Source: Neonectria sp. B-13
Lineage: Eukaryota; Ascomycota; Sordariomycetes; Hypocreales; Nectriaceae
DNA: 64,000 bases
Assembly: GCA_002682825.1 (NCBI GenBank)
Contig: NOKP01000001.1
Location: forward strand, 932,501-996,500
Direction: 5' to 3'
Shown here one piece after another: positions 1 to 64,000 of this stretch (within the stretch, counting starts at the first letter, position 1; the number at the start of each line of letters is the position of its first letter). Position numbers and translations under genes: made by a program. A model generated the notes under the pieces. It was not told the DNA's origin and ran no database searches. It was given only the letters and a program-made list of their open reading frames with translations.

Positions 1-2712
1 GGCTGCTCTGGAGTATAAGAGGCCAACCCTGGCAGCGTGATGCATGGCGGGCCAATGGTGATGATGCGCAGTGCAGGCGGGGTGGGCGATGCAGCCTGCC
101 TTGGCCAGGCTCCCAGGGCTGAACGCAAGCATCTTGCCTTGTTGGGCGCCTTGCGGAGAGTTTGGATGGGTTGCAAGTTTGGTCAGCTGCATGATGAGGC
201 TAATGTCGATGGTGTTGAGGATGCCCCGATGACGTTTGAGGGGGGCTGCAGGGCTGACCGCGGAGCTTGAGTCTGGATCAGAAGCCTCGGCCGACAAAGA
301 GCCCTGCCAGACATGGAGATGTGCATTACCCGGAGCATTGCCAACGCATCAAGGTCGACGAGATCGAGCGGCAGATGGATGACGCTGATCACCGGAGTTT
401 CCGTTTGCCGCATCGAGCTGATCCGGGATGATTCCCACGCATCAGTGCAATGGATGCATGAAGTCGCCTGCGTGTGCGTGAAGTGAGGGGTTTGACCGAT
501 GTTGTGACTTGTGAGGGGGATTGTGCATCTCGGTCGGCCCAGAAAGATCCCAGGACCAACCGACCTGTCAGACTGAACCTGGTACATCAACTCTTGCATC
601 GAAGGCATGTAAGACTCGCTTAACCTTGACAGAAAACGGAACCTCTTAGCACGCCGGATGACCAGGGCTCTATCTATGAACGCCGAAACAGTCACGGCCG
701 AAAGCCAATTGCAGCCGGCCCGGGCCGCTTCCTAAATAGGAAGCCGTGATGTGGGGCCATCTCGGACGACGTTCGGGGCTCGACCCCACGGCTTCCGAAT
801 TCATGACGGCGTTGCTCTACTGTTTCCTTAAGGAACATATGATCATTTTCTGCTAGGATCCTTGATTTTTCGTATGGGTGTAGAAAGCTCCGGTTTTTAG
901 GGCATGCCTCCGACGAAATTCGCTTCCTTGTTTGGATGCTTGTGTTGTTTGTGTCTGCTGGTTATTTGAATGGTCATTTACGAATTATTTTGCATGTTGG
1001 AAGTACAAAATAATTATTTGTACGGGAGAGATCGAGGGGAGCCCTCCGTGGAACCTCAGACTTCTATCCTGGTTCTAGGCTGTCTCAGCCCGCTGGCTGT
1101 CCCTGGAACGTGGCTTGGCTGCCTGAGACCCATAGCAAGACATGATTCAGCTCTGCAATGAGTGTAATAGGCGTTGTGGATAACCGTGTCTTGCGGGGCA
1201 GAGCGCTTTTATGCACGAAGTAACGTTTCTCACCTATATCAGTGATTAAGTGTTGACAGAGGGACTTGAACTCACTATATTCATCGCCGAACTAACACTG
1301 GTGGGCTGAGCGCATCTCGCGTCCTCAAGAACCATAAGAATGGTCACAAATCAACTCGATACGTGGTCGAAGAAGCGCTGATATTACTCAAGGGTACAGT
1401 TGCGCCATGGCAGCGATATAAGCGACCTTATATCGTGTATCTACATATATCTAAAACAATATTGACTGACACCAAAATACCTACAAATATTATGGAGCTA
1501 TGAGTTTCAAAGGAATCGCAGGATTTCCTCAAAAAGAAGCTCGAAATTCATGTTCGGCAGGTAGAACTGTGACTGGCTTAATGATTCATAATACGAGCCG
1601 GTCTTGAGATCGAAGATCTCCGCCATTGGCTGAATCATTGCCACAGGCAGATCTCAGAGGTTTGTGGCGTGATCGGAGAATCATAATACGTGTCTGACGG
1701 TCCTTGGGCTTATGTTTTGCAGTTGATTCGTTTTGTATTTGAGGCAGTGCACATCAGCCTTTCTAGCCAGGACTAAGGACTGATGCACGTGTACGATTGA
1801 GAGGAGGGGAGAAGCGTTTGAGAATTGGACTTTGCATGGAATTCAGTGGGATAGAGAGTCAAAAATGTTCGTCCCTACAAGATCTTGATTGAGTCCACTG
1901 GTTACCGAGTCTAACCCCGTCATTGTTGCTTTGCCGCCGCGTTCTTGGCTGCCGACATTATTGGCTTGGCGGATGTTGAAGCCAGCACGCATCCGGGACT
2001 GGCGTATGAGAACGAGAGCGAACTACACAATGCGCAGATTATGACTGACAGCGAAAAGAAGGCTCTTGCTCGATGCAACGCCTAACAAATGCCGTGAAAG
2101 CCTACCAGTGACGGACAGATCTCTTGGGCATTCCCACGTATTTTGGCTGTCTGATCTGGTCATCAATTCCTCGGGTTTCGACACGCTCAATTGCCGTGGA
2201 GAATTTGGACTTGATCGTCTGTCGAAACGTGTCGGCAATGTTTAAGCAGAGCCGAAGTCCCATTAGCGCGATGGTGATTGGAACCCCGACTCTCTCACTC
2301 CATGTATGGCCAGTTGGCCGGGCATATGGGGGGGACATGCATACTTAGCCTAGTTCTAAGCTGATGTGAGGCTGGCTGTTAGTGGAATACTCTCGGAAAC
2401 AGCCGTACCAGTTAGAAAAGAAAACGGAACAACAGATTTTGAATCAAGGAGGCGCATTGCGTCCAGTGTATTTCTCTTGTAGAGTCGCAGCTCCCACCTA
2501 TGGCTACGATATTTTTGAGTATTTGACAATACGTTATGCTGATCCATATTCATCCTTCATCCATGCGTATATCCAGATCCGGCTGTTCTGTTTCTGTCGC
2601 CTTCTATTAAATCCATTAAAAAGAGACCCAATAAAGAGATTATTTGCCTTGTTTCAGCCCAAGGCATGTGGCTAGTAGTCGTGACGCCCGGCTGACGATC
2701 TCACCGATCAGA
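1..2712. other. gene-free stretch at left edge
   Basis: I see no coding region here that I can support. Open frames are short and low in recognisable domain content. From about 830 to 2600 the sequence becomes AT-richer with short AT tracts (for example 985-1020 and 1425-1475). The segment next to 2713 is the 3' flank of the chitin synthase gene, which is transcribed leftwards towards it. Confidence 0.5.
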
Positions 2713-4877
2713 TCAGCAGTGGGTCCCGCGGCCACCCGCGTCATCCATGTTCTTTTCGTCGTCGTCGCCGCGGATGACTTCTCGGGTCTTACCCCACTTG
2801 AAGTCGTCGGAATGGAAGAGAGAGTAAATCAAAATGACCATGTTCATAACCGGAGACGTGAAAATGTGCGCGAAAAATCCCACAAAATACTGGAAGCGTT
2901 CGAGGTTGTTTCTTGGCAACCAGAAACCAATGCAGAAAGAGTAAAACTAGTGGTTTTCAGGTTAGCCACAAAGTACGAAAGTTGCTTGGCGGATGCGGCC
3001 ACCAAGCCACGGCTGAGTCTAGACTGCAATGGAACACTTGGAAGTTTGGAAGAGGGATGTTGGAACTTACATAGCGGAAGAACAAAACGCAGATCAGCCC
3101 CAGGAAAACGGGCTCAGACATGACCTCCTTGCCTCGCTTGGCGAAGACGATCATGAGCTCGACAAAGGCGGCGATGATGAAGGGCGTGATGGCCCACGTG
3201 ACGACGGCGACGAGACTCTGCAACCGCTCGATGAGGATGATGCCGGGCCGGAAGATCATGACGAACTCGTTGGAAATACTGCCCAGCGCCCAACGCTTTC
3301 GTTGCGACAGGAAGACCTTCCAGGTCTGCGGGACGATGGTGAAGGCCTTGGCACGGAGCGCCTGCGCCGTCCGCTTGCCCGGGAAAAGACTGAAGATGAT
3401 GGACGCGTGGATGCTGTCCTCGGAGTAGTTGCCCATGATGTGCTGCGTCATGATGTCGTTGGGCTTGGGGCAGTATCCGAAGCGCTCGCGGAGGACCGAA
3501 TCGCCGAACGTGGCTTCATCGACGCGGATAAGCTGGCAGCAACCGGGCAGGCAGTTGACCTTGCCGGTGATGCGCGACTGGAACATGCGACGGAGACCCT
3601 GAGTCTGGGAGTACTCGACGGACTGGTACAGCGACCAGTATCCCCAGTTGTGGCCGTCATAGTCGACACAGACGTGGCCGCAGACGCCGACGACCTTAGG
3701 GTTCTTGCGGATCTCCTTGATCATCTCCCAGATGCAGTAGTCGTCGAAGACGGTGTCGGCGTCCATGCCGGCGAGGTAGTCGATGTTCTCGACGCCGCCC
3801 TGGACGAAGGTGTTGCCGAGGTACTCAAAGAGTTCGTTGTTGAACATGGTGACGATGTTCTCGGAGCGCTGCTTAAAGTGATACAGGAACGAGCGAGCGA
3901 AGCACAAGCTGTCACGCTTGCCTTGGTTGTACCGCTTGCCGACGAAAACGTACGGGATGCCCTTGTAAAAGCCGGTCTGGGTGTTGACGGGCATGAAGAG
4001 GCCGTCACGAGCACGATATCCGTTTTCGAAGAACCGAGATGGGCCAGGCTCCAGGATGTCCTCGAGGAGGTAGCCCTGGGTCGTCTTCTCCATGCCGGGA
4101 CCACGCACATTGCCGTCGACGACAATGAAGATGACTCGGGGGTGGTTATCAATGTTCTTCTGGGTAACCAACGAGTCAAGCGAGCGTTTCAATTCATCAT
4201 ACGTCTCGTTGTAGCAGGGGAGCAACATGACCATCTTCTCCGGCTCATCGGGGATGTTCTCCTTGGGGTGCCACCAGAACAGGAGCACGTGGGTGACGAA
4301 CCAGTGTAGCACGATGCAGAGACACATGGCCGCCTGGAGCATGGTGTTGGAGCTGAGGAGGACCAGGAAGAAGTAGTACAGTTGGGAGTACATGTAACCG
4401 ACGTAGATCAGGGCGCCATTGATTATGGTGAGACCGGAGATGAGAGCCCATTTCTGGAGGCGGAGCACGTCCTTGGACATCTTCTTGAGCTCCTCGTCCG
4501 AGTCCCATCGCAGCTTGGCATCTTCTTGCTGGACTGAAGACGTGAAGGACAGGTTGGAGTCGACGCCCTGCGACAACCAAGAGGCGTGGGTGACTCCCGA
4601 TCGCGGCGTCTGCGCCCCCGGGGCGAAGCTGCCATTGATACCGCGGATCACGGACTGGGACAACGTTAGCAAAATCTAATGGCGACGACACACTGGGACT
4701 GAGAGACGGGACACTCACCGAGTCACGGGAGGAGGTGTTCCCGCCGGGCGGCTGCAGTTGATACTGCGTAGGCTGGTTGAAGGAAACCGGAGGGCCATTA
4801 CGCTCCACTCTGTTGACCCGGTCTGAGGAGGACGCAGCGGACTCCCCGTTGGGGGTTGGTAACCGAGAAGTGCTCAT
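2713..4877 (-). CDS. chitin synthase, small class without myosin domain (probably class VI/ChsD-like)
   Basis: Membrane glycosyltransferase (GT2) predicted to polymerise UDP-GlcNAc into chitin at the plasma membrane. Three exons: 4877-4719, 4654-3071 and 2946-2713. The introns are 64 bp (branch CTAAC) and 124 bp, and all joins are phase 0, giving 658 residues. The ATG at 4877 is the first true ATG in frame; the open frame extends upstream only through GTG. Visible features are a Ser/Thr-rich N-terminus, membrane segments near 122-180, the catalytic DADT at 351-354, EDS at 465-467 and QRKRW at 504-508, then C-terminal membrane spans that continue across the second intron. No N-terminal myosin head or cytochrome-b5 domain is present, which excludes classes V and VII, and the length fits the small ChsD/Chs6 group. 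Class assignment is an inference. The EDS, where EDR is usual, is noteworthy. A chitin deacetylase and a nucleotide-sugar enzyme lie upstream. Confidence 0.9.
4655..4718 (-). other. intron 1 of chitin synthase
   Basis: Donor GTGAGT follows the Ser53 codon. Branch GCTAAC and acceptor CCCAG precede the next Ser codon. The 64-bp intron contains the TTG from which the longest uninterrupted frame would otherwise start, so that frame start is not real. Confidence 0.85.
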
Positions 4878-5108
4878 TGCGACAAAGGTATGCTCTTGCC
4901 AAGTGGTCGAGGTATTCGAGGTGGACGAAGATGCGCCTCCCAGAGACACGACGAGCTCGCCGCCGGGTTGAGGTCCAGCCCCTCACAAAGTATAGCAACG
5001 AAGGGCTATGCTGAAGCGAATGGTGGGAAGGGTTGGATTGGGCGTCGACAAACAGGGACGAGATACTGGTGCGTGATGGGGGGAAGCTCGACGCAACGAC
5101 AGTAAACA

Positions 5109-5168
5109 AGGACGACGACGAGGACGACGACAAGGACGACGACAGCAACGACAACGACAACGACAGAA
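5109..5168. repeat. GAC/AAC trinucleotide-rich tract
   Basis: Imperfect GAC repeats interspersed with AAC, about 60 bp, some 235-290 bp upstream of the chitin synthase ATG. In the transcript sense it is a GTC-rich tract, probably in the promoter or 5' leader. Confidence 0.8.
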
Positions 5169-6077
5169 GAACGGAACGACAGGTTTTGCAACAATGGGCA
5201 GGGTCGCAATATACGACTGGGGGAAGAGATGCTCTGAAGCGAGAACGGGGATCAGAGTCGAGCGAGTGACGGGGGTTGAGCGGCAAGGGAAGCTATGAGA
5301 GGGAAGAAGCGAGGCCGGGGGAGAGCGAAGCTATAGCAGGATCTGGGCGCGGAGCAAGGCGAGCCCGTCCGGGCAGCAGAAAGCCCAAGGCTACTAGACG
5401 TGCTCGCGATCCTGCAAGGCCAGGTCCTTGCAAATACACCATACACCATGCAAAATACCTATACACCCAGGTTCAGGTCCCCGCTCGGGGCGCCTCTCGA
5501 CGAGAACCACTGCGCCGGCTTAACGAGACGAGAGAAGGCGACAAAAGGGCCCCCTTCGAGATGGCCCCGGCACATAGCACGACAGCGCATCCATCACACC
5601 CAGCGTCTCGACCGCCTAATACGAACAGTCCGCTACGTCCTGCCAGGAAAAACACCCGGCAGGGGGGGGTGGGTTGGCCTCACCTAGGGGCTAATGCTGC
5701 ATCCTGCTGTCCTTCGCGCCACGGGGCGAATAAGTCTTGGGAGTATATGATGAGGTGGTCGTTGGGCGGGAGAGGAAGAAAACCACCGAAGCACACGCCC
5801 CTTGCTATTTTCTCAGCCGCTTGTTTGACGATCCGGCGTCGACGGTCAGCCATCTGCTTTTCTTCCCGCCCTCTCTTCTTTCCCGTGTGGAGACAGGGAC
5901 ATGGGAAGAAAAGAATCTCGCCCGTTGGATGGGGCATGGGTTTATTCAGCGGGCCCCAATACGCATCCTGCCTGAACGGACCCGTATACGGTTGGATGGA
6001 TGGGATGGATGGTACGAAGTACTACTATGGTAATGGTTGGTAATGGTAAGGTACTCATGCTCCGTAGACGACGAGGT

Positions 6078-6142
6078 ATCCATATCCAAATCCATACCTA
6101 TCCACAACCATCCACAACCATCCACAACCATATCCATATCCT
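6078..6142. repeat. minisatellite, TCCACAACCA x3 with TATCCA flanks
   Basis: Three perfect tandem copies of the 10-mer TCCACAACCA at 6101-6130, flanked by TATCCATATCC-type units on both sides. Non-coding; no gene context. Confidence 0.85.
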
Positions 6143-9100
6143 AGTCTCGAATCATTGCCGTGGCCTGGCCAACGTGGAAGAGAGAAACTTCGAGGACCTA
6201 ATTTTTGTTTGACCGCACATCCAGGGTGCCTAGTGCATCTGCCGACGAACACAGTTTGGGCCTGTAATATGCACCGAAACAGCAGGGGTCGTCCGCGGAA
6301 TACAACAAGGAAGCCTGGGTCAGGGACCAGGTTCTTGTTGGTCCACGATGCAGAAAAACAAGTCGAGCTGGTGCAACCGCCGCTCAGTATTTGATTGCAC
6401 CATGGGTTCGTCCTCGCCTCCGAGCTACATTGCATCACATTTCGGAAAAAGGAAAATGGGAAAAGACCACAACGGCCGAAAGCCCAATTTCAACACACGA
6501 GAACGGAGCCGGCCTCACCGGAAGCCTCCATGTTCCTGTTTGGTGGTTCGGTGGGCGTGCGGTTTCCGGGCGTGTGAGGCACCGAGCGTGAGTGTTTGCG
6601 GCTTTCATGCTGTTACCCGCGCGCGTGCTCGGATCGGAGATCAACACGGGGGCGGCCCCAACATTGATGAGGATCGGTGATGGCTTCTCCCGCTAGCCAA
6701 GAGCCTTTTTCGTCGTGAATGCGCGGATGACCGGTGTGGCGGGAATGCCCCCATCTTGCAAGCAGATGACGAATCGTCGTGTACCGCCATTAACCCTTGC
6801 GTTGCTGACCACGAAGATGCGCCTAGAGTCGTGATGATGAAAAAGGCTTATGGGAAGGGCGGGCGTCGAAGCACTTCGGCTAGGGGTCGTTGATGACAAG
6901 GTGTGACGATGGAGGCATGGTCCCGCATCGGCGGAACCTCCATCGGCGGAACCTCAACGCCTTGTCCCCGTCAGCCCAAACCCGACTACGATGTGCGTAC
7001 GTACAGGACAGCATGTATGTACGAAGTATGCAAAGCTTGGAGAGTTCAGCCTGTGAGGACGACTACCACCACGGCGTGGAGGAGACTAGCAGGCGGGACG
7101 GTCTCATCGGTTGCGCCCCGAGCTGGGCTATCAGATGCGAGATGCGAGGCAACACTTGGCAAGGAGTGACAACTTGGCCAAGGCCGCAGACGACAGCCCA
7201 CCGAGCCACGGGCCGGCGACTTTGTCGTTGGCGAAGAGGCCAGAAGTGGGCCACCGAACAGGCTCTTTGTCCTGTCGTCAGCTTCGAGTTGTGGCGCGCG
7301 CCCAGCCGGAGATGGGATCACGGATAGGCCACGAATGGATCATGGACGGATTATGAACAGCCCCGGGCCTTGCAGGAGAGCATGCACAGGGGTTCGTGTT
7401 GAGCATGTACCTATACACGTACAGAGCCAGGTGCAGGTTCAAGTGTGAGCCAACCCAAGTCAAGCCAAGCCAGGGCCAAGGCCAAAGTCAAGGCCACGCA
7501 GCCAAAGAGGAGACGAGGACGCGGAACTAGGGCGCCATTCCCAACCCCAGTCATACTCACCAAATCAACTGAACTCCCCAGAGTCCCCAGTCAACCTCAA
7601 CGCCAACGACCGTCAACCCACCGTACGCCACCCGCCGGGGCACTCCCCACGCCCGCCCCCGAGACCAGGATCTAGTCCACAACCCTAGACCACCTGGAAT
7701 ATGGACTCCCCACCGGCAGATGAGAATAGCATGTTACAGAGTGCGGTGGCTCGCGGATGCAAGCTGAAGCGGCCCAGAGAGGAAGTCTCGACGAAACCGT
7801 CGACGACGTTTGTCGTCAGCCAAGCCGCACTACGATCGGACTTGACGGGTTTAAAGCCACGATGATGATGTTTTTTTTGCTTCGTTTCCCGTCATGGTCA
7901 TGCCATACCACCCACTCGACGGACAGCCCGCCGTTGCACAACTTTTTTTCTTCGCCGGCCTGTCATCGCACTCCCGTTCCTACATTTGTATTTGTAATTA
8001 CCCAATCTGACAGTCAGTCACGGCTCGGCCCTGCCTGCATAGAAATGCACAAACAAACTCTCCAACGTATTCGTTCTGCAATCGTCGTCCGGAACCCGGA
8101 GCACGGCTGCACCTTGCACCGAAAGCTTCTTCTCTCTTCTGTCGGGTCCAATCCCCCCCTCCCCTCTTCCCAGTTTGAGTTCCCGTCCCCCCATCTCTCC
8201 TGTACCCGGTTCGATTGTGAGGGTGTGCCTGGCTGTCCCGTGGAATGTTGTGAAAGAGTCGAGGCCCACCAGTAAATGTGTGTCCCCCGCCCATCGTCTA
8301 TGGCTGGGAAAATGGGGGAGGGGGGCAGTCGTCCTTCATTCAGATCTGCACGAAAGCTCTATTTTTGGGAGGGTGGGCGAGCGTGGGCAGAGATCAAAGG
8401 GGGTGTGGGCAGCTACATCACACGTGGGAATACGGGCGGGCTCCTCTTCCATACGAACAAGCCAAGAGCCTCAAGCAGAATGGCGTGTTTTGGACTTTGT
8501 GGCCCACGAGCGAGGTTCGCTGTAAGAGCCTATGGGAGTTGAGCCCTCTGTTTTTTTCTTTTCAGCTGTGTGACGTTGCGCCTATCTATATCCGAGCAAA
8601 AACTAATGTACGCTCTTGCAAGTGGCATCTCAAGCGCGAGCTGGCTCCATTCATCATTCATTCACCGGAGTCTTGGGAAGGGTTCCCCTGGCCATCTATG
8701 TAGCGTGCGTACAGAGCACCGTCGCTCTTTGGCCCAGAGTCTCAAGCTGAGACGATCCGCTTTCCCAGCCGGCTGGCTAGGGGACCAAGGGACCAAGGGA
8801 CCTCGCCCGACAAGCGGGGAGAACCACTCAAAGATAAAAGTAAAACGGAAGAAAATACATTAATTACAAAAACGGCACAGCGTCTAACTGTGGAGCTGGA
8901 GATGGAGCTGGAGATGGAGCTATGGAGCCTCGACGCCAGCCCGACGAGGATCATGGATGTGCCTGTGCAACGCTCGTGGCACGGGACGGGAATAAACAAG
9001 GCCCCATCTGCAGGCTTCAGGCTTCAGGCCTCAAGAATAGAGGCGTCGTTAGTTTTCCAGCAGCGTCGATGACAAAGGCAGGTGATGCATAAGGGCCGTT

Positions 9101-9404
9101 TTCTTTTAACGATATTAAACTTAAAATACTAAAACTGAACTGGCCGGTGCGCTACGGAGTATAGTATGTCGCGTGTTTGCGCGAGCCGGCAAGGGGCCAA
9201 GGGCCAAAACTAAGAAAAGAAGAATCGCTCCGAGTTTCCAGATTCCACGTCATACCCTGGTTCGCGGGAGACGCCACACGGAGCTACCGTTCCCGCAAGC
9301 CTGCCCAACCTGGAGAAAAAGTATAGAGGGTTCTGACGTTCACGCTAGCTAGGCCCTACGACGATCCCGCTGTGATGGGTGGTGGGTGTCTCAGTTGCGT
9401 TAGA

Positions 9405-11304
9405 TTAGTTGCAAGTTCCGAATCCGCGCTGGCAGCCCGAGCCGCAGTGGCCGGAACTGCTTCCACTGCACAGAGAGAAGACGATTCGTCAGCTAGGCCC
9501 GTTCTGTATGTAAGGGGGAGTTTCGGCGTCCGCTTGCCGTGGCGATGACGAGGTTTTCCAAGCCACAAAGTATCAAGGAACAAGAGACTAGAGAGTGTGC
9601 TTACCAGAAGCCGTACTGCGAGCAGCAGGTCTTGGTGCCATATTTGGCGCATGTGGCATCAAAGGCCGCTCCACAAAGGCCGTTGGTGGTGTCGCTGACG
9701 TTCTCGGACGTTGGGTTGCACTCGCCAAAGTCAGTGTCGCAACCAGTACCGCAGTAGCCATCACTAGAGCCGCTGGGTAAAAGTTAAAAGAAAATAGCGT
9801 TAGCCAGATGTATCCAGTAGGCACGTCGCCTACAACGGCGGACGGGAAGGGGGGCGTGGAGACGTCGGAGAATAGAGGAGGAGGAGGAAACGCACGAGGC
9901 TGAATCATCGACGCCTCAACACCACCCTCGACTACCTCGATAAAACTTACCAGAAGCCGTAGAAGCTGCAGCAGTTACCAAAGGTAGAGCCAATGCATGT
10001 GTATCTAGTAGTGCCGCCACACTGCTGGTTCGGCGAGATGAGAATCCCCGTCGACGTAGCAGTGCTGGTAGATACCGAGCGTGTGGACGACGCCGTCGTC
10101 GTCGTCTTGGTGGCGCTCGCCGTGCACGAGCTGGCCGTGCAGGCGCCCGTCGATGCCTGGCGATACCAGTTTGCTACCGGGTCGCCAAGGCATTCGCCGA
10201 CCGTCACGAGCTTGTAACCACGGTTCTGGGCCGTCGTGATCATGTAGGCCGTCAAATTCGTGACGGTCTGCTCGTGCACGTCGTGCGCAAGCACCGCGTA
10301 CTTGTTGCTGCTGGCGACATTGGACAGCCCAGCCGAGTATCGGTTCTTGGCGTTTTGGATCAGCGCGGGAGAATCGTACTCCCAGTCCTTGGTGTCCAGG
10401 TTGGTAGTGACAACGTGGTAGCCAAGCTCAGTCATCAAGGCCTGGCAGCCTGAACCGGCGCTGCATTCCAGGTACGGAGGCCGCATGTAAGTGGGGATCC
10501 ACCCGAAGATGTTGCGGAAAGCCATCTCGTTGTAGATCATCTCTGACCTCCTGATGGTGCTGTTGACCTGGTTGAGGTCGCGGTGAGTCCATGTGTGGCT
10601 GGCAATGTGGTGGCCCGCGGCATACATGCGTCGCAGCATAGCAGGCCAGTCCAACGACGGGTTGTCGATGTGACCCTTGCCTCTGTTGTTGCCGGCAACG
10701 AAAAACGTCGCCTTGACATTGTACGTATCCAAGAGATCCAGCATGTCATTGGTGTAGTCATAAGGACCGTCGTCAAAAGTCAGCGCCACCGTACCAGGCT
10801 TGGTGCACGTGGTGATGAGGCTGCCTGTCATGTCTCTGTCAGCTTGTTTCCTGCGGCTCTCCCCTGTTTTCCGTCTGCCGTGCGAGGCATCGCGAAATCC
10901 GGGCTACAGAACGCACCATAGGGCACACTGCCAATCTTGGGCCGGGCAATGCTCGCGGTGCTGCTCCCGCCGGGGCCGAAGCTGAGTTTCCGGATGTTAG
11001 CTGCTGCGCCGCATCTCCGCCTTACCCCAGATCCCGGGGAGCCTTACAAAGTATCACAGGAATCGCTGTATTGCAACTGGCAGCCAGATCCGGCGCAAAA
11101 GTCCGTGGTCGTGCCACAGTAGCCGCTCTCCGAGCAGCATGAACCTGGGTTGCACCGTCCATACCCCTCACCACACTCAGTACCGGCACGTCCTTGCAGG
11201 ACAGCGTTCCTCTGTGTAAGGAACCCGGCCGGGGCTGGGCCTGCGAGGGCTGCACCGGCACTGAGCAAAAGGCAAGCGAGGGTGGTAGACATGGTGGCCT
11301 TCAT
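9405..11304 (-). CDS. secreted chitin deacetylase (CE4) with three CBM18 chitin-binding modules
   Basis: Predicted to remove acetyl groups from chitin or chitooligomers outside the cell. Five exons: 11304-11048, 10981-10917, 10824-9951, 9772-9605 and 9465-9405. They join in frame to 474 residues. Order: signal peptide (1 to about 21), CBM18 with eight cysteines (about 43-83), NodB/CE4 domain (about 110-320), Ser/Thr-rich linker (about 335-367), and two C-terminal CBM18 modules (about 371-415 and 430-474). CE4 motifs seen are TFDDGP (123-128), the metal-binding H184-T-W-T-H188, RPPY (222-225) and LAHDVH with H288. Introns 3 and 4 both cut the Cys codon of a YGF-C-G motif at the same phase. Such proteins are known to modify chitin during cell-wall remodelling or to hide oligomers from host receptors; which applies here is not visible. 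Confidence 0.93.
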
Positions 11305-13760
11305 CTTGATGTGGACTCCTCGATAAATCGGGAAGAATGACGAAGACGACGAGTGGTGAGGTGAGAGTACTAGAGCCTGGCACTGCTGGGCGGAGGACAG
11401 AGACTCTATTTACATAAATACGCTAACATGCACAATAGCTCTCAGCTGAACTGATGGGAATTAAAATCACCAGGGGAGTCTGTGGGATGGGTACCCAAGA
11501 TGAACACGAGAAAATCAGCCAGCCAAGACTTCCTGTGTCGGCCTGGCGGTCTGGATTCTCGAGTAATGGGCGCCATTAATAACTAGGCATCCTCGTTTCC
11601 ATCTGAGTTCAAAGGCAACGCCGAGTTACGTTGTGGACTTGACTATTGATCTTGTTATCTGTCTGCGGCCAATGTGCGAAAGGCCTCGTCAGCCTGCCTG
11701 TTGCGTTGGCCAACACATCTTAGCTGGCGCGGTGGCTATTATGAGCCGCCAGTTGAGGGGGGGTGCGCCACCGGTGGTGTGCGTGCCCTGTCGCCTTGCG
11801 ATCGGTAGATCCATCACATCACATCACCACGGTAAATATAGCAATGACTTTAGGTCGGAAACATGCAGCTGGTGATCGTTAACCAGCTCATTGCGGAGTC
11901 GAGTGCCTGTCGCATGTTGATCTTGGAACTGAGGAGAGAGCTAGGCCAAGTCCCGATCTCTAAAACAGCCTTAAAGGGCGCACCGGCCTCGAGCTACCAT
12001 ACTGGCAACAGGTGTTGAAGGGGATTGAATGGGAAGGGGGCACAGCTTACTCCACTGATTCCACTTCCTTCTTCCTTGGGAAAAGAAGCCGAACCGGACC
12101 CGTCCCAGGATCAGACTCGATGCAGGGTGAACTGGTAACGGGGGGGGCAATTCGTATTCATCCCACTTTAGTTTTTGTTGTGCAACATCATGCACAGTAG
12201 AACGCCCAACTTGAGCTGCACGTCCATGCACGCACGCGCAATGGCACCCACCCTAGTCGAAAACCTCGCAAGCCGACTTGGTAAGCCCCACGGCTTGAGT
12301 TTTCCCCGTCAGCATTGTGCGGAAAATTCTTGATCCTCTGGGCGGGAGATGCATGTCAGAAGAGAGGGGCAATGGCATCTCGACGGCCAGGCATGACACC
12401 ACGTTGAGGTAACGACTCCAATTGTTGCTGTGCGACCAGCCTCTTTCGGTCTTCCGGCGCGAATGGCCGGAACTGCCCCGACTGCACTGCGATGATTCCG
12501 ATCGCACGTTGCCCTGGATCTGGCAAAAGGCGATGCTTACCTTTGAGGTGGTGGTGGCAATAAAGTCCTCAGTGGCTATAATCGGCTGCTGTCGTTGGAC
12601 GCCATTGTATGACAGAGACACCCGCAGGGTGCCCTGTTCCTGAATTTTCGTCCCAGGCAATACTTCTGTATAAAGCATATTCCGATCCACGTGTGGTCGG
12701 CCGAAACGGGGTGGGGGGAAGGCGCCGCGGAGAGGGACCAGGGGTGCGGCCGCTCCAAGTACCGGTACAAGGAGCTTGGGACGCCAATATCGTTCGGTTA
12801 GATTCAGGCTTATCCCAGCCAGTCGACTCGATCCAATAACCCTTGCTCGATCCCTGTCGCAGATCTGTGGGCGGGACCACCGTCAACACCCCCGGCGATC
12901 ACTCTGGCTGGGAGGTACGCGTTGAGGATTTGTACTCCGTACTGTCGGACCATCACACTCCTCCTGCTCAAGCTGGCAAAGCTGCCCCGTCTTCACGCGC
13001 CAATTTCGCTCAGTCCGAGCTCCAGTGATCCTAGACATGCACCTTTCAGCTAGTTTGCGTATGCCAACCATTCTGGAGGAGCAACAAACACAAACCCTGG
13101 TCCTCGCCCCAGCTCCGGTGTGTACAGCCTCGCCGGCTTGTGAAACTTCCTGATGGGTTGGTTTCCCATGATGCAGGCACGCCAGGCCCAGGATAGCTGC
13201 CGTGCCTCGACCTGCCGTGCTTCGACCTGCCATGATTCGCACGCCGAAGACAGCTGCTAAACAAGACACCAACACGAACGGAAGGAACACTTGACCTGTC
13301 GCCCGAACCTAAGTTACGAGGTGGCGGGTTGCGGGCTCGGCTGATGATCAGGGGGTGCCGGGTCGTCCTTCTCAGGTCGGGACAAAGGTTCTCCCTGTCC
13401 AATACGTCGTATGTGACGGCGATTGGAATTGTCTTCTCGAACCGCACGCCCATGGGAGGCGTTCTTACCGCATCCGGACTGAGGCCAGGTTGAAGTGGGC
13501 ATGAATTGAAGAAAATATTCCCTCTGTTTGTTGGACGCCGCTTGGCAAGGCCGCTGACGTGGAGTCGCGCAAAAGCACGAAGTCGCTCTCTGGCTATATT
13601 GTGATCTCGGAACGAAGTCACTGCGTTGCTGCACCCCCAGTCAAGTCTGTAACCCTCGTTAGCTCTTCTGTCTTTGGATATCTTGCCCCGAGGCCCCGTC
13701 CAATTCCGAAGCACCGCTCACATCTCGTTCGTTAGCAGTCCTTCGTCGATCGTTTCAATC
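11305..13760. other. intergenic region between divergent chitin deacetylase and nucleotide-sugar dehydrogenase genes
   Basis: This 2.45-kb divergent promoter region serves both neighbours. Frames on both strands are short and contain no domain I recognise. Next to the deacetylase it is AT-rich (11400-11480); next to the dehydrogenase it is pyrimidine-rich. Confidence 0.45.
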
Positions 13761-15113
13761 ATGGCCCAAATCCTCCCCCAGAGCCTCCTTACCCAGGGGC
13801 TGCCCCTTATCTCCCGTGATGCGGACTCCAAGGCCTGGAGCTTCTCTGATCGTGGATACTACGACATCACTCCTCCAAGCGAGGTCTCGGAGGCGGAAGA
13901 TGCATTCCTTCACCCGGTTCTGGGCTCCATCGACAAGAACACCGAGCCCCTCGTTGCCGTCATTGGCGTTGGCTATGTTGGCGAGCACCTCGTCGGCGCC
14001 TTCTCGAACAATTATAATGTGCTTGGGTTCGATGTATCGGAAGCTCGAACCCAGCAGTTGGCGCAAAAGCAGAGCGCGAGCAGCAGAGCACGATTCACAT
14101 CCAAGGCCAGTGACCTTGCTGAAGCCACTCACTTTCTGATCTCGGTGCCCACGTTGTTGCTTCCGGACAAGACCATCGACTCGTCGTACCTTCGGAGTGC
14201 ACTGTCTGCCGTTGGTCTCTATGCTCGACGAGGCGCGACCGTCGTGGTCGAGAGTTCCGTGGCGGTTGGCATGACCCGGGAGCTACTTGGACCACTCGCC
14301 AAAGAACGCGGGTACTTTGCCGGCATGTCTCCTGAGCGCGTCGACCCCGGCCGAGTTGAGCCGCCTGCCCATGCCATCCCCAAGGTTGTGTCTGGCCTCG
14401 ACGATGTTGTTCCAGGCTCGCTGGACGCCATCATGCGGCTCTACTCTCAGTGCTTCGACCAAGTTGTGCCCGTCTCGCGACCCGAGGTTGCTGAGATGAT
14501 GAAGCTGTACGAGAACTGTCAGCGAATGGTCTGCATCGCATATGCCAACGAGATGGCTGATGCCTGCCTCGGGCACAACATCGACCCGTTTGAGGTTTGC
14601 CGCGCCGCCGGTACCAAGCCCTTTGGCTACATGCCCTTCTCGCCGGGGCTCGGTGTCGGCGGACACTGCATCCCAATCAATCCCTGGTACCTGCTCTCCA
14701 ACAGCCCGTTCCCGCTCCTCCAGACGGCAGCGGAGAAGATGGCGACGCGACCAGCTGCCGTTGCGCAACGCGCCGTCGAACGCCTCTACACGGAAGCGCG
14801 AGACGGAGTGCGGCCGCGGGTGCTCGTCGTGGGCATCGGCTTCAAGCGCGGACAGGCGCATCTAGCCAACTCTCCCGGCCTGGAGCTCGCCAGGAGCCTG
14901 GTGTTGACCAACAAGGTCGACGTTGCGTGGGCGGATCCGCTGGTGAAGCAAGAGGCCGTGCCTCAGATCGCCCGGCTGGCCGAGAGCGACTGGACGGTGG
15001 AGTCGCTGGAGCAGAACTTCGACATGGTCATCGTGGCCTTCCGCCAGGACGGCCTAGACTTTGACGTCCTCGAGCACGTCCAGGGCGTGCATGTTGAGCG
15101 CTGGTGCGTCTGA
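13761..15113 (+). CDS. nucleotide-sugar (UDP-sugar) dehydrogenase, UDP-Glc/GDP-Man DH family, bacterial-like
   Basis: Predicted to oxidise a UDP-sugar twice at C6 with two NAD+, giving a UDP-uronic acid in the cytosol. The single exon codes for 450 residues. The ATG at 13761 starts a sensible N-terminus; the frame upstream of it is open but lacks ATG. N-terminal Rossmann motif GVGYVG is at 69-74, a conserved Lys248 lies in MMKLYEN, and the catalytic Cys303 lies in GVGGHCIP. The GGHCIPINPWYL form is closer to the bacterial UDP-HexNAc dehydrogenases (WecC/WbpA type) than to eukaryotic UDP-glucose dehydrogenase (family knowledge). Length fits the family. The intronless structure, in a window where most genes have introns, suggests acquisition from bacteria. 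Being next to chitin genes makes UDP-GlcNAc or UDP-ManNAc a plausible substrate, but this is inference. Confidence 0.88.
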   Translation: MAQILPQSLLTQGLPLISRDADSKAWSFSDRGYYDITPPSEVSEAEDAFLHPVLGSIDKNTEPLVAVIGVGYVGEHLVGAFSNNYNVLGFDVSEARTQQLAQKQSASSRARFTSKASDLAEATHFLISVPTLLLPDKTIDSSYLRSALSAVGLYARRGATVVVESSVAVGMTRELLGPLAKERGYFAGMSPERVDPGRVEPPAHAIPKVVSGLDDVVPGSLDAIMRLYSQCFDQVVPVSRPEVAEMMKLYENCQRMVCIAYANEMADACLGHNIDPFEVCRAAGTKPFGYMPFSPGLGVGGHCIPINPWYLLSNSPFPLLQTAAEKMATRPAAVAQRAVERLYTEARDGVRPRVLVVGIGFKRGQAHLANSPGLELARSLVLTNKVDVAWADPLVKQEAVPQIARLAESDWTVESLEQNFDMVIVAFRQDGLDFDVLEHVQGVHVERWCV

Positions 15114-15977
15114 GGCGGCGGCAGCGACTGCCAACGATGCTGACGGTGATGATGATGAAAGGGCCAAGTGTCCGTCATCAGTGTCGGTGTCGTTGGTCGT
15201 CGTTGGCTTTCAGTTGTGCAACAGGGCTGAGCGGAGCTGAGTGGTGGCGTTCTTGGTCTTGGTCGCTTACCCTATGCTTTCTCGTATTCTTTGTGCCTCC
15301 TGCAACGAAAGGCAAGGTTCGTGGCACGGTCGCTTTCATTTGGGAAAGCGCCGCCACACTCACCGCACTCACACGGGGCCTGAGGCACTGGCCAGTCGCT
15401 GCTTCTTTTTTGTTTTGCTACTTTTTAAGCTACTTTCTAAGCTACTTGCTACTACTTGTGGCTGGACCATCGTCGAAAACCCGCCATGAGCCCGGGCGAA
15501 GCCATCAAAAACAACAATTCGGTAGTCGACTGAAGAAAAAAAAATGCATGCGTTAAGAAGGATGAAGGGATGAAATAATGGAAGCTGCTTAATTTACTGA
15601 GCAATGGATGGATGGGATTGATTTACGAATACCAAACTAAGGCGGGATGGTGGGCTCACAGGACAGGCTTGGAAAGTAACATGGCCAAGCCCTACTACAT
15701 CCCATTTAGTTTCTTCGTCTGACGGCGTTTTACCATATTTGCTTTTTTGTCGTTACTATTTACTTACTGGGAAACATGAATGGTAGTTATTGGACTAGAA
15801 AATAAAGGGTCTCCTTTGAATCAATTGTGTTCTTCGCATAAAAGTCGCCACTTAGACGGTGCTCAACCCGCTCAGTTGAGTCTTCAAACCGTCCAGGTTG
15901 TAAAGAGGATGAATAAGAATGTGAAACACACCATTGTCCTCCAACTGTATAATACCTGGCAAGTAGCAAGTGATGCC
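15114..15977. other. convergent 3' intergenic region
   Basis: Lies between the convergent dehydrogenase and hydrolase genes. It is T-rich, with the CTACTTTYTAAG motif repeated at 15418-15446 and an A-run at 15535-15544, as expected for 3' flanks. No gene seen. Confidence 0.5.
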
Positions 15978-16952
15978 TCACTCTGATGATTGCTGTTGGC
16001 CTAGTTCCAGCAACTCCTCACAAAACTTGACAAACTTGAGGCCGATAGTAAAATGCGTCTCCCCCTCCTCCCAACGGAAGTCCGCTCCCGGAACCCTTGC
16101 GGCAACCCATTTTCCCATGTGTAAGGTGACGTTTTCATCATCCATAGCATACCACAGCGCCAGCGGTCGGTGGCGTTCCGAAGCGAACGTTATATCCTCG
16201 AGCTTGAAGTCCCATTCCTTCACATACAAGTTGGTCTCGTACATGTAGCCATCCAGTCCTTGAATGGATGACTCAATTAGGCAAGAGGCGAAATACTCGC
16301 GGCTTTCGGGCTTGCTCATGGCTTCCTGGTCGCAGGGCTTAAGCCGTTTGATCAGGGCTTCAACCTGCTTGGATACTTCCACTTCCACGCTCGGATCAAC
16401 GACGATTTCCTCAAGTGGAACCGTGTGCGGCTTCTTGGGAACCGGCAGAGAATAGCTGGACAGCCATTTAAGCAACCCAGGGGTCCATTTGGCCATATAC
16501 AGGCACAACTTGGTGTTCCAGTTCACATCCTTCAGCGTGCACCCCCATGGTGCGATCCCGGCCAGTACGGCCACCGCTTTGAGCCCGTCATCAGGATTGA
16601 TGTATCTTGCACATGCCAAAGCGTAGGGACCGCCGCCACTACCGCCCATGACAACGTATTCTGGGAGTTCCAGGTGCTTAGCTAGAGCCTGAACATCGCT
16701 GGCATAATCCCCGATGGTTCGGTTTGGGTGGAACTCAGAGCGGCCAAAGCCTGGGCGATCAGGAGCGATGAGTCGGATATCCTTCTCATGCAGTTCCTCG
16801 TGGAATTCCTGACACTCTAGGCGTGAGGAGGGGGTTCCGTGGAGGAAGATGACGGGTCTTCCTGTGGGCGATCCGAATTCAGCCCACGAAATGAGTCGGT
16901 TTGAGGTCGGTAGTCGAAAGGTGAGGAGACATTTCTTCGAATTTGAAGCCAT
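15978..16952 (-). CDS. alpha/beta-hydrolase fold protein
   Basis: Single exon, 324 residues, starting at a true ATG. It has the complete fold: the oxyanion-hole HGTPSS at 38-43, DRPGFGRS at 65-72, nucleophile elbow GGSGGGP with Ser105, a candidate acid in YAMDDENV (Asp271/272) and catalytic His300 in EGETHFTI. A helical cap lies between about 140 and 250. There is no signal peptide or membrane segment, so it is probably cytosolic. The substrate cannot be read from the sequence; related fungal proteins are annotated broadly as esterases, epoxide hydrolases or haloperoxidase-like. It is convergent with the nucleotide-sugar dehydrogenase and shares no promoter with a neighbour. Confidence 0.9.
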   Translation of the reverse strand: MASNSKKCLLTFRLPTSNRLISWAEFGSPTGRPVIFLHGTPSSRLECQEFHEELHEKDIRLIAPDRPGFGRSEFHPNRTIGDYASDVQALAKHLELPEYVVMGGSGGGPYALACARYINPDDGLKAVAVLAGIAPWGCTLKDVNWNTKLCLYMAKWTPGLLKWLSSYSLPVPKKPHTVPLEEIVVDPSVEVEVSKQVEALIKRLKPCDQEAMSKPESREYFASCLIESSIQGLDGYMYETNLYVKEWDFKLEDITFASERHRPLALWYAMDDENVTLHMGKWVAARVPGADFRWEEGETHFTIGLKFVKFCEELLELGQQQSSE

Positions 16953-19657
16953 ATCGTAACGATGAGTATAATACTGAGTATCGTTGGAAGAGTGATGAGT
17001 TCAGATGGATGAGATTCTACGAATCAAGCCAAGTAGAGCTGAGTCGAGTCGAGGTGAAGTCGGGCTGATACTACGTAAAAGCAAAGTTCGAGCTAAACTG
17101 AGGATTTTGAGGAAAGATGGATAATTGACCTAGAGGCAATTCGAGGTGTTTAATCAATCAATGCGATTATTCAAGGTAAGTTGTCTTTCATTTTATACTG
17201 TCTTGTCTCTTAGTTCCAACTATTCGAATTCGGCTGCCTTACGGCCTCCGCCCTGTGGCGTTCTATTCCCGGCCATTTTACTTAGGCAACGACAGTTATC
17301 AAGCTGTTTAACCGGATTTGCGGGCTAAAAATCCTTTTGACAAGAGCGAGCCACGATGCCATCCAAGTGTCCTCATTTTACTATTACCCGAGTCCTCAGG
17401 CAGCCGTTTAACACTGGCATAGCCACACTGACTGATGATGTTGGGTATCTTGATGTGGCACTGACAGGGGACTTGAGACCTGTGATTTCACTTGGCAAGT
17501 TACTCGCGGTTTCTGTGGTATTTGTGGCTTCTTGTCGCATTCCTTTCATACCAAAAGCTGGGTGCATCGTACAAGGCTTTGCGTATGGTCTCAAATTAGT
17601 GGCACTATCTCATGATCCAGATGTAAGCTGATAATGTGACCACTTTGTGTACCAATGCAATTTCAGGGACCAGTCTCGATCGCCTTCAATCCTACATCAA
17701 CTTTATTTTTCACAAATTTGATTTACTTGCCAGATCTTTGATCGCTCTGGCGGCTGATCAAACTCTGGGCCTAAGTGCCCCCGTCGACCAGTCAGTACCT
17801 CTCGATATGGTTTGACGTAAATGATCAAATTAAGCAGTGCCAGTGTTCACTGAAACAACTGATTCGAGTTGCACACCACTGCTCATCATGGGATTATGGA
17901 CGGTTTGCTCGCTCCAAGTCAAAGCCCAGTTCAAAGAGCCCAAGTCACAGGCACCTTCCCTGCATGTAAGTGAAGGAAAACCATGGAGATTTCATTGAGT
18001 CTCGATTACATCCACCTGAAGCTGATGTTGGTCGTACATGATAACGTGACCGTAAGCGTTTCGGGAGGACACCGCTGACAAAAGATACACAAAGCAGTCA
18101 ACAAAGCTCTGAGAATTGAAAGCATGGGCAGATATAATGTCACATGATTGAGTCTTCCACGAGAAGGAGACTAACAAAAGTATTAGGGCAATGTTGCTGG
18201 AAAACATACGACAATGTGCAAACTTCCATTCAGGCGCCGCTGACTATGCCACTCACGCTGAAATACTGACCGACATCTCCTCTGAGACACGCCTATTCCT
18301 GTGTCTCTTGACTTCCATTAGAAGCAAGGTATTAGCAGCCAAGTTCCAATGCAAGAGCTACACTTTACAATTTGGGCAATGGCAAACCATTTCCTGTCGT
18401 CCGAGAGACCACAAAATTTCTGAAAGTCGTTCACATAGACAAGTCGAAACCCCACGACAAGATTCTTGACACCAAAGAGGTCGTGCGTCTCCGGGATAAA
18501 ATACTCCGAGTACTAGAATGAAGCTCTTGGTTAACGAAGGCTACGAGGCAGCGGAGAGTGGTGTGGTGGCATCTAAGGATGCGCACTCTGCAGTTTGAAT
18601 GAGTCAGTGACCTTGACTAAATGTTTTCCGGAGAGGTCCATCGACATGATGAGCTAGCATTGATATTGGCAGAGTGACTTGTATGGACTCAACACACAAC
18701 AATGACGTGGTGATTACAGATACGTGAGCCGGAAGGGGAGTCAGATTGAGCTCCCATAATACATTGGATGCATCCATATGTGTTGCCGCCGAGGAGACGT
18801 GCAGTCGAGAAAGACGTACAACCTCGATGCAGCTAAGCTGTATAGGTTAATATAGGTGGGAAGTTGAGCAAAACAAATTGAGACGAGCACATCCATCATA
18901 TTAGTATAATAGGTAAGTAGGTGAAGAAAGTGTGTCAAGACGGCCACTTCTTCGCCATTTGCTTCATTCTCTGATCCAGCCACAGTGTTCTTAATAATAA
19001 AATGGAATGCCATACGGTCACCAAATGTCCCTGGACATAATCGTTTGCTACCCATCTCTTCCAGTTAATTCTCATTCGCGGGCTACTAATAATGAGATCT
19101 GAAATCCTGCTAAAAGCCCTCTTTTTTGTTATTTTTAATAGGCCTTCTCCCTTTGCAAGTGGGGTTCTTAACACACGACGTATGAATGACAACATTCCAA
19201 GATGCGACGTAGCTCCTCGTTTCATCTGAAGTGACAACGCATAAACAACCGGCCGTTTCAAAACAAGAACGTTGATTGTTACTTGTTCGAGAGCCTTTAG
19301 CGCCTGGTTGCTGTGCCGCAAGTAACAAAATCTAGGTTCCGGAATCAAGATTGGCAGGGTAAATGACGACGGTGATGGACGGCACTCCAATGGCAGGATC
19401 CAAGTTCCCCGTCAATGCCTGCCATAACATGGGTGATGGACTGCCAGGGTGGTGGACATTTGCGGAAGGCGAGACGGGCATTGACTGCTTGGATAAATCG
19501 CCATCAACGTCGGTAGAACAAGTATCGACGAGCCACCTGATCTTATGTTTATGTTTATTTCCACGCCCTGATTCCTATTCACTGTTTTCGCATTTGCATT
19601 TATATCATCTGTACATTTCGTTTTACTTTGGATTCTCCATATCATCCGAGAGTCAGA
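16953..19657. other. intergenic region, 2.7 kb
   Basis: Divergent upstream region of the hydrolase and the FAD oxidase. It is AT-richer than the coding parts. Frames up to about 150 codons occur, but none shows a recognisable domain or a consistent splice model. No RNA gene seen. Confidence 0.45.
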
Positions 19658-21182
19658 ATGGGTAATGGAGAGAGCTCCCCTGGAGAGAAGTGTCTCGACG
19701 CCATCTGCAGCAACCGCACCGACTGCGTCTCCTACCCAAGCGACCCCCTCTACCACATCTCGTGGGCGAAGCCGTACAATCTCGAAGTCCCCGTCACGCT
19801 CGCTGCCGTTCTGCGACCCGATAGTGCCCAAGATGTCGCCGACGCGGTGAAGTGTGCAAACGAAAATGGATTCAAGGTCCAGGCAAGGTCGGGAGGTCAC
19901 TCTTATGGGTAAGGTCTGCATGCCCACTTTCACTGGGCCAGGTTTAATGAATAACAGCAACTTTGGACTAGGAGGGGAGGATGGGGCGCTGGTGCTCGAT
20001 CTGGTAAACCTCCAAGGGTTCAGCATGGACGAGGAGACTTGGTACGCAACTGTCGGTGCCGGGACAAGGCTAGGCAAACTGGACGAACATCTGCATGACA
20101 ACGGCGGGAGGGCAATGGCTCATGGAACATGTCCCGGAGTGGGCATCGGAGGACACGCTACCATTGTGGGTTTCGCTGGCTATTGACCGACGCACAACTA
20201 ACACAAGAAACAGGGCGGCCTCGGCCCGATGTCAAGAATGTGGGGAAGCGCTCTCGACCATGTGGTAGAAGTGGAAGTAGTCACAGCAGACGGTGTTGTT
20301 CAACGAGCGAGCGAGACCGAGAACAACGACTTATTCTGGGCGCTTCGTGGAGCGGGCGCGAGCTTTGGTGTTATCACGGAGTTCGTCGTTCGGACCCACC
20401 CGGAGCCCGGCGATGTTATCGAGTACACCTACAGCCTAACGTTTGGCTCTCAAACAGAGATGGGGCCTGTGTACCAGGAGTGGCAGGAGTTTATCGGTGA
20501 CCCAGACCTGGATCGGCGGTTCTCATCCCAATTCATCGCCCAGCCGCTCGGAGCGCTCATCACGGGGACATTCTACGGCACCGAGGACGAGTACAAGGAA
20601 TCAGGAATCCCGGACAAGATACCTGGCGGAAGCAAAGACGGCGACGGAATACTGTTGACGGACTGGCTGGGGAGCCTCGGACACCAGGCGGAAGTGGGCG
20701 GTTTGGCGATTAGTGACCTGCCATCCCCCTTCTACAGCAAGTCACTGGCGTTCAGGGCAGAGGATTTCCTGTCCAAGGACGGTATCACGGAGCTCTTCCA
20801 GTACATGAACGACGCGGACCACGGGACCTTAGTCTGGGTCATCATCTTCAACTCGGAGGGTGGGGCAATGGGCGACACGGCGACCAACGCAACGGCGTAC
20901 CCACACCGGGACAAGACGATGATGTACCAGTCGTACGCAGTGGGTGTGCCGGAGGTATCTGACATGGCGCGGGAGTTTCTGGATGGGGTTCATGCAAAGA
21001 TTCAGGACGCAGCGCCGGGGGCCAACTCAACGTATGCAGGGTACATCGACACGGAGATGGACCGGGCAGAGGCGCAGGAGGTGTATTGGGGGAACCAACT
21101 GTCGCGGCTGAGAAAGGTCAAGAAGGAGTGGGATCCGGAGGATCGGTTTCGCAACCCGCAGAGCGTACAGCCAGCTGAGTAA
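19658..21182 (+). CDS. FAD-linked carbohydrate oxidase (glucooligosaccharide/chitooligosaccharide oxidase-like, VAO fold)
   Basis: Predicted flavoenzyme oxidising the C1 hydroxyl of a sugar or oligosaccharide to the lactone with release of H2O2. Three exons: 19658-19908, 19958-20165 and 20214-21182. Introns are 49 and 48 bp; the product is 475 residues. The PCMH-type FAD domain carries RSGGHSYG with His81 and HGTCPGVGIGGH with Cys142. These two sites, 61 residues apart, are the pair that binds FAD doubly in GOOX and ChitO (family knowledge; spacing about 60 there). The C-terminal BBE segment ends with the typical DPEDRFRNPQSV motif. GOOX/ChitO enzymes are secreted, but this N-terminus (MGNGESSPGEKC) shows no signal peptide, and I find no good upstream exon that supplies one. 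Either the enzyme is intracellular or a first exon is missed. Berberine-bridge-type oxidation of a small metabolite is the alternative. Confidence 0.9.
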
Positions 21183-23326
21183 TTGATGGTGCGGAGAGAG
21201 TTGATGGTAGGATGGGGAGCAGGGAGGTGTCATGACGCTTGTCATAAATGATGAGGGACTGGGTGACAATGGAGTAATCCAGTATCCGTATATCACACAT
21301 GAACGGGTATCCTGAGCCGAGACTCCACAATCCGTGACACCGCTGAAGCTCCGACGGGAAGCTGTGGTGAGCCAGGATAGGCAAACCCTGAGGGGCAGAT
21401 TCTGGTGAAAGACAACTTGAGCAACTTAAAGTCTGTGAGTAGAAACTGTCCATGTAACTTCGTAGCTATGTTATGAATCTTCTCTTTTCCGAAAACTCGT
21501 CTCTCGATGCTCTTGTACTGTATTGCGTGAGTCGCTTCCTCACTTGTTGCGGGACCGGAGAAGTGGGACTTTTGGTCAGTGAAAGGCCGGCGGGGAAGCA
21601 GCCTCCATCATGGGTCTACCCGCCAAGTTCTAGCTGGGTCCTCTCCCCGTGACACCTCGCGGCCCTTCAAGTGAGAGTGACTCTACCAATCATAAATGGA
21701 CCGTCACCCTGAATGCTTAGCGATGCTTTAAGCGACGAGGGCGGGGGTTCTCTGTGGCGCAAGTGGTAGGGATGGACGCCGAGAGAGAAGAGATACCTAG
21801 CGGTGTTGTTGGTCGCAGGGTTTCAAGACACGCACTGTGCAGATACTGTATTCATGGATGCGTGAGCCCACCAAGGAGCTGGGTGGGTTCCTCTGCATCC
21901 GATGTTGTTGAATACAACATGGTTACATGCCAGTGATGGCCGGGCTCCCTTTCGCCTAAGGTAAGCATGGGTCCAGGACGAGAAGAGAATCTAGCTATTG
22001 TGCTATGCAGGAAAGACATGCTGATAGATATTGTATATGATCTTGCGCAGTAAGTTGTAAAGGGCTCAGTCGATATATCTAGCTGGTAAGTCTTGCGGTG
22101 CCAACTAAGGTTGAGTTAGATGGATAGACATGCTTTCTGAATGTCTTCATTTGCGGGGTAGTACATGCCTCTTATCAGTCATCGGGCAACCAATCCGTTT
22201 TTCTTGGACATGAACAACAATCGACTACATCAATTTCTGTCCTGGTAAATAACTCTTGCGCATAGATACGTGTTACGAGATGGCTATCCTATCCCGTTCC
22301 TAACTTTGTCTGTCCCCCTTGGCCGAACCGGCCAGTTTCGGCCCAAACTCCTCCGCATCCGCATCCGCCTCCGCCTCCTCTTGCCGCGGACAGCTCCAAA
22401 CGTCCACGAAACAGGAAACCTTAGGTACCCGAATCAGCCGAGAGCAGGCAAGGCGCGATAGGAGAAACATCAATTCCGATTCCGACTAATCAAGCTTAAT
22501 GTATTTGGTAACGTAAGGCAGCTGCTATGCGGGGCCAACAAAACCCGTCTCTGTGAGATTGGGTTTCCTGTCCATCTTTCCTCTAGCATCTAACAAAACA
22601 GCGACCTAGTTTATACAACCGAACCTGATTCTCCCTTGATACCCTATTCCTGTCCAAGACCCGCATGCATACTTAGACTTCTTCACTTTTTTCCCCACTC
22701 GAAGTTGACTTGATCTCTTATCGACACAAGGTAAGGCAATCGATACTTGTCCATTCAACAGCGCTCCACTGAAAACCACTACGTTCGCTTACAACTTACG
22801 CCAATGCCACGCTTATACACAATTGCTCACACCACTTCACTTACACCTGCAAACCCACCTACACTTTGGTACACGAATTCACCTTGTTGAGTCTCCATCA
22901 CTAGTCTCCACCCATTGATCCTCCCCTCGACTTCTTTGCTCCTCCTACCCTCTTATGCCACCGCATCCTGGCGCAAGCGCCTTTTCATCTGCTGTTCACC
23001 CACAAATCAGCACCCACTCGTCGTCTGATTGTTGCTTCATCTTCCTGGTCTCTGCTGGCTAGCCGTCATGGGCTCCATTCCCGCGGCCCTGTCACTGCCT
23101 TCAACACCAACAACACCAGACCCTCTCCCGCACTAAAGCCGCAAACCCCTGGCCCGGCCGCCGTCCCGGTTTCCATCCGCCCCATTACCGTCCCCATCTC
23201 CCGTTGCCAATGGTCCTCGGCAGGTGTTGCGTTGCAGCGCGCTAGCGTGTATCCCCGGCCGCCCCTCCCTCGCTCAAGTGCCCGTCCAGATATACTGATA
23301 CTGTGCTCAAAGACCGACCCGACAAT
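21183..23326. other. intergenic region with long pyrimidine-rich leader of the TPP enzyme gene
   Basis: The left part is the 3' flank of the FAD oxidase. From about 22280 the plus strand is rich in C and T with several CCTCC/CATCC tracts, typical of a long fungal promoter and 5' leader. A candidate leader start cannot be fixed. No other gene seen. Confidence 0.45.
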
Positions 23327-25432
23327 ATGACCCTGCTGCAACGTGCCGCCAGATGCAAATATGCAGGGGCTGTCGGTTCCGCCTTGCGTGGATATAACAT
23401 GGCACGTCTCGCCGCTGCGTCTGCGGCTCGTGGGGGTTGTTCCATCTCTTCTTTAACGACGACCAAAGACCACCCTGTTGGGCTTTCAACCGCTGCCAGT
23501 CTGTCATCGTCTCGTGGTTTCCTCTCTCATCCGTACTCAACCGCCGACCCCAAAATGTATACCGCGTCGTTCGCCTTTTTTGAGGCCATCTGGGAGGCCG
23601 GAATCACCCATTGTTTTGTCAATTTGGGTTCCGACCATCCCAGTATCATCGAGGCCATGGTCAAGGGCCAGCGTGAAGCCAAGGGGAAATTCCCTCGCAC
23701 CATCACCTGCCCCAACGAGGTAGGTCTCGAGCTCCAATGCATGCCGTAAGAACTTTAAAAAGAATGCTGACATTTGGGGTTGTCTCTGGCATAGATGGTA
23801 GCTATGTCAATGGCTGATGGCTACGCTCGATTGACAGGCAAGCCTCAGTGTGTAATTATCCACGTTGATGTCGGCACTCAAGGACTAGGCGCCGCCGTGC
23901 ACAACGCATCCACAGGTCGCGCTCCCATCTTGGTATTCGCTGGTCTGTCGCCCTTTACCCTCGAAGGCGAGTTGCGTGGAAGCCGCACCGAGTACATCCA
24001 TTGGATCCAGGATGTCCCCGATCAGAAACAGATTGTCTCGCAGTATTGCCGCTACACGGCAGAGATCAAGACTGGCACTAATGTCAAGCAAATGGTCAAC
24101 CGAGCTTTACAGTTCGCCACCTCTGACCCCAAGGGTCCCGTTTATCTATGCGGTGCGCGAGAAGTTATGGAAGCCGACATTACTCCCTACTCCCTGAACC
24201 AGGACTTCTGGGACCCTGTCGAGCTCGGTGGCCTGCCTAAGAGTGCTGTTACCAAGATCTCGGAGGCTCTGGCCAGTGCTAAGGAGCCTCTCCTCGTCAC
24301 TGGCTATGCGGGCCGAAATAAGAAGGCCCCTGCTGCATTGGTGGAACTTGCCAACACAGTCAAGGGACTGCGTGTACTTGACACGGGTGGTAGCGACATG
24401 TGCTTCCCTGCCGATCACCCGGGATGGCTAGGATTGCGGTTCGGCGCGGACGATGCCATCACCACCGCCGATACCATCATCGTCCTTGATTGCGATGTGC
24501 CCTGGATTCCTACCAGGTGCAAGCCGCGCGTGGATGCTAAGATCTATCACATCGACATCGATCCCTTAAAGCAGCAGATGCCCCTCTTCTATATACAGTC
24601 CAACTCACGGTACCGTGCGGATGCGTTGACATCTATCGAGCAGATCACCGCAGCGCTGAAGGCCCCCGAGCTGGCGAGCAAGCTGGAAGCGACTGCCGCT
24701 GAGGCCGAGCAGAAAGTTTTCAAGGCGTATGAGGCGAAACTGGCGGCAATTGCCAAAGCCGCCGAGCCTCAACCGGACGGCACCTTTGGAACGGGCCACC
24801 TTTGCCAGGTGCTTCGCAACGTCTGTCCCGATGACACGCTCTGGGCCGTCGAGGCCGTGACCAACACAACGTTTGTTCACGACAATCTGCAAATTAAGAC
24901 CCCCGGCTCGTGGCTCAACTGCGGCGGAGGCGGTCTTGGGTGGTCCGGTGGTGGTGCTCTAGGTATCAAGCTGGCGTCGGACTTTGAGAACGGTGGCAAA
25001 GGGAAATTTGTGGTGCAGATTGTGGGAGACGGAACTTATCTGTTCACTGTCCCCGGAAGCGTCTACTGGATCTCGAGGAGATACAACATCCCCGTGCTGA
25101 CTATTGTGCTCAACAACAAAGGTAAGCTGAATACTTGCGAATTCGTATGAAGCAGTCTAACCATGAGGACAGGATGGAATGCGCCCCGAAGATCGTTGCT
25201 GCTCGTTCACCCCGACGGTCTGGGCTCCACGGCTACTAACGAAGAGATTAATATCTCTTTTGACCCTGTGCCGGACTACTCTGGCATCGCCAAGGCGGCC
25301 GCCGGTGGAGATATTTTCACGGCCAAGGTGGAGCAGACAACGGATCTGGAGAGGGTGCTGAAGGAGGCTGTTGCCAAGGTTCAGAGTGGTCAGACGGCGG
25401 TGATTGACTGCAAGGTGGTGTCTGACTGTTGA
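23327..25432 (+). CDS. thiamine-pyrophosphate-dependent enzyme, acetolactate-synthase-like, probably mitochondrial
   Basis: TPP enzyme of the acetolactate synthase/benzoylformate decarboxylase superfamily. Three exons: 23327-23719, 23795-25121 and 25173-25432. Introns are 75 and 51 bp; the product is 659 residues. The first about 75 residues are rich in Arg, Ala and Ser and almost free of acidic residues, ending near RGFLSHPYST, which looks like a mitochondrial presequence. Catalytic Glu131 is in CPNE. The TPP/Mg2+ motif runs from GDG (542-544) to NNKGW, which is cut by the second intron. The middle domain has the IYHIDIDPLKQQ stretch of this group. It is not the canonical Ilv2-type enzyme: there is no typical ALS C-terminus. 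Substrate unknown; pyruvate or another 2-oxo acid is inferred. An AATAAA lies 27 bp after the stop. Confidence 0.9.
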
Positions 25433-26948
25433 GAGCCGGACTAATGAATGACAATAATAATAAAACAAGATAACAAAGAGGATCCGTTCTTGTTCGAGCA
25501 CGGTGGTAGGCTAAGATTGAGCTTCTCAATACTAGCAGATGACTTTCAGTTAAGTGGTAGCTTTCATGCTCTGGGTTGAATGTCATATCAACCATTTCTA
25601 TTTGTCCGGAGTTCTAAAGTGGTCAAGGTCCCTAAGTGGTTTCTGCTAGAAACCTTTGTTGAAAACATGAGGTAGTCAAACGGGTGGCACGAGTGAAAAG
25701 ATCAGCACACGCCACCCAGGATGCCCAGAGATGGACTCTCGTATCTGTACGAATAGCCTCCTCAAAGGGTTCCCTAGACTGGACAGAAAACATCCCTGTA
25801 ATGAATGAGTGGAACCAAAACCAATGGTCCACGGTGGCCAGATGCGAGTTTCCCAATCTTTGTAAATCACTTCCTGTTGTGTCGGCGAACTAGGATCGGA
25901 GTTTCAGGCCCGGCCCCCAGCTTTATATGCATTCTGGGGCGGCCCAGATCGTTGTCTGTTCCGCAGTAGCACATCTGCAAGACAAACTGGCGTGCAGCAT
26001 CGTGGTGGCCACGAGGGCGAGGTGAGACAACAAGGCAAGACGAAGTGGGACGAAACAAGCCAAGAGGAAAGCCACACGAGGCAAGCGGTTTCTTCAGCAG
26101 GTATTTTGTGATTAAGTCATGGTTCGTTGTTTGGCTCTGTGTTTGGCTAGAATACCCGTGGGTAGACTAGGTGTTTGCCAGATAGATCTTCGTGAGATGT
26201 ATCAATCTGGCTAGAAGATAAATAAAGCCGAGCTCACGAGATGCCTAGCTAAGGCCGGATTTGCATTGGTGGATTTGGGGAAGATGGTATGGATCCCGTT
26301 GATCACCTGTCAATATCTCTTCTCCTACCTATAGCAGTCTCGCATCGTTGCCGCCTCGTCGCACTCTCTGCATTTATTTACTGCCCGTCAGTGCCGGGGC
26401 TGCCAGGGATGCCCTGCAGACGTGCAAATTAGTGGCCATCCCAGCAGGTCAGGCGAGCAACCTAGGCGGCTCCAGCGGGAGTCCCGTCCTAACTCTGGTG
26501 TTCTACTGGCCGCTGGGTCAGGGGACGGGTGCCGGCGGGGGCCTGTACGACGCGGCCAGTACCCTGCAAGTCGGACCCGGGCGGCTCTAATGGCGACATC
26601 AGACGACACTTGCTTCTGCGCCTTCGTCGACTGCGAGTTTTGGTTATTCGGGCCACAGACGGCTCCTATAAACAAGCCTGTTGCCCGTCGGTAGCGTGTT
26701 TTTCTTGCATTGGGGAAACGGCCTAGACCTCGGAGACCTAGCCATTGAACCACCCAGATCTCCACATCCGCGGCCGACGCTCCATCCCCAGTGCTTTGGA
26801 ATCTTTCAAAAGTGAGGCAAAGTGTCTCTGTCGACAATACGAAGCGTGATTGACCTGGAGTGAGGCTAGACGACGCCAATCGAAGCGACTCCCACATTCC
26901 TCGCAATAAAGTCAGTTCTCCGCAGTAGCATTTACGAAACAGAGTCCT

Positions 26949-26966
26949 CCTCTCTCTCTCTCTCTC
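26949..26966. repeat. (CT)n microsatellite in cyclin leader
   Basis: An uninterrupted CT run of about 9 units, 740 bp upstream of the cyclin ATG. Such pyrimidine tracts are common near transcription starts in filamentous fungi. Confidence 0.8.
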
Positions 26967-27066
26967 GGCTCAAAGGGACGGACGAGTGCCATCGTCCCGG
27001 ACATCCATCCATACGAAAAACTACGACCTAGACCACGACGAAGAAGGAAGTAGTCCCCCGCACCAC

Positions 27067-27072
27067 CACGTG
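27067..27072. promoter_or_regulatory. CACGTG E-box (Pho4/NUC-1-type site)
   Basis: Perfect CACGTG palindrome about 630 bp upstream of the PHO80-like cyclin ATG. Pho4 and its Neurospora counterpart NUC-1 bind CACGTG, and PHO80/PREG restrains this factor, so feedback is conceivable. A six-base site occurs often by chance. Confidence 0.35.
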
Positions 27073-27579
27073 CTGCCGCCCGTGTCTCTCAAGAGTGGCA
27101 ATTCGCCGGGGCTACAAAAACAACTTGCCCACGCCATCGCCTTCTACTTCTACTTCACCACCGTTGCTTCGACGCTGGTCGCCTTTTGCTCGCCTCCAAT
27201 TTGCGGTCCATCATCAGCCTTTCCCTCCTGCTATCTTCACCTTCCTCTCGCGGCGTCTCTGGCTTTCACACCGCTTCTTCTTTCAACCCCGCCGTGGTAG
27301 TTGTCACTCCGCCAATCTAATTGGGACCGGCTGTCGATTCCTCCTGTCAACACGAGTTGGGTTGCGACTTTTCAACACCAACCCGGCAGAATAACACGTC
27401 GCTTCCCTGTCGCAATATCCTTCGTATCGATAGCCCCGACCGCTCTTCAGGGACAAGGTCCACCCGTCGTCCCACTCTATCTCGCGAGTTTGCGCTTGCA
27501 GACTACGAACTGCCCCACGACAATACATACCCCGCCGTCACACACACGCGTCCTACAATCAGTCTCGAGCGACGAGATC

Positions 27580-27660
27580 ATGAAAAGCGGCGAATCGGGG
27601 CTTGTCGAGCGTCTGGTCCTCCTGAAAAGACTGAGGCGCATAAACGGGTGCATCTCGTGA
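27580..27660 (+). promoter_or_regulatory. upstream ORF (26 codons) before the cyclin
   Basis: An ATG-started reading frame of 26 codons ends in TGA 44 bp before the cyclin ATG, in a different frame. If transcription starts upstream of it, scanning ribosomes would meet it first and translation of the cyclin would depend on leaky scanning or reinitiation. Whether it lies in the mRNA is not known. Confidence 0.45.
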
Positions 27661-27704
27661 AGGAGCGCTTCTCTCCGCCTCTCCCCCCTAAATCTCCCCG
27701 AGTC

Positions 27705-28664
27705 ATGTCCCACCAGCCCTCCGCCGTCGCGACGACCGAGACACAACCCTCCACCGATCCCCTCGCCGCCGAATATGGCATCTTCCAGATGCTGCCCTCC
27801 GAGGCGCTCAAGCTGTTGAGTGCCAATGTCGAGTTGCTCGTCAGGATAACGGGCGACGTCCCTCCCACGCCGCCGCCCAAGTCGCCCACCGTGCCGCATA
27901 TGAAGGGAATGCAGGCCGAGAAGGAGAATATTGCGCGAACCTATTCGGACAAGAGTCTCGCTAGAATGCGCCAGCAGGCTGAACTGGAGGCCAAGAAGCT
28001 GGAAAGCAAGGAGCCACATACCTCAGCTGTCCACATGGCCGAGGTCCAGACCAACAATGCGCCCATGCAGGTCTACGATATGGATCATCAGAACAGCGCT
28101 GATGGCGTTGATGGCGTCCAGCTTAAGCACTCCTCAGCGCCAACATTACCGTACATCATAATCGGCGCCGATTCTCAGCCGATCAATCTTCAGCATGGCG
28201 CCATCACCCGCAAGTTTTACAGCAAGAACGAGCCTCCGATTAGCATCAACCAGTATCTCATGCGCCTGCATCAGTTCTGTCCCATGAGCACGGCTGTCTA
28301 CCTGGCTACATCTCTGTACATACATCGCCTAGCCGTCGAGGAGCGCGCCATTCCGGTTACTCGGCGCAATGCCCATCGCTTAGTCCTCGCAGGACTACGG
28401 GTTGCGATGAAGGCGCTTGAGGACCTATCGTACCCCCACACCAAAATGGCCAAGGTTGGCGGCGTTAGCGAAGCTGAACTGGCACGCTTAGAGATTAGCT
28501 TCTGCTTCTTGGCTGGGTTCGAACTTGTCGTTGGCGTTGAACGGCTGCAGGAACATTGTGAGAGTTTGAAAGCCGGCATTGCCCGACAGGCCCTAGACGA
28601 TATGGAGGTCCCTACTCTTAGATTGGCAAGGAAGCCTCGCGAGCAGGTACAAACCGTGGGATGA
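27705..28664 (+). CDS. PHO80-like cyclin (PREG/PhoB type)
   Basis: Cyclin predicted to partner a Pho85-type kinase. In yeast and Neurospora the complex represses phosphate-starvation genes by phosphorylating Pho4 or keeping NUC-1 inactive. One exon, 319 residues, from the first ATG in frame. The N-terminal half is low-complexity and Pro/Gln/Glu-rich. The cyclin box (about residues 150-290) begins around ITRKFYSKNEPPISINQYL, contains the helix with YLATSLYIHRLA, and ends with GGVSEAELARLEISFCFL, which matches the Pho80 signature of a GGV-x-x-x-EL-x-x-LE helix. Nuclear or cytosolic; no targeting signal. A glycogen-type Pcl cyclin is a weaker alternative. The flanking TPP and coiled-coil genes are unrelated in function. 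Confidence 0.9.
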   Translation: MSHQPSAVATTETQPSTDPLAAEYGIFQMLPSEALKLLSANVELLVRITGDVPPTPPPKSPTVPHMKGMQAEKENIARTYSDKSLARMRQQAELEAKKLESKEPHTSAVHMAEVQTNNAPMQVYDMDHQNSADGVDGVQLKHSSAPTLPYIIIGADSQPINLQHGAITRKFYSKNEPPISINQYLMRLHQFCPMSTAVYLATSLYIHRLAVEERAIPVTRRNAHRLVLAGLRVAMKALEDLSYPHTKMAKVGGVSEAELARLEISFCFLAGFELVVGVERLQEHCESLKAGIARQALDDMEVPTLRLARKPREQVQTVG

Positions 28665-29483
28665 ACTTGGCCGTATGGTGGTAGACTCAGATACAGATGT
28701 CGACTCGTGCATACCATGGAGTACACGGCCCGCTTCTTCTCGTCTTAGGGGTGGAGTATATCGAGCATATTTACAAAGATAGGAGAAGGAAAAGAGGTGG
28801 ATCGCCAGATGGGTACAAGCGGAATTGCATACTTACAGGTCATCTTGTTTGGGGGTCCTAGGAAAGAGCATCGTTACAGGCAGAGCATTCATATTGGGCA
28901 TGGCAGGTATATAACAGCGGGCGACGATGGGAGAGGCGCGTTTTCGATACCCTGATTTGTCTGAGAATTAAGTTAGATTCACGGCGTATATCTGGTCTAC
29001 TTCTATTGTGTCACTTTATGATGTGCAAAGTCTGGTACGTGATTAAGCGGTTTGTATGAGCATGGCCACAACTCTTCCCCGACCCGAATGGGTGACGCGT
29101 AAGACTAACACGACGCGTAAGACCAATACGAGCAGTATCACCAACACGAGCAAGACAGACCATTCTAGTCCAGCTCACCCACCCGTGCCTGACCAACTAT
29201 TACGCCGCCCAGCCCAATCTGCGCACGACAGGACGGCGAAGCATGAAGCCATCGCCGGCGAGTGTGGTCCCGTGGCCAGCGGTTCGTGCAGGGGGGTTGC
29301 ACATCAACGTCGCAGTCGGGTCGCAACGAGGGGGACGGAGGGGCGCGGCGTCTGCGATGGATGGCGATAAGGGCTTTGGAATGTTTCAGCTGAGGGAGGT
29401 GAGGCGAGGGTCATGGGTAGGGTTAGGTGGGGGAAGGTGATGCTGAGTTGGTGTAACTTGGAAGTTGGAAGGGAGAAGTTGGA

Positions 29484-29563
29484 AGGTGGTGTAGATGGTG
29501 TTGAAGGGTACGGGTTGTGTGGGAGGTGGTACGGATGATGTTGAAGGGTACGGGCTCTGTAGG
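29484..29563. repeat. two-copy 40-bp tandem repeat
   Basis: Two adjacent copies of a unit starting AGGTGGT and containing GTTGAAGGGTACGGG. The copies differ at several positions, so the duplication is old. Surrounding sequence (29440-29700) is G-rich with related GTTGAGGT-type motifs. Confidence 0.75.
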
Positions 29564-29828
29564 ACGTGGTGTATAATAATGTCCTTGAAGGCCTTGTAAG
29601 CCTCACGAGGTCTACAAGGGGCTGGAGGAGGCTGAGGATGCGAGAAGGTGAAGAAATGTGAGTTGAGGTATGTTGAGGTGAGTCAAGGTAAGGAGATATG
29701 GATGAGGTAAACTAAGCAGGACAAAGAAGAATAAGGCCATGGAATCTACAACATCACCCTATCATGTCTCAGCTATGCCAGCAGCTTTGTCTATCTCGTC
29801 AAACGGTGTAGCCACCCAACACCAAGAG

Positions 29829-29862
29829 CATCACCATCACCATCACCATCACCATCACCACA
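29829..29862. repeat. (CATCAC)n microsatellite
   Basis: About five tandem copies of CATCAC ending in CACAC. It would code for His-Ser/His-rich peptides if translated, but it lies in no credible reading frame. Confidence 0.8.
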
Positions 29863-31928
29863 CCCAACAATAACACCACAATCGTCCGAATCATACAACC
29901 TCGCCTCACCGCTCCCAGACCACGTCCTTCAACACCAAGCCGTGCAAGAAAGCCCAGCTTGCACCCATCACCACTCCTCAACCAAGACACAGACACTCAC
30001 ACCCGACCAATCACACCATCCTCTCCCCCGGGCCTGCCAGTCACAGGACCCCCTTCGGCCGAGATCGGTGGTGTGTCCGGGTGACTCTGAAAAGCGGTTC
30101 CTTGCTTGGAAACAGAGACCAGGGGGAATGGGGATGGAGGGGGCAGCGTTTTTTTGGATGTGACGGCGGGATGTGACGGGTGGAGGGGGCGTGTGCAGAC
30201 GGGATCGCATGCCGTTTTGCTGGGGGAAGGGATCGATGGGGTTTGGCGATGGTGGTGTTAGTGAGATTTCGGACGGCGGAAGATTCGTGATTCTGGATCG
30301 TCGTGAGCGCACGCAAACGGGCGTAACAGCCTGTTCGGCCTCGCATCCACGGCCGAGGCCCTACTCCGGAAGCCAGCCAGCCATCCACCGCTGCAGGGGA
30401 ACTCGCGATGTGGAATGACGCCGGTGCCATGCCGCTCTGCAATGAGGTGCAGCAGAGCCCTGCTGCCTATGATTCTCCCCCGCACCAGGAACCACTAACG
30501 GATGTCGCGATTCAGCAAGTCATGAGGAAGCGAAAAGAAAATGCCCGGGCAAAACTAAACCCTGTGCGGCGCGCGCCTTTTTGATGCACCGCGGGATCGC
30601 GCATGGTGCAGGATCCCGGGAGACCAAAGTCCCTTTTTTACACTTCGAGGTCCTAGAGTTGAGAATAGACTCAGTTAGAAGATGCTAGGAGGTTGGGTCT
30701 GTTTCGATGAGATGATGCCGATGGTAGGTGATGATGTCGACATGCTTGAGAGACGTGATGTGTGTGTTTGTAAGTGGTCTCTGGAGCGTGTTTTGGAAGT
30801 GCATGTATGCATATCAGTGTGTGGCATCGTCTTAATAGCATCGTCAGCATCAAATCGCGATGACGATGTAAGGGATTCCAGGAAGAGACAAATGCAACAC
30901 CAACAACTGAACAACCTCTCGCATCCCATTCGATCCTCCTCTCCCTCCATCGCCGTCTCTCTAAAGCCCTCACTGGATTGCACACTGCCTGCCTAGTCCC
31001 GTTCCCCACTCCGCGATACACTTCACGAACGCCAAGAAACCCGGAGTCATCGACCCCGCCGCGCCGGCGATTGGCGATATCCATCCAATCCGTTCCCGAA
31101 GGCCCGTTCCACAGAGCAGGCAGCCATCCGCCCACTGGGAAAGGGGAGTTTGCCCGTCAATCCCAGGTGCCTGCAGTACGTATCGATAAGCTGCGGGGCA
31201 TGGCGGGGTGACTGTTGTGGTTGGTTTTCCGCATTGGGAACGCCGGCCCTTGGCTGTCTCTCTCGCTGTGAGTCACTGGTCACTCACTCACTGGTCAATG
31301 GGCCGACTCGTGGTCGACCGGGAGATGGGATGGGGTGACTGCGAGAGGCTGGAAATTACCACAGGCGTGATTTGCGTTGAGGAAAGTTTTGTGTTGCCGC
31401 TGGTAGCCAAGGTGACATTCCCCAGCTTGTTGATTCTATCTACTAAAGCTATCTAGTAAGAGGGACGAAAAGGGTGGACGATCAATGACCAGGCAACCAT
31501 CGGCCGGTGCCCCTCCAAGCTCCAAACAAACCCTCGAGTCGTCTCGAGCCATCTAAGTCAAAGGCAAAAAGGTCAAAAAATTGGAACGGAACCAAAAGTA
31601 TAACACACAAATCCTATAGGATTCTTTCTTTTTTTTGTATCTTTTCTGTGCTGTTTCCCTTCTTCGCCGGCCTGTTTTGTCCGCCTTGCAGTGTGTGGTT
31701 TGTAACGCTGGTATCATAGATCCATCCATCTCCTCCGTATCATGTACATTCATCCAAATTCCAATTCCAAAAACGACATCGCTTGTAAATCAGTCGCATG
31801 CTGTGCCCCCTGTGCCATTATCAAATCAAAATCAAATCCGCCCATCCATTCCATTCCAGGAAAAAGCCAATGATACAAAAAGTACAAGTCGAGAAAGGAA
31901 AACAAAAGAAATCGAAACACGAAGTCGC

Positions 31929-32936
31929 TTACTCCCAGCGGTACACGCCATCGTCGTACAGCACACGGTGCCGTCGGCTACCGGGGCCGACTGTGGCTCG
32001 TCGCCGGGGCTGGATTCGCTCCATCAGTCGCTTGCGCTGAGCCTCGTCCTCCTTGCGCTCTTCCTTCTCCGCCAGCCGCCGGGCCTTCTCCTCGCGGCGC
32101 ACCTCCTCAAAGCTGAGGCGGCGGACAGCCTCTACCAGGTCCATCTCGTAGGGGACCTCGACAGCTCCTCGCTTGTAGGTAGAGGCGCGCTTGGGGGAAG
32201 GGGCAGCGGGGACAGCGGCGCGAGCAGCAATCTCAGCGTTGGCCTCGTTGATGCGGGCACGGAGACGCTGGCTGCGAATCTCCTGCTCCTCACGCTCCTT
32301 CTCGCGCTGGCGGCGGCGACGACGCTTCTCGTCGTCTTCGTTCTGCGACTGGCGGCTCTCGCGCGAGCTTGTAGATGCGTGTCGGGAGTGTGATCGCTTG
32401 TTGTCGACAACCTCGATCTGGACGTGGCGGTCGCCGTAGGTCCGCTCGTCGACAATGACGGGACGGCGACGGCTGGGCGAAGACTCGAGGTAAGGGCTGG
32501 TGTTGGGAGATGGGGGAGCAGTGTGGGGAGCGACCCAGGTCTGAGGCGGCGTGCGAGGTGTGGGCGGGCTGTCAACCAACACGATGCGCTCGTGGCGCTT
32601 GCCCTCACGGCGGTTCAGGTCGAGGACTTTCTGGCCGTTGACGTAGACACCGGAGGATCGCTTCTTCTTGCTCGAGGAGCTGCCGAAGGAGTGGTCCGAG
32701 TCGTCGGCGGAGCGGTAGTTGGGAGTAGAAGGCTGGCTGTATTGAGGAGTGGGAGGGAGCTGGGCCATGTAGGGCATGTTGGAGTCGCCGTATGAGACAA
32801 ACTGGTGAGGGTGCTGGAAGACGACGTTGTTGGCGCAGGGCTGGCCGTGGACTGACGCGGCGCAGAAGGTGGGCTGGTAAGTCTGCTCCCGACGGCCGTC
32901 GGGGTGGACGTAGGTGTAGATGTTGGAGGTACACAT
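31929..32936 (-). CDS. conserved fungal coiled-coil protein of unknown function
   Basis: One exon, 335 residues, starting at the first true ATG (32936); the frame is open further upstream without ATG. I do not recognise a named domain. The N-terminus (MCTSNIYTYVHPDGRREQ, then QPTFCAASVHGQPCANN) has regularly spaced Cys residues and looks conserved. It is followed by Pro/Ser-rich disorder (about 70-190) with several S/T-P sites. The C-terminal half is highly charged: a basic/acidic coiled-coil stretch with a run of Arg (about 215-265), then a second charged helix and a compact end, HRVLYDDGVYRWE. No signal peptide or membrane span. The strong codon bias and long frame support a real gene; a nuclear or RNA-associated role would only be a guess. 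Confidence 0.8.
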   Translation of the reverse strand: MCTSNIYTYVHPDGRREQTYQPTFCAASVHGQPCANNVVFQHPHQFVSYGDSNMPYMAQLPPTPQYSQPSTPNYRSADDSDHSFGSSSSKKKRSSGVYVNGQKVLDLNRREGKRHERIVLVDSPPTPRTPPQTWVAPHTAPPSPNTSPYLESSPSRRRPVIVDERTYGDRHVQIEVVDNKRSHSRHASTSSRESRQSQNEDDEKRRRRRQREKEREEQEIRSQRLRARINEANAEIAARAAVPAAPSPKRASTYKRGAVEVPYEMDLVEAVRRLSFEEVRREEKARRLAEKEERKEDEAQRKRLMERIQPRRRATVGPGSRRHRVLYDDGVYRWE

Positions 32937-35900
32937 TGTGTCGGAGGTGTTAAACGTATGAGGAGGGTTGTCCTGGATGATGACTGGGGCGAGGGTACGA
33001 GAGGACCTCGCGGGTTGGAATTGGTGAGAGCTGTGCTCGAGCTCGGGCTGGCGAGGTGTAGAGAGCTTGTTGTGGCGGTGGTTGTAGACGATGTTGTCGA
33101 CGATGATGGGAGGCGACGGCGAAGACAACTTGGAAGGGTAGCTAGCTGTCAATGGACTGATGTGATGTTGCAGTGTATGTTGTAGTGTATGTTGTAGTGT
33201 GTTGTAGGTAGGTATGAATTGATTGCCTTGGATCGAAGGTGGGAGGGAGGAGGTCTTTATAGGGAAGAGGGAGCTTGGGAGGGTTGAGTGAGAGTCGAGG
33301 TTGGAGAGGTGGTTGAGTGCGGGTTGTGTAAGCGCAGGGGCTCTGAGAGAAGATGTGGATGCCTGGGGAAGTGAGAATAGGAATGCAGTAGAACTCTGAT
33401 GGAGTGATGCTCTTGTGATACCAGGAAACGAAGTAGAAAATGTGCGGAGAAGAAGCGAGGAAGTCGGTGCCTTAAAAGTATCGCATCGTCAGGACTGGCG
33501 CGTGTGGACTGTATAATAAAAAGAGAGTGTGTGAGTGAGAGGGAGAGGGCGTGTCTGGTCAGTGCAGGCACCCCCTGTCTCGCATCTCTGTCGATGGGCT
33601 GGTCCGGACGCCGTTTCTGCCTACCAGAACGCCAAACCTGACAGGCCTGCCTCAGGGCGCCCCAGGCCGCCAAGTCGCCCTCACAGCCTTTTTTCGGGGC
33701 CGTTCTTGGCGGCCTGGGACCCTCCCTCTCCACTATCCAGGATCGCTCTCTGTAGGGTCGCCTGGCATTACGGCCCCCAAGAAGCCATCGCCCTAGTTGT
33801 GGCTCCCCTCCTCCACTTCCTCTCTCTAAAACCCATGCCGATGACTCCCTCCCAAACCCACACTCACCAAGGATCGGTGGGGTGGAGGGGGTGGCCCAAT
33901 GGGCAGTGTTGCTGAGCCACGGCCCTGGGGGGGGCTCCCGCTTGTTAAGCAGCAAGCAATTTGTGTGAGAGAGAGAGGGACGGAGCAGTGATGCGGGAGG
34001 CAAGAGGACGTTGCTCGAGATGGAGGGAGGGTGTAGCCAGTGAGGTGACATGAGGATTGACGAGCATCAGCCGTCGTCCAGGACTCAAGGCCTCAAGCTC
34101 AAGGCTGCCACGGCCGGAGAGGAGAGAAACGGATCGCCGGACACGGACACTGCACGAAGCAAGATTGACGAGCGGAAGCACGCACATGTCGGACGAACCC
34201 CAGCGGGCGGTACGACTTGTCCCCAACCAACAAGTTCTATTCTCTCCATAGGACTCTCTTAATACCATGGCTGTTGGTGGTGTTCTTGGGGCGGCTGCTG
34301 ATGATGCGGCTGCCGACGACGCGGCCCTCGTTGAAACACTCTCTCTTCCCCTTCCCCTTCCCCAAGGAATCAACCCCCGGGCCATTCTATTTTCTGCGTC
34401 CACCCAGCCGGTTTATACGGGAGTATGAATAGGTAGTCCAGCGACTGAGCCAATCTGCGTCAATACCGTCAGAGAGGAACGCGCCGAGACAAGAGGCGCG
34501 CGAAATGCGAGCACTCTCAGACCGTCTCACTCAGAGCCTACGATTAAACGCCGGAGTCTACCAGAGCTGTGTGACTGGGCGCCGTGACGCCGGCCGCGCT
34601 CCGTGGCCATCGCCCACAGAAAAATGTCCCCATCGCGGAAGCACAAGTTGACTGTTTGCCGGTTGACACAAAGGCATCACGGGGTCGGTTGTGCGCGGGA
34701 GGCGACGGGTTGATTGATTCGGCATTGAGTCATCGTCGGTATCTAGCTCAGCGATCAACCCACACACCCCAGGTACGAGGCAATCGTCCTAGATGTGTGT
34801 GTGCGTAGTGTGTGGTGTGGTGCGAAGAGCGAGGGCATGCGCGTGCTCCTCGTCTGGCCCGCAGTGGTTTGCAGAAAACTGTACCCGGAGAACAAGCCTG
34901 GGAGGCTAGGACTCGCTGGTCTTGGCTCCCATCCTCGAAGCAGAGTAGCCTGTGCTGCAAGGGCCGAGGGCAGAGGGCGGCGGGCAGTGGCAGTGCTCAC
35001 TGCCGCACCCTGCACACACAGACTGGGCTGTTCTAGTCCATCGAGGCTTGGACGCCCTTTGGCTTGTTCCGACAGGCGGCGCCGTCACAGCCTCCGCCGT
35101 CGGATCGCATCTGGGACAAGGGCCACTCAGCCTTGCATCGCAATTGATTGAGGGCTTGATATCGCTTGCTTCTAGCGAATTCAAGATGACGGGATCCATT
35201 GGATGCCTCTCTCTCGCTTCTCCGCGTGCCGTGCACCAGCCACCACGATCGAAGCCGACGGGAACTAGAGTAAAGAGCACGCATGGCCATGGATGACGAG
35301 CATGGAGCCATAGACGGACGGGCACATGGGCCATGCCAGTCATTAGGCGCAACGCGCCAGAAGATCTAGACGAACAGACGCCGCAGCAGAAGCCGCACGC
35401 CGGCCAAAGCCGATGCGATAGCCGTTGGCGTGACGCGTTTCTGCAACGGGATGTTATCTGGTTGCCTTGTGTTGCCAGCCGCTTGTGAGTGAATCACGGC
35501 CTAAGAGAGTGAGTGAATAGCTTCAACCTAGGCGGGGGCGAATCGCGAAACGGCCCCCAAACCAAAAACGGCCGGACTCCACTGTCGACAAAAGTCCAAA
35601 TCACCTCCATGACGACCCAGGACTATCGACGAAGTCTTGGCTTGTTACCCATGATCTCATCGTACGCTCTGCATACGCCAGGTAACAGCACATGCCCGAA
35701 CCTCTAAGAATTCCTAAGATTCCCGCGGAGCACTACTGAAGGTTTGGTCCACGTCGATCGCTGCCAAGGCCGCCGGTATTCCGCTGCAGCCCGGTTTAGG
35801 AACGAGGGGACAATCTCGCGATGTTCGTATGTACACTTCACAAGCAGCCAATCAACTGATTCCTCCTCCACCTGTCTCTCCGTGATTGGGTTGTGACCGC

Positions 35901-38157
35901 CGCCGTCTTCAGCGTGGCTCGGACGAGTACACCAAGAACACGAGTGCCGTCGACGACCAACTTGAGCCCACCGGTTTCGGCAAGACTCATGAAACGCAGA
36001 AACGGCATTGAACAGATGACAATTGGGCCACGTAAGGGGCTGCCATCGCCTCTCTGCAACAGTAAGCTGTACACCCTTTGATTTCCAATCGAGCCGCAAA
36101 CAAACCGCAGCAGCACCTGACGACATTTTTTTCCCCTTCTCTTCTCCTCGTCCCTCTCGCAATGAACCCCCTGTTGTTAGTGCTGTGCCAGGCTGGGAGC
36201 AGCCGAGCAAAAACGGCCCCCAAAAACGGCCCCCAAAAACAGTCCCATTTTGGGAACCTGGAAATTAAGAACTCGGCGGCCTCTTGGAACGGGCCAATGG
36301 GTTGCCCTGCTGCTGAAGAGATTGCGCGTTTTGCAGACGAATTTTGCCCTGTGCATCTCACCGTGAAGCGAGCTGCTGCAGAATGAGTTAACTCCGTCCC
36401 CCGGATGGTGGTGATGATGGCGATGGTGTTGATGGGGGAGGAGGACAAATGCCACAACCCCTGCACACACTGCGGCAGCACCAGTGGCGAGGTTCGTTTC
36501 AGCGGCCAGGCACGCACGTCCTGGGACCCGGTCAAGACCGGATCAGGACAGGCCCAGACGGGACCCAAGTCAGCCCTGTGAGGCATTCCAGCCAAGCCCA
36601 GCACCGCCCCGTTGCCGTCCGCCGTTCGCTCGACTTGCCGCCGGTTCCCTCCCCAGAGTCGTCTCCACAATCCACAGCCGTTATCGTCGTCGACCCGCTG
36701 CATTCGGGGCTCCAAGACGGAGAGACGGGTTGTGGAGAGCGCACTGTCTTTGATTCTTCTCTCCCCGTCATCGTCAATTGCGAAGGCCGCCACGCGCCTG
36801 CGCGCTTCGCTTATCGACCCGAATTTCGCTCCAGTCCTTGGCCCCCCCAGCCACGGATCAACAGAAGACATCCTACAATCACCCAGCCTTGTTCACAAGC
36901 CATCGCCCAAAATACCCCTTCCTATTCTAAGAACTGGAGCCCTCCTTTCTTGCAAAATTTAACGCGCGCTTCTACACGTCTCCTGTTGTCGTGGTTTCAC
37001 GCTTGGCCGTGCGATCGAGCCAACACAACCGTTCCCTCGGGTCCAGGAGAAGCCCTCTAAAGGGAAGGCGGAAGCCCCACGTGTTGGCCCGGATCCAAGG
37101 TCATCTTGTTGGCCTGAACCCAAGGCCATCGTATTGTCAGAGCCTGATTCCCATGATTACTTGCATGTGCCGCTTGCGAACCAGCGAGTTCCCGCCGAAG
37201 TGTTTGGTGTTGATGCCGTCCGTCTTCAATCGTGTGCTGTGATTCGCGTCCCAGAGCCTCATCTTCTGGCGGAGATCAGCCCACGGACGCAACGGACGTT
37301 TACGCGCGGCAAAGGTTCATCAGCCCTACCACATTCTTCACTTTTGTAAATGTAACCGCCGAGTTTGCGGTCGCAGTCAATGCGACCTTGACGGCCTGTC
37401 ACACGCATTTATCAAAGTTAACTGATTATAGCTCCTAGAGCGAGGTGATCTAAATGGGGTGCTTTAGGGTAGACGCGCCATCAAGAACTTGGCATCGATA
37501 GAGAAACGAAATTGTCATGATGTGACTTTTTTGTAGCAATGATACTTGACGCTAATTTCTATTCTTGTTATAGTAATTCCGACCTAAATTAGATTTTTAT
37601 GTAGATCTTAGTTGAAATCGTAAGTCTCCCATTAGCTTGCCGTGATGCCTTCCGTTAGATGGCGGCAAGGCGCCGATGCTCCGTCTCCATGTCCGGTTAC
37701 GTGCACACCCGTTCAGTATGCTCAGTGATCTAGGATACGACATTCATCGTCTAAATGCGTTGAGTGCAACAACATTACCTTTCTTTAATGCTGTTAAATA
37801 TAATGGATGCTAACACTCATCGGGACTAAGATGTTAAAAATGAAAGTGTGAGGGACCAACTGGAGGCTTCTGGGACTATTAGTGTACACCCTGGGATCAG
37901 TCGTATGGACTCATTGAATAGCCATACTTTCTACCTTGAACATTTTACAACACTCAATTAACCCCTAACTCCATCATTCTTCGTCCCTAATTCCATCCCA
38001 TAATTGTTTGTAAAGTCAAATCAACCGCATGATCGCCATGGAAAATCGCCATCAATACTCATCCCAATCATTAAGTCAAGTGAGTCGAGTCCATACCCGG
38101 AGCCGGATGATCGGGGCATGCTCCGTGTGTATATTCGACTTTAATTCGCCTCGAGGA
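32937..38157. other. 5.2-kb intergenic region
   Basis: No gene that I can support. 32937-33900 is the promoter and leader of the coiled-coil gene, pyrimidine-rich in its sense, with a tandem repeat at 33163-33206. 33900-37440 is GC-rich with overlapping open frames on both strands (up to 294 codons at 35987-36871) that show no domain, no complexity pattern typical of protein and no splice model. 37440-38150 is clearly AT-rich, perhaps mutated non-coding DNA or the 3' flank of the OPT transporter gene. Confidence 0.45.
33163..33206. repeat. TGTATGTTGTAG tandem repeat
   Basis: Two perfect 12-bp units TGTATGTTGTAG flanked by degenerate copies, in the leader side of the coiled-coil protein gene. 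Confidence 0.8.
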
Positions 38158-40686
38158 CTAAACCCTCCAGTCGAAGCCTATGTCAAAGCGGCCATCTTCG
38201 GGTATAGCCAAGTTCGAGCACCTGACTGTGTTGTTGCTTGCGTCCAAGAAACCTCCCTGGTCAACTCCTTGCCTAGCAACTCGGTTCCCCCACCAGTCCA
38301 AGCGAATGTTGTTGCGTTGTAGTGCAAAGAACATGACGAGTCCGGATATGCCAATCGCAGCCATGAACGAACTCGTCAAGACATAGGCGTATCTTTCCCA
38401 CCATGCCTTGTATCGCCTCTTGATAAAGTAGTTGAAGAAGATAGCAAGAACAACAGTGCCCTGCATGTAGGACCAGTTGTACGGAGCCCACCCCAGTGGA
38501 CCAGCCATGAAAACAGGGATGTTGACGTTGCGCCAGAATGATCTAGGCCATCTCTTTGCCACGAAATAGACGGCAATGGGGAGGACAACGCCTAAGGGGA
38601 TGACATAGGTGACAGTGCGGTACGGTCCGTGAAGACCGAAGAGGCGACGCGGTCCGACGACACCCCACAGGATCGATGTCATGAAATAGGAGTGAGTGTG
38701 AGGGCACGTGAAGCGATCTTTCTGTCTTCCGTGACATACGTCTTCGATGTTGCGCAAGACCCAGTGATTGACGCCCAGAGCCACAAACCCAGCCAAAACC
38801 GTCGCGTAGACCTGAGCTTTGAACGCCCAGCGAGGAGGGATCTTGGCGTAGTGCGCCAGCTTTAGATCAGACACGAAGTTGAGAGATTGGGATGTCGACA
38901 TAAAGCTGAACATCTTGAAGATCATGTTCGGGATAGTCCGGCCTTCCAGCGCGTACCCTCCAATGACGTAGGCCAGGATGCTCGTGGGGACTTCCATGTT
39001 GGTAATCGCCGCCAACATGCCAATGGGAATCTGCAGCAATATCGTGAAGCAAAGCGCCAGCACGATTCCCCAAATGGGCATCCCCGTGGGCCAAAGAGTG
39101 ACTGAGAGGCAGGCCAGAATAAAAGAGACGACGAGGATGATGAGGTACCACCAATGAGGGCACTCTGGATAAGCAGACATGAGTCGATTGTGCACATCCT
39201 TGAACTCCTCCGATCGCTTTTTCCGAGACCAGACGGATCTCAGCCCGTCCATGATATCCTTGCGGTGCCAGAGGAACATGTGGGTGGGGATCGCGACGTA
39301 GAGGGCGAAGAACCCAGCGTAGTTTAGGATCTGAGTAGTCGTCACAAGTGGAACACTGTATTCGTAGTACGCTGTTTCGTTGAGGGTGAAGTCAGAGTTC
39401 AGAATGCGCCGGATATCATAATGCTTTCCAGTGTTGTCGTAGATTCTGTTGCCGTTGATAGGAAAGTATCCAGCATCCCAAACGTTGTTGAAGTACAGTA
39501 TTGGAGCGACGATGAATCCCATAATAGCCATACCAGTCGAGAAGTTCATCAATGTGAATAGTGGAGTAATTATAGGGTCGCCGAGATATGTCGCAATGTT
39601 CCAATCGAGAGTTGGGAGTGGGTTGATACCGAGACCACAAGTGCTTCCCGCGATCAAGGCGAGTGTAACACTCCCAGGGGAGATCCAAGTAACCCAGTTG
39701 AATAGAGCGAGACCTTGAAAGAGGAAGTTGGGGACAAAGTACCAGAAAAACATGGCTGCGAAACAGACGACGAAGAATCGGTATCGTGAAATAGTCCATC
39801 CATTCGCACTGGAGTCTGCGTCCTGCCCATTGTCTTTGAAGAGCGCCTTGGTGAGTGCGATATTGGCGAGGGGCCGTTGCCATATCATCGAAGGAGGATA
39901 TACGAGAAATCGACGGGCCATACCGGCGCATCCGTATCCCATGATTTGAGTAGCCAAGAGGGTGACGATCTGCCAGGGAATGCTGTTGGCAAGCACGGTT
40001 TCGCCGTAGAACATGTCGAGCTTCAGGACCTGGATGATGCTGACGATGTAGGCTCCGGTCGAATGGCCGCCAAAGGCAACATTTGCCATCATTGCAATGA
40101 GGATGTGTTCCTTCTGGTTGAACGACCCGGGATTCAGGGTAAAGCTCCAAGGGCCGACACCAAAGGTCCTAGCCGGGAGCCATCTAGCCATCAGCACGCC
40201 GATGGGCTTTGAAAGCAGCTGCACAACGTAAGTCGAGATCATGATGCTGGGCATTCGGAGAGAAAAGAATTGTTGAATAGCAGTTCCTCCAATGGTGAAG
40301 ATTGTGCCCATGAAGAATACTCTGAAAGTGCCCACAGGGAGCGTCGGGTCGTCCGTCGGGTCGACAACGGCACGGACTTCTGGGTAGGCAGAGTTGTTGA
40401 TCATCAAGTCCTTCTGAGCCTCGAATTCGTCGACGATATTCTGGGCGAGCTCTGAGTCTTCATGGCCATCCCGCCTGTTCTCGAGATATTCTCGAGCACG
40501 ATCAATTGTTCCGGTGGGGAAATTCTGATCGTGTTCGTGCTCCTGGATAAGTGTCTCTAGAGCATGGACGAGATTTGCTTGGGAGTCAACTGAGTCCTGG
40601 CTCTCAGACGCCCGCTTCTCGGTAACATTCTCGGTTGGCAGCTTTGGCTTAGTGACACCTGGCGTTTTATCAGGCACCAGTTCCAT
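38158..40686 (-). CDS. OPT-family oligopeptide transporter
   Basis: Proton-coupled plasma-membrane importer of small peptides, glutathione or related chelates. One exon, 842 residues from the ATG at 40686; the frame runs 27 codons further upstream but only from GTG. After a charged cytosolic N-terminus (about 1-118), some 14-16 hydrophobic segments follow. The OPT signature NPGSFNQKEH is at 185-194 and the conserved KIPPR-W motif is in the second half. The length is usual for fungal OPTs. There is no intron, although neighbours to the right have many. It lies tail-to-intergenic on the left; on the right its start faces the 3' end of a short-chain dehydrogenase gene on the same strand, about 0.9 kb away. 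It may serve the small accessory cluster to the right, but nothing in the sequence proves this. Confidence 0.92.
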   Translation of the reverse strand: MELVPDKTPGVTKPKLPTENVTEKRASESQDSVDSQANLVHALETLIQEHEHDQNFPTGTIDRAREYLENRRDGHEDSELAQNIVDEFEAQKDLMINNSAYPEVRAVVDPTDDPTLPVGTFRVFFMGTIFTIGGTAIQQFFSLRMPSIMISTYVVQLLSKPIGVLMARWLPARTFGVGPWSFTLNPGSFNQKEHILIAMMANVAFGGHSTGAYIVSIIQVLKLDMFYGETVLANSIPWQIVTLLATQIMGYGCAGMARRFLVYPPSMIWQRPLANIALTKALFKDNGQDADSSANGWTISRYRFFVVCFAAMFFWYFVPNFLFQGLALFNWVTWISPGSVTLALIAGSTCGLGINPLPTLDWNIATYLGDPIITPLFTLMNFSTGMAIMGFIVAPILYFNNVWDAGYFPINGNRIYDNTGKHYDIRRILNSDFTLNETAYYEYSVPLVTTTQILNYAGFFALYVAIPTHMFLWHRKDIMDGLRSVWSRKKRSEEFKDVHNRLMSAYPECPHWWYLIILVVSFILACLSVTLWPTGMPIWGIVLALCFTILLQIPIGMLAAITNMEVPTSILAYVIGGYALEGRTIPNMIFKMFSFMSTSQSLNFVSDLKLAHYAKIPPRWAFKAQVYATVLAGFVALGVNHWVLRNIEDVCHGRQKDRFTCPHTHSYFMTSILWGVVGPRRLFGLHGPYRTVTYVIPLGVVLPIAVYFVAKRWPRSFWRNVNIPVFMAGPLGWAPYNWSYMQGTVVLAIFFNYFIKRRYKAWWERYAYVLTSSFMAAIGISGLVMFFALQRNNIRLDWWGNRVARQGVDQGGFLDASNNTVRCSNLAIPEDGRFDIGFDWRV

Positions 40687-41568
40687 TTTCTTGCGGATTG
40701 CGATCGAGGAACGGAGGCTGAGGTGTGGCCAGTAAACAGAGGTAGGGTAACGGTAGTTGCTGAGCACTGGAGATAGTTTACTGGAATCAATGACAATGAG
40801 GAGAACCTGTGGTTGTGAATTACTTCACTTGGTCTGAAACTAAGAGCGCGCCTTGCCTCGAAGAAGTCATGGCAGCGAGTAGCGGAGATAAAATCCGCGA
40901 CGGAAACCTCTTCATCTTAAACCCTGGCTGTGATAGGGTTTATCGAAGCCACGGTACTCGCATCGTTGGAATAATGAGGCATCGTGAGAGAGATACGACC
41001 TAGAGGAGTCAAAACTCGAACCGCAGGAGGAAACCCCATCGACGTTGACGACTCCACACCTAAAACCAGAGATCGGATATGAATACTACCAAGCCACTGA
41101 GTATAGATTCGCTGAAGGAACCATCCCCAAAGCATTGATGAAAAACGAATCAGGATTTTGAGAGATTGTGTCCAAGAGCTAGCAAGGTCAGCAAAGTTTG
41201 CAGTTGCCTTATCATGTTGAAGGTTCGTATTCGAAGCAACCTTCGGGGTGGTGTGTTCTTGAAGTACATCTGTCATCCCTAGAAAAAGCCTTTCTAAGTT
41301 TGTCGCGTTTATGAGGAAGAAAAAACCAGTGGTGTCATGTGGGCGTTGGAAAAAGCTTTCTAGAACTCATAAAAGAACGTGGTGGGTGGCATTTTCTTTT
41401 TCACTTACATGGCCATGACTCCTTTAGGAGGGCATATCACCACAAACGAAATTAAATAGTGATCAATGTCTTTTTTACTATGCCTGCTATAATTAAAACT
41501 GTTGAGAAGCGCAAGATATAGTTAAGAATACAAGCTCTCGTATTTCGCCCCCTTAGCCTGTATGCATC
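40687..41568. other. upstream region of the OPT transporter
   Basis: 0.88 kb between the OPT start and the 3' end of the SDR gene. AT-rich in its right half (41280-41540). No gene and no copy of the GGGGTAA motif found in the neighbouring promoters. Confidence 0.5.
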
Positions 41569-42723
41569 TCAGGCAATCGCATCTGGGAGCTGTGAAAGCT
41601 CATGGTGGTACATCTTAAATAGCGGGTCCCAAACCGTTACCGCCCGTTTTGAAGCTTTGCCATTCTGATACTCTGGCCTGGGGACGAGGAGCAGCTTGTC
41701 CACGGAGCACTCGATGGCCTCTCCGGAGAGCGACTCGTCTTCAAGGCACTTGTTGTACGCTGACACGATGGTTTTAATAGGCGTCATACTGCTTCCAGTC
41801 AGCTTCTGGGATCTCAGGACTCAGGTCGGGCTGGTGTACCACTCAGCTGACACCGCTGCCACCATCTCCGGAGGAATGATCTTGGTAGCTACAATCCCCG
41901 GCAGGACGCAGTTGATGCGAATGTTCTCTTTCTATAAATCGTCAATGTGCCATTCTTACGTAATGTGGAAGGGTTCTTACAATCTTGAGTACCCTTGATG
42001 TGGCGCGAACAAAATTGTACACCTGGCAATGGTCAGGTCAGCGATAGTATGCTTGCGGGTTGAAGTGCTACTGACCGCTGCTTTGGCACCGTCATATTCT
42101 GGATACGTCTCGTGGGGGTGAACAGCCGCAATGCTAGCAGTAGCCACGATGCTGCCGCCCGGTGTCTTGTTTTTCCTCATGAAATGGATCGCTAGCTGGG
42201 TGCCATATATGACACCCTTGTAGTCAACATCTGTGCAAAGCAGATTGGGCTTTGGCGGAATACTTGGACGGTTAATAAAACGAACCCTGTGGCAATTATC
42301 CTTACTTACGTATCGGAGTCTCTGTGATCCAAGATGTAGATTGAGCTATTACGAACAATCGTGAGACACGCACGATGAAGGCCATTTCTCACGATAAACA
42401 CTCACCTCTTATCGACAATCCCAGCATTGGCACAAAGCGCATCCAATCGCCCGTATTTATTCCATACTTCTTGAAAGCATCTAGCCTGGCTATCGTAGTC
42501 GGACACATCGCATGTGTGGAAGCTTGCGTTGGCGCCCAACTTGGATGCCAGTTCGACGTTGGGTTGGATATCTGCCATTGCAACCGACCATCCTTTCTGG
42601 ACAAGGTCTTCTGCCAGTGCCTCACCCATACCTGACTAATATGATGTTAGTACCAAGGGCTGACATTCGGCGGAAATTCCCTACCGACGCGCCGGTGATG
42701 ATGGCGACACGCTTTAGACTCAT
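41569..42723 (-). CDS. short-chain dehydrogenase/reductase (15-hydroxyprostaglandin-dehydrogenase-like SDR)
   Basis: NAD(P)-dependent oxidoreductase acting on a secondary alcohol or ketone; substrate unknown. Seven exons: 42723-42685, 42635-42406, 42345-42310, 42262-42076, 42022-41981, 41931-41840 and 41788-41569. They give 281 residues with all phases consistent. The six introns are 47-60 bp, and intron 1 has a perfect TACTAAC branch. The glycine motif TGASSGMG (10-17, split by intron 1), NAG with Asn83, catalytic Ser145, Tyr158 and Lys162 (YDGAK) are all present. No signal peptide. The gene is divergent from an MFS exporter across a 980-bp promoter that carries a perfect inverted repeat. 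Together with the monooxygenase-like gene this suggests a shared small-molecule pathway, either biosynthetic tailoring or detoxification. Confidence 0.9.
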
Positions 42724-43225
42724 GGTGGCAGCTATGGATCAGGTGTACGCCTTCAAGACAAATGTTTTCGTGTGGAGTGTTTTATTATCCGCAGTGTTTC
42801 TGAATATAAACTCAAATACTTTATAGAATTAGATAAGCCAGTGTTCCGTCATCTGTCAGGCTCTTACAGGATCAGCCATCCTTGTTGAGGATATCCTTCT
42901 CCATTCAGCACGCTCACGGGAACAGCAACCGATGCACGGCTGAGCGGAGTACATCCAGGCCGCGCTCAAGATAGAATGATGCTATTGGATACTGCAGACG
43001 AACAGATGTTCAGTGTCGACCCGACGTCTATTTTTTCGGCTGGGCTATCACGCACTGGCAAGAAGGCCAACCATGATAAGGGTGTAGTCAGTCCTGTACC
43101 GAGATGGATTGGAAATTAGTCACACGCACCCGGCTTATTAGCCTTGATCTTGGCTTAGCCACCTGTGATAGGTCTGTCTGAGACATGAACTTGACTTAGC
43201 CGGACAGAGAAGTCAGAACCATGTT

Positions 43226-43237
43226 ATCCCCGGGGAT
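43226..43237. promoter_or_regulatory. 12-bp palindrome ATCCCCGGGGAT
   Basis: Perfect palindrome containing CCCCGGGG. It shares the GGGG/CCCC core with the larger inverted repeat 180 bp to the right. It could be a weaker binding site for the same zinc-cluster factor, or a stress-type CCCCT/AGGGG-like element. No direct proof. Confidence 0.35.
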
Positions 43238-43413
43238 CCTTTTCCTGGAGGATGTCCATACATCCAGAAGCAAGCTGTCACCCACTTACTGGACTGGGCT
43301 TATGATGCCGACACTGGTTGTCATCAGCGACCAAAGATGACATTGTTCACTGGTTAGAGAGGCCGAAGAACGCGCCACTTAACTAGGGCCGAGTAGAACG
43401 GGTGTGAGTGGGG

Positions 43414-43436
43414 GTCCGGGGTAAGCTACCCCGGAC
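43414..43436. promoter_or_regulatory. perfect 10+3+10 inverted repeat, candidate zinc-cluster operator
   Basis: Left arm GTCCGGGGTA, spacer AGC, right arm TACCCCGGAC. Both arms carry a CGG triplet in opposite orientation, the geometry used by dimeric Zn2Cys6 regulators. It lies 268 bp before the MFS ATG and about 690 bp before the SDR ATG. A further half-site GGGGTAAC is at 43471-43478. No zinc-cluster gene is in the window, so the regulator would be encoded elsewhere. Confidence 0.6.
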
Positions 43437-43703
43437 AACCGGATCTTGTGGAGATAGTTTTCCGGAACCTGGGGTAACGATTGTAGACGACAGCCTTGCG
43501 CCCGCCCAGCTAACTGCCGTGCCGGTTCGGCTTGTTGGTTGAAGGTGTAAGGCTCTGGAATCCGGCCATAGCCGTTGCAGGGGTGTTATCTTAAATAGAC
43601 AAGCAACCCCGTGATAATCCTTGCTTTGTGCTGTTGATGGTGTTTCAAGACCAAATCTGTGAAAGCCTTTCCATCAATTATCGCTCTAATAGTTGCTCTT
43701 ATA

Positions 43704-45842
43704 ATGACTACAGACGTGAAAGAGTCCGTTGATGGACAGCAGCCTGACAAGGGATCTACCGATGATATCGAAAAGGCTCACGAGACGACCAGCCATGTAG
43801 TGCACGACGAAAAGAATGCGACATGGATTCCCCGGGACGACACTCAGTACGATGTTACCTTCAAGACTTGGATTGTGGCTTCAGTAAGAACAGTTCACCC
43901 CGAATCTGGCGGACAAGCTTTAACAACTATCTCCTAGATCCTTGCCTTTTCATATGGAGTTTCGTTCTGGATTGTCCCGTCTCTGAGCTCGTGCCAGGGT
44001 CTTGTTGCAGCACAACTCGGCGATGCAACCCAGGCCGCGTGGTATGTCCCGATATACACAATGACGGTTACAATGGCGTTCATGTAAGTTTTGATCCTAG
44101 AAGCATCTTGCAGTCTCTGATGTCCTTTAGGATCTGTGGTGCCAACTCTGATCTGTTCGGCCGACGCTGGTTTATCATCACCGGGAACATTCTACTATTT
44201 ATCGGCTTCATTGTTGGGGGTACTGCAAAAAGCAACACCGCCATGATTGTTGCTTGTGCCTTTATTGGATTTGTAAGATAAGATTCGAGAACCCCGAATA
44301 CCATGGGAGTATTGCTAACTTGGAACCAGGGTGCCGGCAATGCGCAACTGGCTGCCTTTGCTCTCCCCGAGCTTCTTCCGAACAAATGGAGACACTCTGC
44401 GATTGTGTTTGCCGGTATGGGCTCTGATATCATATGAACCGAATTATTCTCACGCTCTCTAGATATCGGTGTTTACTTCTCTGTCATCGTCGGCCCCGTG
44501 GCTGGTCGCTTCGCCATTCAACGGGGTGAGGATGTAAGTACCCGCCCATCTCCTGCGAATAACCCAGTTTCTGACTTCCAAAGTGGCGATGGCTATTCTA
44601 TGGGCCTGCAATTGTCATTGTGTTTTCTTTCATCGGACTGTACATGTACTATTTCCCGCCACAACACCCCCGTGGCCTCCCCACCAAGCAAGCCCTGCGC
44701 GAGCTCGACTACGTTGGCGCTCTACTATTCATCGTCGCAACGACTCTCATTCTCACCGGCATTGTCTACACTACGACACTGAATTCCTCTGACCCCAAGG
44801 TCATTGGTACCCTTGTATCCGGGTTCGCTTTGATGACTGCCTTCGCGCTGTGGGAGACGTTCGCCCCGCTGAAGCAGCCGCTCACACCGACCCGCATCTT
44901 CACTCGGGATCACGGCCGAGAACTGACTGCGCCTTTTGTTGCTGGGTTTGTCGTCACCATGTTCTATTACTGCTTGAACGTGGTGTTTCCCACGATGATC
45001 GCCGTGTTCTTCACCGACGAGAATACCGACTTCAAGTACGCCATCGTCTTGACGCTTCCGCAGAACCTCGGCCTCACATTCGGCGCCGTGCTCTTAACGC
45101 TCTTTGGCTCGAAGATCGGGCACTGGCGGTGGACTTTGACGGGGTCTGTTACTATCATGGTAGTTTTTGGTGCCTTGCTCGCACTGGGGAATCCGGATCG
45201 CTTTGGCATGATGATTGCCTTCATCTTCATTGCCGAGGTCGGTTTTGGTTGGGCTCAGTACCTGAGTATTGCGTTCATCCAGTTCGGCACTGACCAGGTG
45301 GAACTTGGTATTTCTGGAGGTCTTGCGTACGTATTGGCTTGTCATTTCGTCCTGTCCACAAGCTAACATCGACCAGGGGCGTGTCTCGTTTCGCAGGAGG
45401 CGCAATCGCCATTTCGTTATACACCACTATCCTGACCAACGTCCAATCTTCGAGCATGCTGAAGCTCGTTCCAGCGGCAGTAACCAAGGCCGGTCTACCC
45501 GAGGGCTCGGTCGACCAGTTGCTGGCTGCTCTGCCATTGGGCTCGGCGGCGCTTCAGCAAGTCCCCGGCATCACCGCAGAGATCATGGCAGCTGCCGGCG
45601 CAGCCTTCCAACAGAGCTACGTTGTCGGCTTGAGAACAACTTGTCTGTCGTCCTTGTCTTTTGGCGTGATTGGAATTATCGGTAAGTTTCCTTTGGTCGT
45701 TTCCTTTGGTCGTTTCCTTCTACAGTTTGCTGACTCTAAATTAGCGTGTCTCTGCTGCCAGGACATTGAGCATAAGATGACTGACAAGATTGAGATCTTC
45801 CTGGAGAATGACAAGCACGCGGACATGAACAAGTACCATTAA
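43704..45842 (+). CDS. MFS exporter, TRI12/siderophore-transporter-like (DHA family, about 14 TM)
   Basis: Membrane transporter predicted to export a toxic or secondary metabolite, or to handle siderophores. Eight exons: 43704-43883, 43938-44083, 44131-44272, 44330-44414, 44463-44533, 44584-45326, 45377-45681 and 45745-45842. They give 589 residues, and all seven introns (47-63 bp) keep frame. A cytosolic N-tail with acidic residues precedes about 14 hydrophobic segments. The MFS loop 2-3 motif DLFGRR, WRWLFYGP after TM6 and the long loop before the last TM are typical of the TRI12 group. The ATG at 43704 is chosen; an upstream GTG frame is not used. The last intron contains a duplicated 13-bp unit. 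Divergent from the SDR gene and followed by the monooxygenase-like gene on the same strand. Confidence 0.92.
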
Positions 45843-46866
45843 ATTATGTTCAGTCCTTAATTGTTGAGAGAATTGGATGCGCAAGCTGAAAGGAAGCGGT
45901 TTTGCAAGGGTGACTGAGGCGATGGGGGTGTGACTTTGATACCCGGACTGTCATTATTTGAATTGAAACAACCCAAAATAGCTCTTGGGAATGAGCATTA
46001 TCTTCTGTCCACAATGCCTTCTCTCAAACGTAGCCATCGGTTGACCGGGATCGGTTCATTATCCCAAGCCTAGTAGTTTTGGTACTCAGACAACTGTCAA
46101 AAGACTGCACTAGTTTGCAAAACTGGGGAAAGTCTCGAGGCTGCTGAATGACTGTCATGTACACCCATCTTCAAGTGATGCAGAAGGGACCCAGCTCCAA
46201 GCAACGCTTACACAGTGACCTGTTTCCCCATGTCTTTATTTGGACAAGCTTTGCCTTCTCAATGGCCCTTTGCCAAGCATTGAGGCTGACTCCTGTGACC
46301 ATGATACAGCGGAAAACGGAACCCGGACGCTTGACACCCCGCCAACAACCCGTACTTGACGACATGCCAGCCAACGGCAGCCAACATGATGGCAGCCATT
46401 TGGCGAGAGCTTTGCCAATGTTGTTCCCGGGCCCTGCTCCCCTCTCCCACAGCGGGGATCCTGGTCCCTCTTCCGCATCACAGGACGGGAACGCGGCTCC
46501 ACCATGACGCCCCGAACCCGATCACAGGAAGCCATTTGTGGGGTAATCGTCACCCCGGGAGGGCTGGGCGAGGTTATTTGCTCCGGGCAGGAAGCTGAGG
46601 AGATCCGCGCTGGATACAGAGTGCCTGATGGGAGCTTGACCCGGACGGCGGGAGTGGGGTGGCATCAGGATTGAAGGAATGGTTAACGACTCCGAGAGGG
46701 GTGAACTTTGGAAAAGGTTCGAGATAAAGAGGAGGCGATGACTTGGAACATTGACAGGAAACGTCTAGAAGAAACCCCAACTCGATTTCACTCTCGAGGC
46801 ATTGAGTCAATTCATCATTTGTTCATACAATATTTCTGTTCAGAACAGATTTGATAGCTTGTGAGG
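45843..46866. other. intergenic region between MFS and ABM-like genes
   Basis: 1.0 kb of MFS 3' flank and promoter of the next gene. Short frames only. It contains the GGGGT..ACCCC inverted element near 46540. Confidence 0.5.
46540..46556. promoter_or_regulatory. GGGGTAATCGTCACCCC inverted element
   Basis: Five-base arms GGGGT/ACCCC with a 7-bp spacer, followed by CGG, about 310-330 bp upstream of the ABM-like ATG. The left half, GGGGTAA, is identical to the half-site in the inverted repeat of the SDR/MFS promoter. Possibly the same regulator. Confidence 0.45.
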
Positions 46867-47612
46867 ATGACGGCCACAATCCCATTAACGGACCGGTTTT
46901 TCCTCTTTGGAAACTGCAACATTATCCCGGACAGATATGACGATGTATGGTTTTGCCGTTCAGTATTGAAGTCAGCTAACCGATACCATCTCAGTGGCAA
47001 GCCGCGTACGACAAGCTCGCCGAGTATGTCTTCGACAAGGAGCCTAACACCCTGACGTACTACTTTGGCATCCCGCTCGAACACGCCTCTAACCCATCCC
47101 GCACCGACAACATGCTCGCCTTCGAGAGCTATCGGTCCCGCGAGGACCTGTACGACGTGCACCTTAAATCCGAGGTCATGACGACCACGTTCCTCCCCAC
47201 GGCGGGCCCGACTATGACGACGGGCCTGGACCTTACGCACTTCGCCGCCGTGGGTGGCTTCCTCGACCTCAGCGGCCAGAAGACCGAGTGCGGGCTCATG
47301 CACGACATCCAGATCCGGTGCGTTGACGGGGCGGCGCGCGAGGAGTTCCTGGGCGTGCTGAAGCTGCTATGCTCCACCGTCGAGGAGCGGCAGCAGGACG
47401 GCAAGGGCGAGGTATTGACGTTCATGGGGCTCAAGTCGCTGGACAACGAGACGGGCGCGAGGATCTTTGCGCGATACAAGAGCCGTGAGGTGTGGGAAGC
47501 GTTCTTGCGCGGGGATCTGATCCAGGCGTTCTGGGAGTCGGTAAAGCCGAGTATTTCGAGTATGGATGCTAAAGCATTTGCGCCGAACGGAAAGGGATGG
47601 TTGTGGAAGTGA
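46867..47612 (+). CDS. dimeric alpha/beta-barrel protein, ABM monooxygenase-like
   Basis: Two exons, 46867-46944 and 46995-47612, with a 50-bp phase-0 intron (branch CTAAC), giving 231 residues. The sequence falls into two ferredoxin-like halves. The first has YDKLAEYVFDKEPNTLTYYFG and a downstream FESYRSREDLYDVHLKSE, the pattern of antibiotic-biosynthesis-monooxygenase (ABM) domains: a His in the helix after the third strand, then a Phe/Leu-rich strand. The second half repeats it with FMGLKSLDNETGARIFARYKSREVWEAF. ABM proteins oxidise aromatic polyketides without cofactor, or act as heme or quinone enzymes; which role applies cannot be read here. No targeting signal. Same strand as the MFS exporter and probably part of the same small cluster. 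The 3' end converges on a small membrane-protein gene. Confidence 0.8.
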
Positions 47613-47870
47613 GGCAGTTCGTCGGGTTTTGGATTTCGTCAAATGTCCTCCATTGATAATCCGTTAATTTACATCCTTCGTCGAGTTGGATTTTCCAACC
47701 CGTGTGGTAACCTGGTCCGACATAGTCGAACAGGCTGATAAAACATTATTAAGCTCCGTGAGCTGGTGACAGAATCGGCTGTCTTTTGGTTTCGTTTATT
47801 CCCCCAAACTCCTTTTCTTGGCAAATGGCTGGCTGTAAAGCAAAAATGCACACGAAGCTTTCGTTTCTCG

Positions 47871-48589
47871 TCAGACTCGGTACCCGGTGATCTCGTACCA
47901 GGGATCATTGGGTGGTGGACGGTTTCGGCGGCGTCGTCTGCGTCTCCGTCGTCGATCGGCGGCACGGGCATCCCTCGAGCAGTCCACGCAGCCCCAGACG
48001 GCCAAGATGAATCGCCAGGCACTGTGATGCTTGTCAGCGAATACGGCATTGAGAATATACCTAGGGTGCACCTACACTTGCGCAAGAAGGGCCCACAGAG
48101 CTGCCATGAGGTACTTCTCCTGTCGTCGTTCGTCGCTGGTGGCATCGTCCGAGTCTTTCCCGATATGGATGTTGGACACCCACATCATGATCATGCCACC
48201 GATGCACAGCGCAAGCGAGAACAAATCGTGGAGCACTCGTCGAGATGTCGAGAGACGCGGGAGCGTTTGCCAGGTATCGGTGAGGGCGACGACCTCCCAG
48301 CTATCGTTGAGCATGGCGATGGCGGACTAGCGACTGGTCTTAGCTTCTCAACACCACCAAATTTTGCATGACGGCGCCCGAACATGCGATTGAAACAGCA
48401 AATAAAGCCTCAGAATTCGGAACTTACCCCCATAATGCCAGCAACAACGATTTGGCCTTTGGACGGCCATGATTTGCCCACATAAGCTAGCAGGAGCACC
48501 GCCAAAACGCCTGTCGCCCAGGCGAGGCCCCTGAGGCCCGCCTGGAGCAGGCCGAGGTGCGCGGGCAGGAAGCGCGGAGGAGGAGGCAT
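47871..48589 (-). CDS. small conserved fungal membrane protein with Arg-rich C-terminus
   Basis: Three exons, 48589-48428, 48326-48076 and 48021-47871, joined by 101- and 54-bp introns (the second with a GCTGAC branch) in consistent phase; 187 residues. There are about four hydrophobic segments: 23-37 (GVLAVLLLAYVG), about 45-60, about 88-106 (HDLFSLALCIGGMIMMW) and about 130-150 (LMAALWALLAQVAWRFILAVWGC). After the last span come DCSRDARAADR and a run of ten Arg, then RPPPNDPWYEITGYRV. The topology resembles MARVEL-type four-span proteins, but I cannot assign it with certainty. The Arg run would sit on the cytosolic face. It lies downstream of the metalloreductase on the same strand, about 620 bp away. 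Function unknown. Confidence 0.75.
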
Positions 48590-49211
48590 CGCCGCGCAGG
48601 ATCGCAGTCTCTATTCCGAGGACATCGAGAGAGGCGAGGGAGCAGAGTTGAGGGCGAGCGCTGGGCGAGAAAAACTCGACGGCGTCGGAGGAGTTGAGAC
48701 AAGTTCGGTGAGACGAGGTTGCGGTCGCGGCAACGAAACCAGGGGAGTGGATGTTTTGCGCATGCACAGGTTTTGGAGCTATTCGAAGAGGCGCCGGTCG
48801 AAGTGGAGCGCAGTGTGGTGCATGAGTCGCATTCCAGACCGATTCTGGAACTTTTTCAGGGATGGTCGGTCGTGCCTTCTTTTATTTATTTTTTCGATGT
48901 TGGCCCGGTATTTGCGAGATGGCAACAATCAGCGATGACAGATAGGGCTGATGGACTCAGATGCAGTGTGTAGTTGGAGGATGCAACTCGAGATTGAAGA
49001 TTGAGGATTTCAGCCGTTGTTGGGACTTGGAACTCGGACCCTTTCCCGGTCCCTTGGAACCCTGGACCCCTTCCCCCTTCTCCTTGCTTCAGGCTCATGC
49101 AGGTGTTCTGTGCTAAACTGCTAACAATTACTAGGCCCGGCCAAACCATCTCAAATCGGGCCTGTATTTCTCATGATGGACCCCGTGGAGTCGTACCATC
49201 CACCCAAGTAA
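48590..49211. other. intergenic region, 0.6 kb
   Basis: Promoter of the small membrane protein and 3' flank of the metalloreductase, both on the minus strand. Low-complexity Pro/Ser-coding frames occur on the minus strand at 48348-48767 but overlap the real exon 1 in another frame. No extra gene. Confidence 0.5.
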
Positions 49212-51165
49212 TTAAAATGAATACTCCTCCACGTGCAAATAGATCCCCTGGGCGCCAGTCCCCTTGTGCACGGCTCTCTCGTCGCTTAGTTGGCTGACGC
49301 AGTTTCTCGTCCGCGCAACCACCTCCGGCCCGCCGCAGACCACCACCGCCGTCTCGCCCCACGCCTGCTCGACCGGCTCGCGGATCAGAGCATCGATGTT
49401 CGGGCGACTGGTGTACTCTCGAACCAGCTCAGGGGTGACCGTCGTGGTGGTACCGCTACTCCTGCAGGGCGACATGGGCTTCTCGCCTGGTGGCGTGCTG
49501 GCGCTGGCGCTGCAACAGCAACCGCCCGACTTCTCTACTATGACGGGCTCGATGCTATTCTCTGAGTCGCTCTGGGGGCCCGGCTTGGCAAGGGAGACCG
49601 GTGCTTGCTCGCCCTTGTTGGCCCCTGTTATCGCGACATGCACCCTCACCGTCATGCCCTTGTCCCTAGCGATACGACTTGCCTCCTCGGTTCTCTCCAC
49701 GTAATAGTTGATCTCCTCCGCCGTCCGCGCCATTAACACAACCTCGACTCTCCGCAAACAATTCTCTCCCTTGGCGTTTGCAATGCACTCGAGGATTGGC
49801 ACCGTAAAGCTGGCCCCGGTCGAAGCTCCGATAAGAACCATCGTCTCGTAGACGTCCCACCGGGGTGGAGCGCCGTACGGGCCCGACACGAATCCGGTGA
49901 GCTCCGACGTAGGGTTCTTGGTCGCGTACTCGTGGATCCTCTTCGAGAAGCCCGCTTGAGCGCGAACAACTAGCTGAATGCTGTTACAACAGCATGTGCC
50001 CTCCAGTTTGTGCGCGCAGGCAATTGTGTACGGGTGCGCCTCCAAGGGCCCGAGTCGAGGAATCCAAAGGTAGATGTGCTGGCCTGCCTTCCATTCAAAG
50101 TGGACGTCCTTGATGGTTACCACGGTGGTCGAAGGGCAGACAGCTCGAACAGTGACACGATGTCCCACGCGCTTCATGCCCTGGCAGGCCGACCCATTTG
50201 ATCGCAACCGTATATTCTGCCACAGCAGGAGGAGCCACCTTGCGGCGCGATCAAAGACGAGGAACGAAACGCTCATCCAGAGCAGGTAGCGAGCGTTGGA
50301 AGGAATGTGCTTGTGCAGCAGCCACAGCATGATGATGCTCGATAGCACATGCTGTACCACCCACACTTCGTAGGCAAGCCGCCGAATCGGCACCACGCCG
50401 ACAACGACGTTCCACAACAGGATTCCCCAGGCCCCGATGCCGTACTTGACGAGGGGCATGATCTGCAGCTCAAAGGCGACAAAGTCGGCCTTCACCCACA
50501 AGGTCCAGAAGTGGAAGCCATGAACCGTCGCAGTGACGAACATGGTGCGCGCGACCCAGCGATGCAGCCAGTTGAGCCTCTCGTGGCCGGTGCCGATGAG
50601 GAAGCCGACGACGTTGACCTTCATAGCGAGCAGGTACAGCAGCGGGAGCTGGCAGAGGGCGACCCATGCGTTGCGGTAGCCGATGCGCTCATAGTAGTAG
50701 ACGTCATTCTGGACCGAGTTCCAGCGCATGAGGTAGACGATGACGGCCCAGTAGCAGGCGAGGACGAAGACCCGGCCGAGGGGAGGCGGCGTTGCCCATC
50801 GGAAACCGTTGAAGGGGACGTAATACTGCGGGTGGCCTATCTCGCGGACGATGGCCGTCGCGGTGGCCCAGGCCTGGCTGAGGGGGCCTTGGGGCCGTGT
50901 AGGATGCTCGATCGAGGGATTGTGACAGGCTTTTAACCTGTTGGAAGCGATATGTTAGGTTAGATTCCAGAGCAGCCGCGGTGGCCTTTGTTCACGGGAT
51001 ATCTTGAGTCTCGACCTACCTTTGGCGGGCGTCGTACTGGTTGATGCTACGGACGACGGCCAGTGAACCGACGACTCCGGCGATGGTGTACCAGTACCCA
51101 CGCGCAAAAGCGTAGTTGGTATCCATACCCAGGCCGGGATCATGATGCATGTGTTCCATATCCAT
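49212..51165 (-). CDS. ferric/cupric reductase (FRE/NOX superfamily transmembrane metalloreductase)
   Basis: Plasma-membrane flavocytochrome predicted to carry electrons from cytosolic NADPH through FAD and two hemes to extracellular Fe3+ or Cu2+. Two exons, 51165-51020 and 50937-49212, with an 82-bp intron; 623 residues. The N-terminus MDMEHMHHDPGLGMD is Met/His-rich, like copper-transporter ectodomains. One TM precedes the ferric-reductase domain, which carries the four heme ligands His174/His188 and His245/His259, each pair with 13 residues between. FAD-binding HPYT is at 350-353, the NADPH site LIGASTGAS near 417-425, and the C-terminal VVCGGP. Two CCC clusters, one in the FAD region (KLEGTCCCNS) and one in a Ser-rich insertion before the C-terminus (SGGCCCSAS), are unusual. 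Divergent from the X325 copper-protein gene. Confidence 0.93.
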
Positions 51166-52737
51166 TGTGAGCAAACGCAAACGGCTGTCGCCGTTGGTGG
51201 TGGGGTTGTTGGTGTTTGGTTTTCGAGGCGTTAAGTCTTGGGTCTACTCGCCAGGAGGAGACTCGGAGACCAGGAGGATAGAAGAAGACAATACAGTTGT
51301 GACGTCTGCGTTTGAGATCCGGCGATTCAGGCGGCCATGATCTCCTGTGTCCTATCGACTCCCGTTGTTGGTTGACAGAGGACCAAAATGCGGGGGATGG
51401 GATGGCTGGAGTGGGAAAACGCGAGAACGCTTTAGTCGTCAAGACAGAGACCGAGGTATTGCAATATGTGACTCGGAAACGAATGCGATGGGCTTGTGTG
51501 ATTGTCTGTAGAAAAACGTGGGCTGCGTCTGTGTCTCGGCGTCTTTGTCGAGTCTTGGAATCTCGAGATGTCGAGTGAGATGCGATGAGCGTCGGGATAT
51601 GCTTGCTTACGAATGGGAACCAGATCAGCATGTCACTTTGCGCGAGTATTGATTGGAGAAAAGGCACAAGACAGCGCGAGCAAGAAAAACGGTCCCTAAG
51701 CTAGTGTCTCTGTGTCTGTCTGCATGGCGCATCCTCGCTTCTATGAGCTGTCTCCCATGTTTGCGTCCTGTCTCGTCCAACCACGATGCAGTGGCCTTGT
51801 TTGACCACCGTTCGTCTCCCGGATCTTGCCCGCTCCGTAGTACTTCGCTCGTCTCATGGCCTCTTCCCTGTGCCGGGTATCCGAGATCCGAAGAAAGCTG
51901 TTTTCGTCTGGCATCAAAGCCCAGCATTGAGACTGATGGCAGTTGTAGTTCTGTCTAGTCGCTCGGCAAAAGAGGAGCAAACTTGCTCAAACAACCTCAG
52001 GGCCCGTGCACAAGGCTCCTCCCGATTGGATCGCTGCTAATCCCTGTCGATCTCGCCTGGAGGAGATCCCACTTGGTTCGCCAAGCTTGGACGTTTTTGG
52101 CACCTTTATGGCATCTCGTCAGCTCCTCCGTGTGTTGATGTGCCGCGCCTTCCAGCGAGACTCACCTGCGTGCTGTTGCGATAGTTGGAGAGATGCGGCA
52201 ATGCTGGAACTAGAAATAACAATACTCGCGTGTTTTCGAAAGCAAATACCTACTACGGAGCAGAAAAACAAAACAAAATAATAATCTGGCCTACTCCAAT
52301 GCCGTGGGCTATCTCTGATCATCATGGAGACTCGAGTGCCAATGCAGGTCTCAACGTCTCTCTCCAACCATGACACAGGCTGTTTCAGACAATCGACTCA
52401 TTAAGCCTCTCCAGTAGGTACCCGTGTTTCTGCATTGAGTGGTGCAGCCGCCAACCCCAAGCTCCTGGGCTCTTCTGAGTTACACCATCGCGTGCCGGCC
52501 GTTCCTCTCACCTGCCTTAGCCTCCGATTCCCGCACCTCAGCTACAAAAAGCCACTGACGCGCCCAGAGCTCCGATTTCTTTCCTCTTGGTCTTCTCCGC
52601 ATTGTTGCTTCCCCTTCTCCATTGTGCTGTTAATCACTGACTGTTGCCGGGCTCTTCACTCCTCCAAGTCCTCCTTCACACGATCCATCGCCAACCTCGT
52701 CACCACTACAACTACAACTACTCTCCCCCTCCTCAAA
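51166..52737. other. divergent promoter of metalloreductase and X325 copper protein genes
   Basis: 1.57 kb shared by two genes that fit one pathway. Contains the Mac1-type inverted element at 51976-51989. The right end (52480-52737) is C/T-rich with an ACTACA repeat just before the X325 ATG. No ORF that I support. Confidence 0.65.
51976..51989. promoter_or_regulatory. inverted copper-element-like pair GAGCAAACTTGCTC
   Basis: GAGCAAA is the reverse complement of TTTGCTC, the core of the yeast Mac1 copper-response element. It is followed immediately by an opposite-facing TTGCTCA. The arms GAGCAA/TTGCTC are separated by two bases. It sits almost at the midpoint of the divergent promoter (about 810 and 750 bp from the two ATGs). 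Function inferred from the motif and the neighbours. Confidence 0.45.
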
Positions 52738-53505
52738 ATGCGCACCAACGCCCTCCTCTCCGCGGCGGCCCTCTGCGGCTTCTCGCTGGCCCACTTCGAG
52801 CTCAAGTACCCCGAGTCCATCGGCTTCAGCGACGAAAACGAAGGCGACTCTCCCTGCGGCGGCTACACCCCCGACTTCTCCGACAAGGACAAGATTGTCG
52901 ATTTCCACGTCGGCGGCGAGGCCATTGCCGTTCGTTCGACCCACCAACAGTCCAACTGGTTATTCCGTGTCACCACCGACGAGAAGGCCAAGTCGGGCTG
53001 GGAGCAGCTCTTCCCCATTGTTCAGCAGAGCGGTCTTGGCGACTTCTGCGAGCCCAAGATCACTGTCAACGAGAGCTACATTGGCAAGAAGGGCATTGTG
53101 AGCGTCGTCTCCTCTGCCGCCGACGGTCTGCTGTACCAGGTTAGCCTCCTTGATTTCCGTCTTTGAGTCGGAGCTGTGATTAACTCTTTTGCTTTACAGT
53201 GCATCGTCGCCAACTTCGTCAAGGGTTCCGCCGACGCACCCTCTGAGTGCAAAAACGCCTCCTCCGTCAAGGCCTCCTTCACTGACGACGAAGACCTCTC
53301 CGCTCTTGTCGACACCAACTCTAGCAGCGGCAGCGCCAGTGGAAGTGCTTCTGTATCGTCGACTGCTTCATCGACCGGTTCTGCAGCCTCAGCGACCGAG
53401 AGTGACGGCGCAGCGTCGGCCCTGCAGGCGTGGTCCGTTACTGGCCTGGGTAGCATCATTAGCATGCTTTCGATGGTGTTTGTTGGAGGAGCTGTGATGA
53501 TTTAA
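52738..53505 (+). CDS. GPI-anchored X325 (BIM1/Cbi1-type) LPMO-like copper-binding protein
   Basis: Two exons, 52738-53139 and 53200-53505, with a 60-bp phase-0 intron; 235 residues. A signal peptide (1-18, ending GFSLA) is followed directly by His19, so the mature protein begins HFELKYPESIGF with the N-terminal His that forms a copper histidine brace in LPMO folds. The core continues with DSPCGGYTPDF, a second His in DFHVGG, the pair C-x-P in GDFCEPK, and CIVANFV after the intron. These are typical of the X325 family (family knowledge). A Ser/Ala-rich stalk (about 175-210) and a hydrophobic C-terminal tail (about 215-235) indicate a GPI anchor. X325 proteins bind copper but do not cleave polysaccharides; Cryptococcus Bim1/Cbi1 is needed for copper import and cell-wall integrity. 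Divergent metalloreductase gene supports a copper-uptake role. Confidence 0.9.
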
Positions 53506-54452
53506 TGCATTGGCTGTATATAGTAGAGACCAGTGGCAAAAGGCTGTACACGTACAAAAGATTGGTCATTTTTAGCGAATTTATCACGACGCAGCCCAGT
53601 CAGGCTGCTTTCCAGGAACGTTCTTTGCGATTGCAGTGAGCGGATAGTCATGAGCATTGCCATAAAACCCGCCTTTTTTATTATAATGAGCACGTTGCCA
53701 TAAGTCCAAGAGGCATGAAGATTATTGGTGTAGTCCAAGGTGAGTAAATGTAATCCCCTGATCGTCCATGATATTGAGAGATCGATCTGAAAAGCGACGG
53801 CATCTGATATTGTGCCTCTCGAAGATTGCTTGCACAACCGTTCTTTCCATAACCCCGAAGACACGCGGAGCAAGGCGATTCACCATCACACTGAGGTTCA
53901 ATCCGTTGGCTGACCTAGGAGATACGGTGCAGACTGTACTCACTCTGGTCTTTTGAGACGCCGAGTCGACGGAAAACCAGTTGGCAAGGGCCGAGGTGTT
54001 TGGCAGAAGAGCTTCTCCTGTTTTGTACTGTGCAAGTCTAGATCTGTCGAGATCACAACTGGCGGATCTTGGCTTAACAAGGCATCTTGAGAACTCGAGT
54101 TAACGTCGTCGAGGGCACTCAAGGAGGAAATCGGGCAAGGCAGCTCGACGGGTTCATTGGAAGCTCCACCAAGCTCGCCGAGATGTTGGTGAGTGACTGG
54201 GCAAGATCAAAGTCAATCTGCAAGTTCGCGTCAAAGAATCCCCCCGGCACTGACCTGAGAGAAGCACCAGGCATAAGTGTGAAATTGCATAGAGGCTGGT
54301 CTTGCGAAAAGAGCTCGGGCTACAGTCACTTCTGTTGTTTCTATCATGGCCATGCTTGAGCATCGGACAAGTTGCGGTTTGTGTCTCTGTTCATTTCAAG
54401 TTCAGACTCCCCATGTTGACCCACGGTTAAGCTGTCACCTGCGGGAGACGGT

Positions 54453-54929
54453 GGCCCAATCCAGGCTATTTTCTCCCATCCATCAGTAGTGGCTGTCAGA
54501 CTAGCCAAGGCCTCTGATCTTGCCGCCACCTCGCACATCGCGTTCCGCGACTTCAGCCTTTCCTCATAGAGCAAAGGGAGAGCGATTCCGTTATTGTCGA
54601 ACTTGCGGATGATCAAGGTGTGACACCTCCCCGCACAGTTCCTCAAGAGCTACGGTACTTTGCTCTGTCGCCACGGCATGAAGATGGCAGAGGAAGACCA
54701 GGTCCCCTTAGGCATCATCGCGGCTGGGCTTGGCATGGAGCTATACGAGGCCTGAGGCTTTTCCAAACTGACAAGGTCGCACTTACAGACGGACGCCGTG
54801 AAAAGGAAGCTAGTGTCGATTTTGGGTACAGAAATGGGACCCCAACTAGCAAGACTGAATAGTTCAGGCTCTCTTGAAACAGGCGAAGTCGGCGGAAACT
54901 TGCTTGGCACCGTCCGAATTTCCGCCTGA
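54453..54929 (+). pseudogene. decayed GNAT-family N-acetyltransferase
   Basis: One plus-strand frame over 477 bp reads like a GNAT protein interrupted by three stops: TAG at 54567, TGA at 54621 and TGA at 54753. The N-terminal part contains AVRLAKASDLAATSHIAF, like the start of a GNAT domain (R-x-A-x-x-x-D). The later part contains YGTLLCRHGMKMAEED, matching the acetyl-CoA-binding helix, and GMELYEA-stop-GF, which fits the LY-x-x-x-GF motif exactly if the stop replaces one residue. All three stops can arise from CAG or CGA by a single C-to-T change, as produced by repeat-induced point mutation. The initiating region and part of the central strand before the acetyl-CoA loop are not recognisable. 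No intact copy is in the window. Family call is moderate. Confidence 0.5.
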
Positions 54930-56538
54930 TTGTAAAACTACTAGCGACAACGGTGATCCCCTTCGGGACACACGTTCCCCCTTTTCCTAGCTAGTTACGT
55001 ACACATTATAATATGTACATGCAGTCAGACTAGCACGTACATAGGTCTACGTGGTAAAGTGCAAATAGCCCCCAAGTAGCCAAACGAGTGCAGATCACTC
55101 AACGAAAGTCAAAATACCAAGACATGAAAGTGCATCAAGACGCAGCGCAAAAATCCTATCACGGAGGAGCTACGACATAGGAGAGACACGACTGAAACAT
55201 AACAGCGGGCACAATCTAATCTTATTAACTGCCAGTTGATATGATCACACACTGAGCCAATCGTCCTCAGCCGAGCAGCGCTAAACGAGCTCTTCAATCT
55301 CGACCTGAGCCCCAGCTCATTACCGGGCCAAACATGCTTGAGTCCTTGGCCTCAGTCCTTGCGATGATAGTTTTCCGAGCTTCACAGTGTTGACCTGAAG
55401 AATCCTGAGAACGTTTGAGATTGATCTCAACACATAGCTGGAATAACATGAGGGTAGTGTTCTCGAGCGCAACAGGCCTATCGGGAGCGCCAGCTGAGGG
55501 CCCCCACTTATCCGTGACATGTTCGTACAACGGCGAGTCTACATTAGATTGCAATACAACTTGTCCAGTTTCGGGCGCATAGAGAGCGCCCTAAGACGAG
55601 CTCGATTATCACAACACATCTTTCGAATAGGGTCAGTGAGATATGGGTGGGGCCTATGGCTAGGGTAAATAACTCCCTTGTTTCCGATGGGCAACGGCTC
55701 ATGCTAGGTAGACCACTCAGCACATACCAAGACCACGTAGTCACGGTATTGAGTAAGGTTCGGTGGTCAAGCAAATTAGTCAATACCAGGGGCCACGGGG
55801 CGAGAAAGATCTAGGAATAGCCGGAGCTGAATCTATTGTTTGTAGGCGAAAAGAGTACATAACATAATCAAGTCAACGTTGGCAAAGATGTAAGAGATGA
55901 TAAGGGTGGTGGGAATGATAGGAAAGAAGGTGATACATTGGCGTTGTTGATAGGTTGGCCGGTTTGTGAAGGTTGTAATGGGGTTGATGAACGGAGGAAA
56001 AGGGATAAAAGTGAGCCGCGAGTAAGAACTTCCCCACTAGTGAAGTTCATGTCGGGCTGGTAGTAGTACTTGGCGCATACCTTTGTGAGGCGAGGGCTGA
56101 TGTTTGAAAGAATCAACAACGGCAGATCCTTGTGGTAAGTTAGCGTGTGCTGTGATTAGGCTAGGCATGAAAGCTTACTATGCGTATTATTAAAGATGAT
56201 GAAGTGGGAGAAAAGAAGAGTGATTATAAGATCAATTAAATCCCAACTTCACAAATAACACAAGCCTTAATAGAAACCAACCAGTGCTAGGCGATGTATG
56301 ACCAGCCTCCTCGGCGCTACAGAACCACTCGTTTAGTATCCGTGGTCCCGGGTCTCCAGGGATATGGCGAGTATGGATATGCGGGGACAGATGGAAGTTA
56401 TCCTGCTGCCTAAACGGGACTTGGATGCAATAGAAAAGATCAACTTACGAGTTTCACTGGTCCTTCTTGAAGGCATTATGAAGTACACGTCGATTGCCCA
56501 TAGTAAAGTCTTGAGGGTAGCTTGAATAGGGGCCTAAT

Positions 56539-56628
56539 TAGGTCTCAGTGCCTAAGCTAAGGCTAAAGTAAGATAATAGGACTAATATCTTAGTGCCTAG
56601 GTCTGAGGTCTTAGCGCTTAGGTCTCAG
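56539..56628. repeat. dispersed TAGGTCTSAG short repeats
   Basis: TAGGTCTCAG at 56539 and 56619 and TAGGTCTGAG at 56598, with related TTAGTGCCTAG and TTAGCGCTTAG pieces between. Degenerate tandem structure in AT-rich non-coding DNA. Confidence 0.6.
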
Positions 56629-57448
56629 CACTCGTCTATCTGTAGGTTATCATGATAGCAAAGGGTTGTGCTAATAACAGAACTCATAATCATTGATGTA
56701 ACTGAACCTGTATTGACAAGTCGCTGGCTGATGACATTAATTGTTCAGTCTCACTGACCCAGTCAATTCAATGAAGGAGATGGGGTTGTCGCAATTGAGC
56801 TGAAGCTCCGTCATGACCTCATCGACACTGTGTCCGTCGGGGCTCGGCCGAACATGAATGAGTTAGTCCAACTCGCTTCACCCATGTCCCATGTCCATTT
56901 ACCATTCTCCACAACTCCAGAGCCCGTGATACGCCATTGATGCGCCAGGTTTAGACTGGCGTCTTGCCGGCGCCAGCTCTGGCTGAGGGGTAGCACCAAT
57001 TCCTTCACCTCTCCCACCTCACCGAACCAAGCCCATCTCGATTGATATAGCCTCGTCTTGCTATTCGTCGTCAATTGCTCAGTCCACAGCTCTGAAAATA
57101 CTGAGCAACCCAATCCGAACACTTCAAACGGGTTGTGCAAACCATGGACTGCAGGCAACCTCTTTGGGTCGCCATTCGCCGGTTCCGTTGAACTTTACAC
57201 ACCACGACGTTGACTCCGCACCCTTTCGAGTGCTTGCTTCATTAACAGAATAGCTATCTCCGTTTACCATTTTTCAACCTCTTTGGCTTTTGGCAGAGTC
57301 TAAAAGCCTCTCGAACAACCCGGCCGCTGGGGATCGGGCCCAGTCTCCTACTTAACTCAATCTTCCCCAGTCCCTTGGAAGAAATGCCCAAATTTCTCCT
57401 CCACTATCATCCTCACTTTCAGTAGAGTCTCAGATACATCAAGTCAAA

Positions 57449-60400
57449 ATGACTTCTACCCACTCTGCCTCAGCGCTTGAAGAGACCTGGCAATCCCGGG
57501 TTGTTCCAATTGCTCCAGGCTGGAGACATTCAATGCTTCATCGAATCGGTGTCGGCACCTTTTCGGGGCCTGACGCCCACATCATTCTTGTCTTGGCTAT
57601 TCTGTCTCTCGCTACTCTTCTCCTGTATGCCGGACACGCAAAGCTTCGCAAGCTTCTACCCCGTTGGTTGAAGCCATTTGCCCAGGAGGATGCTCCGTAC
57701 CCTCCAAAGGGCACACGATGGACAGCATGGACTCTCTGCCTTGCCATTGTCTGCTTTCTCGGACTCACCTTGTCCATTGTTTCCGCAATTCTCAACCCAA
57801 CTCGTCCATCTGTCATGCTTGAGACATTACCATGGCTCGTGGCCACACTCATCACGGCGATTGATCGCCCGACGAAAACCCCGAAACTCCTCCTGCTTCA
57901 GTATTTGCTGCTCCTGGTCGCAAGCTTGGCCATCTATGCGGCTCACTTCTTAGATCCTAGAATCAACATCTCAGATCCCATTCGTGCCGCCAGAACCAGC
58001 CTCGTCGGTCTGGCCATCATTGCAATTGGTAACATGCCTCTCCGGGACCCATCGTGGGGAGCCTCGGGTATTGGAAGCACACGCCTCCCGCCAACCCACC
58101 ACGTCCGCAGCCCGGAAGATAACCTCACGCTCTTCCAGTTCTGGACCATGGCTTGGGTCTACCCGCTGGCCAAAGTGGCTCAGAAACGCGAAATCACGGT
58201 CGAGGATGTTTGGCAGCTGCCCTTTGACTTTCAGCACACCCGGCTGTACATGGCGTTCCGAGAGCTCGAGGGCAAGCTTCTTCCCTGTCTGATCGAGGCC
58301 AATGGGCTAGATCTCTTCCTGTCCACGACTCTCTCCGTGGTTGAAAAGGTTTCCGAGGTGTCGAACATCCGCTTGACCAGCAAGCTGTACAACGCCCTCG
58401 ACGCAAACGACCCTTCCGAGGCCGCTCTCTGGTGTCTTATTATGCTAGCCATCGACTTCATCCGCCAGATCTCGAAGACTTCATCTGGCTGGTACTCGCG
58501 CAAGGCATACGAGAGATGTCGCGGAGAGACTTTTATCGGACTGTTCGGCAAGCTCCTAACCAGAGCTGTGCCAGGATCCGAAGCCACGGAGAAGGATCCC
58601 GCCGCAGCTGCCCATCCCGAAGCTGAGGGCTTGCGGTCGTCCAACAAGTTTTCTCGGTTCTTCTCTCGGGTTTGTGGCCGCAAGAAGCGTGTTGTTCCTA
58701 AGGACGGTGGTGCTTCCCAGTCAGCATCCAACGCAAAGGTCGTCAACTTGGTCCGTGGAGATACTTATGAGATTTCTCAGCGGTTCTGGGAGGCGCCAAG
58801 GGTCGTCTCTCAACCAATCAAGGTAGTCTTTACTGTGTACTACCTCATCGACATCATGGGCTGGCCATCGTGCATCGGTTTCGGGTTGATGGGACTGTTC
58901 CTCGCTTTCAACTCTGTGCTTGTTCGCGAGTCTATCAAGCTTGAGCGCGTCAGGGCGTCTCACTCGGATAGGCGCGCTCAGGCTGTATCGCACTTCGTTG
59001 AGGCTAGCCGGCCTCTCAAGCTGAACGGGTGGACATCGTCCTGGAGCAGCAGAATCATGAAGTTCCGTGACCTTGAGATGACCAAGCGGCTTCAGATTTC
59101 CTTTGTCGGCGCTGCAATCTCTATAGTCAACGTCTTGGGTGGAGCGACGTACCCTCTGGCGAGTATCACCTTGTACACTCTCATCCTTGGCAAGGGTCTC
59201 CCTAACGACGTTATCTGGCCATCGCTGCAACTCTTCGGTCATCTGGAATCCAGTGTCAAGGAAGCCTTCGATCTCATTTCAGCATATTGGAAGGCAACGA
59301 TCCCAGTCGAGCGCGTCAACAAGTACATGTCTGAGCCCGACCGGGACGAGGAGTCCAACACCGCGGCTAGTAAAGATATCGAGTTATCCGATGCATCTTT
59401 CTCTCGGCCCTCTACAGACCACTTGATTCTTTGCAACATCACTCTTAAGTTTACCACTGGTCTAACAGTCATCCGAGGCAAGGTTGGCTCCGGAAAATCG
59501 AGTCTCCTGCTTGCCATGCTCAATGAGATGGAGCACCGTGGTGGTCATTTCTCCAGACCTGACGAGCCTGTCGCATACGCTCAGCAGCTGCCTTGGATTC
59601 AGAGCAAGACCATCCGGGAGAACATCATCTTCCACCAAGGATACGACCCGGTTCGTTATCGCGAGGTGCTTAATGCGTGTGCTTTGGTTCCCGACCTGGC
59701 AACCTTCCCAAAGGGAGACCAGACCAAGCTAGAGGAGGGAGGCATTGGTCTCTCCGGGGGACAAAAGGCGCGTGTTGCTCTGGCTCGGGCTGTCTACAGC
59801 CAATGTCGAATCCTCCTTCTCGATGATCCTCTCGCTGCTCTGGACCACGATACCGCCAGTATCATTGTTAAGCGCTTCCTGTGTGGTCCTTTGGCCCAAG
59901 GCCGAACCATTGTGATGGTGACGCACAGAGACGATTTGGTTCTTCGGCATTCGGACCAAGTGGTTGACATTGTCGATGGCCGCGCACACATCTTGTCTGA
60001 TGATGAGTTGCAAGAAGAACTTAGTCACCCACTCCACTCCGACTCGGGAAATGGCAACATCCAAACCCACGAGACGATCCAGGACGATCAACCAGGTGAC
60101 ATTCCAGGAGCTAAGGAGGCTCCAGAAGAACCGTCTGAGACTGGCAGCATTCCTTTGTCCATCTACCTCAAGTACATGACGGCTGGTGGATGGCATCTTT
60201 GGGTCTTCTTGGCTGTTTTCTACGGTCTGTCTCGATATTGCGACATTGCCCGAGCACGACTTCTTGAAGCCTGGGGCAATGAGTCCGTCAACACTTCAGA
60301 AATCACGATTAGCAGCTACTGGGGTCTTCCTAACCCAAGCGACCATCCCAAGTCGTGGCTTTATGTTCTCGCCGGCATCTCCGGTGGGCAGATTGCCACG

Positions 60401-61864
60401 TTTGCCATCGCCCAGGTCCTCCTGGCTCGCATCAGCATCAACGCTGCGCGAGGCTTGTTTAAGGTCGCCATCGAAAAGGTCAGCAAAGCTTCGTTCCGCT
60501 ACCACGACATCACTCCTACAAGCCAACTGAAGAACCGCTTAATCGCCGACATGGGTATGGTCGACGGCGGCATTCTCTCTCCTCTTGAGTCCTTCGTCTA
60601 CAACCTGATTGCTCTCACTTTGAGTCTGGTAGCTATCATGTCTCACCAGCCGTCACTCATCATCATCCTAGTTGGCGTGGCTTTGCTCTTCGTGTATTTC
60701 TTCAGAATCTATGTCCCGGTTTCGCGATGTCTGCGCCGCATGGAGATGAGATACCTGACGCCGATCATCGCCAACATCGGCGTCATGCAAGACGGCCTCG
60801 TGACCATTCGCGCGTTGCGAGTTGAGGGCCACTTCCAGGACAGGCACTTGGACGCCGTGGATGACTTCCAGAAGCAGGATCACTTCTTCTGGAGCATGGC
60901 ATTCTGGCTCGACTTCAGACTGGGCATGTCATCGGCTTGCATGCGTGCCGTCTTGATCCTGTTCATGGTGTGGTACGGCACCCCTGCAAGCGCTATTGGT
61001 TTTGTCTTGACGCAAACAACCGTCGCGATGAGTGCCGTTCAACAGCTCTGCGAGAGATTTGCAGCCCTACAGCTCGACGCGGTTTCTCTGGAGCGTGTTG
61101 ATGCGCTAAACCGGATCCCCGAGGAACCAAGTGGCGATATCGAACCACCTGAGGACTGGCCGCGACCATGCGACAGTGTTCGTTTCGAGGCGATGTCGTT
61201 CAAGTATGCCGATGACCTCCCTTCAGTTCTTGACAAGATCTCTTTTGAGATTCCAGGTGGCTCTACTTGCGCCGTCTTAGGTCGCACGGGATCTGGCAAA
61301 TCGACCATCGCCAACGCCCTCTTAGCAACCCAGACACCTTCCACTGGCAAGGTCAAGATCGGTAGCATCGATCTCTCCCGGGTCAACCGTACTGCCCTTC
61401 GCAATCGTGTCACTTTCATTCAGCAAGATCCGACGCTTTTCCCCGGGACGCTGCGAGACAACATCGATCCTGAAGGCAAGTTCTCCGACAGAGAGTGTAA
61501 CAACGCCATCCATCGCGTCCTAGGCCAAGAATGGGGTCTGTATTCGCAAATCGACGCCGGGGGCAAGAACCTAAGCCAGGGCCAGCGACAGCTCGTAGGT
61601 ATCGGGCGTGCGGTTTTGCGACGAAGCGGCTTAGTCATCTTGGATGAAGCCACGGCGTCCATCGACCGCGGTACGGCTGCTAGGGTGCAGCGGATTCTGA
61701 GAGAGGAGCTGTCCAAGAGCACGGTTATCACGATTGCGCATCGACTCGAGGCTGTGGAAGATGCGAATTGGTGTCTGAGATTGGACAACGGCAGGGTTGT
61801 TGAATGCGGCCCTGCGCAGCATCTTGGAAGATCACGAAACGAATCTCGTAAAGGTAATCAGTGA
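57449..61864 (+). CDS. ABC transporter, ABCC/MRP type (TMD0-TMD-NBD-TMD-NBD)
   Basis: Multidrug or conjugate exporter of plasma or vacuolar membrane; substrate not predictable. One intronless exon of 1471 residues, full length for the family, with ATG in a good AAAATGAC context. An N-terminal group of hydrophobic segments (about 45-200, TMD0-like) precedes the first core TMD. NBD1 has Walker A GKVGSGKSS (about 677-685), signature LSGGQ (about 768), Walker B ILLLDDP (about 788-794; the second Asp where Glu is catalytic is usual for ABCC NBD1) and H-loop VTHRDD. NBD2 has GRTGSGKST (about 1278), LSQGQRQ (about 1375), LVILDEA with the catalytic Glu (about 1395) and IAHRLE. Linkers near 390-440 and 850-890 are charged. 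No frame damage. The leader is pyrimidine-rich. Confidence 0.95.
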   Translation: MTSTHSASALEETWQSRVVPIAPGWRHSMLHRIGVGTFSGPDAHIILVLAILSLATLLLYAGHAKLRKLLPRWLKPFAQEDAPYPPKGTRWTAWTLCLAIVCFLGLTLSIVSAILNPTRPSVMLETLPWLVATLITAIDRPTKTPKLLLLQYLLLLVASLAIYAAHFLDPRINISDPIRAARTSLVGLAIIAIGNMPLRDPSWGASGIGSTRLPPTHHVRSPEDNLTLFQFWTMAWVYPLAKVAQKREITVEDVWQLPFDFQHTRLYMAFRELEGKLLPCLIEANGLDLFLSTTLSVVEKVSEVSNIRLTSKLYNALDANDPSEAALWCLIMLAIDFIRQISKTSSGWYSRKAYERCRGETFIGLFGKLLTRAVPGSEATEKDPAAAAHPEAEGLRSSNKFSRFFSRVCGRKKRVVPKDGGASQSASNAKVVNLVRGDTYEISQRFWEAPRVVSQPIKVVFTVYYLIDIMGWPSCIGFGLMGLFLAFNSVLVRESIKLERVRASHSDRRAQAVSHFVEASRPLKLNGWTSSWSSRIMKFRDLEMTKRLQISFVGAAISIVNVLGGATYPLASITLYTLILGKGLPNDVIWPSLQLFGHLESSVKEAFDLISAYWKATIPVERVNKYMSEPDRDEESNTAASKDIELSDASFSRPSTDHLILCNITLKFTTGLTVIRGKVGSGKSSLLLAMLNEMEHRGGHFSRPDEPVAYAQQLPWIQSKTIRENIIFHQGYDPVRYREVLNACALVPDLATFPKGDQTKLEEGGIGLSGGQKARVALARAVYSQCRILLLDDPLAALDHDTASIIVKRFLCGPLAQGRTIVMVTHRDDLVLRHSDQVVDIVDGRAHILSDDELQEELSHPLHSDSGNGNIQTHETIQDDQPGDIPGAKEAPEEPSETGSIPLSIYLKYMTAGGWHLWVFLAVFYGLSRYCDIARARLLEAWGNESVNTSEITISSYWGLPNPSDHPKSWLYVLAGISGGQIATFAIAQVLLARISINAARGLFKVAIEKVSKASFRYHDITPTSQLKNRLIADMGMVDGGILSPLESFVYNLIALTLSLVAIMSHQPSLIIILVGVALLFVYFFRIYVPVSRCLRRMEMRYLTPIIANIGVMQDGLVTIRALRVEGHFQDRHLDAVDDFQKQDHFFWSMAFWLDFRLGMSSACMRAVLILFMVWYGTPASAIGFVLTQTTVAMSAVQQLCERFAALQLDAVSLERVDALNRIPEEPSGDIEPPEDWPRPCDSVRFEAMSFKYADDLPSVLDKISFEIPGGSTCAVLGRTGSGKSTIANALLATQTPSTGKVKIGSIDLSRVNRTALRNRVTFIQQDPTLFPGTLRDNIDPEGKFSDRECNNAIHRVLGQEWGLYSQIDAGGKNLSQGQRQLVGIGRAVLRRSGLVILDEATASIDRGTAARVQRILREELSKSTVITIAHRLEAVEDANWCLRLDNGRVVECGPAQHLGRSRNESRKGNQ

Positions 61865-62354
61865 ATCCTAAGACGACATACACGAGTGATGCATCTAAAA
61901 GTAGTCTCTTCATCTGAGAACGAGTTTGAATTAAGCCGGATGGAACGGAAAATATGAGTTTTAAGTATAGATGGCAAATGTTAGATTGCAACTCAAAACA
62001 CAAAATGGAGCTCATGCTTTCATCGTTGACATTACTTTCGTGACTTGTCTGACTGTTTATTGGAGGCTAATGAGCTACAGGCTGTTTATCTTCAAAGTTC
62101 CTCATTTCATGATTCTAAGCCTTCGGTAAGTGTATCATATGATCCCTAAAGTGATAAAGTGAGAGGAATAATACTTGAAGAATATATTATAACCTTTGTT
62201 TATGACGGACGTGGTGTAAATCAAGTATTGACCAACGCAGAGAGCCGTTCCAATTTGCTCCTCAGCCCATAGGCATCAAACAGTAAGAGACATTGGTATC
62301 AATTTAACAAAACAAAAACTCGACTATTCCTTTCATCCACAACCGTGACAGCAA
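61865..62354. other. convergent 3' intergenic region
   Basis: 490 bp of AT-rich sequence between the converging ABC transporter and sugar transporter genes. It should hold both 3' UTRs. No gene. Confidence 0.6.
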
Positions 62355-63957
62355 CTAAGCTACAATGCCTCCTCGGGATTCCTCGGCCTCCCTTTCCAGC
62401 TTGTGCTTCTCTTCTCTTGCCCTGTAAATCTTCAACGACATTTCCACTGGCCTCTCGCCGGGCGTTTCAAAGATCTTGTCGATTTCCTCCAGGGATAGCT
62501 TGCTGGTTTCCGGGAACAAGAAGTAGGCAATGACACCCTGCAGGGCATTGTACACAATGTACACGACCCAGATCTTGTAGCCGACCTTCTGAATTCCGAC
62601 ACCAATACCGTAAGTATGCACGACACCGGCAGCACCCTGGAACATGGCGTATAGGCCCATACCCTTGGCACGGAGGGAAAGGGAGAGTATCTCAACGGGA
62701 TATAGGTTGTGCATAGTGGCAATGGTACTGGCGCTGCAGATTTGGAAGCAGTATACCCATAGTACCATGAGAATAGCGCTACTCTTAGACCCGTCGATGG
62801 AGAATCGCCAGCTGGTGATTGTAACGGCAGTCTGGAAAATTACGATCAAGATGATTCCAGTGAAGATAAGGGTCCTTCGGCGGAACTTGTCGACGATGTA
62901 TGCTCCGAAGAGGGTGAAGACAAAATAGAGACCAGTAGAACCAAGGTTGATTCCGAGTTGCTCAAGGGTTCCAGTGATGCCTACTGTCTCAAGTGCTGGC
63001 GTAAGGTAGTATCCTTATACATATGTCAGTAAGGGTCAAGCTACACTGATGGTGGTGGTGGCGGTGGAGGGAGAAGGCATCGTGGGAACTCGCTCCGTGG
63101 TGGGGGTATATACACCCAAGCGAGTCAAGTGCGCACGAATTAAGAATAAATAGAGCTTACCAATAATCCCGCCTCCATTCCATTGCTGAAATACTGAATA
63201 AATCAGGAGAACAGTCGTGCGGAAGCCGACTGTGCGAGTGAAGAAAACGCGGAAGTCATACGCGGCCCGGACGGTTGTCCGGCTCTCCAGCGAGTCTTCG
63301 ATCTGCGCAATGACCATGCCGACAATCGGGTCATTTATATCGTTGTGCGTAGTCTGATACTTTGCAATGACCTCGCGGGCCTTCTGTATCTTTCCTTTCA
63401 TGACCAAATATCGAGGTGATTCCGGACACCAGACATAGATGAGGATGCAGACCAGGGCAGGGAAAATAGCTTGGAGCATGAAGGCAGTCCGCCACTGCCA
63501 ATCGCTCTGCCACCTTGTCAAAGCCATCATTACCCCCAGCATGAGCAACGAGCCGACCTGGAAACATGCGCCGAAGATTCCCACGATGCGCCCTCGGAGA
63601 TGCGCTGGTGCGACCTCTGCGACGTATTGCGGCGCCGTGCAGAGCGCCGTTCCGAAGCCGAGCACGATCCGGCCGGCCATCAAAGTTCCGACGTTGGGTG
63701 CGTTGCCCTGCATAAAAGCAGCAATGACACAGAGTAGGTTGCCGACAAAATTGACGCCGCGTCGACCGATCACATCGCTGAGGGCGAGGAAAGGAGCGCC
63801 CACGAAAATGCCGATCTGCATCAGGGCGTTGATGGTGCTGATGATGACGCCGGACGTGCCAAAGCCGTAGTACTCGTGCCATCGATCGAAGGAGTTGATT
63901 CCTCCGACGACTCCCCAGTCGACTCCGTAACCTGCTTGGTTGCAGCCCATCACGAAC
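62355..63957 (-). CDS. MFS sugar transporter (lactose-permease/hexose-transporter-like), 5' end outside window
   Basis: Sugar:proton symporter of the plasma membrane. Two exons are in the window, 63957-63161 and 63013-62355, separated by a 147-bp phase-1 intron. They give 484 codons plus one base of a split codon. The first exon lies beyond the right edge: an acceptor (branch CTGAC, then ATCAAG) stands at 63959-63958 and the frame joins with phase 2. The visible protein begins FVMGCNQAGYGVDWGVV. It includes DVIGRRGVNF (loop 2-3), GRIVLGFGTALCTAP, VAEVAPAHLRGRIVG, PESPRYL after TM6, and FPETSKLSLEEID after TM12, all standard sugar-porter signatures. The Gln/Asn-Gln in the first helix resembles the fungal lactose-permease/LAC12-like group. 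Substrate not determinable. Convergent with the ABC transporter. Confidence 0.93.
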
Positions 63958-63959
63958 CT

Positions 63960-64000
63960 TGATACAAGTCAGTATATTTGTCAAGGGGTCTAAGGACCTC
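63960..64000 (-). other. intron of sugar transporter, truncated by window edge
   Basis: On the minus strand this holds a CTGAC branch site and a pyrimidine-poor acceptor before 63957. The donor is outside the window. Confidence 0.7.

Follow-up and report, generated by a model that had tools for sequence, protein, structure and literature searches.

In Neonectria sp. B-13 the gene of an FRE-type metalloreductase lies head to head with that of an X325 (BIM1-like) copper protein. We consider it probable, at roughly 80%, that the two form a copper-starvation acquisition pair, in which Mac1 would drive both genes from a common promoter region, the X325 protein would capture Cu(II) and the reductase would supply Cu(I) to Ctr. 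A copper-controlled pair is itself already known; the X325 identity of the partner, the breadth of the pairing, the three conserved ligands and the Met/His-rich N-terminus of the reductase are new here.

Results

The window (the whole stretch of 64,000 nucleotides that was analysed) holds the following features.

49212..51165, minus strand: FRE-type metalloreductase gene, two exons, 623 aa, with Met/His-rich N-terminus MDMEHMHHDPGLGMD (gene model and Pfam)
50938..51019, minus strand: predicted intron of the reductase gene, 82 nt, GTAGGT...CAACAG (frame, GT...AG borders, agreement with relatives)
51166..52737, no strand: intergenic region between both start codons, 1572 bp, candidate shared promoter; a Mac1-bound promoter is reported for the F. 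oxysporum pair (PMC11563359)
51168..51175, minus strand: TTTGCTCA, given in PMC11563359 as the Mac1 element of S. cerevisiae and C. albicans; two bases separate its end from the reductase ATG
51981..51989, plus strand: ACTTGCTCA, fits the F. oxysporum Mac1 consensus DHNTGCTCA (consensus scan)
52738..53505, plus strand: X325 / BIM1-like copper protein gene, two exons, 235 aa (gene model and Pfam)
53140..53199, plus strand: predicted intron of the X325 gene, 60 nt (gene model)

The preliminary description had placed the two genes head to head, and our gene models agree, with start codons 1572 bp apart, a long distance for one bidirectional promoter. The reductase ATG is at 51165..51163 on the minus strand and its stop codon ends at 49212; the X325 ATG is at 52738 and its stop ends at 53505. 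The introns of both genes are predictions that rest on reading frame, on their borders and on how well they agree with relatives, rather than on transcripts. None of the six open frames (90-186 aa) inside or overlapping the interval had a Pfam match. The best protein matches of both products come from Neonectria (93% identity to N. magnoliae for X325, 90% to N. punicea for the reductase).

The assignment of the plus-strand product to the X325 (BIM1/Cbi1-like) family held. Residues 18-155 matched PF20238, 'Copper acquisition factor BIM1-like' (Pfam; E 4.1e-31, 108.8 bits, curated cut-off 27). The signal-type N-terminus ends in SLA and is followed by HFELKYP, so the mature protein would start with His, as had been predicted before. 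The predicted copper ligands, H19, H69 and D129 (1, 51 and 111 of the mature protein), do not vary in an alignment of 32 sequences, made up of the window protein and 31 relatives, and they align to the copper sites of LaX325 (6ibh; profile E 1.9e-6). Among the 168 X325 relatives listed, a signal followed by AHF or AHY fits 162, and DG.LY, including the Asp, is present in 160; the full DG.LYQC string is found in 140, the other 28 being 12 chains shorter than 200 aa and 16 longer ones. In the window gene an intron interrupts the region coding for this string.

The AlphaFold model of the 93% identical N. magnoliae protein has an LPMO-like fold. Its best match was 6ibh (TM 0.74 by target length, 0.49 by query length; 22% identity), and LaX325 chains took Foldseek ranks 1-4 (E 2.5e-8 to 5.0e-8). 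The X325 fold, His1, the second His and an Asp on a Gly-rich loop are common to the window protein, Cryptococcus neoformans Cbi1/Bim1 and Laetisaria LaX325. Cbi1 has a GPI-type surface anchor, and the window protein may have one too, as its C-terminus shows the Ser/Thr/Ala-rich stretch and hydrophobic tail that such an anchor would need. Unlike the window protein, Cbi1/Bim1 and LaX325 are basidiomycete proteins, and the similarity to LaX325 is low.

The minus-strand product has the Ferric_reduct, FAD_binding_8 and NAD_binding_6 domains of FRE ferric/cupric reductases (PF01794, E 7.5e-22; PF08022, E 7.8e-12; PF08030, E 7.6e-10). It carries two HX13H heme motifs (H174/H188 and H245/H259), the four His of which are invariant in 43 aligned sequences of the 120 relatives listed, and the motifs HPYT (350), GPYG (401) and CGG (583). 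A Foldseek search with the 90% identical N. punicea reductase matched NOX5, NOX2 and DUOX1 structures. Domains, heme motifs and structure matches together bear out its earlier identification as a metalloreductase. The N-terminus is rich in Met and His: 79 of 84 homologues have at least four such residues there, counting the initiator, and the median Met+His fraction is 0.33 at the N-terminus versus 0.055 elsewhere in the protein (84 of the 120 listed homologues; the other 36 lack an N-terminal anchor). In the topology model, in which confidence is moderate with a mean pLDDT of 72, this N-terminus would lie outside, where it may have a role in copper handling; a hydropathy scan passed just four of the seven helices.

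The genome has at least five X325 loci (six match rows), at least four Ctr loci (five rows) and at least 18 FAD_binding_8 rows; three row pairs resemble inverted duplicates, and for two of these the contigs are palindromic. Among the 18 FAD_binding_8 rows listed, the window reductase gene is by position the single one to adjoin an X325 gene, and the C2 reductase gene the single one to adjoin a Ctr gene. Further pairs made of the other X325 genes and these FRE genes were rejected on that basis. The reductase of the FRE-CTR pair is a distant paralogue of the window reductase (21% identity over 381 residues). It has five Met+His in its first 25 residues, provided that its start is read correctly, so the N-terminal bias of the window reductase may not be unique.

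We then have the conservation of the pair, which had been proposed as a check and which extends beyond close relatives. Among the matches listed, both genes are on contigs of equal listed size in 31 of the 39 species names common to both lists, and tags are consecutive in 12 of the 15 gene pairs with readable tag numbers; Trichoderma is one genus that has the pair on one contig. This tally was made by hand from the best 120 of 217, 764 and 480 matches; equal listed size was taken to mean the same contig, and adjacency, not orientation in relatives, is what it covers. Nine of the 31 species have contigs shorter than 100 kb and several others have Mb-size contigs, where a common contig does not show adjacency. 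In two species, O. camponoti-leonardi and O. camponoti-saundersi, the genes are on one contig each with tags 12 and 11 apart. The contigs differ in eight names (T. capitatum, C. lovelessii, F. culmorum, F. lateritium, P. lilacinum, T. viride, C. aenigma and F. oxysporum). Six of these speak neither for nor against pairing, because the two rows bear different tag prefixes (F. culmorum, F. lateritium, T. viride), many strains are in the lists (F. oxysporum) or the contigs are short (T. capitatum, C. lovelessii).

All 168 listed X325 matches were closer to the window gene than to the genome's four other X325 loci, and all 120 listed FRE matches were closest to the window reductase among 15 FRE loci, three duplicate loci being omitted; since these matches had been retrieved as resembling either the window genes or earlier matches of them, this check leans toward the window genes. 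Used as a query, the window X325 protein hit none of the other X325 loci in the same genome at E 1e-3. Across Hypocreales the two genes have stayed adjacent, and the same apparently holds for P. destructans and A. fumigatus. The A. fumigatus accession numbers XP_747795.1 and XP_747797.1 presumably follow gene order, so that these genes would lie near each other.

Mac1-type sites in the candidate promoter are only marginally above chance. The core TGCTCA occurs twice in 1572 bp, against 0.73 expected from the rest of the window (P 0.17) or 1.07 from 13 other FRE loci (P 0.29). For DHNTGCTCA the two observed sites compare with 0.33 (window rate, P 0.043) or 0.59 (the same 13 loci, P 0.12), and for the TTTGCTCA element 0.05 are expected in the interval at the window's own rate (P 0.049). 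Extended site forms gave P values from 0.01 to 0.12 by form and background, uncorrected for four forms and two backgrounds. As the core count is not above chance, the sites were dropped as the main argument for Mac1 control. The FRE-CTR promoter of the same genome has seven TGCTCA in 1251 bp. Three PF00649 copper-fist matches in the genome exceeded the cut-off (C43:567992, C66:70980 and C43:707979) and are candidates for Mac1.

The pair had been thought undescribed in filamentous ascomycetes. That view has to be given up: F. oxysporum fre10/FOXG_02393 is in print as a divergent pair with a shared promoter and multiple Mac1 ChIP-seq sites, without the X325 identity (PMC11563359). Both genes are reported as induced in -Cu in a Mac1-dependent manner and up in planta; FOXG_02393 is labelled an 'uncharacterized' Mac1 target, and BIM1 and GPI are absent from the main text (PMC11563359). 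We found that the product of FOXG_02393, P0025, shares 68% identity with the X325 protein of the window, and no X325 identity for it appeared in the literature searched, whose reach mostly excluded subscription papers. The window reductase corresponds to fre10 by its place beside the X325 gene, not by sequence comparison with fre10. Unlike the 'multiple Mac1-binding sites' of the F. oxysporum pair (PMC11563359), the window promoter has two marginal ones.

A similar case is P. destructans, in which BIM1-like VC83_03095 (BLP2) and FRE7-like VC83_03096 have consecutive tags and are both up under copper withholding (PMC12113139, PMC13208438), with protein log2FC of 3.57 and 3.59, respectively (PMC13208438); we liken them to the window genes by family, tags and response, not by orthology testing. 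The words 'adjacent', 'neighbo', 'tandem' and 'promoter' are absent from the main text of PMC12113139, and 'adjacent' from that of PMC13208438. The A. fumigatus homologues listed for VC83_03096 and VC83_03095 are XP_747795.1 and XP_747797.1, two accession numbers apart (PMC13208438). A pair confined to close relatives and either unresponsive to copper limitation or responsive to iron alone, which the preliminary description had named as the damaging outcome, is not what we see: relatives keep the pair, and copper control, shown for the corresponding pairs in F. oxysporum (PMC11563359) and P. destructans (PMC12113139, PMC13208438), may by analogy hold for the window genes.

Discussion

Both folds, the ligands, the adjacency and its conservation are present at the level of sequence. 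By analogy with F. oxysporum, the copper-fist regulator Mac1 would drive both genes from the common promoter region under copper starvation. The surface-held X325 protein would capture Cu(II) by a histidine brace plus the Asp. The reductase is a flavocytochrome b that probably spans the membrane with seven helices. It would take electrons from cytosolic NAD(P)H, conduct them by way of FAD and two hemes to the outer face, and turn Cu(II) into Cu(I) for Ctr transporters, whose genes lie elsewhere in the genome. We infer that it acts on copper and, in a joint function, on X325-bound Cu(II). Oxidation of ascorbate by Bim1 copper is reported to be very slow or absent (PMC7529816), which makes a separate reductant plausible. 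The arrangement is like A. nidulans freC/ctrA and F. oxysporum fre9/ctr3, where a metalloreductase adjoins a copper-uptake gene and the two share a Mac1 promoter region (PMC7705104, PMC11563359), except that the window partner is X325, not a Ctr transporter; the freC/ctrA-type pairing is reported in 110 of 127 screened species (PMC7705104).

A serious alternative, to which we give somewhat less than even odds, is that the two products are co-regulated without cooperating: the reductase would feed Ctr with Cu(I) from any source, and X325 would have a separate role, such as cell-wall integrity or wall copper buffering. In Cryptococcus, Cbi1 has an effect on the cell wall, and what it does specifically in uptake by Ctr1 is described as unclear (PMC9258870); BLP2 of P. 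destructans is abundant in all tested growth conditions (PMC13208438). A further point against the acquisition-pair reading is that P. destructans BLP3, whose tag is not beside any of the three copper-responsive reductases, reaches a log2FC of 8.03, far above BLP2 (PMC13208438). In F. oxysporum, overexpressed ctr3 and fre9 alone restored mac1-null growth in low copper to near wild type (PMC11563359). However, conserved adjacency exceeds what control by one factor needs, as unlinked Mac1 targets exist (PMC11563359). Since this alternative overlaps the co-regulation part of the acquisition-pair reading, the odds are not exclusive.

We regard it as improbable that the reductase serves mainly reductive iron uptake, its copper induction reflecting the copper need of the iron-uptake oxidase. 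Pfam and source names do say ferric-chelate reductase or ferric reductase, and A. fumigatus MacA regulates iron genes too (PMC6514546), but no iron permease or multicopper oxidase was found among the 10 window open frames scanned, fre10 is a direct Mac1 target under copper limitation (PMC11563359), and a Met/His N-terminus would suit copper better than iron. That the genes are chance neighbours, each copper-responsive, is very improbable despite the length of the interval and its few Mac1-type sites, because relatives keep the adjacency, with consecutive tags in most readable pairs listed, and the F. oxysporum genes have a Mac1-bound promoter in common.

Within the acquisition-pair reading, a more specific and tentative version, which we think rather unlikely as it stands, is a dedicated scavenger-reductase couple: X325 would hold Cu(II) in a form poorly reducible by ordinary reductants, and a reductase clade with a Ctr-like Met/His outer N-terminus would discharge X325, catch the Cu(I) and pass it to Ctr. 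If true, this would explain why the genes stay neighbours across much of Pezizomycotina, and would fill the missing reduction step of the Cbi1/Bim1 pathway. No linked reductase for Cbi1/Bim1 or LaX325 is reported in the portions of the literature searched; a reductase gene that has remained next to X325 in much of the ascomycetes offers a concrete candidate for the partner in the Cbi1/Bim1 step in Ctr1-mediated uptake. FOXG_02393, an 'uncharacterized' Mac1 target of a published regulon, thereby gains a family and a predicted job.

Results

As the preliminary description had proposed, the window holds two genes head to head. Both are real, with outer coordinates exactly as first read, and 1572 bp separate their start codons:

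49212-51165, minus strand, FRE-type reductase gene (623 residues, two predicted exons)
50938-51019, minus strand, predicted reductase intron
52738-53505, plus strand, X325/BIM1-like gene (235 residues, two predicted exons)
53140-53199, plus strand, predicted X325 intron

Pfam found all three FRE domains in the reductase and PF20238 ('Copper acquisition factor BIM1-like'), far over the cut-off, in the X325 protein, and no match in six open frames within or across the 1572-bp interval. The surrounding genome is 60.9 Mb, the window being bases 932501-996500 of contig C1; among the matches listed, the nearest proteins to both genes are from Neonectria, which points to a probable Neonectria-like member of the Nectriaceae. 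Neighbouring open frames encode an OPT oligopeptide transporter (38158-40824), a TRI12-type MFS (44575-45366), an ABM-domain protein (46980-47612), an ABC transporter (57356-61864) and a sugar-transporter-type MFS (63036-63968); none of these five is an obvious copper gene.

Sequence and structural model clearly place the window X325 protein in the X325/BIM1 family, with predicted copper ligands. The predicted mature chain starts HFELKYP behind a signal-type leader, and H19, H69 and D129 (mature 1, 51 and 111) are invariant in all 32 sequences of an alignment that joins the window protein with 31 selected relatives. A single-sequence PDB search gave no match at E 0.1; a profile built on this alignment found LaX325 (6ibh; E 1.9e-6), and in this match His1, the second His and the DG-LYQC loop Asp line up. 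According to the available text of Brander et al. (PMC7529816), the site of LaX325 and Bim1 combines a His brace with an Asp that sits on a Gly-rich loop. Among the matches listed, 162/168 relatives fit the signal-plus-His start, and 160/168 retain the Asp within DG.LY. The AlphaFold model of the N. magnoliae protein, 93% identical, has block pLDDT of 80 to 98 over residues 21-170, and its four best PDB matches are LaX325 chains, followed by bacterial LPMOs. The source name of the relatives P0058, P0067, P0074, P0080, P0101, P0247, P0252 and P0287 is 'expression library immunization antigen 1', presumably after a Coccidioides vaccine antigen, which, judging by this label, may be a copper-binding X325 protein.

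The reductase has two HX13H heme pairs (residues 174/188 and 245/259) and HPYT, GPYG and CGG motifs; none of its four heme histidines varies across an alignment of 43 relatives. The model of the N. punicea protein (90% identical; mean pLDDT 72), used as its structure, resembles NOX5, NOX2 and DUOX1 and has, by our own reading of helices, one helix (14-54) ahead of six core helices. As the FAD/NAD part of this family is cytosolic, the N-terminus would lie outside the cell, a topology that we consider tentative because a hydropathy scan passed only 4/7 helices and showed a single false peak within the NAD domain. CCC clusters at residues 364-366 (TCCCNS, FAD region) and 522-524 (GCCC, disordered linker) lie in the predicted cytosolic part; CCCxS occurs in 85/120 homologues among the matches listed, and the clusters possibly serve metal-related regulation.

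The reductase N-terminus, MDMEHMHHDPGLGMD, is rich in Met and His. An N-terminal anchor was recognisable in 84 of the 120 homologues listed; the 36 left out seem, by eye, to be mostly gene models without the first exon, though P0146 fell out only for a single altered anchor residue, and P0166 and P0180 have extensions. At least four Met+His, initiator counted, precede the anchor in 79/84 anchored homologues, the median Met+His fraction is 0.33 in the N-terminus versus 0.055 in the remaining protein, and the N-terminus is within the top 1% of its own protein's same-length windows in 77/84. Since the letters vary by lineage (MDMDHMHHDPG, MDGMDMSGDGMTG, MSHNHGGG...MTMG), it seems to be the composition that is conserved and not the sequence itself, as is also true of Ctr N-termini. 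A caution on N-terminal bias comes from another reductase of the same genome, paired with a Ctr copper transporter (the FRE-CTR pair): provided that the start of this reductase has been called correctly, its first 25 residues contain five Met+His.

The pairing was tallied by hand from species, listed contig size and locus tag over the best 120 matches per list. Within these, the two genes lie on contigs of equal listed size in 31 of 39 species names common to both lists (nine of the 31 on contigs <100 kb) and are listed on different contigs in the other 8. Tag numbers were readable for both genes in 15/31 and consecutive in 12 of these; one remaining pair is two apart, and in two Ophiocordyceps the tags differ by 11 and 12. 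Five more unnamed contig sizes, among the matches listed, are common to one reductase and one X325 match each. Among the named species are members of Nectriaceae, Hypocreaceae, Clavicipitaceae, Ophiocordycipitaceae and Cordycipitaceae, as well as one Colletotrichum, C. karsti. In the available excerpts, VC83_03095 of P. destructans is the BIM1-like BLP2 and VC83_03096 is a metalloreductase (PMC12113139), and their A. fumigatus homologues are XP_747797.1 and XP_747795.1, the BLP3 homologue being different (PMC13208438, table). Outside the window genome, orientation was readable from F. oxysporum alone (PMC11563359, available part).

The preliminary description knew of no such pair in filamentous ascomycetes; one is described in F. 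oxysporum. According to the accessible part of Palos-Fernandez et al. 2024 (PMC11563359), fre10 (FOXG_18310) and FOXG_02393, entered there as an uncharacterized protein, are divergently transcribed from a shared promoter with multiple sites for the copper-fist regulator Mac1, and both are upregulated in -Cu in a Mac1-dependent manner; in tomato roots fre10 was upregulated at both time points and FOXG_02393 at 6 dpi. FOXG_02393 is our relative P0025, 68% identical to the window X325 protein over the full query. The window reductase was equated with fre10 by position; it shares 72% identity with one F. oxysporum reductase, P0142. Within the literature searched, FOXG_02393 is named only in PMC11563359. 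The available P. destructans reports give, upon copper withholding, protein log2FC of 3.59 for the metalloreductase (VC83_03096) and 3.57 for BLP2 (VC83_03095) (PMC13208438), and raised transcripts of both (PMC12113139). The pair, together with its control by copper, is therefore already in the literature, where the identity of FOXG_02393 was the missing part; through these counterparts, the earlier reading of copper acquisition and co-regulation is supported.

Two predicted matches to the F. oxysporum Mac1 consensus, DHNTGCTCA, lie in the window promoter:

51168-51175, within a match containing TTTGCTCA, two bases ahead of the reductase ATG
51981-51989, match ACTTGCTCA

These two compare with 0.33 expected at the window's rate (P 0.043) or 0.59 at the rate of 13 other FRE loci (P 0.12); for the core TGCTCA, two compare with 0.73 (P 0.17) or 1.07 (P 0.29). 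As an internal yardstick, with approximate starts throughout, the FRE-CTR promoter has seven cores in 1251 bp, upstream of three other Ctr genes there are 4, 3 and 3 per 1500 bp (3, 1 and 0 of the stricter form), and four other X325 genes have 0, 1, 0 and 0 upstream.

The FRE-CTR pair is divergent and stands in a row with a SAM-domain gene on contig C2 (L034 3362-9104, about 571.9-577.6 kb), like F. oxysporum fre9/ctr3/FOXG_07771 (PMC11563359, available part). In the available text of PMC7705104, A. nidulans freC and ctrA have a common promoter region bound by Mac1, and transporter and reductase are side by side in 110/127 screened species. Placing a reductase next to a partner in copper uptake is thus a known design; unlike in freC/ctrA-type pairs, the partner of the window reductase is a scavenger, not a channel. 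Elsewhere in the genome, contigs C27 and C41 have FAD_binding_8 matches at mirror positions summing to contig size + 1, and thus appear palindromic over their whole length, probably through an error of assembly; C105 is no full palindrome, although it carries a pair of matches with equal scores, one on each strand.

Discussion

On the reading that we favour, X325 at the cell surface would capture scarce Cu(II), the reductase would convert it to Cu(I), and Ctr would then import Cu(I). Since ascorbate is oxidized by Bim1 copper at most very slowly (PMC7529816, available part), an enzymatic reductant beside X325 is attractive; that the reductase acts in this way on X325 copper we purely infer. 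Against this mechanism, the accessible text of PMC11563359 reports low-copper growth near wild type for an F. oxysporum mac1-null strain with only ctr3 and fre9 overexpressed. Also against it, copper regulates BLP2 of P. destructans less than BLP3, and the tag of BLP3 adjoins none of the three copper-responsive reductases in the available part of PMC13208438. This analysis adds a name for the FOXG_02393-type partner, shows how broadly the pairing occurs and draws attention to the reductase's Met/His N-terminus.
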